Source of the DNA: Terriglobales bacterium
GTDB lineage: Bacteria > Acidobacteriota > Terriglobia > Terriglobales > Acidobacteriaceae
DNA length: 44,089 nt
Reading direction: 5' to 3'
NCBI GenBank assembly: GCA_016201265.1
Contig: JACQDD010000018.1
Location: 1 to 44,089 of the forward strand
The position numbers were made by a program, and so were the translations under genes. Positions within the stretch are counted from its first letter, which is position 1; the number at the start of each line of letters is the position of its first letter. Below, one piece after another: positions 1 to 44,089 of this stretch. The notes under the pieces were generated by a model. That model ran no database searches. It saw nothing but the letters and a program-made list of their open reading frames with translations, and had not been told where the DNA came from.

Positions 1-98
1 TGCAGCAAGCGTTGGTAGCCGAGCCCGTTCCCCTGGCTCGGATCCTTCACCCCGGAGTTAAAACCAACCCGAAACCACAATCTGTAGGGGTTTGGTGA

Positions 99-1682
99 GT
101 GAAGCAGATACCCATCTGCTTAGAAAAGGAGCCTGGGAACCGATACCAATCGGCGGGAGAGATGGTCGTGGACCTCCGCCGGTCGGCCTCCCTCACCTCC
201 TTGACGCGTTTTTTGCCCCCGACACGGCGTTCGCGTAAACGATTATGGGTCCTCGCTGCGCTGCTTGTCGTCGTGGCACTTTTCGGCCTGATTCTCCGAC
301 TCAGTCCCCGGAACAGGGGTAACCGGTTCTGGGGCCGTAGTGTTGCTTCGACTAATACGGTGGCGGTCCTTCCCTTCCAGAACATGGGCCGGAGCAAAGA
401 TGCCGATTTTCTGCGTTTTGCAATCCCCGACGAAGTTGTAACCAGCCTGAGCTACTTTCCGTCGGTAGTGGTGCGGCCTTTCTCGGTGACGCGGAAGTAC
501 GTTGAGCCGGATGCGGATCCGGAGCGCATAGGTCGCGAGCTCCATGCAGTCATCATGATCACTGGGCAATTTCTGCAGGAAGGGGACCGGCTGACGATCA
601 CCGTGGACATGGTCGAGGCCGAAGGCAATCGTCTCCTGGTGCGGGGGACTGTAAGTGTTCCCGCTCAAGATCTCATCGCCATGCGAGCCGAAACCATATC
701 TCTGACCCGGAAACGGCTGCTGCCGATTCTAAACGCATCGGCACCGGCTGCTTCTCCCGCCACTGAGCCCAAGAACCGAGAAGCGTATGATCTCTTCCTG
801 CGTAGTGCCGCGCTGTCTCGCGATCCCTTGCCCAACAAACAAAGCGTCTTGCTGCTGGAGCGAGCCGTCGCACTTGATCCGGGCTACGCACCCGCCTGGG
901 CCGCCCTGGGCCGGCGCTACTACACCAGTTTCACGTGGGCGGGAAGCGAGGCGGAGTTTCTGCGCAGTCGTCAGGCCTATAAGCAGGCCCTCCGCTTGGA
1001 TCCGAATTTGGTCGAGGCAGCCGCCGACGTTGTGACCCAACGCGCGGAGATTGGCGATCTCAACGCAGCCTACGAGGAAGGCGTGGCCTTGGCAAAGCGA
1101 CGCCCCGACAGCGCCGCGGCCCACTTCGCTTTGAGCTATGTCCTGCGCTATGGTGGCCTGTTAGAAGAGTCGGCGCAGGAATGCGACCTGGGCCGCGCCC
1201 TGGACCCAAGCTTTTACAATTGTGCGCTTACGTTTATAGAGCTGTGAAGATACGACCGCGCCCAGGATTTTGGGGGCTTCGAGACCTTTCAAGCCTGGGC
1301 CGTGCCTCTTCGCCAGGGAAAAGCTGAAGAAGCCATCCGAACCATGCCCCAGGACTGGACCGTGCGCCGCTTCCTGGAGGCTTGTGTTCAACGCCGCCCG
1401 CAGCCGGAAATCAGCGTGCTCGCCGATACCGTGAGCCGCGAGAGAATGGGAAGTCATGATCCCGAAAGGAAGTACACGGGCGCCGGTTACCTGGCCTTCT
1501 GCGAACAACGCGAGTCCGCGTTGCGCCTGCTGCGCGCCAGCGTCGAGGGGAATTACTGCGCTTACCCGGCCATGGATACCGATCCCTTATTCGCCCACCT
1601 GCGCGAGGACTCGGAGTTCGGGAAGATCCGTTCTGCGGCGATCGAATGTCGCAATCGCTTCCTGGCACGCCGCAGCAACTGA
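99..1682 (+). pseudogene. Decayed Ser/Thr-kinase C-terminal tail + TM + TPR-type protein, 5' truncated and interrupted by an in-frame TGA
   Basis: ORF 99..1247 opens with CLEKEPGNRYQSAGEMVVDLRR (typical end of a bacterial Ser/Thr kinase domain) with no kinase domain upstream; ORF 1302..1682 is in the same frame and continues the homologous-looking sequence (EL*RYDRAQDF...) after the TGA at 1245-1247. Confidence 0.75.
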
Positions 1683-1727
1683 CGCGAAGAGCAGTGGGGA
1701 AACGGGAACTGGGCTCAGGACGCCCTC

Positions 1728-4700
1728 TCAAGCGCCGCAGCACTTCTTGTATTTCTTGCCGCTGCCGCAGGGACAGGGGTCGTTGCGGCCGATTTTTTCT
1801 CCGGAGCGGACGACTTGCTGAACAGTCTGCATGTCGCCGGCGCCGGCCATGCGGGCCTGTTCCAGTTCGCGCTTCTTCTTGCGCTGGAAGGCTTCTTCGA
1901 TGTCGTCCACCGAGGTCGCGATCTGGCGGGGTGGGCGATGGTTGCCGCCGCCTCGTCCGCCGGTGATGAGCGACGGTACGCCAGCTTCGAGCCCCTCGCC
2001 AGTCGGGCCTTCGGGTCCGCCGCCCGGCATGGCACCGAGATCCGGCGGGCGCTCCAGGATTTGCATCAGGTAGAGGATTCGGACCGTCTCCTCCTGGAAG
2101 CGTTGCATCATCTCCTCGAACATGTCGAAGGACTCGCGCTTGTACTCGACCAGGGGATCGTGCTGTCCGTAGCCGCGCAGGCCGATGCCTTCTTTCAGGT
2201 GGTCCATGCTGAGGAGGTGGTCTTTCCACTGCGCGTCAATCACGCTGAGCATGATGGTACGTTCGTGGTAGCGCATGGCTTCGGCGCCGATGAGCTTCTC
2301 TTTGGCGTCGTAGCGCTCTTTGAGCTTGTCGAAGATGGCGTCGCCCAGTTCCTGGCGATTCAGCGCATCCGGCTTTACGCCCTCGGCATAGATGTCCACG
2401 CCGAAGCGGGTAAAGACCGTTTCCTTCAGACCTTTGAGGTCCCAGTCGTCCACGTGGGCCTTGGACGGGCAGAATTGCTCGAGAAGATCGCCGAGAATGC
2501 CGGAGACGTAGTCTTCGATGATGAGGTCTTTCTGGTCCAAGCCTTCGAGCAAGCGCCGGCGCAGGCCATAGACGGCGACGCGCTGCTTGTTCATGACGTC
2601 GTCGTACTCGAGCAGGTGCTTGCGGGATTCGAAGTTCTGGCCTTCGACAGCCTTCTGCGCGGCTTCGATGCGGCGCGTGATCATGCGCGATTCGATGGGA
2701 ACGCCTTCTTCCATGCCCAGGCGCTGAAGCAGGTTTGAGACCCACTCCTTGGCGAAGATGCGCATGAGGTCGTCTTCGAGCGAGAGGTAGAAACGGGAAG
2801 AACCGGGATCGCCCTGGCGGCCGGCGCGTCCGCGAAGCTGATTGTCGATGCGGCGGGCTTCGTGACGCTCGGTGCCGAAGATGTGCAGGCCGCCTACGCT
2901 GGTGACATCGTTGTGGTCGCGGTCGGTGTCGGCTTTGTAGCGCGTGAAGATTTCGTTCCACTGATCGGTGGGCACGACGTACTCGTTGCCGGCGTAGTAC
3001 CAGAGAGTGCGGTTGGAGTCGTCAACATCGGCTCCGACTTTGCCTTGCGCGGCACGAATCGGCTGGGCGATTCCCTTCTTCACGCATTCCTGCTTGGCCA
3101 TGAATTCGGGGTTGCCGCCGAGCAAAATGTCGGTGCCGCGGCCAGCCATGTTGGTGGCGATGGTGACCATGCCTTTGCGTCCGGCCTGGGCCACGATTTC
3201 GGCTTCGCGCTCGTGATACTTGGCGTTCAGGACGACGTGCTTGATTCCCTTTTTCTTGAGCAGGTCGGAGAGACGCTCGGATTTTTCGATCGAGGTGGTG
3301 CCGACAAGAACGGGCTGACCGGTTTCGTTCAACCTATGGATTTCGTCGGCTGCGGCGAAATACTTTTCCTTCTCGGTGCGATAGACGATATCTGCATTCT
3401 CTTTACGCAGCAGCGTGCGGTTCGTCGGAATGACCGTCACTTCCAGCCGGTAAATCTTGTCGAATTCGGGGGCTTCGGTTTCCGCGGTACCGGTCATGCC
3501 GGCCAGCTTCTTGTACATGCGGAAATAGTTCTGGAAGGTGATGGTGGCGAGGGTCTGGTTCTCGCGCTCGATTTTGACGTTCTCTTTGGCCTCGATGGCC
3601 TGGTGCAGGCCGTCGGACCAGCGGCGGCCGGGCATAAGGCGGCCGGTGAATTCGTCGACGATGAGGACTTCGCCGTCTTTCACCACGTACTCGACATCTT
3701 TGCGGTAGAGCGCGTGCGCTTTGATCGCGGTATCGACGTGGTGCTTGAGCGCCCAGTTTTCCGGGTCGGCGATGTTGCCGATGCCGAGCAGCTTTTCAAC
3801 CTTCTCCCAACCCTCGTCGGTGACGGTGATGTTGCGATGTTTTTCGTCCACGACGAAGTCGCCGGTGAGTATCTTGGGCTCACCAGGCGCGGTGTCAATC
3901 TCTTCGCCTTTCTCCAGCTTGGGGATGATGCGGTTGACCTTGTAGTACTTGTCGGTGGACTCCTCGCTGGCGCCGGAAATGATGAGCGGGGTGCGGGCTT
4001 CGTCGATGAGGATGGAGTCCACTTCGTCCACGATGGCGAAATTGTGCATGCGCTGCACGCAGTCGCGCAGGTCGAACTTCATGTTGTCGCGGAGATAGTC
4101 GAAACCGAATTCGTTATTGGTGCCGTAAGTGACGTCGGCAGCGTATGCTTCGCGGCGCTCTTCGTCGTCGAGTTCGTGGACGATGACGCCGACGCTCAGG
4201 CCGAGAAACTTGTAGAGCTTGCCCATCCATTCCGAGTCGCGCTTGGCGAGGTAGTCGTTGACGGTGACCACGTGAACGCCGCGGCCGCTGAGCGCGTTGA
4301 GGTAAACGGGAAGCGTTGCGACCAGCGTCTTGCCTTCGCCGGTCTTCATTTCGGAGATTTTGCCTTCGTGCAGCACCATGCCGCCGATCAGCTGCACGTC
4401 AAAATGGCGCATGTTGAGGACGCGGCGTCCAGCTTCGCGGACGATGGCGAAAGCCTCGACCAGAAGTTCGTCGAGAACTTCGTTCAGCGCCTGATTGCGC
4501 TCGGTATCGATTTGCTTCTGGCGGTCGGAGTCGGCGTCGGGTTCGTCGGGGATATGGCTGAGACGCTCCTGAACGCGGGCGCGAAATTCCTCGGTCCTGG
4601 CGCGCAGCTGGTCGTCGGAGAGCTTCTGCATCTCCGGTTCAAGCGCATTGATGGCCTCAACGCGAGGCAGCATGCGCTTGATTTCGCGCTCGTTCCTGGT

Positions 4701-4733
4701 GCCGAAAACCTTGCCTAGCAGGGTGTTGATCAA
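1728..4733 (-). CDS. secA: Preprotein translocase ATPase SecA
   Basis: 1001 aa; [57 protein letters not shown]-terminal zinc motif [18 protein letters not shown]. Confidence 0.99.
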
Positions 4734-4847
4734 AAGCGAAATCCTTCAGAGGGACACTGGCCCCAGAGTATGACTTAGAGCCTAGCACATTAGATGCTAA
4801 GGGCATCGGGGAGGACGGAGAGACCGGGGAAAGCGTTCGTCCCTGTG

Positions 4848-5270
4848 TTACAGGAACGGATTCTCGACCGCCAGATCGCCGAAGCGACGGCCATGCTGCA
4901 GGTCCTCGCTGTAGAGAATCTCACAGCGCCCCTGGATTGCAGCCGCGACGATGAGAGAGTCGTACCACGAGAGCCGGTTCGCACTCTGCAGCCGGAGCGC
5001 TTCCAGAAACAGCCCAGTCGACGACGGAATTCTCATCATCGGCAGCAAGATTTTGAAAAAATACAACTCCAGCTCAGTCACCGTCATCGTGGCCCTGAAC
5101 TGCCGCAGGCTGACGTTCATAAATTCCTGCACAACCTGGTAACTGATAATACCCAGTCCCGAAGTCACTCCGCGCGTGACCAATGACTCGGCTACTTGTG
5201 CTTTTCGCGGCTCGACCGGATCGAGCGAATAGACGAAGATGTTGGTGTCGAGGAAGTATCTATCGCTCAT
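4848..5270 (-). CDS. PIN-domain ribonuclease toxin (VapC family)
   Basis: 140 aa; YFLDTNIFVYSLD N-terminus and SWYDSLIVAAAIQGRCEILYSEDLQHG C-terminus; overlaps upstream small antitoxin-like ORF. Confidence 0.85.
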   Translation of the reverse strand: MSDRYFLDTNIFVYSLDPVEPRKAQVAESLVTRGVTSGLGIISYQVVQEFMNVSLRQFRATMTVTELELYFFKILLPMMRIPSSTGLFLEALRLQSANRLSWYDSLIVAAAIQGRCEILYSEDLQHGRRFGDLAVENPFL

Positions 5271-5481
5271 TCATCTGGTCACGCGTAAACTTGCGCCCCG
5301 CGTTCACATGGCGGAGGCTGTTGTAAAGCTCTTTGACCTCGGCGACGCTCACGCGACGGGATCCGTACTGAATAAGCCATTCCCGGAAAGCATCGATAAG
5401 AGCCCTGTGCTCGCTGCGGGCAACTTCTCGGGCACGTTCAATGGCAGCCTCGTCAGCACTAAAGGTAATGTTCTTTTGCAC
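5260..5481 (-). CDS. VapB-like antitoxin (ribbon-helix-helix-type)
   Basis: ITFSADEAAIERAREVARSEHRALIDAFREWL; stop overlaps the PIN toxin start by 11 bp; GTG at 5481 preferred over the ORF-track start at 5562. Confidence 0.7.
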   Translation of the reverse strand: MQKNITFSADEAAIERAREVARSEHRALIDAFREWLIQYGSRRVSVAEVKELYNSLRHVNAGRKFTRDQMNER

Positions 5482-5679
5482 GAGGATAGTGTACACGAGA
5501 TTCGTGCAATCACGCAATCTCTTTGCTCGATGGCTTCGATTATCCAGACGAAATTGTTGCAACTTGCAATAATTTTGTCGCCCATTTTACCGGAAAAATA
5601 CGATTTCCACAGGCTTCAGAGTGAGTGATTACACTATTGGTGTACTTGCACGAAAATCGCAGTCCCGAGAAACCTACGT

Positions 5680-5961
5680 ATGAAAAAGACCGGCAAGTCT
5701 CTCGCTAGCTTCTACCAGATTGGTGTGCGAAGCGCCTACTATCACAACGATGGAAACTGGTATTGGAACTTGAAGCAGTTTCCCGGAGCTTACTTCGAAG
5801 CTCAAGGATGTGTTGTGTTTGAGACGGACAAAGACTACCGCGAGTGCGTATACCTTAGCATCGGCCCCAGAAATACCGGCGTTCGCAACAAGAACGTGGG
5901 TATGGGGATTTCGGACATACCGGGATATAGAAAACTCGATCCTCCGCCCATGTCTGTGTGA
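5680..5961 (+). CDS. Small protein resembling the N-terminal domain found in some HNH endonuclease proteins; function unknown
   Basis: 93 aa ORF: FPGAYFEAQGCVVFETDKDYRECVYLSIGP...GISDIPGYRKL; no HNH motif present. Confidence 0.45.
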   Translation: MKKTGKSLASFYQIGVRSAYYHNDGNWYWNLKQFPGAYFEAQGCVVFETDKDYRECVYLSIGPRNTGVRNKNVGMGISDIPGYRKLDPPPMSV

Positions 5962-6055
5962 AGCGAACTGATCCACACTGGCCTGGCTGTGGCTGCTCCA
6001 CCGCACTGGATTGGCTTCGGCTGCCCTTCCCTGTATCATTTCGCCCTTACCGACC

Positions 6056-8839
6056 ATGCCTACCTTCTACGAGCGGTTCCAGGAATCGGCCCGGCAGTTT
6101 CCCAACAATGTAGCGCTGGAGATTCAGCGGCAGGAGCGGGTTGAGAGCCTTACCTTCGCCCAGCTTCAGGGTATGGCGGAGAGCGTCGGGCGCTGGCTGG
6201 CAGGACGGGTGGAACGGGATGCCCGGGTTGCGATCCTGGCGGCGAACCATCCGCGGTGGGTAGCGGCTTATCTGGGGATCATCTGCGCGGGCCGGGTGGC
6301 GGTGCCGCTTGACACGGCTTTCCACGCTGACCAGGTTAGGAAACTGCTGAAGGACAGTGGGGCGTCCGTGTTGTTCTGCGACGCGAAACATCTGGCCTTG
6401 GCGCAGGAGGCGGTGGAAGGATTGGCGGTGGGCCTGGTGATGACCTCGGCCGCGGATGAACAAGCGGGGCTAGCTAATGCAACGAATCCCACTCAGGGTG
6501 GAGGCCGCAGGCTCGCGGGTGATCTGGATTCGATCTTCGCGGCGGGCTCGGAGGGGTTCAAGCCGGTGGTCCCTGCGGAAGCTGACCTGGCGGCGCTGCT
6601 CTACACCTCCGGCACGACCGCCGACCCCAAGGGCGTGATGCTGACCCATGCCAACCTGGTGGGCGAAGCGAATTCGGTCTTCGGCGCGGTCACGATCGGT
6701 CCCAGCGACGCGCTGCTGGGAATTCTTCCGATGTTCCACGTGCTGGCCCAGATGGCGAATCTGTTCCTGCCCCTTTTCAATGGCTCGCGAGTCGTCTACC
6801 TGGAGACGTTGAACACGACCGAACTGGTGCGCGCCCTGCAAGAACGGGGCATCACAGTTTTTGTGGTGGTTCCGCAGTTCTTCTACCTGATCCACGAGCG
6901 CATCTTCAAAGAACTGAATAAGCGAGGAAAGTTCACGGTCTCGCTGGTGCGTGCGCTCATGGGGCTGAACCGGTTGCTGCGCAGGTTCGGGATCAATGCG
7001 GGCAAGGCGCTCTTTGGAAAGATTCACGCCACGTTTGGTAAGCGCATGCGCTACCTGGTGACGGGCGGCTCGCGCTTTGATACGGCGGTCGCGCGCGATT
7101 TCTATTCCTTCGGAATTGACGTGCTGAATGCGTACGGGCTGACAGAGACCTCTGGAGGCGCGTTCGTCAATCGTCCGGGAAAAATGGTGATGGGATCAGT
7201 GGGACCCCCGTTGCCCGGAGTTGAAGCGAAGATCATTGATCCGGAACCGGTGGAAGAAGGCGGTCCGGCGGCCGGGGAGATCGCGCTGCGCGGAGCGATC
7301 GTGATGAAGGGTTACTGGAATCGTCCCGACGCCACCGCTGAAGTGTTGCGCGACGGCTGGCTCTACACCGGCGACCTGGGCTACTTCGATTCCGGCGGGA
7401 ATCTGTTCATCACCGGGCGGCGCAAGGAAGTGATCGTGCTGGCCAACGGCAAGAACGTGTATCCCGAGGAGATTGAGGTTCACTACCAGAAATCGCCGTT
7501 TATCAAGGAAATCTGCGTGATGGCGCTGGAGGCGCGGCCGGGGGATCCGACGTCGGAGCGGCTGTACGGCGTGATCGTGCCGAACTTCGAGGTGCTGCGC
7601 GAACGCAAGATCGTGAACTTGAAAGAGGCGATTCGTTTTGACATCGAGGGCTTGGCGCACAAGATCGCCTCGACCAAACGGCTGGGGAGCTACGAAATCT
7701 GGCAGGAAGACCTGCCGCGCACGACGACGCGCAAGCTGAAGCGCTTTCAGATCGAAAAGAAAGTGCGCGACCTGCAAAAGAGAGGCGGGCCGGGCGAAGC
7801 GGAGGTCGGCACAGAAAAACCGATTACGGACGAGGAGAAGGCCTGGCTTGAACGCGACGACGTAAAGCGGGCGCTGGAAGTTGTGCGAGAGTCGGCGCGG
7901 AACAAGCTCGGGGAAATCCGCCCTGGCCATAACCTGGAGCTCGATCTGGGCCTTGACTCGATGCAGCGGGTCGAGCTGCTCACCGCGCTCGAACAGCAAC
8001 TCGGCGGCGACGTGCCCGAGGCGCAACTGGCGGAAATCTACACGGTGCGCGACCTGATGGACGCGGTTCTGGAGAGCGCGGGCCGGGGCGAGGGCGGCGC
8101 CAAAGCGGCGGCGCCGGCGTGGTCCACGATTCTCGCGGAGCCGGTGACCGATCCCGAGGTCCTGGGGCTGGCACGTCAGCAGCCTTTGGCGGAACTCTTT
8201 TTCTTCCTGCTGGGACGGTTCCTCTATCTGGTTGGGCTTGATCTTTATCACTTGAAGGTGCGGGGCCTGGAGAATCTGCCGGAGAGGGGGCCCTACCTGC
8301 TGTGCTCGAACCACCAGAGTTATTTTGACCCGATAGCGATGGGGGCTGCGTTGCCGTGGCGCCTTTTCCGCGGCACGTTCGCACTGGGCACGAGCGACAT
8401 TTTTGGCCAGGGATTCATGCGGCGGCTGGCACGGTGGATTCGCGTCGTCGTGCTCGATCCCGATGCCAACCTTATCCCCGCGATGCGCGCCGGCGCCTAC
8501 GGCCTACGGCAGGGGCGGGTGCTGGTGCTCTACCCGGAAGGCGAACGTTCGGACACGGGCAAGCCGAGGGTGTTCCGCAAAGGCGCGGCGATTCTTTCCA
8601 TTCACGAGCAGGCACCGATTGTGCCGGTCGCAATTGAAGGTTTTTATGAGGCCTGGCCGCGGCATCAGAAGTTTCCCAAGCTCGCGAATCTGCGGCTGGT
8701 GTTCGGCAAACCGATTGTGCCGCCGCCGGTCAGCGAGGCCAGTGAAGCGGCCTATGACAGATTAACGGCGGAGCTGAAAGCGCGCGTGGTTGGGATGTGG
8801 GAGGAGTTGCGGGGAAAAGGTAGTTCTCCGGCGGTTTAG
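6056..8839 (+). CDS. AMP-dependent acyl-CoA/ACP synthetase - acyl carrier protein - PlsC acyltransferase fusion
   Basis: LLYTSGTTADPKGVMLTHANL (AMP-binding), GLDSMQRVELLTALEQQ (phosphopantetheine site), NHQSYFDP (HX4D of PlsC); ATG at 6056 is a better start than 6011. Confidence 0.93.
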   Translation: MPTFYERFQESARQFPNNVALEIQRQERVESLTFAQLQGMAESVGRWLAGRVERDARVAILAANHPRWVAAYLGIICAGRVAVPLDTAFHADQVRKLLKDSGASVLFCDAKHLALAQEAVEGLAVGLVMTSAADEQAGLANATNPTQGGGRRLAGDLDSIFAAGSEGFKPVVPAEADLAALLYTSGTTADPKGVMLTHANLVGEANSVFGAVTIGPSDALLGILPMFHVLAQMANLFLPLFNGSRVVYLETLNTTELVRALQERGITVFVVVPQFFYLIHERIFKELNKRGKFTVSLVRALMGLNRLLRRFGINAGKALFGKIHATFGKRMRYLVTGGSRFDTAVARDFYSFGIDVLNAYGLTETSGGAFVNRPGKMVMGSVGPPLPGVEAKIIDPEPVEEGGPAAGEIALRGAIVMKGYWNRPDATAEVLRDGWLYTGDLGYFDSGGNLFITGRRKEVIVLANGKNVYPEEIEVHYQKSPFIKEICVMALEARPGDPTSERLYGVIVPNFEVLRERKIVNLKEAIRFDIEGLAHKIASTKRLGSYEIWQEDLPRTTTRKLKRFQIEKKVRDLQKRGGPGEAEVGTEKPITDEEKAWLERDDVKRALEVVRESARNKLGEIRPGHNLELDLGLDSMQRVELLTALEQQLGGDVPEAQLAEIYTVRDLMDAVLESAGRGEGGAKAAAPAWSTILAEPVTDPEVLGLARQQPLAELFFFLLGRFLYLVGLDLYHLKVRGLENLPERGPYLLCSNHQSYFDPIAMGAALPWRLFRGTFALGTSDIFGQGFMRRLARWIRVVVLDPDANLIPAMRAGAYGLRQGRVLVLYPEGERSDTGKPRVFRKGAAILSIHEQAPIVPVAIEGFYEAWPRHQKFPKLANLRLVFGKPIVPPPVSEASEAAYDRLTAELKARVVGMWEELRGKGSSPAV

Positions 8840-8847
8840 ATCGCCTT

Positions 8848-8918
8848 ACCTCAATGGCTGAAACCCGCAATTAGGAAGAGCGCTGATCGCGGCGCTGAAG
8901 GCTGCGCCACCCAACGGC
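8848..8918 (+). repeat. Intergenic repeat, family B copy (degenerate)
   Basis: TTACCTCAATGGCTGAAACCCGCAATT ... GCGGCGCTGAAGGCTGCGCC, similar to 14653-14737 and also ~10 nt after a stop codon. Confidence 0.55.
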
Positions 8919-8966
8919 AAGAAATCCTAGGGCAAGGAATGCGGGATAAGGAAATCTTCAGAAGGA

Positions 8967-9884
8967 TTACGCGCCGGCGCTGGCGCCCCTTGCGCTTTCC
9001 CCGCACACCTTGACGAAAGCGTCGACGACGCCGCTGTGGAATTTTTCGCCGGAGGCCGACAAAATCACGCCTTCGGCCTCCTGTGGCGAGACGGCTTTGC
9101 CCTCGGCGCCGTGGGTCAGGCGCTGATAGGTATCGGCCACGGCGAGAATGTGCGCCTCAATGGGTACGTTGACGGCGCGCGCACCCTGCTCCAGCAAGAT
9201 CTGCTGCGCCACGATGATGGGCAGCACACGGCGGAGGCGTCCGCCCATGGTCTGCGCCCGCTCCCCCGGCTTTTTCTGCCCTTTCCGAAGGCTGGCGATG
9301 ACCTCGGCACGGGTCACGTTGGCCGCCTTGTAGAGGATGTCGTTGCTGATGCCGAGCTTGCTCAGATCGCGCAAAAGAGCGGCCGAGCGCACGCACTCGA
9401 TGCGGTCAGAACCGAGATCCATTGCCTCGGCAATCTTGGTGGCGAGCAGAGCAACGCGGCAGGAATCGTCCTCGCTGTATTTGTCGCTAGCCAGGAAGTG
9501 CTGCAAAACGACCAGCAAGCTGCCGAAGCTCTCGCGAATATCGGCGGTCATGGCCAGCTTGCGCTCGTAGAGCGTACCCATAGCGTAGCTGGTTACGGTC
9601 AGCATACCGGCCCAGATGGCGAAATTGAAGAAGCGCTCACCCGGGAGTATCAGGGTGCGATGGGCGGGAAGCAGGTTGTTGACAAAATTGAGCAGGATAA
9701 CCAGAAACACGCTGGCAAACGCGGTCAAAGTCGCGTGGCGGCGTCCGAAGAAATAGGCCGAGTAGAGCGTAGGCAAGAAGTAGAAACAGAGCGCCATGGG
9801 CAATGAGTCGGCGAAGAATTGCAGCGTCGCAGCGATCAGGAACAGCGACAGCAGCAGCAGGAGTTCCTTGGTGACTTTACTCAT
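8967..9884 (-). CDS. Membrane protein with degenerate HD-GYP-like domain
   Basis: N-terminal hydrophobic helices; AALLRDLSKLGISNDILYKA...ILAVADTYQRLTH resembles HD-GYP but lacks the HD dyad. Confidence 0.65.
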   Translation of the reverse strand: MSKVTKELLLLLSLFLIAATLQFFADSLPMALCFYFLPTLYSAYFFGRRHATLTAFASVFLVILLNFVNNLLPAHRTLILPGERFFNFAIWAGMLTVTSYAMGTLYERKLAMTADIRESFGSLLVVLQHFLASDKYSEDDSCRVALLATKIAEAMDLGSDRIECVRSAALLRDLSKLGISNDILYKAANVTRAEVIASLRKGQKKPGERAQTMGGRLRRVLPIIVAQQILLEQGARAVNVPIEAHILAVADTYQRLTHGAEGKAVSPQEAEGVILSASGEKFHSGVVDAFVKVCGESARGASAGA

Positions 9885-10054
9885 AATTAGGCCTTAGCCG
9901 CATGCCACGCGGCCAGCCGCACAACGATCCTCGCGGCCGCAGCGCACGGAAGTAACAGACACGTCTCCCGTCACTGATTGAATGCTGAGGCAAGTTGGGG
10001 CGGGAACAAAATTACCGAGGTAATGAGGACCAAGCTCGACTCCAAGCAAGAACC

Positions 10055-10081
10055 GGCGGACAGGGGTGTCCGCCCCACACT
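10055..10081 (-). repeat. Post-stop hairpin repeat, family A copy 1
   Basis: Minus strand AGTGTGGGGCGGACACCCCTGTCCGCC; stem GGCGGACA/TGTCCGCC, directly after the pit stop codon. Confidence 0.75.
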
Positions 10082-11131
10082 TCAGGCCTGCGCCTGGAAG
10101 AGGTGGATGAGCCAGTAGGTGCCGGCCGCCATCAGCGCGGAAGCGGGGATGGTCACGATCCAGGCCCAGACGATGCGGGTGGCCACTCCCCAACGTACGG
10201 CCGAGAAACGGTGAACGGAACCTACGCCGACGATAGCGCCGGTGATGGTGTGGGTGGTGGAGACTGGGATCCCGGCCAGCGCGGTTCCAAACAGAGTAAT
10301 GGCGCCGGCGCTCTCGGCACAGAAGCCTCCGACCGGCTTCAGCTTGGTGATCTTCTGGCCCATGGTGTGGACAATGCGCCAGCCGCCGAAGTAGGTTCCG
10401 GCGGCGATGGCGGCATTGGCGGCCAGAATAATGGGCCAATGGAAGTGTCCCCAACTGCCGAGCATGTCCTGCTTGCTCATGAAGCCGCCGGTGTACATGG
10501 CGCCGGCGATGATGCCCATGGTCTTCTGGGCGTCGTTGCCGCCGTGCCCGAGACTGTAGCAGGCGGCCGAGAGCAGTTGCAGCTTGCGGAACCAGGTGTC
10601 CACCTGCTGCGGGGCCTTGTGGCGCAGCAGCCAGTACACGGCGATCATGAACAGCAGGCCGAGGGCCAGGCCGAGGACGGGCGCAACCACTATGAAGATC
10701 AAGGTCTTGTACCAACCGGAGGCAATAATGACGGAAAATGAGGATCGCAATCCACTGTGCACGGTGGCGTGCATCATGGCGGCGCCGGCATAGCCGCCGA
10801 TGAGGGCGTGGGAAGAAGAAGTCGGCAGGCCCCACCACCAAGTCAGCAAGTCCCAGACAATGGCGCCGAACAGGCCGGCGAGCACGACGTATTGATTGAC
10901 ATCGTCGAGGCGGATCATGCCGCGGCCGATGGTCTTGGCGACGGCCGTTCCCAGGAAGAAGGCGGCAAGAAAGTTAAACGCCGCGGCCCAGACCACCGCC
11001 AGCTTGGGCGAGAGTACACGGGTGGAGACCACGGTGGCGATGCTGTTGGCGGCATCGTGAAAGCCATTCAGGAAGTCGAAAATCAGTGCCATCACGATGG
11101 TGATGGCTACGAGAAGCACATCTGCGTTCAC
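10082..11131 (-). CDS. pit: Inorganic phosphate transporter, Pit family
   Basis: FDFLNGFHDAANSIATVVSTRVLSP; NDAQKTMGIIAGAMYTGG; multiple TM segments. Confidence 0.95.
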   Translation of the reverse strand: MNADVLLVAITIVMALIFDFLNGFHDAANSIATVVSTRVLSPKLAVVWAAAFNFLAAFFLGTAVAKTIGRGMIRLDDVNQYVVLAGLFGAIVWDLLTWWWGLPTSSSHALIGGYAGAAMMHATVHSGLRSSFSVIIASGWYKTLIFIVVAPVLGLALGLLFMIAVYWLLRHKAPQQVDTWFRKLQLLSAACYSLGHGGNDAQKTMGIIAGAMYTGGFMSKQDMLGSWGHFHWPIILAANAAIAAGTYFGGWRIVHTMGQKITKLKPVGGFCAESAGAITLFGTALAGIPVSTTHTITGAIVGVGSVHRFSAVRWGVATRIVWAWIVTIPASALMAAGTYWLIHLFQAQA

Positions 11132-11167
11132 CTGACTGGGCTCCTTGATGGCATGAATTCCGGAGAT

Positions 11168-11782
11168 CTAGGCGCTCTTCAGCACGATCGCTTCCAGTAC
11201 GTTGGCGGCATCTTCGGCCTTGTCGGTCGCGTACTCGAGCACCTCATAGAGTTCTTTCATCTTGATGAGCTGGATCGGATCTTTCTCGTGCTCGAAAAGG
11301 GCGCCAATGGCCTTGCGGCTGACGTCGTCGGCTTCATCTTCGAGGCGGTTGATCTCGTCGCAGTGCTTAAGGACGCCGTCGTTTTTTTCCAGCAGCGAGA
11401 CCCCGCGGGCCAACTCCTCGGCTTGCAGTACGATGAGGCCCGCCAGTTCGGCGGCGGCCACCGGGGGTTGCGAGATTTTGTACATCACCAGCCGGACGGC
11501 GGCGGCATTGACGAAGTCGAGGACGTCGTCGAGCGAGGAGGCCAGCCGGTGGATGTCCTCGCGATCAAAAGGTGTAATGAACGTAGTATTCAGCTTTGCG
11601 ATGATAGCGTGAGTGGCCCGGTCGCCTTCGTGCTCGATTTCCTGCATCCGTTCCACGCGTTTTTCCAGATCGTGCGGGTCCTCCAGGATGCTGCGCAGAA
11701 GGATCGCACCAGCGTTCAGGCTCGTGGAGAGTTCGGCGAATAAGTCGAAGAACTTGGTTTCCTTCGGAATAAAACGGATCAT
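11168..11782 (-). CDS. DUF47 family PhoU-like Pit accessory protein
   Basis: 204 aa; ILEDPHDLEKRVERMQEIEHEGDRATHAIIAKLNTTFITPFDREDIHRLASSLDDVLDFV; immediately upstream of pit. Confidence 0.92.
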   Translation of the reverse strand: MIRFIPKETKFFDLFAELSTSLNAGAILLRSILEDPHDLEKRVERMQEIEHEGDRATHAIIAKLNTTFITPFDREDIHRLASSLDDVLDFVNAAAVRLVMYKISQPPVAAAELAGLIVLQAEELARGVSLLEKNDGVLKHCDEINRLEDEADDVSRKAIGALFEHEKDPIQLIKMKELYEVLEYATDKAEDAANVLEAIVLKSA

Positions 11783-11865
11783 GACACCTGAGTCGGAGTG
11801 GAGTTGGAAAACCGAGAACTATCTCACGCCGGAGCACAACGACGCAAGGACGAGCGACGAGGGTG

Positions 11866-11891
11866 TAGACAGGAGTGTCCGCCCCACACAA
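11866..11891 (-). repeat. Post-stop hairpin repeat, family A copy 2
   Basis: Minus strand TGTGTGGGGCGGACACTCCTGTCTAC, a few nt after the stop of the 11895 recombinase. Confidence 0.75.
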
Positions 11892-11894
11892 CCA

Positions 11895-12827
11895 TCACTT
11901 GGCGCGGGGATGAGTCTGGTCGTACACGTTCATGACGTGCTTGACCGAAAGCTGGGTGTAGCGCTGGGTGGTGGCCAGCCGCTCGTGGCCAAGCAATTCC
12001 TGGATGGCGCGCAGGTCGGCGCCTTCTTCCAGCATGTGGGTACCGAAGGCGTGGCGCAGAGTGTGGGGGTGGACGTCGGGTGAGAGTCCTTTTGCGACGG
12101 CGATGCGTTTGACGATGCGCCCGACGCTGCGGGTGGTGAGGCGGCCGCCGCGTTGGTTGACGAGCAGGGCTGGCGTCGTCTTCTTGAGCGTCGCGAGCAG
12201 TTGCTGCCGCCAGGGCAGGTAGGTGGCGAGAGCGGCGCGCGCTGCTCCGCCGAAGGGGACGTAGCGTTCTTTCTTGCCCTTGCCGCGGATCAGGATGGCT
12301 TCCGCGCTCAGGCGGATGTCATCGAGGTTAATGCCGACCAGTTCCGAGTTGCGAATCCCGCAGCCGTAGAGCAGTTCGAGCATCAGGCGGTCGCGTTCGG
12401 GGAAGGAAGCGGCTTCGGGCATTTTGCCGTCGAGCACGAAGTTCATCTCTTCGATGGTTGGGACGCGCGGAAGTTTCTTGGGTAGGCGTGGGGTGGATAC
12501 GAGCTTCGCGGGATTCTGCTCGACCACGCCTTCCTGCGCCAGCCAGCGATAAAGCGAACGCACGGCTGCCAGGGCGCGGGCAACGGAGGTCTTGCCCAGT
12601 CCTTTGTCGTAGAGATGAGAAAGAAAGCCCCGGATGGTGATGTGGTCAATCGTCTTCCAGTCGCGCGAGCCGATGTAGGCCGCAAAAGTGTCGAGATCGC
12701 CGGTATAGGCCTTGATGGTGTGCGCGGAGGCGTTGCGCTCGCAAAGATGGCGGAGGAACGAGTCGGTGGCGAGCTCGACGGGCGTGCGTTTCGTTCTTGC
12801 AGCTTCGTTCATGAGATTAGAGAACAT
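11895..12827 (-). CDS. Tyrosine recombinase, XerC/D type
   Basis: 310 aa; [60 protein letters not shown]. Confidence 0.93.
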
Positions 12828-12828
12828 T

Positions 12829-12990
12829 CACCACAGAGTCACAGAGACACAGAGAAAGTCAGAAGGCAGAAGGCAGATTGCAGAAGTGAACCCCTCACCG
12901 CGCACCTCTGCAATCTGACCTCTAACCTCTGCCCTATTGCCATTGACCTATTGCCATGCCTTTCTCTGTGCCTCTGTGTCTCTGTGGTGG
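12829..12990. repeat. Oligomer-arm inverted repeat element D1 (CACAGAGN unit, nested inner arms)
   Basis: Outer arms 12829-12857 CACCACAGAGTCACAGAGACACAGAGAAA and 12961-12989 (rc CACCACAGAGACACAGAGGCACAGAGAAA), 27/29 identical by eye; inner arms share CAGATTGCAG (12874-12883) / CTGCAATCTG (12908-12917). Confidence 0.9.
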
Positions 12991-12992
12991 AA

Positions 12993-13916
12993 TCAGGGCC
13001 TCGCTTTCGCCCTCGGATGATGTTTCGCGTAGACGCTCTTCAATCGGTCGAGCGCGACGTGGGTATAGATCTGCGTGGTCGAAATATCAGCGTGGCCGAG
13101 GATCGTCTGCACCGTGCGCAGGTCGGCGCCGTTCTCGACCATGTGGGTGGCGCAGGAGTGGCGCAGCATGTGCGGGCTGGCGTGGCGTCCCGATCCGAGG
13201 GAAGCCTTTCCTACCAGTTGCCAAACGCGCTGGCGGGTCAGGCGGCGTGCGCCTGTACCTAGAAAGAGGAGTGGCGACGTTCGTTTCCTGGCTAGCACTT
13301 CCCTGCTGTTGTTCAAGTATTGCTCTAGGGCTCGCTGGGCCGGGACACCGAGCGGCACCATGCGTTCTTTGTCGCCTTTGCCGCGCACCAGGATGTATCC
13401 CATGTCGAGCTTTAGGTCTTCCAGACGGGCGTTGGCGACTTCGGAAACGCGCACGCCGCTGGCGTAGAGCAGTTCGAGCATGGCGCGATCGCGGAGGGCG
13501 AGGGCCTGGGCGCGGGCAGTGTCATTGCGCGGCTGGGTTGCGGCGAGCGTGGCCTCGACTTCGTCGCGGCTGAGCGATTTGGGCAGCACCTTCCACTGCT
13601 TGGGAGAATCGATGTTGAGGGTCGGGTCCTTGTCGATTTTTCCGTCGAGCAGCAGGTATCGATAAAGATGGCGGATGGCCGAGAGCTTCCTCCCCACGGA
13701 GCGGCCGTCGAGCTGGTTGGAGAATAGGTCCTGAATGAAGTCGCGGACGTCTTCGCGGCGGGCACTGGTCAGAAGCTGGCGGCGCTCCTCCAGAAAGTCG
13801 GCGAACTGGGCAAGGTCGCTGGTGTAGGCCGTGATCGTCAACTTGGCGGACCCGCGCTCTACCCGCAGATAGTCGAGAAAGGACGCGAGCGCCCGGGAGT
13901 CGGCGGCGGAGGCCAT
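12993..13916 (-). CDS. Tyrosine recombinase, XerC/D type (second paralogue)
   Basis: 307 aa; LLYASGVRVSEVANARLEDL, SPHMLRHSCATHMVENGADLRTVQTILGHADISTTQIYTHV. Confidence 0.93.
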   Translation of the reverse strand: MASAADSRALASFLDYLRVERGSAKLTITAYTSDLAQFADFLEERRQLLTSARREDVRDFIQDLFSNQLDGRSVGRKLSAIRHLYRYLLLDGKIDKDPTLNIDSPKQWKVLPKSLSRDEVEATLAATQPRNDTARAQALALRDRAMLELLYASGVRVSEVANARLEDLKLDMGYILVRGKGDKERMVPLGVPAQRALEQYLNNSREVLARKRTSPLLFLGTGARRLTRQRVWQLVGKASLGSGRHASPHMLRHSCATHMVENGADLRTVQTILGHADISTTQIYTHVALDRLKSVYAKHHPRAKARP

Positions 13917-14035
13917 GCGACGAGTATAGAGGTCAGGAGGAATCGGAAAAGTAACGAGCGGGATGCGGGCGAGAGGTCCAGGTTATTTTGTGAAAGTCGC
14001 TCCGAAGGTTCTTCGTCGCTTAGAATAAAGCCATC

Positions 14036-14638
14036 ATGAACAAGGCCATTCCCGTTTTGATGATTGCCGCGGTCTCTCTCGCAGGTTGCAGCAAGTCTCC
14101 CTCTTCTTCGGCATCGTCGGCGAATGCCGGTGCTTCGACAAGCACTGGCGACCCGGTTGAAAAGAAACTGCAGGAGCTCGCCGGCAGCGGGGCGACAAAC
14201 TGCGGCCGTCTTAAATCGCAGGCGGAGGACCAGATGAACGCGGCTGGCAAGTGCGCGATGCAAGCCGCGCAAGCGAAGCGTCCGTTCTATGTCGCCTATG
14301 AGCTGCCGGGGATGATCGTGGCCGTGGCCGGCAACTCGGAAGGCAAGCTGTTTACGGTACAGTCTCAACAGAGCGCCAATGCCCAGCCCGGCAGCGCCGC
14401 GGGATTGGCCAGCGGAGCCTGCCCAGCGGAACTGCGCATGGCGCCGAGCGGGCGGGTCACTTGCTTTGCCCCGGGTACGTTCGGCATGGGCATGGACGCC
14501 AGTCATGGCGGCATGGCGATGCCGACGATGCCTCCCGCCATGGGCACAAACCCCCATAAGGGACTTGGCACCCCTCCACCGGGTCAGGCGAATCCGCACC
14601 AGCCGCAAGGCGCGAAGCCTCCGGCGAAGCAGCCGTAG
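14036..14638 (+). CDS. Putative lipoprotein
   Basis: MNKAIPVLMIAAVSLAGCSKS signal with LAGC lipobox. Confidence 0.75.
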   Translation: MNKAIPVLMIAAVSLAGCSKSPSSSASSANAGASTSTGDPVEKKLQELAGSGATNCGRLKSQAEDQMNAAGKCAMQAAQAKRPFYVAYELPGMIVAVAGNSEGKLFTVQSQQSANAQPGSAAGLASGACPAELRMAPSGRVTCFAPGTFGMGMDASHGGMAMPTMPPAMGTNPHKGLGTPPPGQANPHQPQGAKPPAKQP

Positions 14639-14652
14639 AATGTCGGCTCTTG

Positions 14653-14737
14653 AATACCTCAGGGGCTAAAGCCCGCATTCTTGGACGGCGCGAGCGGCAC
14701 GACTGAAGTTCGTGCCCTCCCGAAAACCGATTTCTGA
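14653..14737 (+). repeat. Intergenic repeat, family B copy
   Basis: ATACCTCAGGGGCTAAAGCCCGCATTCTTGGACGGCGCGAGCGGCACGACTGAAGTTCGTGCCCTCCCGAAAACCGATTTCTGA; two hairpins. Confidence 0.65.
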
Positions 14738-14744
14738 AACTGTT

Positions 14745-16205
14745 CTACTGTTGCGCGCCCGTATCTCCCGCGATCCCCGGCGGTGGCGCGGGGATCGTGA
14801 TATCCAGCTTGTTGACTGCGCCGAGCGAGGAGAGCGGCTTGTCGAATTCGCTGGTGTTGCCGACGACAAGCACCGACATCTGGTCGCGATGGATATATTT
14901 CGCCGCCACCCGCGCTACGTCTTCTTTGGTCACTTTCTCAATCGCCGCCTGATACTTTTCCAGAAAATCGAGCGGGTAGCCGTAGAACTCGTACGCCATT
15001 TTCTCTTGCAGCACTTTGCCGGGAGAGTCAAAGCGGAAGATGAACGAATTCAGGATCGCATCTTTGGCGCGCTTGATTTCGTCGTCGTTGATGGGCTTCT
15101 TGACCAGATCGGCGATCTCCTCCTCGAGCGCGTGGATCGCTTCCACAGTGCTCTGGCTTTTCGTGCTCATGATCAGACGCAGCATGCCGGGGTGATCCCA
15201 GGCCGTGCCGATTCCGCCGCCGACGGCGTAGGCCAGTCCCTTGGTGGTGCGGATGTCGCCGAAGAGTCGCGAGGAAAATCCGCCGCCGAAGGCTTCGTTG
15301 AAAACCGAGATCGCGAAATAGTCGGGGCTGTTGCGGGTGGTGCCGAGAGCGACCATATAGATGTTGCTCTGGTTCACGTCCGTTTTTTCGACCACGTAAT
15401 TGCCGGGCTTGGCAGGCGTGAGCGCAATCTCCGGAGCCTTCGCCACCGGACCTTTCGCCCAGGATGCGAAGGCTTGCCGGATGCGCGCTTCCATCGTCGT
15501 GGAGTCGAAGTCTCCGACCACACCCAAGATGATGTTGTTGGGATAAACGTAGGTGTGGTGCCAGTCCACCAGATCCTGGCGGGTGACTGCCGCAACCGTC
15601 GCGTATTCGGCGACGCGCGCGTAGGGGTTGTTGGCGCCGTAGGCTAGTTTCGCGGCTTCCCTTCCCGCAATTCCGCTGGGATCGTCGTTGCGGCGGGAGA
15701 TGCCGTCGTACATTCCCTTCTGGGCGATCTCGATTTTGTCGGCGCGGAATTCCGGGTTCTGGAGCAGGTCCCGGAACACCTTGAAAACGTCGTCCAGGTC
15801 GCCTTTCAGACACGACCAACTGATGGTGGTCGAGTCTCCGCTGCCGCCGGTCTCCACGCGGGCGGCGCGCTGCTCGAGGTAATCATCGAGCTGATCGCCG
15901 GTTTGAGACTTCGTACCGCCGGTGCGCCAGACTTCGCCGTAGATATCAATCAGCCCGGTCTTGTTCGCGGGAACTGTGCGACCGCCGCCGCGAATGCGAA
16001 CGACTCCGTCAATCAGTGGCAGTTCGTGATCTTCCTGCAGGAACACCACCATGCCGTTGGGCAGGGCGATACGCTTCGGCTGCGGGGGATGAAAAGCGGG
16101 TAGCTGAGGAATCGGCACCTGCTGCCAGGTTGCAGCCTGGGCCCAGAGCTGCACGTTGCCAAACACGAAGATGAGAGCGGAGAAAACGATCAGTGCGCGC
16201 TTCAC
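14745..16205 (-). CDS. M16 family peptidase-like protein, catalytic motif absent
   Basis: 486 aa M16 fold sequence; the HXXEH position reads GLIDIYGEV; overlaps the next M16 gene by 4 bp (16202-16205). Confidence 0.9.
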   Translation of the reverse strand: MKRALIVFSALIFVFGNVQLWAQAATWQQVPIPQLPAFHPPQPKRIALPNGMVVFLQEDHELPLIDGVVRIRGGGRTVPANKTGLIDIYGEVWRTGGTKSQTGDQLDDYLEQRAARVETGGSGDSTTISWSCLKGDLDDVFKVFRDLLQNPEFRADKIEIAQKGMYDGISRRNDDPSGIAGREAAKLAYGANNPYARVAEYATVAAVTRQDLVDWHHTYVYPNNIILGVVGDFDSTTMEARIRQAFASWAKGPVAKAPEIALTPAKPGNYVVEKTDVNQSNIYMVALGTTRNSPDYFAISVFNEAFGGGFSSRLFGDIRTTKGLAYAVGGGIGTAWDHPGMLRLIMSTKSQSTVEAIHALEEEIADLVKKPINDDEIKRAKDAILNSFIFRFDSPGKVLQEKMAYEFYGYPLDFLEKYQAAIEKVTKEDVARVAAKYIHRDQMSVLVVGNTSEFDKPLSSLGAVNKLDITIPAPPPGIAGDTGAQQ

Positions 16206-17686
16206 TGGGCACCTCCTTGCGGGGGCGTGACAATGGTTGGGTGTTCGCCGGGCGGCGGAGGCGGTGGAGGGACGAACTCAATGATTCCGACGGTGCGATT
16301 GTCGGGCACGAAAGTTTGGTTGGCGACGCGGCGGATATCGGCCTTCGTGACCTTGTCGATCCGGTCCACCGAGCGGAACAGTTCCCGCCAGTCTTCATAG
16401 CGCGCCTGGAACAAGCCGAGGTTGAAAGCCAAGCCTTCGTTCGAGCCGAGCGAGCGAATCAAGTTAGCCTTCGACCGCGTCTTGATCATCTTCAGTTCCT
16501 CGTCCGAGATGTCTTCTTTCTTCAGACGCTCGATCTCGGCGTGGATGGCGTCGGCCATCTCCTGCGGCTTGTGCCCGGGAATCGGGAACGCATAGAAGGC
16601 AAACAGGTGCGGATATTTGCTGCCCGGCATGCCGGAGAATCCTGCCGAGTCAGAAGCAATCTGCTTGTCGCGCACTAAGGCGCGGTACAGGCGAGAGGTG
16701 CGGCCACTCGACATCAGGTCGGTGATGGCGTCGTACACGGCGTCATCCGGGCTGTGGTAATCCGGCCGGTGATAGCCCTCGATGTAGAGCGGCTGAGCCT
16801 GTTCGTGCAGCACCACGCGGCGTTCGGACTTCTGCGGCGGTTCCGTGGTGGTGGCCTCGTCGGGCGTGGAACGCGCGGGCAGGCGCGAGAAATACTTTTC
16901 GATGACGGGCAGCGCCTCGGAGGCCTTCACGTCTCCGACCACGGTGAGGACGATGTTCGAAGCGACGTAGTACTTGTCGAAGAAGTTCTGCGCGTCGGTC
17001 GCAGAGAACGAGTTCAGGTCCGACATCCATCCAACCGTGGGCCGGTGATACGGATGGGCCGAAAACGAGGCGGAGGTGAACTGCTCGATCAGCCGCCCGA
17101 TGGGATTGCTGTCAGTGCGCATGCGGCGCTCTTCGATGACCACATTGCGCTCTTTGTAGAACTGGCGCATCACCGGATGCAGGAAGCGCTCCGACTCGAG
17201 ATAGGCCCACAGCTCCAGCCGGTTGATCGGGAACGAGTAGTGGTATCCGGTTTCGTCATGATTGGTGAAGGCGTTCATGCCTTCGCCGCCCTCGCCTTCT
17301 ACGATCTTGCCGAACTCGTTGTTGTAGGGCGCGGAGAATTTGTCGGCGGCGGCGATGGCGTCTTTCCAGGCCTGCTCGAGTTGCTTGAGCTCCTGCTCGT
17401 CGCCCGCGTAGTCGCGCGTGCCGATTTTGTCGGTTCCCTTGAAGGCCATGTGCTCGAACATGTGCGCCAGGCCGGTTTTGGCCATCGGATCCTGGACGGA
17501 ACCCGCGTCCACGTGGGTGAAGAAGGAGAAAACCGGGGCCTCGGGACGCTCGCAGATGATGACCGTCAGGCCGTTCGACAGCTTCTTCGTGGTGATGCGC
17601 TTTTCGAAGGAGGCTACATCCTGGCTGAATACAAAAGAGGAAAGGCAAAGTAGAAGAGCAATCAGGTGAACTTTGCGGGACTTCAT
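16202..17686 (-). CDS. M16 family zinc peptidase (active subunit)
   Basis: GLAHMFEHMAFKGTDKIGTRDY (HXXEH); start MKSRKVHLIALLLCLSS at 17686 preferred over 17767. Confidence 0.93.
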   Translation of the reverse strand: MKSRKVHLIALLLCLSSFVFSQDVASFEKRITTKKLSNGLTVIICERPEAPVFSFFTHVDAGSVQDPMAKTGLAHMFEHMAFKGTDKIGTRDYAGDEQELKQLEQAWKDAIAAADKFSAPYNNEFGKIVEGEGGEGMNAFTNHDETGYHYSFPINRLELWAYLESERFLHPVMRQFYKERNVVIEERRMRTDSNPIGRLIEQFTSASFSAHPYHRPTVGWMSDLNSFSATDAQNFFDKYYVASNIVLTVVGDVKASEALPVIEKYFSRLPARSTPDEATTTEPPQKSERRVVLHEQAQPLYIEGYHRPDYHSPDDAVYDAITDLMSSGRTSRLYRALVRDKQIASDSAGFSGMPGSKYPHLFAFYAFPIPGHKPQEMADAIHAEIERLKKEDISDEELKMIKTRSKANLIRSLGSNEGLAFNLGLFQARYEDWRELFRSVDRIDKVTKADIRRVANQTFVPDNRTVGIIEFVPPPPPPPGEHPTIVTPPQGGAQ

Positions 17687-17809
17687 TCCACCTCCAGCGG
17701 CTGGAACACAGTAGAAATTCGAAGGTACGTGGGCAATGTTGCGCTTGTCAAACACCCACCGGAGCAAGAGACGTTCCAGCGGTGTCTATGTGAGCAGTGG
17801 AGATCGGAC

Positions 17810-18733
17810 ATGAGGCACGCATTGTGGATGGCCCTGCTTCTGCTGCCTTGGGCTGCAACGGAGCTTCCCGCACAAGCCGCGCCAGACGGCACTCCCGAGC
17901 GGGCAATTCAGGACATGGCATTGGCCTCCAAACCGGAAGAAATCATGAAACACCTTCCAGTCTCTGCGCTCGATGCGGTCAAAACACTCGACCCTGAAGA
18001 CCGCCTGGCCTTCGAGACGAGCTTGATGTGGCGGCAGTCCTCGCCCGGCGAAAAGCCAGATCTCGAAATCCCCGGAGACGGGCACGCGTTCTTGGTGATG
18101 CACGGGCCTGAAGCACAATTGTCGGAAGCGTATCTGACGGATAGCGTCGTCACGGGCGGGGACGCCGTCCTGCGCTTCGCGGTGGGTGGGCCAGAGCGCC
18201 AAGGCCTGGAAGTTCAGGTCTGGATGCGATTCGAGGAGGGCGAGTGGCGCATCCGGGAGGTGGACACAGGCCGCTTCGGGCGGCGCATTCGATTCGATGA
18301 TCCGGAGTTTGTTGAGCGTTTCCGGAATCGGCAGCAGAAGGCAAACGAGTCCTTGGCTACCTCAACTCTTTACACCGTAAGTTATGCCTTGCAGCGCTAC
18401 GCCGAAGTTCGCCCGGATGTCGGGTTTCCCGATGATTTGTCACTGCTCGCCGAACCGATTTCCGGAGATGCCGATGATGACAGCGGGGACGTTTCGTTCT
18501 CGTTCTTGAGCGCGGATCTGGCGAGAAACGACTTTGTTCGCGAAGGATACCGCTTTCACTACCAGTTGATTCACGGCGGACCGCAGGGCGCTTACCTCAT
18601 AACGGCCCGCCCGGTCGATCGCGGCGAGAGTGGACGATCCGCTTATTGCATTGACGAAACCGCGCGCATCCACCAGACCGACGAGGATCGAGACGCCACG
18701 AGCGAGGATCCAGTGCTAAATGGCAACGAATGA
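17810..18733 (+). CDS. Hypothetical exported protein
   Basis: ORF with signal-peptide-like start MRHALWMALLLLPWAATELPAQAAP; no family recognised. Confidence 0.65.
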   Translation: MRHALWMALLLLPWAATELPAQAAPDGTPERAIQDMALASKPEEIMKHLPVSALDAVKTLDPEDRLAFETSLMWRQSSPGEKPDLEIPGDGHAFLVMHGPEAQLSEAYLTDSVVTGGDAVLRFAVGGPERQGLEVQVWMRFEEGEWRIREVDTGRFGRRIRFDDPEFVERFRNRQQKANESLATSTLYTVSYALQRYAEVRPDVGFPDDLSLLAEPISGDADDDSGDVSFSFLSADLARNDFVREGYRFHYQLIHGGPQGAYLITARPVDRGESGRSAYCIDETARIHQTDEDRDATSEDPVLNGNE

Positions 18734-18837
18734 AGGCTGGCTCACGCCGTTGGCAAGCCGTACTAAGGGATACGGTGCCAACCAAGCCTGCGAGTCCGAA
18801 AGTCGGGCGACACGGGGCATCCGCTGATCGCTGGCGA

Positions 18838-20499
18838 TCAGCTCTCCCACACCCACTTCCCTCCCACCATCGTGCGCTCGATCGGGATGTTGATGATGTT
18901 GTACGGATCTTCTTTGAACACGTCGCGACCCAGCACCACGAGATCCGCGAGTTTCCCTGCTTCGATTGAGCCTTTCAAGTTCTCTTCGTAGGAGGCGTAG
19001 GCGCCGTTGATTGTGCCCACGCGGATTGCTTCTTCCAGCGTGATCTTTTGCTGCGGGCCCCAGACGTTGCCCTTGGCGTCGGTGCGCGTGACTTCGGATT
19101 GCAGGGCCATCATCGGCTCAAACGGCCCGGGCGGATAGTCCGATGCCTGCGTCGGGCGGATGCCGGCATCAATAAAACTGCGCAGAGCAAACATGTGATT
19201 CACCCGCTCCGGGCCGTACTCTTTCATTTTCTCGCCGTGGTAGTAGGCGTAGGTGGAGAACGGGGTCGGGATTGCGCCCAGTGCCTTGATGCGCGCGACC
19301 AGCAAATCGTTGACTACGGTGCAGTGCTCGAAGCGATAGCGTGCGTCACGCCGCGGCATTTCCTTCTGCAGACGCTCGTACACCCGCAGAGTGATGTCAA
19401 TCGCAACATCGCCATTGGCATGGGTGCCCAGTTGCCATCCGGCGGCGTGCGCCTTGCGCGCCTGCTGGTAGAGTTCTTCTTCCGGCGTGACGAGAATTCC
19501 GAAATCATCCGGCCGGCCTATATAGGGCTGCGAAAGGCGGGCCGTGCGTTCGGAGATCGAGCCATCACAGACCATTTTTTGTGCGCCGACTTTCACCCAT
19601 TCATCTCCCAGGCCGGTCTTCACGCCAGCCGCCAGCATCTGGTCCATGAACGCCTGGTAAATGTGGCAATACACGCGCATCGAGAGCTGGCCGGATTCGC
19701 GGGCGTCCTGGTAGGCGCGGAGGTCGTCCGGCGTGCCCTCGGCATCGGTCACCGAGGTGATGCCCGTGCGCGTCATCATTTTTGAGATCACCTGCACGCC
19801 TTCGCGGCGGTCGTCGCGCGTAAAGTTTGAGGGGATGGCCTTCTCGAAGACGTCTTTGCCATGCTCGCGGACATGCCCAGTCAGGCGGCCCGTGGCGGGA
19901 TCGCGATCATATCTGCCGCCCGGAGGATCGGGAGTTTTGTCATCCAGCTTCGCCAGATTGAGCGCTTGCGAGTTGACCCACGCCGTGTGTCCACCACGGT
20001 GTTCGACAAATACAGGATGGCCGGGGACGCCTGAGTCAAGATCTTGCAGAGTGAGCGGACGGCCCTCCGCGGTCTTCGTGTCGTCGTACTTGAACCCGAG
20101 TACCCATTCCCCCGGGGGCGTCTTGGCGGCGCGCTCGCGCAGGGCCTTCAGGATGTCGGCAATGGAGCGCAGGTCGCAATCCACCATGCGCAGGTGGGCG
20201 AGGCCAGCTGAAGCGGGATGCGAGTGTGCGTCGATGAAACCGGGCAGCACGGCCTTGCCGCCGAGGTCCACTTTCTTGGCGTTGCCGGCGGCGAGCGCGA
20301 AAACTTCTTCGTTCGATCCGATCGCCAGAAAGCGGGCGCCGGAAATCGCCACGGCTTGCGCGCGCGGCTGGCGGGCGTTCACTGTCCAGAAGTTGCCGTT
20401 GTAGAGGATAACCTCGGGCTCGGTGCGGTCGATGGCAAACAGCGTAGACCCGCCCAGGGCGCTTAAACCGTAGAGAAACTCGCGACGCGAAGCCGGCAT
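18838..20499 (-). CDS. Exported amidohydrolase (YtcJ-like, Amidohydro_3)
   Basis: 553 aa; GKAVLPGFIDAHSHPASAG, LGTHANGDVAID, C-terminal GKLADLVVLGRDVF; MPASRREFLYGLSALGG N-terminus. Confidence 0.92.
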   Translation of the reverse strand: MPASRREFLYGLSALGGSTLFAIDRTEPEVILYNGNFWTVNARQPRAQAVAISGARFLAIGSNEEVFALAAGNAKKVDLGGKAVLPGFIDAHSHPASAGLAHLRMVDCDLRSIADILKALRERAAKTPPGEWVLGFKYDDTKTAEGRPLTLQDLDSGVPGHPVFVEHRGGHTAWVNSQALNLAKLDDKTPDPPGGRYDRDPATGRLTGHVREHGKDVFEKAIPSNFTRDDRREGVQVISKMMTRTGITSVTDAEGTPDDLRAYQDARESGQLSMRVYCHIYQAFMDQMLAAGVKTGLGDEWVKVGAQKMVCDGSISERTARLSQPYIGRPDDFGILVTPEEELYQQARKAHAAGWQLGTHANGDVAIDITLRVYERLQKEMPRRDARYRFEHCTVVNDLLVARIKALGAIPTPFSTYAYYHGEKMKEYGPERVNHMFALRSFIDAGIRPTQASDYPPGPFEPMMALQSEVTRTDAKGNVWGPQQKITLEEAIRVGTINGAYASYEENLKGSIEAGKLADLVVLGRDVFKEDPYNIINIPIERTMVGGKWVWES

Positions 20500-20530
20500 C
20501 TAGGACTCCTTTTGCGTGGGAAACTATACT

Positions 20531-20635
20531 AGCAATTCGTCGTTGGTCGATAGTCGCTGGTCGTTCGCGGTTCGCAAGAGCCGCTGCCTGACCCAAAGAT
20601 CCCAAGCGACTAGCGACTAGCGACCAGCGACTGCT
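20531..20635. repeat. Oligomer-arm inverted repeat element D2 (GTCGCTR unit)
   Basis: Left arm TCGTCGTTGGTCGATAGTCGCTGGTCG; right arm CGACTAGCGACTAGCGACCAGCGAC (rc GTCGCTGGTCGCTAGTCGCTAGTCG); 22/25 identical by eye. Confidence 0.85.
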
Positions 20636-20636
20636 T

Positions 20637-21656
20637 ATGCCTCCCACTATCGTCGAAGTCGAAGGGCGCAAGCTCAAGCTCTCGAACCTGGAAAAAGTTC
20701 TCTATCCCGCGACTGGCTTCACCAAGGGGCAGGTGATTGACTACTACGTCCGGGTTGCGCCGGTGCTGGTGCCGCATCTCGCCGGACGCCCGCTCACCAT
20801 GAAACGCTATCCCGAGGGCGTGGATCATGAATACTTCTTCGAAAAGAACGTGCCCATGCATCGTCCGGAGTGGGTGAAGACCGCGCCGGTGTGGAGCAAC
20901 AGCAATCATCGCACCATCCATTTCATTCTCGCGAACGATCTGGCGACGCTGGTGTGGATCGCGAACCTCGCGTCGCTGGAGCTGCATCCTTCCTTGTCAC
21001 TCGCGACCGACATTGAAACACCCACGATGATCGTGTTCGATCTCGATCCCGGGCCTCCGGCGAACATCGTGCAGTGCGCGCAGGTCGGGCTCTGGGTGCG
21101 GGCGATCTTCGACCACTTCGGCCTGCAGAGTTTTCCAAAGACCTCCGGATCGAAAGGGATGCAAATCTATGTCCCGCTGAATACGAAGACGAGCTACGCC
21201 GAGACCAAGCCCTTCGCCCACGCGGTGGCGCGTCTGCTGGAGCAAGAGCATCCCGAACTGATTGTCTCAGACATGAAGAAAGCAGTGCGCACCAACAAGA
21301 TCTTCGTGGACTGGAGCCAGAACGACGAACACAAGACGACCATCGGCGTTTATTCCCTGCGGGCCCGCGAGCATCCGACGGTCTCGACTCCGATCACCTG
21401 GGACGAAGTTGAGCAGGCGCTGAAGAAGAAAGATCCTGAGCGGCTGGTGTTCGAGGCACCGGATGTGCTCAAACGCGTGGAGAAGATGGGTGACCTGTAC
21501 GAGCCGGTCGTGAAACTGAAGCAGAAGTTGCCGCAACTGGCGGGGTTGGGGGCCAAGGTGGAGAAAGAAGAAGGCATCGCATTGGCAGCGGAGGCTGAGC
21601 GGGGACCGCGAGCGAAGCAGACGACGGCGACTGCGCCCAAGCGCCGCAAGGTATAA
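20637..21656 (+). CDS. Stand-alone LigD-type DNA polymerase/primase domain protein
   Basis: 339 aa; LSNLEKVLYPATGFTKGQVIDYY, FDLDPGPPANIVQCAQ, KTSGSKGMQIYVPL, FVDWSQNDEHKTTIGVYSLRAREHPTVSTPITWDEV. Confidence 0.93.
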   Translation: MPPTIVEVEGRKLKLSNLEKVLYPATGFTKGQVIDYYVRVAPVLVPHLAGRPLTMKRYPEGVDHEYFFEKNVPMHRPEWVKTAPVWSNSNHRTIHFILANDLATLVWIANLASLELHPSLSLATDIETPTMIVFDLDPGPPANIVQCAQVGLWVRAIFDHFGLQSFPKTSGSKGMQIYVPLNTKTSYAETKPFAHAVARLLEQEHPELIVSDMKKAVRTNKIFVDWSQNDEHKTTIGVYSLRAREHPTVSTPITWDEVEQALKKKDPERLVFEAPDVLKRVEKMGDLYEPVVKLKQKLPQLAGLGAKVEKEEGIALAAEAERGPRAKQTTATAPKRRKV

Positions 21657-21664
21657 TCCCGGCT

Positions 21665-21691
21665 CGTGTGGGGCGGACACTCTTGTCCGCC
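21665..21691 (+). repeat. Post-stop hairpin repeat, family A copy 3
   Basis: GTGTGGGGCGGACACTCTTGTCCGCC with stem GGCGGACA/TGTCCGCC, ~9 nt after the LigD-pol stop. Confidence 0.75.
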
Positions 21692-21740
21692 AACAGTTGA
21701 AGATCAAGTTGCGAGCGAAGCGACTCGGATCGCGGGGTTT

Positions 21741-21772
21741 ACTTCTGCAATCTAACTTCTGACTTCTGCAAT
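21741..21772. repeat. Single-arm oligomer repeat D6
   Basis: ACTTCTGCAATCTAACTTCTGACTTCTGCAAT; shares CTGCAATCT core with D1 inner arms. Confidence 0.65.
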
Positions 21773-21780
21773 AAGGGTCT

Positions 21781-22503
21781 ATGCCTCAACTTTACGTCGG
21801 CACCTCCGGATGGGCCTACCCGAGCTGGAAGCCGGAGTTCTATCCCGAGAAGGTCGCGCAGAAAAAGTTCCTGAACTTCTACGCGACGAAGCTGAATGCC
21901 GTCGAGGTCAACTACACGTTCCGACAGTTGGTGAAAGACACCACGGTTCAGAACTGGATCGTCGAAACGCCCGCGCATTTTCGTTTTGCGATCAAGGCGC
22001 ACCAGGTGCTGACGCACATCAAGCGACTGAAGGGCGCGGAAGAGTTCCTGAAGCGCTTTCTTGGGACGCTGGAAGGGCTGGAACGCGCGGGACGGCTTGG
22101 GCCGCTGCTGTTTCAGCTTCCGCCCAACTTCAAGGCCGACCAGGCAGTGCTTGCCGAGTTTCTGAAATCGTTGCCGCGTGTTGTCCGGGCTGCATTTGAA
22201 TTCCGCCACGATTCCTGGTTCACGGACGCCACATGGGAAGCGCTGCGCGAGCGCAACATCGCGCTCTGTGTCGCCGAGACCGAAGAGCGCAATACGCCCG
22301 ACGTGGTCACCGCCGACTATGCCTACTACCGCTACCGCAAGCCGAGCTACACGGCCGAAGAACGTAAGGTGATGGCCGGGCGCATCCAGGAGCATCTTGC
22401 CGCCGGGCGCGACGTCTTCGCTTACTTCAAGCACGAAGAGACGCCGGAGGGGGCGCTGTACGCAGTGGATGTGCTGCAGGCTGGCAGTACGTCGAGCGGG
22501 TAG
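21781..22503 (+). CDS. DUF72 (YecE-like) protein
   Basis: YVGTSGWAYPSWKPEFYPEKVAQKKFLNFYATKLNAVEVNYTFRQL; DVFAYFKHEETPEGALYA. Confidence 0.93.
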   Translation: MPQLYVGTSGWAYPSWKPEFYPEKVAQKKFLNFYATKLNAVEVNYTFRQLVKDTTVQNWIVETPAHFRFAIKAHQVLTHIKRLKGAEEFLKRFLGTLEGLERAGRLGPLLFQLPPNFKADQAVLAEFLKSLPRVVRAAFEFRHDSWFTDATWEALRERNIALCVAETEERNTPDVVTADYAYYRYRKPSYTAEERKVMAGRIQEHLAAGRDVFAYFKHEETPEGALYAVDVLQAGSTSSG

Positions 22504-22630
22504 GACTGGCTTGTTGATTTCGGGCGGGGCCAGCCACGTTTACTGGTGATAAAGGGATTTTGCGCCAGTTTGACAGGGCCCTCCCGCAGGAACTCTCTTG
22601 GTGTCCATTTACGAGTGATAGGATTACTTC

Positions 22631-22870
22631 ATGGCCAAAACACTGATGCAGTCTGTAGTCGGTCAACTCCAGAAGGAACGCACGCGACTTGAGGATGAAC
22701 TGCACCGCGTAACAGCTGCCCTAACTGCCTTCGGGAAAGCCTACATGCACGGGACCAAACCTAGACCTGCCGCGACTCGCAAGAAGCGGACTATTTCCGC
22801 TGCCGGACGCAGGAGAATCGCAGCCGCGCAGAAGGCACGATGGGCGAAGATTAGGGCAGGCAAGAAATGA
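22631..22870 (+). CDS. Small basic protein, coiled-coil N-terminus and Lys/Arg/Ala-rich tail
   Basis: 79 aa; RTISAAGRRRIAAAQKARWAKIRAGKK. Confidence 0.6.
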   Translation: MAKTLMQSVVGQLQKERTRLEDELHRVTAALTAFGKAYMHGTKPRPAATRKKRTISAAGRRRIAAAQKARWAKIRAGKK

Positions 22871-22986
22871 GTGGGCCGAGCGGTTCCGTCAGGGAGGCGC
22901 TGCGCGGTGCACCTACCGGAAGGTCTTCCACCAGTTGTTCCGTTTTGCTTGATCCCCTGGGGAACGGTTGCTGATTGGCTTGTGGC

Positions 22987-23724
22987 CTACAGACGCTTCT
23001 GCTCAAAGTCCTGGGCGGCTTTCGTCACATTCTCCGGCTTGCCGAGATCGAGCCAATAATATTCATCAGCCCGAAAGGCGAGGATCTGCTCTCCGCTGCC
23101 AGCGAGCCGCAGATATGAGGTGATGATCGAAAACACGCCTTCTTCCGTCATCATCGTCAGTAAACGTGGCGAAATCACGTGGATGCCGGAAAAGGCCAGC
23201 GCCGTCACCTGCCGGGACGGACGAGCAATCTCATCTTTCTCACCGCTTGTTACCCGCCGGCCGCAGAGTTGAAGCTGATCGTCGAAGAGAAGGTAGCGGG
23301 AAGTCTCCCGGTCCTGCACCGCCAAGGTGGCCAGCGCCTGATGTTCCTTATGAGATTGCACCATGCGGCGGAGATCGATGGTGCTGATGACATCGACGTT
23401 GTGCAGGAGGAACGGCTCTTCCCCACCACTGGAATCGTGCGGACGGTTGGCATCCTCCAGCAAGAACCAGGCGGCTTTCTTCAGACCGCCGCCGGTGTCG
23501 AGCAAAACGTCCTCACGTGAGACTTCAATCCGCATGCCGAAGTTGTCGTTCTTCTTCAGATAGTCGACAACCATGTCGGCGAAGTGATGCACGTTGACGA
23601 TTACTTCGCGAATGCCGAAATCGCGCAGGCGGGCGAGTGTGATCTCGAGCAACGTCCGCCCGGCGACTTCGACCAGCGCTTTCGGGCGATCGTCGGTGAG
23701 CGGGCGCAAGCGTGCCCTCCCCAA
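22987..23724 (-). CDS. Sugar nucleotidyltransferase (MurU-like), N-terminus damaged
   Basis: RLRPLTDDRPKALVEVAGRTLLEITLARL, PFLLHNVDVISTIDL, WLDLGKPENV; canonical M-K-A-M-I-x-A-A-G start is missing. Confidence 0.82.
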   Translation of the reverse strand: MGRARLRPLTDDRPKALVEVAGRTLLEITLARLRDFGIREVIVNVHHFADMVVDYLKKNDNFGMRIEVSREDVLLDTGGGLKKAAWFLLEDANRPHDSSGGEEPFLLHNVDVISTIDLRRMVQSHKEHQALATLAVQDRETSRYLLFDDQLQLCGRRVTSGEKDEIARPSRQVTALAFSGIHVISPRLLTMMTEEGVFSIITSYLRLAGSGEQILAFRADEYYWLDLGKPENVTKAAQDFEQKRL

Positions 23725-25156
23725 ACCCGACTCTTGAGTTGAGTTCCAGCCCGAGATGCCGCAGCACTACCTCCACTCCACTCCGGCCGCGCAGGTGTTT
23801 CGCCAATTGCTCGGCGAGATAGACCGAGCGATGCTGGCCGCCGGTGCAGCCGAACGACACCATCAGGTTTTTGAAGCCACGGCGCTGATAGTTGGTCACA
23901 CTGGCATCTACCAGCGACATGGCGCTGGCCAAAAACTGGTGCACATTCTCCTGTTGGTTGAGGTAGTCGATCACCGGCGCGTCTTTACCCGTGAGCGGCT
24001 TGAACTGCTCCTCGCGGCCGGGATTGGGGAGGCTGCGGCCGTCGAAAATGAATCCGCCTCCATTTCCAGTTTCATCTTTCGGCAGACCGCGGTGAAAGGA
24101 AAAACTGAATATCCGCACCGCCAGATGCGCGCCGCCAGCAGCCACGGTCTGCAACTTCTCTGAGGCCAGCATGCTGTTGAACGCGTCCATCAGCGTGGGC
24201 AGCGCGATGGGCAACTTGACGTTGTGCAGCAGCCAGCGCAGATTCTTCAGGGCGTAGGGCACACTCTGCAGGAAGTGCGCCTTGCGTTCATAGAAGCCGC
24301 GAAAACCATACGCACCCAGCGCCTGCATGATGCGGATGTAAACGTAGGCGTAGTAGTGCTGCATGAATGCTTCGCGATCGAGCACGATGAAACCTGCGAG
24401 CGTGTCGAGATAGTGATTGAGCAGTTGTTGGCGCAAGTTCGGCGGCAGATCGGCCTTGGCGTCGTAGAGAACCGAAGCGATGTCATATTGCAGCGCGCCT
24501 TTGCGGCCGCCTTGATAATCGAGGAAGAACGGCTGGCCATCGCGCAACATGACGTTGCGTGATTGGAAATCCCGATAAAGAAAATAATCGCGGCCGGCGG
24601 TCAGCAGAAATTTCGTCAAGCGGCCGAAATCGTCCTCCAGCGCCTGCTCATTGAACGCGATGCCCGCCAGCCTCAGGAAGTAGTACTTGAAATAATTCAG
24701 GTCCCAGGCGATGGACTGGCGATCGAAGCTGCCGCACGGATAGCACACTTTGTAATTCAAGTCGCGGGCCGCTTCGATCTGAAACCGCGGCAACATAGCC
24801 ACAACTTTGCGGTAGGCTTCCACCGCCTGGGGAGCGATGGTCTCGCCTGCGCGATTGGCCGAGAGAAACTCAAAGAGTGTTGTGTCGCCAAGATCCTCTT
24901 CGAGGTAGGCGCCATGGTTTAGATCTTCGGCATAAATTTCCGGCACCGGCAGACCGTGACGGCGAAAATGCCTGGAGAATTCGAGGAAAGCGACATTCTC
25001 CTCGCGCACGTCGTAGAGAATGCCGATCGCACTGATTGTTTCGTTCGCCAGCCGGATGATCTTGCGTCCCGAACCGCCGAGCTGGCCCTGCAGCGGCTGC
25101 ACTCGCTCCGCGGGGGAGTGAAAGTGGCGCTCAAAGAGATGTTTGAGAACGTCCAT
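23711..25156 (-). CDS. AmgK-like phosphotransferase (APH fold) fused to RapZ C-terminal domain; annotated stop of the ORF at 23525 lies inside the next gene
   Basis: DFQSRNVMLRDGQPFFLDYQGGRKGALQYDIASVLYDA (APH) followed by FSFHRGLPKD...FIFDGRSLPNPG and VSFGCTGGQHRSVYLAEQLAKHL (RapZ C-domain). Confidence 0.85.
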
Positions 25157-25458
25157 GAAGGTGATTTCCGGCGATTCCGGTTCGACCAGCCACCGACAAA
25201 GATAACATCGAGGGCACGATCCCGCGTCGGGCCCACTCAGGCCGGGAGGTCCGGCGAATTATCCATACGCGGAGCGGCTGTCGCGGTTGATCGCCAGTCT
25301 GCGGCAGAAGTACAGGATTGGCGGGGAGTATGGAAGCAGGCGCCGGCGAGGACATGTGGGCCATGCGGAACGGCAACTGGAATTGTTTTGAGTAATCGAC
25401 AGGAGTTATTGGTCGCAAATGTGGAGGGTGCTAACATACACACATTGGAGCATGTGAA

Positions 25459-26070
25459 ATGGCCGATTCTTGGGCCAAACCCCTTGTGATCGCCTTGGCT
25501 GCATCCTCATTCTGGCTCCCGGCAAGCGCGCAACAGGATCCCGCTCCCCCAGCGGCACCGACGGTGACCCTGCAGGGCCCGCCACAGCCGATGGTATTCT
25601 CACATCCTGATCCGCTACCTTCTTCCGCAGACGCACCCGTGCCCGACCTCGGGACCCTGCCCTCCGTCCCTGACAAATCGAAGTCACTGCTCCGGCGCAA
25701 AGTTGAGGAGCTTGTTCCCAGATGTCTCTACGGGATCACTTATGTTTGTTGGTCTTTGCCTCCCGGAGTACCGCCACCCTTAGTCTCGGAGGTTGAGAGG
25801 GAATTCGCAAAAGATATGGAGGTCGGCGATTACAATTTCAAGACCGGGAGCTTCAGGGGTGCAGAGTTACGTTATCGTCACGCCCTGGACTACAAGCCCG
25901 ACGATCCCGAGGCAACCTTCAGACTGGCAGAATCGATCGCCAAGCAGGGTAGGAACGACGAGGCGCAAGATGCCTACCGGGCGTACTTGAAACTAGCGCC
26001 AACCGGGCCTTTCGCCGAAAAATCACGCAAAGCGCTGGGGCGGCTGGCAAAGAAGTCTGCGAACAAGTAG
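25459..26070 (+). CDS. Exported TPR-repeat protein
   Basis: Signal-like N-terminus; DYNFKTGSFRGAELRYRHALDYKPDDPEATFRLAESIAKQGRNDEAQDAYRAYLKLAP. Confidence 0.75.
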   Translation: MADSWAKPLVIALAASSFWLPASAQQDPAPPAAPTVTLQGPPQPMVFSHPDPLPSSADAPVPDLGTLPSVPDKSKSLLRRKVEELVPRCLYGITYVCWSLPPGVPPPLVSEVEREFAKDMEVGDYNFKTGSFRGAELRYRHALDYKPDDPEATFRLAESIAKQGRNDEAQDAYRAYLKLAPTGPFAEKSRKALGRLAKKSANK

Positions 26071-26150
26071 GGAGGACTTCTCGAGGTCGCCATTGCGAGG
26101 ACCTTCGACCACGAGAAACCGAGATTTCTCTTGATTCAAAGGACTCCAGA

Positions 26151-26172
26151 TCCCTCGCTGCGCTCGGGATGA
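26151..26172. repeat. REP-like palindrome
   Basis: TCCCTCGCTGCGCTCGGGATGA; near-palindromic hairpin in an intergenic spacer. Confidence 0.5.
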
Positions 26173-26265
26173 CAATTCAAGTTTTATCCAACAACATTCC
26201 GGGCATTCTCTTCGGCGGATCACCCGACTCCTGACTGACTCCTGCCCTATAATGATCACTCCCCC

Positions 26266-27429
26266 ATGCCCACAGCGCAGCAGGAAACCCGGCGCCAGCC
26301 CCGCTTGAAGGTGGAAGCCGAGCGCTTCTGGCAGCGCGTCAGCGAAGGGCTGGAAGTCAACCAGCTCTGGTCGCAGTTTGAAAAGGACGCGCGCTCGAGT
26401 TATCGCTTTTATTCCTCGGGGCTGGCAGGTCAGGCAGAAGGCGAGTCCGGTGTTCGCCGTGCCTGGCTTATTACCAAGGCGCTGTTCTGGGCCATCCTGG
26501 AAAAGCTGAGCCCGGCGCGGCGTGTGCTGCTGCTGCTCGCGCTGATTCTGCTTTTCTTTCCGGTTGGCGGATTCACCTTCGGCGCCAAGGCGGGCCAGGT
26601 CCACCTGGTCGAGTTCGACCTGCGGCTTTGGGGCGGACTGTTGCTGCTGGTCGTGCTGCTGCTCGAACTCGCCGACCGGGTGGTGATGAAGCGCGATCTG
26701 GAAATTGCTAAGGACATCCAATCGTGGCTTTTGCCGGGAACTCCGCTTCAACTTCCGGGTTATCAGATCGCCTATGCGACGCGTCCGGCCAATACTGTGG
26801 CCGGCGACTACTACGACGTCATCCTGCGTCCAGGAGAAACGCGCGGCGAAGACCGCGTGCTGTTCGTGGTGGCCGACGTGGTCGGCAAAAGCATTCCGGC
26901 GGCCATGCTGATGGCAACGTTCCAGGCCAGTCTGCGTACGCTTTCGAGCAGCCGTGTCTCGCTGGCGGACCTGGTCGCGGGGCTCAATCGCTATGCCTGC
27001 ACCAACAGTCAGGGCGGTGTGCGCTTCACGACGGCGTTCTTTGCGGAACTGGATCCAGTGACCGGCGCTGTGGTCTATGTCAACGCCGGGCACAACGCAC
27101 CCATTCTGCGGAAAAGCTCCGGAGTGGTCGAGCGCCTGGAGACGGGCGGCGTGCCCCTCGGGATTTCGACCGAGTTCACACATCAGGCAGGCACGGCGAA
27201 CCTGGGTGCCGGAGACTGGCTGGTCATCTTCACCGATGGAGTCGTTGAAGCAGTGAACACGAAGGGTGAAGAATACGAAGAACCGCAGCTCATTCGGCTG
27301 GTGGATGAGGCGGCAGCGAGTACCCCGGCAGAAATGCTACGCCGAATGTTGGGAGCACTGGACGCTTATGTCGGTCACACGCCGCAGCATGATGATATGA
27401 CGTGTTTGCTGCTGAAAAGAAGCACTTAG
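26266..27429 (+). CDS. Membrane-anchored SpoIIE/RsbU-type PP2C phosphatase
   Basis: AKDIQSWLLPGTPLQLPGYQIAYATRPANTVAGDYYDV; NAGHNAPILR; FTDGVVEAVN; HDDMTCLLLKR. Confidence 0.93.
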   Translation: MPTAQQETRRQPRLKVEAERFWQRVSEGLEVNQLWSQFEKDARSSYRFYSSGLAGQAEGESGVRRAWLITKALFWAILEKLSPARRVLLLLALILLFFPVGGFTFGAKAGQVHLVEFDLRLWGGLLLLVVLLLELADRVVMKRDLEIAKDIQSWLLPGTPLQLPGYQIAYATRPANTVAGDYYDVILRPGETRGEDRVLFVVADVVGKSIPAAMLMATFQASLRTLSSSRVSLADLVAGLNRYACTNSQGGVRFTTAFFAELDPVTGAVVYVNAGHNAPILRKSSGVVERLETGGVPLGISTEFTHQAGTANLGAGDWLVIFTDGVVEAVNTKGEEYEEPQLIRLVDEAAASTPAEMLRRMLGALDAYVGHTPQHDDMTCLLLKRST

Positions 27430-27506
27430 CACTTAGCCGTTAGCCTTTAGCCAGACACTGCAGGGAGGAGGATTTGGCTAGATGCTAAGTGCTAAATGCC
27501 AAGTGC
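27422..27506. repeat. Oligomer-arm inverted repeat element D3 (CTTAGCA unit)
   Basis: Left GCACTTAGCACTTAGCCGTTAGCCTTTAGCCA (27422-27453), right arm rc GCACTTGGCATTTAGCACTTAGCATCTAGCCA (27475-27506); 26/32 identical by eye. Confidence 0.9.
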
Positions 27507-27512
27507 CCGCTT

Positions 27513-28601
27513 TCAACTTCCCGGCATGAGTTCGCGGTACATGCGGTGGAAGGCGTGGACGCCTCTTTCCTGCTTCACGCTGTAACGGCCGCTGTGGTAA
27601 CTGCGCGAATGCAGGTTTTTCTGCACGATTTCACAGATGGCGAGGTCTTCCATCTGGACCTCGTGGCTGAAATTTACGGACTTGCGGGCGGCGTCGGTTT
27701 CCAGGTCTTCTTCGGGCAAATACCACTCAAAGATCGCCAGCGTGCGCTCGGGCTCGAGCGGCAGGATCATGTTCAGTGACACGTTGTCGGGATAACAGTT
27801 CAGCATCCAATTGGGAAAAATCCAGAAATAATCGGCGGTCGAGTCTTCGCGCGCCTGCTGGTAGCGTCGCGGAGTGCTGTCGCCGGGCTGAGCGCCGCGG
27901 ATCGGGCTCCACTGCCGCACATGTTGTTGATAGGTTTCCACGGTGTAGGAACTGTAGTTCAGTTCGCGATTCAGCCCGGGGTGGACGCTGGGCAGGTGGT
28001 AGCCCTCGAGGTAGTTGTCAATGTAGGTCTTCCAGTTGCACTTCATGTCGTAAGTGCGGCGCTCGGAGAACTTCATGCGGCGGAAATCGAACTTTTCCGC
28101 CTGCGCGGGGAACTCGCCCAGATGTTCGCTTAGCGGGCCAGCTTCATGATCCAGGTTTACGAAGATCAGGTTGAACCATTCCGCGACCTGAACGGGGACG
28201 AGGCCAAACTCCCGCTGATCAAAGTGTTCGACGCCGTCAAACTCGGGGGTGACGAGCAAAGCGCCATCGAGACGGTAGGTCCAGCCGTGATAGCCGCAGC
28301 GGAAGAGCTTGCGGTTGCCGCAGCCGGAGGCGGGATTACCGGCGCGGTGGCGGCAGACGTTGTAGAAACCGCGCAGGATGCCATCGTCGCCGCGGACCAC
28401 GAGCAGCGGCTCGCCGACCAGGTCGAAAGTAAAGTAGTCGCCCGGATGGGAGACCTGGTGGGCGTGTCCGACAACTTGCCAGGCGCTGGAGAAGATTCGC
28501 TTCTTCTCTTCGTCGAAGAACTCCTTGGTGAAGTAGCGGGGAGCAGTCAAGGTGGACGCGCGCGCGATGTCGCGATCCGGATCCATTCGCAGGTTGATCA
28601 T
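27513..28601 (-). CDS. Rieske [2Fe-2S] aromatic-ring-hydroxylating oxygenase alpha subunit-like protein
   Basis: CRHRAGNPASGCGNRKLFRCGYHGWTYRLDGAL (Rieske ligands); DNYLEGYHLPSVHPGL (mononuclear iron region). Confidence 0.93.
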   Translation of the reverse strand: MINLRMDPDRDIARASTLTAPRYFTKEFFDEEKKRIFSSAWQVVGHAHQVSHPGDYFTFDLVGEPLLVVRGDDGILRGFYNVCRHRAGNPASGCGNRKLFRCGYHGWTYRLDGALLVTPEFDGVEHFDQREFGLVPVQVAEWFNLIFVNLDHEAGPLSEHLGEFPAQAEKFDFRRMKFSERRTYDMKCNWKTYIDNYLEGYHLPSVHPGLNRELNYSSYTVETYQQHVRQWSPIRGAQPGDSTPRRYQQAREDSTADYFWIFPNWMLNCYPDNVSLNMILPLEPERTLAIFEWYLPEEDLETDAARKSVNFSHEVQMEDLAICEIVQKNLHSRSYHSGRYSVKQERGVHAFHRMYRELMPGS

Positions 28602-28661
28602 GGCAGTGCTCGAAAGAACATCATTCTAGCGCGAGCGCTTCCATCGCGCCGGGATCTAACG

Positions 28662-28740
28662 GCCACCACGAAGGCACGGAGGAAGTCAGAAGGACTTGAT
28701 ACCGTTCATTCCTCTGTGTCTCCAGTGCTTCCGTGGCGGA
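28662..28740. repeat. Oligomer-arm inverted repeat element D4 (CACRGAG-like unit)
   Basis: GCCACCACGAAGGCACGGAGGAAGTCAGAAGG ... CCTCTGTGTCTCCAGTGCTTCCGTGGCGG; same AAGTCAGAAGG inner sequence as D1. Confidence 0.7.
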
Positions 28741-28852
28741 TTTGCACTGCCGCCACCCGAAGCCTCCGCCATTACTTCGGTTGGGACGCGCCGGTGACCG
28801 GCAGGGCGGAACTTGGCCCACCGTACGACCCAAAGCGCTTCCGCCTATTCCC

Positions 28853-29061
28853 AGCCCGGACTATTCATGAAGCCCGCTTTGAAGGGGCGCGTGTGAAAAT
28901 TGGGGCTTCAGCCCCTGGGGTCGGATTCCCTTTTCAACCCAACAGGAGGCTTCCAACGGCTCACCCCGGCGGCTAAGCCGGGATTCTTTTTGCTCCGCAT
29001 CGGCGCGGCTCAAAGCCGCGCCCCTTCAAAACCGTGCCATTGCTCATGAATAATCCGGGCT
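28853..29061. mobile_element. ~209 bp MITE-like element with terminal inverted repeats
   Basis: AGCCCGGACTATTCATGA (28853-28870) vs TCATGAATAATCCGGGCT (29044-29061, rc AGCCCGGATTATTCATGA); inner inverted pair GAAGGGGCGCG / CGCGCCCCTTC; internal hairpins. Confidence 0.7.
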
Positions 29062-29150
29062 AGAATCCCCGCCCGCTTCGTTGTTGCCGCAGACAAATCG
29101 GGGAGTCGGTCCTGGCCCAACCCGCAGGTTCGCGCCCGAGGCTTCCTGAA

Positions 29151-29197
29151 TGTCAAAAATTGTCAGTGCCCGGTCTGGAAATGTCATATCGGTGTCA
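29151..29197 (+). promoter_or_regulatory. Helically phased TGTCA array, candidate PilR-type upstream activating sequence
   Basis: TGTCA at 29151, 29161, 29182, 29193 plus degenerate GGTCT at 29172; spacing 10/11/10/11 bp. Confidence 0.55.
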
Positions 29198-29293
29198 ACG
29201 GGGAGAATTCTTGAGAGGTGACTGAAATCGGGAAGGTGCCTGAAAGGAAGGGCTTGTGGGCCAACCCGGCACTTACTTAGGTCACTTTCCCTC

Positions 29294-29309
29294 TGGCCCG
29301 CAGAATGCA
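29294..29309 (+). promoter_or_regulatory. Candidate sigma-54 -24/-12 promoter
   Basis: TGGCCCGCAGAATGCA with GG-N10-GC spacing, 57 bp upstream of the pilin ATG. Confidence 0.6.
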
Positions 29310-29365
29310 ATAGTGACAGCCGAGTTGGTCATCCGACCATCACAGTCAAACGGAGACGAGAACAA

Positions 29366-29863
29366 ATGCGGAAACAGAAGGGCTTCTCACTAATCGAATT
29401 GCTGATCGTGGTGGCGATCATCCTGATCATCGCTGCTATCGCGATCCCGAACCTGCTGCGTGCGCGCATTGCGGCCAACGAGTCGGCTGCGGCCAGCGGG
29501 GTTCGCACCATTAACACAGCGGAAGTATCGTACAATTCTGCTTATCCGACGGTGGGCTATTCAACCACTCTTGCGCAGTTGGGCCCGGGTGGCGTTGCCG
29601 CCACATGTCCGAACCCGCCAGCCTTCGGAACGGCTTGCCTGATTGACGGCGTGCTGGCTGCAGGCGTTAAGGGCGGTTATACGTACGGGTATGCACCAGT
29701 TGTCGGCGGCGCCCTGAACACGGGTTACGCGGTCTCTGCAGACCCCACAACGGCGAACCAGACGGGTGTTCGCAGCTTCTGCTCCTTTGAAGATGCGGTG
29801 GTTCGTTACACCCCGAGTACGCCGCTAACCGCGACTTGTCCTCCCGCCACGCTACCGCTGTAA
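29366..29863 (+). CDS. pilA: Type IV pilin / prepilin
   Basis: MRKQKGFSLIELLIVVAIILIIAAIAIPNLLRARIAANES class III prepilin signal. Confidence 0.95.
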   Translation: MRKQKGFSLIELLIVVAIILIIAAIAIPNLLRARIAANESAAASGVRTINTAEVSYNSAYPTVGYSTTLAQLGPGGVAATCPNPPAFGTACLIDGVLAAGVKGGYTYGYAPVVGGALNTGYAVSADPTTANQTGVRSFCSFEDAVVRYTPSTPLTATCPPATLPL

Positions 29864-29905
29864 AGAACAGCTTTGGCGAGGTACCTGGGGAGGGTCCAAG
29901 CCATG

Positions 29906-29942
29906 GGAGCATCGGAGCAATCCGATGCTCCTTCTTTCTTTT
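29906..29942 (+). terminator. Intrinsic terminator of pilin 1
   Basis: GGAGCATCGGAgcaaTCCGATGCTCC followed by TTCTTTCTTTT. Confidence 0.88.
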
Positions 29943-30196
29943 GGGGCAAAATTCTGCTTTGGGACAAAAGCAAAGTATCGAACTGCGGCTTCCGGACTGA
30001 CACTTTCTGTCAAGGCGGCGCTTTGGCTCGGAGGGGAGGTGCCTCATCATTTTCCCAGGCGCAATGAACTTCCGTGGTACCAATGGCTTACGGGTTCGTC
30101 CCACTGGCCGAAGATGCCCTGCGGAACGGCCCCGCGCATGCATTTGAAAGAGTGACTGGCCCGGTTCTTAGCCGGAGCTACAGTATGGGAAACACT

Positions 30197-30712
30197 ATGC
30201 GGAAGCAGAAGGGATTTTCGTTAATCGAGCTGCTGATCGTGGTCGCGATCATCCTGATCATCGCTGCTATCGCGATCCCGAACCTGCTGCGGGCCAGGAT
30301 GGCAGCCAACGAGTCATCCGCCGCCGCGGCGATACGGAGCATTACCTCGGCTGAGGTTGCGTACTACGGTGCTTTCCCGACCATCGGGTATGCAGTTCAA
30401 CTCCAGGATCTCGGGCGCACTGCCCCGTGCGTCCCGGTGCCGACTAGCGCTTGCCTTCTCGACAACAACCTTGCTAATGCCGTCCCGGGAAGCGGGGGAC
30501 ACAGCGGCTACCAGTTCCTCGCCACCGGACTCAACTTTGGGAGCCCGCTTAACAGTGCTTTTGTGGCCGGAGCGACTCCGGTAACTCCAAGCAGTTCAGG
30601 AACCCGCGATTTTTGCTCGATCACGGATGGAGCGTTGCGCAGCCAAACAACGACGGGTGGAGTTCCCCCGAATACGCTCGCGGCTTGTCTGGCCTATGCT
30701 ATCGCGCAGTAG
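30197..30712 (+). CDS. Type IV pilin / prepilin, tandem paralogue
   Basis: MRKQKGFSLIELLIVVAIILIIAAIAIPNLLRARMAANESSAAAAIRSI; start ambiguous (ATG 30185 or 30197). Confidence 0.93.
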   Translation: MRKQKGFSLIELLIVVAIILIIAAIAIPNLLRARMAANESSAAAAIRSITSAEVAYYGAFPTIGYAVQLQDLGRTAPCVPVPTSACLLDNNLANAVPGSGGHSGYQFLATGLNFGSPLNSAFVAGATPVTPSSSGTRDFCSITDGALRSQTTTGGVPPNTLAACLAYAIAQ

Positions 30713-30757
30713 AAAAAGTTTGGCACGTACCTGGGGGAGGGTACAAGCCGGAGAGAG

Positions 30758-30788
30758 CCCGGAAGAAATTCCGGGCTCTTTTCTTTTG
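30758..30788 (+). terminator. Intrinsic terminator of pilin 2
   Basis: AGAGCCCGGAAgaaaTTCCGGGCTCT followed by TTTCTTTT. Confidence 0.87.
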
Positions 30789-30932
30789 GCTGCCCGAGCG
30801 GATTCATAGCTATCGCGAAGCGGAAAGCCAACCACATAGTTACCTCCGATAGGCGGGTTCCGTCACTGCCAACTCCTTGGCGCGGCGGCTTTGCTTATAA
30901 TTACTGTTCCGCTGAAGGATTCTTGGGTAGCC

Positions 30933-31874
30933 ATGGTTGCCATCGAAACGATCAATCTAGAGAAGACCTACGCGGTGGGTTTCTGGCGGAAGAAGCCGCG
31001 CGTGGCGTTGCGGCCGCTGAACCTGACGGTCGAGGAAGGCGAGGTCTTTGGCTTCCTGGGGCCGAACGGCGCCGGCAAGACGACCACGCTGAAGCTGCTG
31101 ATGGGGCTGGTCATCCCGACTGGGGGGACGGCTCGCATCCTGGGCAAGAATATCGACGAAGCGGAAATCAAAGCGCAGATCGGCTTCCTTCCGGAACAGC
31201 CCTATTTCTACGATTACCTGACAGCCAAGGAACTGCTCGAATACTATGCGCAGCTTTCCGGCGTGGAGCCTAAGGAGCGGACCCGCAAGATCGAGGCCAT
31301 GCTGGAGCGTGTGGGCCTGAAAGACGCCGCACGGGTCCAACTGCGGAAGTTCTCCAAGGGCATGCTGCAAAGGGTGGGCTTGGCGCAGGCCATCCTGCAC
31401 GACCCGAAAGTGATTTTTCTCGATGAGCCCATGTCGGGACTGGATCCCATGGGCCGGCGCGAGGTCCGCGACCTGATCGAAGAACTCAAGCAGCAAGGCA
31501 AGACCGTTTTCTTCTCGACCCACATCCTTTCCGACGCCGAAGCGCTGTGCGATCGGGTCGCGGTCATTCACCAGGGAGAACTGCGGGGGGTTGGCCACGT
31601 GGCCGAACTGACCTCGTCGGTTGCAGGCAAGGTGGAGCTGATTTGGAATGGAAGCGCCGTTCCGGATGGGTTCAGTGCACTGGGAGCGGAATGCCACATG
31701 AGCGGGGAGACGATACGCGCGGTGGTGCCGGAGGTGCAGCAGGAGGCGGCGCTGGAAATCCTGAGAAGGGAGCGGCTGCGGCTGAATTCGCTCACCCCCG
31801 TGCGCTCCTCGCTGGAAGAATATTACGTGCAAAAAGTGAGCCTGGCGGCCAAACCGGCGGGGGCGGCGAGATGA
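30933..31874 (+). CDS. ABC transporter ATP-binding protein
   Basis: [21 protein letters not shown] (Walker A), [18 protein letters not shown] (signature), [13 protein letters not shown] (Walker B). Confidence 0.97.
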
Positions 31875-32644
31875 GTCGAGTGGTGCGCATCGCCGCTAAC
31901 ACATTCCGCGAAGCCGTACGCGACCGCGTGCTTTATAACCTTATCGCATTCGCCCTGCTGCTTTCGGGGGCCGCGATCCTGGTGGGACAAATCTCCGTGG
32001 GCATCGAGCGGTTGGTGGTGGTGAACCTGGGGTTGACTGCGGTGTCGTTGTTCGGCGTGGTCATCGCCATCTTCATTGGCATCGGCTTGGTCTCGAAAGA
32101 GATGGAGAAACGCACGCTATACACGGTGCTCTCGCGCCCGGTGCGGCGCTGGGAATTCATCGTCGGCAAGTTCTTGGGGCTCACCGGGACGCTGTTCGTG
32201 AACACGTTTTTCATGGCCATCGGCGTCTTTGCGGCCCTGCTGTATGTTTCGCACAAGTTCCAATCGTCGGATGCCTGGATCCTGGTTGCGTTGTTCTTCA
32301 TCGTGCTGCAATTCCTGATTCTGTGCGCGCTGGCGCTGCTGTTCTCGTCGTTCTCATCCCCGCTGCTGTCGGCCGTGTTTGCCTTCTCACTGTTTGTGAT
32401 CGGCAGCTTCGCCGAGGATCTGCGCGGGTTTGCCAGGATGTCGCGGGGGCTGGCGCAAGGGCTGGCGACGACGGCGGCGTATCTGGTGCCGAACTTCTCG
32501 GCGCTGAACGTGATCGGGCAGGTAGCGCACGAACAACCCATCTCCGCGCATTTGATCGCCTACAACACGGCCTATGCGCTGGCGTATTCGGCGATGGCGA
32601 TCTGCGGCGCGGTGCTGATTTTCGAGCGCAGGAACCTGAAATGA
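31871..32644 (+). CDS. ABC transporter permease
   Basis: [31 protein letters not shown]; ~6 TM; 4 bp overlap (ATGA) with the ATPase gene. Confidence 0.9.
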   Translation: MSRVVRIAANTFREAVRDRVLYNLIAFALLLSGAAILVGQISVGIERLVVVNLGLTAVSLFGVVIAIFIGIGLVSKEMEKRTLYTVLSRPVRRWEFIVGKFLGLTGTLFVNTFFMAIGVFAALLYVSHKFQSSDAWILVALFFIVLQFLILCALALLFSSFSSPLLSAVFAFSLFVIGSFAEDLRGFARMSRGLAQGLATTAAYLVPNFSALNVIGQVAHEQPISAHLIAYNTAYALAYSAMAICGAVLIFERRNLK

Positions 32645-33558
32645 GCGGGTCGCGCAAAGTTACGGTCACGACGAGCGTGCTCCTGCTGTTTTCCCTGGCC
32701 AGCTCGGTATTCCTGCTGAGACGGCTCGACCAGGTGCGCACCAGCGCGACGCTGGAAGAAGTCCTGTATCTGAATTCGCCCAAGTGGGTCAGGCGCCTGA
32801 GCCTGGGCTACACCGGCTTGCTGGCCGACATCTACTGGACACGCGCGGTGCAGTATTTTGGCAGCAAGCATGTGACTAGAGCGACGGACTACAAGCTGCT
32901 GTCTCCGCTGCTGGAAATCACAACGACGCTCGATCCCAAGCTGATCGTGGCGTACCAGTTCGGAGCCAACTTCCTGGCGCCGAAGCCGCCGAATGGGGCG
33001 GGCCAGCCCGACCAGGCCATCGCCCTGGTCGAGTACGGCATCCGGAATAATCCTGACAACTGGAAGCTGTATTACGAGCTGGGCTTCATCTACTACTACA
33101 TGGAATCAAAGGATTACGCGAAGGCCGCCGAGGCATTCGAGCGTGGCGCCAAAGTGCCGAATGCGCATCCGTTCCTGCGCGTGCTGGCAGCCCAGATGGC
33201 GCAGCACGCGGGTGAAATCCAGACGGCACGCATGCTGTGGCAGACAGCCTACGCAACCACCCAGGACGATCTGATCCGGAAAAACGCAGTCGCGCACCTG
33301 CGTGCCTTGAAGGTGGATGAGGACATCACGGAACTTGAGAAGCTGGTCGCTGCGTACCGGCAACAGACGGGGCTGCCGCCGTCGAGCTTCAACGTACTGA
33401 TCGGCGCGGGCAGGCTGCTCGGGGTGCCGGTGGACCCAGATGGGAAACCCTACAGACTGGTGGATGGCCGCATCGAGTTGCGAAACCCGGAGGATTTCCC
33501 GTTCGTGGAGAAGGGGCTGCCGCCCGGATACGAACCGGGGCTGCCAAAGTTCCACTGA
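32641..33558 (+). CDS. TPR-type membrane-anchored protein
   Basis: MSGSRKVTVTTSVLLLFSLASSVFLLRRLD; NNPDNWKLYYELGFIYYYMESKDYAKAAEAFERG; 4 bp overlap with permease. Confidence 0.8.
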   Translation: MSGSRKVTVTTSVLLLFSLASSVFLLRRLDQVRTSATLEEVLYLNSPKWVRRLSLGYTGLLADIYWTRAVQYFGSKHVTRATDYKLLSPLLEITTTLDPKLIVAYQFGANFLAPKPPNGAGQPDQAIALVEYGIRNNPDNWKLYYELGFIYYYMESKDYAKAAEAFERGAKVPNAHPFLRVLAAQMAQHAGEIQTARMLWQTAYATTQDDLIRKNAVAHLRALKVDEDITELEKLVAAYRQQTGLPPSSFNVLIGAGRLLGVPVDPDGKPYRLVDGRIELRNPEDFPFVEKGLPPGYEPGLPKFH

Positions 33559-33682
33559 GAGAGCCCCACCGGGGGACTCCGCCGGATTGCGGACCGCCCA
33601 AGCCCAATCCCAATCCTGATTCGAACCCGTAAACGAGCGCCGCCCGCCTTATCCCACACGAACGATTTGCTAGCATGCAGGC

Positions 33683-34474
33683 GTGGCGTCGTCTGGCTTT
33701 CCCCGACAACTTTGGACCGCCTTCCGCGGCTGGTGGCGGGAACAGGAACAGCAAAAAGGTGCTCCGGCCTCGCGTCTCGTGCTGGTTCGCGAGCTTTGGG
33801 GCTTCCTGCGCGACTCGACTCCGGAACGTCGTCGCCAGCGCTACGGCGACATGGAGTATGACTGGGAACATCGCGTCAATACGACCAGCGGCACCGTCGG
33901 CTGGCGCGAACGCCTGCTGGGAATATTTCATTCGCCATACCAACCGACCGATGCGGCGCTCTTCCAGGAGATGATGGCCAGCTTGCCGATCGACTTCCGC
34001 GAGTTCACGTTTGTGGACCTGGGATCGGGAAAGGGACGCACACTGCTGATGGCGTCGGAGTATCCGTTTCGGCGAATCGTGGGGGTGGAGATTTTGCCGG
34101 AGCTGCATCGGGTGGCACACCAGAACATTCGCGACTACAGGAGTCCGACGCAGAGGTGCACCCGGATCGAATCCATTTGTGCGGACGCGCGTGAGTACAC
34201 GCTCCCGGAGGAACCGCTGGTGCTGTATCTGTTCAATCCGCTGCCAACCGAGGGGCTGGGTAGGGTGATCGAGAACCTTGAGCGATCCGTTCAGCAGGTT
34301 CCGCGCGTGGTGTACGTGATCTACCACGATCCTCTGCTCGATGAAGAATTGAGAAGCCGTCGCTGGATGCAGGCGGTGCAGCGTACCGGCCAGTTCGCGC
34401 TATATTCCAACCACATTTCGCAACGTCCTGTGAAGGTCGCGACCGGCAAAGCGTCTAAAATGGAAGACTCATGA
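33683..34474 (+). CDS. SAM-dependent class I methyltransferase
   Basis: FTFVDLGSGKGRTLLMASEYPFRRIVGVEILPELH motif I region. Confidence 0.82.
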   Translation: MASSGFPRQLWTAFRGWWREQEQQKGAPASRLVLVRELWGFLRDSTPERRRQRYGDMEYDWEHRVNTTSGTVGWRERLLGIFHSPYQPTDAALFQEMMASLPIDFREFTFVDLGSGKGRTLLMASEYPFRRIVGVEILPELHRVAHQNIRDYRSPTQRCTRIESICADAREYTLPEEPLVLYLFNPLPTEGLGRVIENLERSVQQVPRVVYVIYHDPLLDEELRSRRWMQAVQRTGQFALYSNHISQRPVKVATGKASKMEDS

Positions 34475-35190
34475 TTCGGAAGATTCATCTCCGCGTAACC
34501 CTCCCCGCTGGCCGCCCACGTAGAATCCTCGCCAGGGTCTGGTGGATCTTGGCCTGCGCGTTGCTCCTTCTTCGACCGCCAATCACCGCCCGCGCGCAGG
34601 ACATTCACCAGACAGCCAAAGCCGTGGACGAGCACTACAACCGGCTGCGCACCCTCCAGACTGACTTTACGGAGATCTACCAGGGGGCGGGGATGGAACG
34701 GGTCGAGGCGGGGACCCTGTGGCTGAAAAAGCCGCGCAAGATGCGCTGGGAATACCGTTCTCCCAAAGAGAAGCTGTTTATCAGCGACGGGAAGGCGGTG
34801 TGGTTCTACCTGCCAGCAGAGCGGCAACTCCGGAAGACCGAGTTTCGGAAGTTGGACGACTTGCGCTCGCCACTCGCCTTCTTGCTTGGTAAGGCTAAAC
34901 TGGAGAATGAGTTGCAGGGACTCTCGAAGGTAGTGGATCAACCCTCGCTGGAACCGGGTAATACCCTGCTGAGGGGGGTGCCAAAAGCGATGGCGGATCG
35001 CGTGAGCGACGTTCTGCTCGAGATTACGCCCGCCAGCCAGATCGCCCGCATCGTACTGACCGAGGTGGACGGGACCACCACCGAGTTTCGTTTCAGCCGC
35101 CCCAAGGAGAATCTGGACCTGAGCGATGGCCGCTTTCAGTTCACCCCTCCCCCGGATGTAGAGACGGTCGAAGGAGAATTAGGACAGTAG
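34471..35190 (+). CDS. lolA: Outer-membrane lipoprotein carrier LolA-like protein
   Basis: LRTLQTDFTEIYQGAGMERVEAGTLWLKKPRKMRWEYRSPKEKLFISDGKAVWFYLPAERQL. Confidence 0.9.
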   Translation: MIRKIHLRVTLPAGRPRRILARVWWILACALLLLRPPITARAQDIHQTAKAVDEHYNRLRTLQTDFTEIYQGAGMERVEAGTLWLKKPRKMRWEYRSPKEKLFISDGKAVWFYLPAERQLRKTEFRKLDDLRSPLAFLLGKAKLENELQGLSKVVDQPSLEPGNTLLRGVPKAMADRVSDVLLEITPASQIARIVLTEVDGTTTEFRFSRPKENLDLSDGRFQFTPPPDVETVEGELGQ

Positions 35191-35307
35191 TTTCGCAGGG
35201 TAGGCATCCGGTTACTTGCGTACCAGTGCCGTGAGCGTTACGGTAACTGCTTGCGAAATCGAGTGTTAGACTAGCGGAAGGACCCGCAACCATAGTCAAG
35301 AACGCCC

Positions 35308-36516
35308 ATGGCAGAATTCCTGGTCAAAGTCGCCGACGAACAGGGCCACCTCAAGCACCAGGTGGAGCAAGGTTACTCGGAGGCCGAGGTCCACGACCGG
35401 TTCGCCCAGCAGGGGTACCTGGTGTACTGGGTGAAACCTCGGGGCCTGCTGACCACGGGCGGGGTGCAGCTGGGGCGGCGCAACCGGCTGAAAGCGACCA
35501 CGTTCCTGATTTTCAACCAGCAGTTTCTAACCCTGATGAAGGCCGGGTTGCCCATCCTGACGGCGCTCGACTTGCTGATCAAGCGGCAGCGCGACAAGTT
35601 CCTCTTGCAGTTGCTGGAAAACGTCCGCGACCGGGTCAAGGGGGGCGAGTCGCTGTCGGATGCTTTCTCGGCCCAGCGCGTCTTTCCCAAGATGTACACC
35701 ACCACCCTGATGGCGGGCTAGAAGAGCGGCAATATGGAAGAAGTGTTGAGCCGCTATATCCAGTATCAGCGGCTGGTGCAGACCTTCCGAAAGAAGCTGG
35801 CGGTATCGCTGGTGTATCCGGCGTTGCTGGTATCAGTGGTGACGGTAATGATGATCTTTCTCGTCACTTACGTGGTGCCCAAGTTTGCCGACCTGTTCAG
35901 CAACCTGGGAGCGGAGCTGCCCGCGATTACCGTGTTCATGCTGGCGGTGGGGCTGAACGCTCAGAAATACGCCTGGGCGGTGGCACTGGCGCTGATTGTG
36001 GGCGGGACTCTGCTGTGGCGGTGGAAACAGAGCGATCGCGGGGCCGAACGCCTGGACCAGTTCCTGCTCTCTATGCCCTTGCTAGGAGAAATCCGGCTGA
36101 AGTACCAGGTGGCGAATTTTTCACGGATTCTTGCGACCCTGCTTCAGGGCGGATTGCCGCTGGTGCCGGCCATGGAAACAGCGGGCGCGTCTATGAGCAG
36201 CCGGCAGATTCTGAACGGCATCCTGAGCGCGACCGAACGGGTACGCGAAGGCCAGGGTCTGGCAAAAAGTTTGGAAGCGCAGAAGATTTTTCCCGACCTG
36301 GCGGTGGAGATGCTTGAAGTGGGTGAATCGACCGGGGCATTGCCGGCGATGCTGAGTTCGGTGGCAGAGTTTTACGAGGAAGATGTGCAGACGGCTCTGG
36401 GCGCGGCCATGGCGCTGATCGAGCCCATGATTCTGATCGTGATGGCGGTGGTGGTGGGAGGCATCCTGATCTCGCTCTATCTGCCGATCTTTACCCTGGG
36501 ATCGGGGATCCACTGA
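35308..36516 (+). pseudogene. pilC: Type IV pilus inner-membrane protein PilC, split by in-frame TAG at 35719-35721
   Basis: ORFs 35308..35721 and 35734..36516 are in one frame: ...VFPKMYTTTLMAG*KSGNMEEVLSRYIQYQRLVQTFRKKLAVSLVYPALL...; PilC/GspF family throughout. Confidence 0.9.
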
Positions 36517-36556
36517 AGGCGTCCGAGGCGGTTTTGGAAGTACACTGGTAGTGAGA

Positions 36557-38233
36557 ATGGCGGAAAAGAAAACAGTCGTGGTGAACGGTGGCAACGGCGG
36601 GCGGCTGGCGCCGGAGCCTGCGGCCAGCGCTGGTGATGAACTGGAGCGGGCACGGGATATCGCCCGGCGCTACCGCTGCGAGTTCATCGATCTGAGCGAC
36701 TTCCAGCTGCACCACGATCTGTTTGAAAAAATCCCGGTCCACCTGATGTTCCGCTATAACTTCGTCCCGCTGGAGGAGACCGCGGACGGACGGCTGGCCA
36801 TTGCGATCGCCGATCCCAGCCAGCTCATGATGATCGACGAGATCAGCCTGCTGCTGGGCAAGCGCATCGTCACCAAGGTTTCGACCCTCAAGCAGATCTC
36901 CGAGATTCTCAAGAAGACGGAACAGTCGAAGCGCGTGCTGGAAGACGCCAGCGAAGGCTTCACGCTCGACGTCATCCGCGAGGACGAATCCGGCAACGAC
37001 GAGACCATCTCGATTGACAAGCTGACGACGGGGACGGGCGATATGAGCCCGATCATCCGCCTGGTGGATACGACCATCTTCACCGCCCTCCAGAGGCGGG
37101 CCAGCGACATCCACATCGAGACGCGCGACGACTCGGTGGTCATCAAGTTCCGTATTGACGGCGTGCTGACCCACGCCATGCCGCCCATCGGCAAAGAGCA
37201 CCACTCGACCATCATTTCCCGTATCAAGGTCATGAGTGAGCTCGATATTTCCGAGCGCCGCGTGCCCCAGGACGGCCGCTTCCGGGTGAAGTACAACGCG
37301 CGCGCCATCGACTTCCGCGTCTCGATCATGCCCTCGATCCACGGCGAAGACGCCGTGCTGCGCGTGCTCGACAAGGAGTCAATGAGCGAGAAGTTCCGCA
37401 AGCTCACGCTCGACGTGGTGGGCTTCGACGAAGCGGACCTGCGCCGCTTCCGCCGCTATATCAAGGAGCCCTACGGCATGGTGTTGGTCACAGGGCCGAC
37501 GGGCAGCGGAAAGACGACTACGCTCTACGCAGCTGTCAACGAGATCAAGAACGACGAAGACAAGATCATCACCATTGAAGACCCGGTTGAATATCAGGTG
37601 CGGGGGATCACGCAAATCCCGGTCAATGAGAAAAAAGGCCTGACGTTTGCGCGCGGGCTGCGGTCCATTTTGCGTCACGATCCGGACAAGATCATGGTGG
37701 GCGAAATCCGCGACACCGAAACTGCGCAGATCGCGATCCAGTCGGCGCTCACCGGACACCTGGTCTTTACCACCGTCCACGCCAACAACGTGGTGGACGT
37801 CCTGGGACGCTTCCTGAATATGGGCGTGGAGCCGTACAACTTCGTGTCGGCGCTGAACTGCATCCTGGCGCAACGGCTGGTCCGCGTGATCTGCGACTCC
37901 TGCCGGACCGCGGTGCACTACCCGCCGGAGGTGCTGGAGGTGAGTGGGCTCGACCCGCAACACTGGGCGCAAGTGCCGCTCTATGAGGGCCAGGGCTGCA
38001 TCGAGTGCGCGGGCACCGGCTTCAAGGGCCGCACCGCCATCCATGAACTTCTGGATTTGACCGACCGCATCCGCGAGATGATTCTGGCCAAGAAGCCGAC
38101 GTCGGAGATCCGGCGCGCCGCCCGCGAAGAGGGCATGCGGTTCCTGCGCGAGTCGGCGCTGGATAAAGTGCGGGCGGGGGTAACCACGCTGAAGGAGATC
38201 AACAAGGTTACGTTCATCGAGACGTTCCGCTGA
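36557..38233 (+). CDS. pilB: Type IV pilus assembly ATPase PilB/GspE
   Basis: LVTGPTGSGKTTTLYAAVNE, GEIRDTETAQIAIQSALTGHLVFTTVHANN, CDSCRT...CIECAGTGFKGRTAIHELL. Confidence 0.96.
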   Translation: MAEKKTVVVNGGNGGRLAPEPAASAGDELERARDIARRYRCEFIDLSDFQLHHDLFEKIPVHLMFRYNFVPLEETADGRLAIAIADPSQLMMIDEISLLLGKRIVTKVSTLKQISEILKKTEQSKRVLEDASEGFTLDVIREDESGNDETISIDKLTTGTGDMSPIIRLVDTTIFTALQRRASDIHIETRDDSVVIKFRIDGVLTHAMPPIGKEHHSTIISRIKVMSELDISERRVPQDGRFRVKYNARAIDFRVSIMPSIHGEDAVLRVLDKESMSEKFRKLTLDVVGFDEADLRRFRRYIKEPYGMVLVTGPTGSGKTTTLYAAVNEIKNDEDKIITIEDPVEYQVRGITQIPVNEKKGLTFARGLRSILRHDPDKIMVGEIRDTETAQIAIQSALTGHLVFTTVHANNVVDVLGRFLNMGVEPYNFVSALNCILAQRLVRVICDSCRTAVHYPPEVLEVSGLDPQHWAQVPLYEGQGCIECAGTGFKGRTAIHELLDLTDRIREMILAKKPTSEIRRAAREEGMRFLRESALDKVRAGVTTLKEINKVTFIETFR

Positions 38234-38299
38234 GGCTGGTTACGGTCCAGATTGGCCAGTGGTCCATCCCCGGCACCCTCCGAGGTAACTGTTCTCCTC

Positions 38300-38566
38300 A
38301 TGAAGGTAGGCGATATTATCAGGGGTATTGAAGCAGGCAGGGCTCACGCAGTGAACTACATCGCTATCTACGAAAAATCGCATACCGGATGGGCGGCTTA
38401 CGTTCCCGATTTGCCCGGAGTGGTTACGACTGCCCGCACGAAAGAAGAAGTACGCTCCCTGATTCAAGAGGCAGTTGAGTTCCATCTGGACGGCTTGCAG
38501 GAGGATCAGCTTCCGATTCCCGAGCCGAGCGCTGAAGCAGAGGTTATTTCGGTTCCGCAGCGATGA
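38300..38566 (+). CDS. HicB-family antitoxin-like protein with N-terminal HicA-like remnant
   Basis: NYIAIYEKSHTGWAAYVPDLPGVVTTARTKEEVRSLIQEAVEFHLDGL (HicB) preceded in frame by MKVGDIIRGIEAG. Confidence 0.82.
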   Translation: MKVGDIIRGIEAGRAHAVNYIAIYEKSHTGWAAYVPDLPGVVTTARTKEEVRSLIQEAVEFHLDGLQEDQLPIPEPSAEAEVISVPQR

Positions 38567-39459
38567 CTAGCTCAACCAAACACGCTTCCCGCCCGCCACT
38601 GGCCTGCGAAATTGCCGCCGACCGCGTGCTCGCCGGGCGCGGCGCCAATGCCGGCCGCATGGTGGAGGTGTGCTCCGCCCGCGAACTGGCTCCCGGCACA
38701 GTGGTACCCGACCTGATCGAATCCAACCTGCGCGACGGAACCGCCGTCCGGCAAGCGATTGAGAGCGCGTTGGGCAGCGTCAGCGGACACTCGCGCGACG
38801 TCATCGCGATTCTGCCCGATACCGCGGTGCGGGTGGTGCTTCTGGATTTTGAGGCGCTCCCGTCGAAACGTGAGGAGGCTGAAGCAGTCGTGCGCTTCCG
38901 CCTGAAGAAATCGCTTCCCTTTAACCTGGACGATGCGCGCATCTCCTATCACGCGCAGACGGGCGGCACGGGTTTGCGGGTAATCGCGGCGGTGGTTCTG
39001 AACAGCGTTCTGCAGGAATACGAATCCGCGTTCCGCGATGCCGGCTATAACCCGGGAATGGTCATGCCCTCGATGCTCGCCGCCCTGGGAGCGGCCGACG
39101 CGGAGCGGCCCACGCTGGTGGTCAAGGTGGACGCGCGCACCATCGGCATCGCGATTCTCGATCAGGAGCAGTTGCTGCTGTTCCGCACTCTGGAGAATGT
39201 CCGCGGGGTCACGATCACCGGCGAGCAACTGGCGGAAGAAGTCTATCCCTCGGTGGTGTTTTTCCAGGACACATACAACTTGAACATTGACCGGGTTTAT
39301 GTCGCCGGGCTGCCCGAGTCGGGCGGCGCGGCGCCCGCGCTCAAGGCACAGACTGGAGCGCACGTCGAGGAACTGGTGGCTGCTTCACAAATCGGATCCA
39401 CGACCGGCTCGGTTCCGCGCTGGCGGATGGCGGGCGTGGTGGGAGCTCTGATCTCATAA
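38563..39459 (+). CDS. pilM: Type IV pilus assembly protein PilM-like
   Basis: ILPDTAVRVVLLDFEALPSKREEAEAVVRFRLKKSLPF; position upstream of pilN/pilO. Confidence 0.85.
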   Translation: MTSSTKHASRPPLACEIAADRVLAGRGANAGRMVEVCSARELAPGTVVPDLIESNLRDGTAVRQAIESALGSVSGHSRDVIAILPDTAVRVVLLDFEALPSKREEAEAVVRFRLKKSLPFNLDDARISYHAQTGGTGLRVIAAVVLNSVLQEYESAFRDAGYNPGMVMPSMLAALGAADAERPTLVVKVDARTIGIAILDQEQLLLFRTLENVRGVTITGEQLAEEVYPSVVFFQDTYNLNIDRVYVAGLPESGGAAPALKAQTGAHVEELVAASQIGSTTGSVPRWRMAGVVGALIS

Positions 39460-39461
39460 CC

Positions 39462-40046
39462 ATGCGTCTGGATATCAATCTCGCGACCCGGCCCTACGAA
39501 GATGCCCGCGAATTCTGGGCGCGCTGGGGACTGGGAGTTGGCCTGCTCGGCGCCTTGACGCTGGTCCTGGTGACGCTGGCGGTCCACGGCTGGGTGAAGG
39601 CGGGAAGGGATCGGCAGAGCATCCGGCAGTTGGAGCAGCAGATCGCGGAACGGGACAGCGAGCGGGGCAAAGCGCAAGCGTTTCTCGAACTGGACATCAA
39701 TCGCAGCACGCGGGACCAGTCACAGTTCCTGAATGGACTGATCCAACGCAAGGCTTTTTCGTGGACGCGGGTGTTCGAGGATCTGGAGCGCGTGATGCCC
39801 TCCAGCCTGCACGTGGTCGCGCTCAAGCCGGAACTGAATGACCAGAACCAACTGGAGCTGGAGATGAAGGTCGCGGGCGACAACCGCGCCGGCGCCGTGG
39901 AGCTGGTTCATCGCATGGAGGGTTCCAAGCATTTTCAGGGAACACAGCTCATCCTGGAAAACCAGGGTACGGAAAGCGGAATGGGCGTAGCGGCCACGAT
40001 TGTCGCTGTCTATGTTCCCGATGTGGCGGACAGGAGTGGAAAGTAA
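39462..40046 (+). CDS. pilN: PilN-like protein
   Basis: MRLDINLATRPYEDAREFWARWG + TM + LERVMPSSLHVVALKPELND. Confidence 0.88.
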   Translation: MRLDINLATRPYEDAREFWARWGLGVGLLGALTLVLVTLAVHGWVKAGRDRQSIRQLEQQIAERDSERGKAQAFLELDINRSTRDQSQFLNGLIQRKAFSWTRVFEDLERVMPSSLHVVALKPELNDQNQLELEMKVAGDNRAGAVELVHRMEGSKHFQGTQLILENQGTESGMGVAATIVAVYVPDVADRSGK

Positions 40047-40585
40047 TGCCGGAATTACAGGATTCACGCCGCAAATTGAAGATCGCGATCGTGGCCATGG
40101 TGGCTGCCGATCTGGTTGCGGCTGCAGTCCTGTTCTCGCCGTTGGTGGGCTCGGCCGAATCGCGGCGGATCAACATGAGTCAACTGTCCGCGGAATTACA
40201 GAAGAAAACGCGGGAAGTGGAGCCGCTGCGCGGCGTGGACAAGAAGATCGTGCTGGCCAAAGGTCAGATCAGCCAGTTCTACAAGGATCGTTTTGCCGCC
40301 CGCGACTCCGATCTCGCCGGGGAACTGGGCAAAGTGGCCTCGGGGAACGGAGTGCGAATCCTGCAGGCGAAATACAAGCAGGAGGACGCAACCGGCGCCG
40401 GAATTGTTCCGGTGGAGATCGAAGGCAATTTTTCCGGCGACTACCTGCAACTGATCCGCTTCATCAACGCGCTGGAACGGTCTAAACAGTTCTTCACCGT
40501 GGACAGCGTGAGCCTGGCGGGCGAGAGCGCTGGACCCGTCAAGCTGGAAGTCAAGATGCACAGCTATTTGCGCTCAGGTGCCTAA
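40046..40585 (+). CDS. pilO: PilO-like protein
   Basis: TM + coiled coil + GNFSGDYLQLIRFINALERSKQFFTVDSVSL. Confidence 0.85.
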   Translation: MPELQDSRRKLKIAIVAMVAADLVAAAVLFSPLVGSAESRRINMSQLSAELQKKTREVEPLRGVDKKIVLAKGQISQFYKDRFAARDSDLAGELGKVASGNGVRILQAKYKQEDATGAGIVPVEIEGNFSGDYLQLIRFINALERSKQFFTVDSVSLAGESAGPVKLEVKMHSYLRSGA

Positions 40586-41167
40586 GTGAAACTGGGAACC
40601 GAAAACCGGAAGCAAGTAATCGGGCTGGCAGTGCTGGCGGCGATTGCGCTGGTGACGACGGGCCGCGCGCTCTGGCCGTCGGCGCCACCGCCTCCGCCGG
40701 TTGCGCCGCAGAAGGTGTCGTCCAACCCGGCTCGGGCAGCCCTGCAGCGCACGGCATCGGGGAAGTTCGTGAAAGCAATGGAGCCGCGGCTTGATCCTAC
40801 CCTCGATCTCGATTTGCTGCGTCAGAGCGAGCAGATCAAGTACGCCGGAACGGCGAGAAATATTTTCGTGGCCGGATCCCTCCCGAAAATTGAGGAGGCA
40901 AGGGGCAACGGTACGACTGACAAACCGCCGGTTCCCACTCCGCCGGTTTACACTCCGCCGCCAATCAATCTGAAATTTTTCGGTTTCGCCAGTAAGCCGG
41001 GAGAGCCCAAGAAAATCTTCCTATCGCAAGGAGAGGACATCTTCATCGCCGCCGAAGGCGATATCGTTAACCGCCGCTACCGCATCCTGCACATCTCGCC
41101 CGCGGCCGTGGACATTGAGGACGTGCTCAACAACAACCGGCAGAGTATTCCGTTGACGCAAGGCTGA
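40586..41167 (+). CDS. pilP: PilP-like protein
   Basis: NLKFFGFASKPGEPKKIFLSQGEDIFIAAEGDIVNRRYRILHISPAAVDIEDVLNNNRQSIPL; operon position. Confidence 0.75.
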   Translation: MKLGTENRKQVIGLAVLAAIALVTTGRALWPSAPPPPPVAPQKVSSNPARAALQRTASGKFVKAMEPRLDPTLDLDLLRQSEQIKYAGTARNIFVAGSLPKIEEARGNGTTDKPPVPTPPVYTPPPINLKFFGFASKPGEPKKIFLSQGEDIFIAAEGDIVNRRYRILHISPAAVDIEDVLNNNRQSIPLTQG

Positions 41168-41277
41168 TTTGGTAATTCTGTAATCGGGTAATTTGGTAAT
41201 TTGAAGGCAAGTACAGAGTGGTTATGCGGTGTGACTTGAAATTGCGAAATTACAAATTTACCAAATTACACAATTCC
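41165..41277. repeat. Oligomer-arm inverted repeat element D5 (GGTAATTT unit)
   Basis: Left GATTTGGTAATTCTGTAATCGGGTAATTTGGTAATTTGAAG, right CTTGAAATTGCGAAATTACAAATTTACCAAATTACACAATTCC; AT-rich island in GC-rich DNA. Confidence 0.85.
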
Positions 41278-42084
41278 TCTCGCGGCTACATTCTCATCAC
41301 CCTGATGCTGTTCTTTGCGCTGCTGGCGATCGCCGCCGTGGCGGTGCTGCCGGAAGTTGCCTTCCAGATCAAGCGCGACCGCGAAGAAGAGCTGATCCAC
41401 CGGGCGGTGCAATACTCGCGCGGCATCCGCAAGTACTACAAGAAATTCGGGCGCTATCCTTCGCGCGTCGAAGAACTGGAAAGTACGAACAACCTCCGGT
41501 TTCTGCGCAAGCGCTACAAAGATCCGATCACCGGGAAGGACTTCAAGATTCTGCACCTCGGCGAAGTGGGCCTGAACCTCCCGGGGCTGGGACAAGGCTC
41601 GGGGCAGGGTGCCAAACAGGGATTTGCAGGAGCGCCGGGCGGCGGAATTCGTGGGGCCGTTCCCGGGGATGCCAACCTTCCCCAGGTAACGGGGGTGCCG
41701 CAGTCGCTGAACACGGGGACGCCGAAACCCGCGGGCGGTGATTCCGAAAATCCGGATGCGCAAGCGGACTCGAAAACCTCTGAAACGTCAACTCCCGATT
41801 CCCCTCCGGGAGCACAGGTTTTTGGCGGCGGGCCGATTTTGGGCGTCGCCAGCGTCAGCAAGGCGAAGACGATCCGCGAGTTCAACAAGAAAAACCACTA
41901 TAACGACTGGCTCTTTATTTACGATCCCTCCACCGATCGCGGAGGCCTGCTGAACGCTCCAGTGCAGCCGGATCTGAACAAAGGCTTCGGTGCAGGGCAA
42001 CCCGGCGCCGGACAGGGGATGCCGGGCGCGGGCCAGGGTGGGACGCCTCCGCAGCCCGGCAATCAGGAACCTCCGGAAGAGTAA
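41218..42084 (+). CDS. Pseudopilin-like protein with Gly/Pro/Gln-rich C-terminus
   Basis: SSRGYILITLMLFFALLAIAAVAVLPEVAFQIKRDREEELIHRAVQYSRGIRKYYKKFGRYPSRVEELES. Confidence 0.82.
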   Translation: MVMRCDLKLRNYKFTKLHNSSRGYILITLMLFFALLAIAAVAVLPEVAFQIKRDREEELIHRAVQYSRGIRKYYKKFGRYPSRVEELESTNNLRFLRKRYKDPITGKDFKILHLGEVGLNLPGLGQGSGQGAKQGFAGAPGGGIRGAVPGDANLPQVTGVPQSLNTGTPKPAGGDSENPDAQADSKTSETSTPDSPPGAQVFGGGPILGVASVSKAKTIREFNKKNHYNDWLFIYDPSTDRGGLLNAPVQPDLNKGFGAGQPGAGQGMPGAGQGGTPPQPGNQEPPEE

Positions 42085-42125
42085 TCTCAGAAAATTGGGG
42101 GAATGGGGTTAGCTTTGCGCGCGCG

Positions 42126-42160
42126 AAAAAGCCCTGCTTGGGAGCAGGGCTTTTAATTTT
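42126..42160. terminator. Intrinsic (bidirectional-capable) terminator
   Basis: AAAAAGCCCTGCttgggaGCAGGGCTTTTAATTTTT. Confidence 0.88.
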
Positions 42161-42217
42161 TCCTTTGTTCCCAACCGAGCTTTCTCAGTCTCCAGGCCCG
42201 GTTGCAAACCGGCCCCG

Positions 42218-42583
42218 TCAGGCCTGGAACGACGACCCGCAACCGCAGGTGCTTTTGACGTTCGGGTTCTCGAACTTGAACCCGGCTCCCTCGAGGCTTT
42301 CCACGTAGTCCACGTTCGCACCCGCCAGGTACATCAAGGAGGTGGCATCCACGTACACTTTGAGCCCGTCCATGTCGAAAACCTTGTCCATCATGCCGGC
42401 GCCGTTTTCAAAGGCCATGGAATACTGAAATCCCGAGCAGCCGCCGCCCTGGACGGAAAGCCGCAATCCCGCCGGAACCGGATTCTGCGCGGCCATGATT
42501 TCTTTGACTTTGGCGATTGCGCTCGGAGTCAGGGTAAGCGGCGCGGTTTTGGGCTTTACTTCGGGTGTGGTGGTCGTTGCCAT
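42218..42583 (-). CDS. A-type iron-sulfur carrier (HesB/IscA/ErpA family)
   Basis: SAIAKVKEIMAAQNPVPAGLRLSVQGGGCSGFQYSMAF...ENPNVKSTCGCGSSF. Confidence 0.95.
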   Translation of the reverse strand: MATTTTPEVKPKTAPLTLTPSAIAKVKEIMAAQNPVPAGLRLSVQGGGCSGFQYSMAFENGAGMMDKVFDMDGLKVYVDATSLMYLAGANVDYVESLEGAGFKFENPNVKSTCGCGSSFQA

Positions 42584-42734
42584 CTCGATATCTCCTTTGA
42601 AAACCTGATTATAGCAAACAGCTCCGCGCCGGCGGCATGGCCTTGGACAGGGGTCATCGTTCCGGCAACTGATCTTTAGATGCCGCTGCCGGAGAGAAGG
42701 TCGCTGCCAGTCTTGCCAAACGGGTCTATAATCA

Positions 42735-43123
42735 TGGCTAGTAAGGGCCCTTCCCCGAAATCCGCGACGGGGTGGAAATCAGCTTGGCGCGGCGGCAGCG
42801 GCAACTCGGGTATTGGCTCGATCTCAGCTCCGAGGTGGTGTATGCCTTCAATGTTCGGGCTGCTGGTGGCGTGGGGTATTCTGACCGCGATCCTCGTCAT
42901 CCTCCTGATCTACAAAAGCACTCTCACCATGCACGAGGACGATCAGATTTTTCTGAATGAGTCCGAATCGCACATGGAGAGAGAGCAGGTGGAAATCCTC
43001 CGGAAGGTGAACAAGATCACTCCCATTCTGAAAGTGCTGGGCGCGCTATCAGGGGCGATGATCCTCGTCATTGCGGGATTGTTCATCTACCAGGGCCTGA
43101 TGATGGCTTCGACTCCACAGTAG
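42735..43123 (+). CDS. Hypothetical membrane protein (two TM segments)
   Basis: ORF 42680..43123; MFGLLVAWGILTAILVILLIYKS and MILVIAGLFIYQGLMM; start uncertain. Confidence 0.5.
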
Positions 43124-43201
43124 AAGCCCAGCTCGGGGACTCGCGGGAATCTCCCGTCAGTGTCACCTCGGGGAGAGTTCCGCTAGGGGAGGGTTCCGGT
43201 A

Positions 43202-44089
43202 TTGCCGCCTGGCAGCTGGCCAACTCGTCCGCGCCCGGAATGGATACGCAATAGTCCCATCGCCATTGTTGGTGGAGGCCCCGCTGGCGCTTTCGCCGGA
43301 GCGCGGCTGGCGGCAGCGGGACACGAGGTTCTCCTCTTTGAAGAAAAACTGGCCTGGGAAAAGCCCTGTGGCGGGGGCCTGACGCACAAGACTCTGCAGC
43401 AGTATCCCTTTCTCGGCGAGGTACGGGCCGAATCCAAATTCATTGAACGTTGCGAATTGGTAAGTCCCTCCGGGCGGCGGGTTCGCTTTCACTTGCGCTA
43501 TCCGCTGGCCATCTTTTCCCGCTCAGCCCTGAATGGGTTGCTGTTGGAACGGGCCCGGCAGGCCGGCGTGGAACTTCGCCAAGAACGAGTGACGCGTATC
43601 TCGGGAGCGAGCAGAGACTGGTCTCTCACTACGCCTACGGGCGAATACCGCGCTGCGCGCCTGGTGCTGGCGGCGGGCGCACGCAATCCCTTCCGCGCCC
43701 AGTTCCTGTCGCGGTTCGCCCCTGACGACCTGATGGTCACGGCGGGCTACTTCATCCCTGGCCGCAGTGCGCTGGTCCAGATTCAGTTTCTGCAAGGAAT
43801 CACGGGTTACATCTGGGTCTTCCCTCGCCCCGACCACCTCTCCGCCGGGATTGCGGCCAAGATGGGCGAAATCTCGACCGCCGAGTTGCGCTGCAGGCTC
43901 GAACGGTGGCTTGCGAACAATGGTTACAGTCTGGAGGGAGCGCGTTTTTACTCGCACATTCTTCCGGCGCTTCGCGCTCGGACGCTCGAGACGGCAGAGG
44001 TCTGCGGCGACGGTTGGGCGATGATCGGGGATAGCGCTGGACTGGTGGATCCGATCACCGGAGAAGGCCTGTACTACGCCCTTCGCTCC
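43202..44089 (+). CDS. Geranylgeranyl-reductase-family FAD-dependent oxidoreductase, partial (runs off window end)
   Basis: Own translation of an open frame not in the ORF track: PIAIVGGGPAGAFAGARLAAAGHEVLLFEEKLAWEKPCGGGLTHKTLQQYPFL...GDGWAMIGDSAGLVDPITGEGLYYALRS. Confidence 0.88.
   Translation, partial: MPPGSWPTRPRPEWIRNSPIAIVGGGPAGAFAGARLAAAGHEVLLFEEKLAWEKPCGGGLTHKTLQQYPFLGEVRAESKFIERCELVSPSGRRVRFHLRYPLAIFSRSALNGLLLERARQAGVELRQERVTRISGASRDWSLTTPTGEYRAARLVLAAGARNPFRAQFLSRFAPDDLMVTAGYFIPGRSALVQIQFLQGITGYIWVFPRPDHLSAGIAAKMGEISTAELRCRLERWLANNGYSLEGARFYSHILPALRARTLETAEVCGDGWAMIGDSAGLVDPITGEGLYYALRS

Follow-up and report, generated by a model that had tools for sequence, protein, structure and literature searches.

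What an array of short TGTCA repeats does upstream of a type IV pilin gene is the question raised by the locus described here. The window, i.e. the whole stretch of 44,089 nucleotides that was analysed, is contig 28 of a MAG of 2.93 Mb with a completeness of 76%, and the close relatives identified are likewise Acidobacteria MAGs, with soil and peat common among them. The pilin gene (29366–29863, forward strand, ATG at 29366) encodes a protein of 165 aa that matches the Pfam N_methyl (type IV pilin) model. A second type IV pilin gene (30197–30712, forward strand, start MRKQKGFSLIELL) follows, the two products being 56% identical, and 3' of both lie genes for an ABC-2 ATPase, an ABC-2 permease and then a TPR protein (30933–33555), which resemble the ABC transporter genes near pilA of Myxococcus. 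An element with 18-nt (94%) and inner 14-nt (100%) inverted repeats at its ends, present as one copy in the genome, is situated 5' of the array at 28853–29061. Other short clusters in the window, with a 5-mer recurring every 7–8 bp, are formed by TTAGC (27426–27451), AGCGA (20605–20631) and GTAAT (41172–41200). No known RNA families were found in the window by Rfam.

The TGTCA motif is located at 29151, 29161, 29182 and 29193 and GGTCT at 29172, exactly as had been reported in the first-pass annotation of this DNA, and the helical phasing proposed there was confirmed as well, with steps of 10/11/10/11 bp (mean 10.5 bp). The four TGTCA copies fall within 47 bp at steps of 10, 21 and 11 bp, the gap being filled by GGTCT. 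This cluster is local, since the window as a whole is depleted of TGTCA, containing 40 copies versus 60 expected from shuffles, and when the upstream 500 bp were shuffled 20,000 times with a first-order Markov model, four TGTCA within 50 bp never appeared. Repetition alone is weak evidence, because other complex 5-mers cluster likewise: four copies of any such 5-mer within 50 bp arose in 21 of 3,000 shuffles, and the window contains such clusters at 11 further places. These 11 places, together with a fifth element (29193) that is not conserved, are what could be said for a functionless chance cluster beside a genuine sigma-54 promoter. That explanation is rejected by the shuffles specific to TGTCA and contradicted by conservation, for three of the five elements are kept as half-sites in close relatives at an equal distance from the promoter, and the majority of pilin promoters, as well as all readable pilB upstream regions, contain the underlying palindrome; the chance explanation is therefore regarded as extremely improbable. 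It is conservation in relatives, not repetition, that decides that the array is non-chance.

In an alignment of 20 close-relative sequences, the window included, the conserved block reads TGNCA-AAATT-TGTCA ... GGTCTCTGAAAGTGTCA. It begins with a putative operator site 1 (29151–29165, forward strand, TGTCA-AAAAT-TGTCA), which has 9/10 matches to TGACA-N5-TGTCA and of which the relatives keep the left half-site as TGNCA and the right one as TGTCA. Hence the elements at 29151 and 29161 are preserved as half-sites, as is the one at 29182, which belongs to a weak candidate site 2 (29172–29186, forward strand, GGTCT-GGAAA-TGTCA, 7/10 matches). The block GGTCTC...GAAAGTGTCA at site 2 is kept in close relatives, so that GGTCT at 29172 is maintained as sequence despite its poor fit to a half-site, whereas the extra TGTCA half-site at 29193–29197 (forward strand) was found in the window alone. 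The most fitting description of the array is a single good palindrome accompanied by a weaker second site and a window-specific half-site; the repeat looks direct in the window because the left half-site of site 1 reads TGTCA. Absence of the array from close relatives with the same pilin would count against an enhancer, and when this was checked the array was present, leaving the reading unrefuted.

The presumed sigma-54 element TGGCCCGCAGAATGCA lies at 29294–29309 on the forward strand, with transcription predicted to start near 29320. The earlier claim of GG-N10-GC spacing holds, as GG (29295–29296) and GC (29307–29308) are separated by ten bases, and the -24/-12 element is conserved in close relatives. 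An aligned logo of 119 pilin promoters shows GG and GC ten bases apart in a TGGC/TGC context, and a distant upstream activator site, as expected of a sigma-54-dependent promoter, is present: the centre of the window palindrome is at -136 from the T of TGG. A single match to rpoN was detected in the genome (Sigma54_DBD, E 2e-59, C9:12475–12948), along with ∼15 full-length sigma-54 activators.

The same arrangement emerged when the regions upstream of 145 non-redundant pilin genes were compared among relatives. The pattern TGGY-N8-TGC is present in 99 of them, versus 5 on the reverse strand and 4.5 after shuffling, with nearly all matches at -100 to -70 from the start codon. Between -250 and -140, the most enriched 5-mer is TGTCA (99/145 versus 12.7 expected), followed by its reverse complement TGACA (74/145 versus 12.7). 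In the commonest layout, seen in 55 cases, TGTCA stands 10 bp downstream of TGACA, which constitutes the inverted repeat TGACA-N5-TGTCA. Half-site spacings peak at 10, 21–22 and 31–32 bp; additional half-sites therefore keep the helical phase. When the 119 sigma-54-type promoters were aligned on their -24/-12 elements, a palindrome of at least 8/10 was found in 105 (5.5 in shuffled sequences), its modal centre being at -137, next to the -136 of the window, while half-sites between -85 and 0 showed no enrichment (9 versus 17.2). These data also bear on the possibility that the -24/-12 match is accidental, in which case a sigma-70-type promoter would serve the pilin and the array would be bound by an activator or repressor of the ordinary kind. 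A copy of the operator without a sigma-54 element at pilB (see below) would suit such a scheme. However, TGG, TGC and their spacing are over-represented far above controls ∼70–100 bp before the start codon, and the operator is placed ∼110–137 bp upstream of the -24 box, which is the geometry of an enhancer, so that this alternative merits very little credence.

Several further elements are located between operator and pilin. A conserved block AGGTGACT occupies 29216–29223, and CTGAAAG at 29240–29246 (both on the forward strand) is the counterpart of a conserved TGAAAA block that is found in 47/119 pilin promoters versus 2.0 by shuffling. The latter is possibly a bend or IHF-like region; a strict IHF consensus between operator and promoter was found in 0/119 pilin promoters. 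AGGTCACTT (29279–29287, forward strand) corresponds to a GTNAC element ∼14 bp upstream of the -24 box, shared by 69/119 promoters versus 14.9 by shuffling. In the pilin mRNA leader, GTTGG-TCAT-CCGAC at 29324–29337 is kept in close relatives as GTTGGTCATCCAAC; the folding energy of the pilin leader is no better than that of shuffles.

Within its own genome, TGWCA-N5-TGTCA occurs at four places only, namely upstream of both window pilins, at C43:13415 and at C193:391. The candidate operator of the second pilin, TGACACTTTCTGTCA (29998–30012, forward strand), is a perfect palindrome and is followed by a predicted sigma-54 element CGGCCCCGCGCATGCA (30127–30142, forward strand), which has GG-N10-GC spacing and a -24 box beginning with C, and which also reads CGG-N9-TGC. 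The match at C193:391 (TGTCATCAGTTGTCA) falls where a small, unrelated ORF begins and was put down to chance. Judged from sequence, the convincing putative operators are thus three only: those of the two window pilins and that of pilB. A third pilin of this genome (C289:3754–4221, 60% identical) has neither TGTCA nor TGACA in the 300 bp upstream and apparently falls outside operator control. A wider regulon was also sought from perfect palindromes in relatives, and this idea was abandoned; no further targets are claimed, because the neighbours of palindromes outside pilins and pilB are diverse and often coding.

The site at C43:13415 precedes pilB at the head of a pilB-pilT-pilC-pilS-pilR cluster, the end of the site being 79 bp from the pilB ATG; this gene order agrees with the pilB-T-C-S-R order of Myxococcus. 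PilS matches the six-helix PilS domain PF25323, and PilR, encoded beside PilS among pilus genes, comprises a receiver (PF00072), an AAA+ domain (PF00158) with GAFTGA and a Fis-type HTH (PF02954). The operator is therefore common to the pilin promoters and to the operon of pilR itself, a feature that supports PilSR control. In 47 of the 58 genomes with both genes, pilB and pilR share contig and strand at a distance of 4.0–4.5 kb. Among 30 pilB loci, the own genome included, 29 were readable, and all 29 (again with the own genome) have a perfect palindrome that begins 88–148 bp upstream of the pilB start codon and sits inside a longer conserved GCGTTGACAATTTGTGTCAACGC, a palindrome of 23–25 bp. 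Downstream of the pilB operator, neither GG-N10-GC nor TGG-N9-TGC is in excess over shuffles. A sigma-54 promoter at pilB was accordingly dismissed: CGGAATACCCATTGCG at C43:13398 of the own genome is not conserved, and matches do not rise above shuffles. The pilB operator is the strongest link to PilR, yet it is without a sigma-54 promoter above chance, an unexpected finding for an activator that works through sigma-54 alone; either PilR may act at pilB on some other promoter, by repressing or tuning it, or the site may be bound by a different factor.

Two other features of the pilB upstream region deserve mention. A conserved ACCAAAGTTACT just upstream of the palindrome, at about -150 to -100 (C43:13380–13410 in the own genome), is similar to the GTNAC element that pilin promoters have ∼14 bp upstream of their -24 box. 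The leader that separates the operator from the pilB start has a conserved CGCGA ... TCGCG with a C-rich loop, possibly a leader hairpin; the Rfam search of the pilB loci yielded one insignificant match only and none for the leader.

As for the protein that binds these sites, GAFTGA is present in 30/30 PilR sequences, and the recognition region is almost invariant across the 30 orthologues. PilR-positive genomes contain 4.27 perfect palindromes per genome (1.22 for a reversed-pattern control), versus 1.66 in PilR-negative ones (control 0.93), where a small excess persists; the difference between the two groups has P = 1e-8, a value inflated by shared ancestry, as the presence of PilR follows phylogeny. 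Of the ∼15 sigma-54 activators, PilR was compared with one other, an NtrX-like paralogue encoded on the same contig as pilR (C43:7187–8542). The latter is found in 95 of 100 genomes and has LSFPGA instead of GAFTGA as its sigma-54 contact loop; it is therefore probably not a sigma-54 activator. It was rejected as the binder because it has no GAFTGA and also occurs where there are no sites; operator number follows PilR, not this paralogue.

It might still be supposed that both the enhancer and the sigma-54 promoter are real, but that the palindrome is bound by another regulator of the pilins and of pilBTCSR, be it a different sigma-54 activator of this genome or a non-sigma-54 factor. The number of activators encoded leaves room for such a protein, an operator stands at pilB where no sigma-54 promoter was found, and a conventional dimeric activator or repressor would match the 23–25-bp pilB palindrome as well. 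Nevertheless, pilR belongs to the operon headed by the operator, the number of sites follows PilR across genomes, the nearest other activator on the contig is disqualified as described above, and the first-pass annotation had quoted (C/G)TGTC for PilR of Pseudomonas, which reportedly binds such motifs in tandem. In addition, GTCT elements have been described for Pseudomonas PilR (PMC6058289). A different regulator is accordingly considered unlikely, though less so than either a chance cluster or a sigma-70-type promoter. On the comparative evidence, the TGTCA array is very probably a PilR enhancer of the sigma-54 promoter driving the 29366 pilin, and the predicted regulon also includes pilBTCSR and the other pilin of the window. 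The earlier proposal of a PilR-type enhancer with a sigma-54 pilin promoter is hence upheld in its main part, while its recurring unit has to be replaced: across the family this appears to be a palindrome rather than a (C/G)TGTC tandem, and of the four phased TGTC cores in the window, one (29193) has C or G before it.

The control of pilins by PilR and RpoN is already known elsewhere; the present case departs from the known ones in its palindromic unit and in the operator that pilBTCSR shares with the pilins. The system resembles PilSR/RpoN at pilA of Pseudomonas aeruginosa in its sigma-54 promoter and in upstream sites with a TGTC/GTCT core, in a membrane kinase PilS with a six-helix domain, and in a PilR composed of receiver, AAA+ and Fis-type HTH. 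In contrast to P. aeruginosa, pilSR is included in a pilBTCSR operon that itself bears the operator. PilR sites of Pseudomonas are described as having a TGT-N11-AGA of NifA type and GTCT elements close by as their hallmarks (PMC6058289), unlike the palindrome TGACA-N5-TGTCA that recurs here. In Geobacter, pilA is activated by PilR through RpoN (PMC2725144). An RpoN-dependent pilA promoter with PilR as activator is a feature shared with both Geobacter sulfurreducens and Myxococcus xanthus, but in Geobacter pilA adjoins pilR, whereas the pilins described here are on another contig than pilR. Dyad operators ∼100–150 bp upstream of -24/-12, with more than one site in helical phase, are also typical of NtrC/NifA-type enhancers, from which the present half-site, TGACA/TGTCA, differs. 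A literature search revealed no paper on the control of pilus genes in Acidobacteriota.

The array would act as an enhancer (upstream activating sequence) of the sigma-54 promoter in the following way. The membrane kinase PilS would activate the response regulator PilR, dimers of which would occupy the palindrome together with the phased half-sites beside it and assemble an ATPase ring; by looping, this ring would reach RNA polymerase-sigma54, and the pilin promoter would be opened. The operator copy at pilB could let PilR tune its own operon without sigma-54. That PilR of Acidobacteriota uses one palindromic operator in both capacities, at the pilins as an enhancer that serves sigma-54 from a distance and at pilBTCSR as a close-in site that works without sigma-54, is put forward tentatively, the odds being somewhat against it.

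The comparative evidence yields a testable operator, names a candidate regulator and outlines a small regulon, in which one operator is common to the sigma-54 and the apparently non-sigma-54 promoters of one pilus system. If this is true, a PilR feedback circuit via pilBTCSR and pilR would balance the supply of pilin and the assembly machinery.
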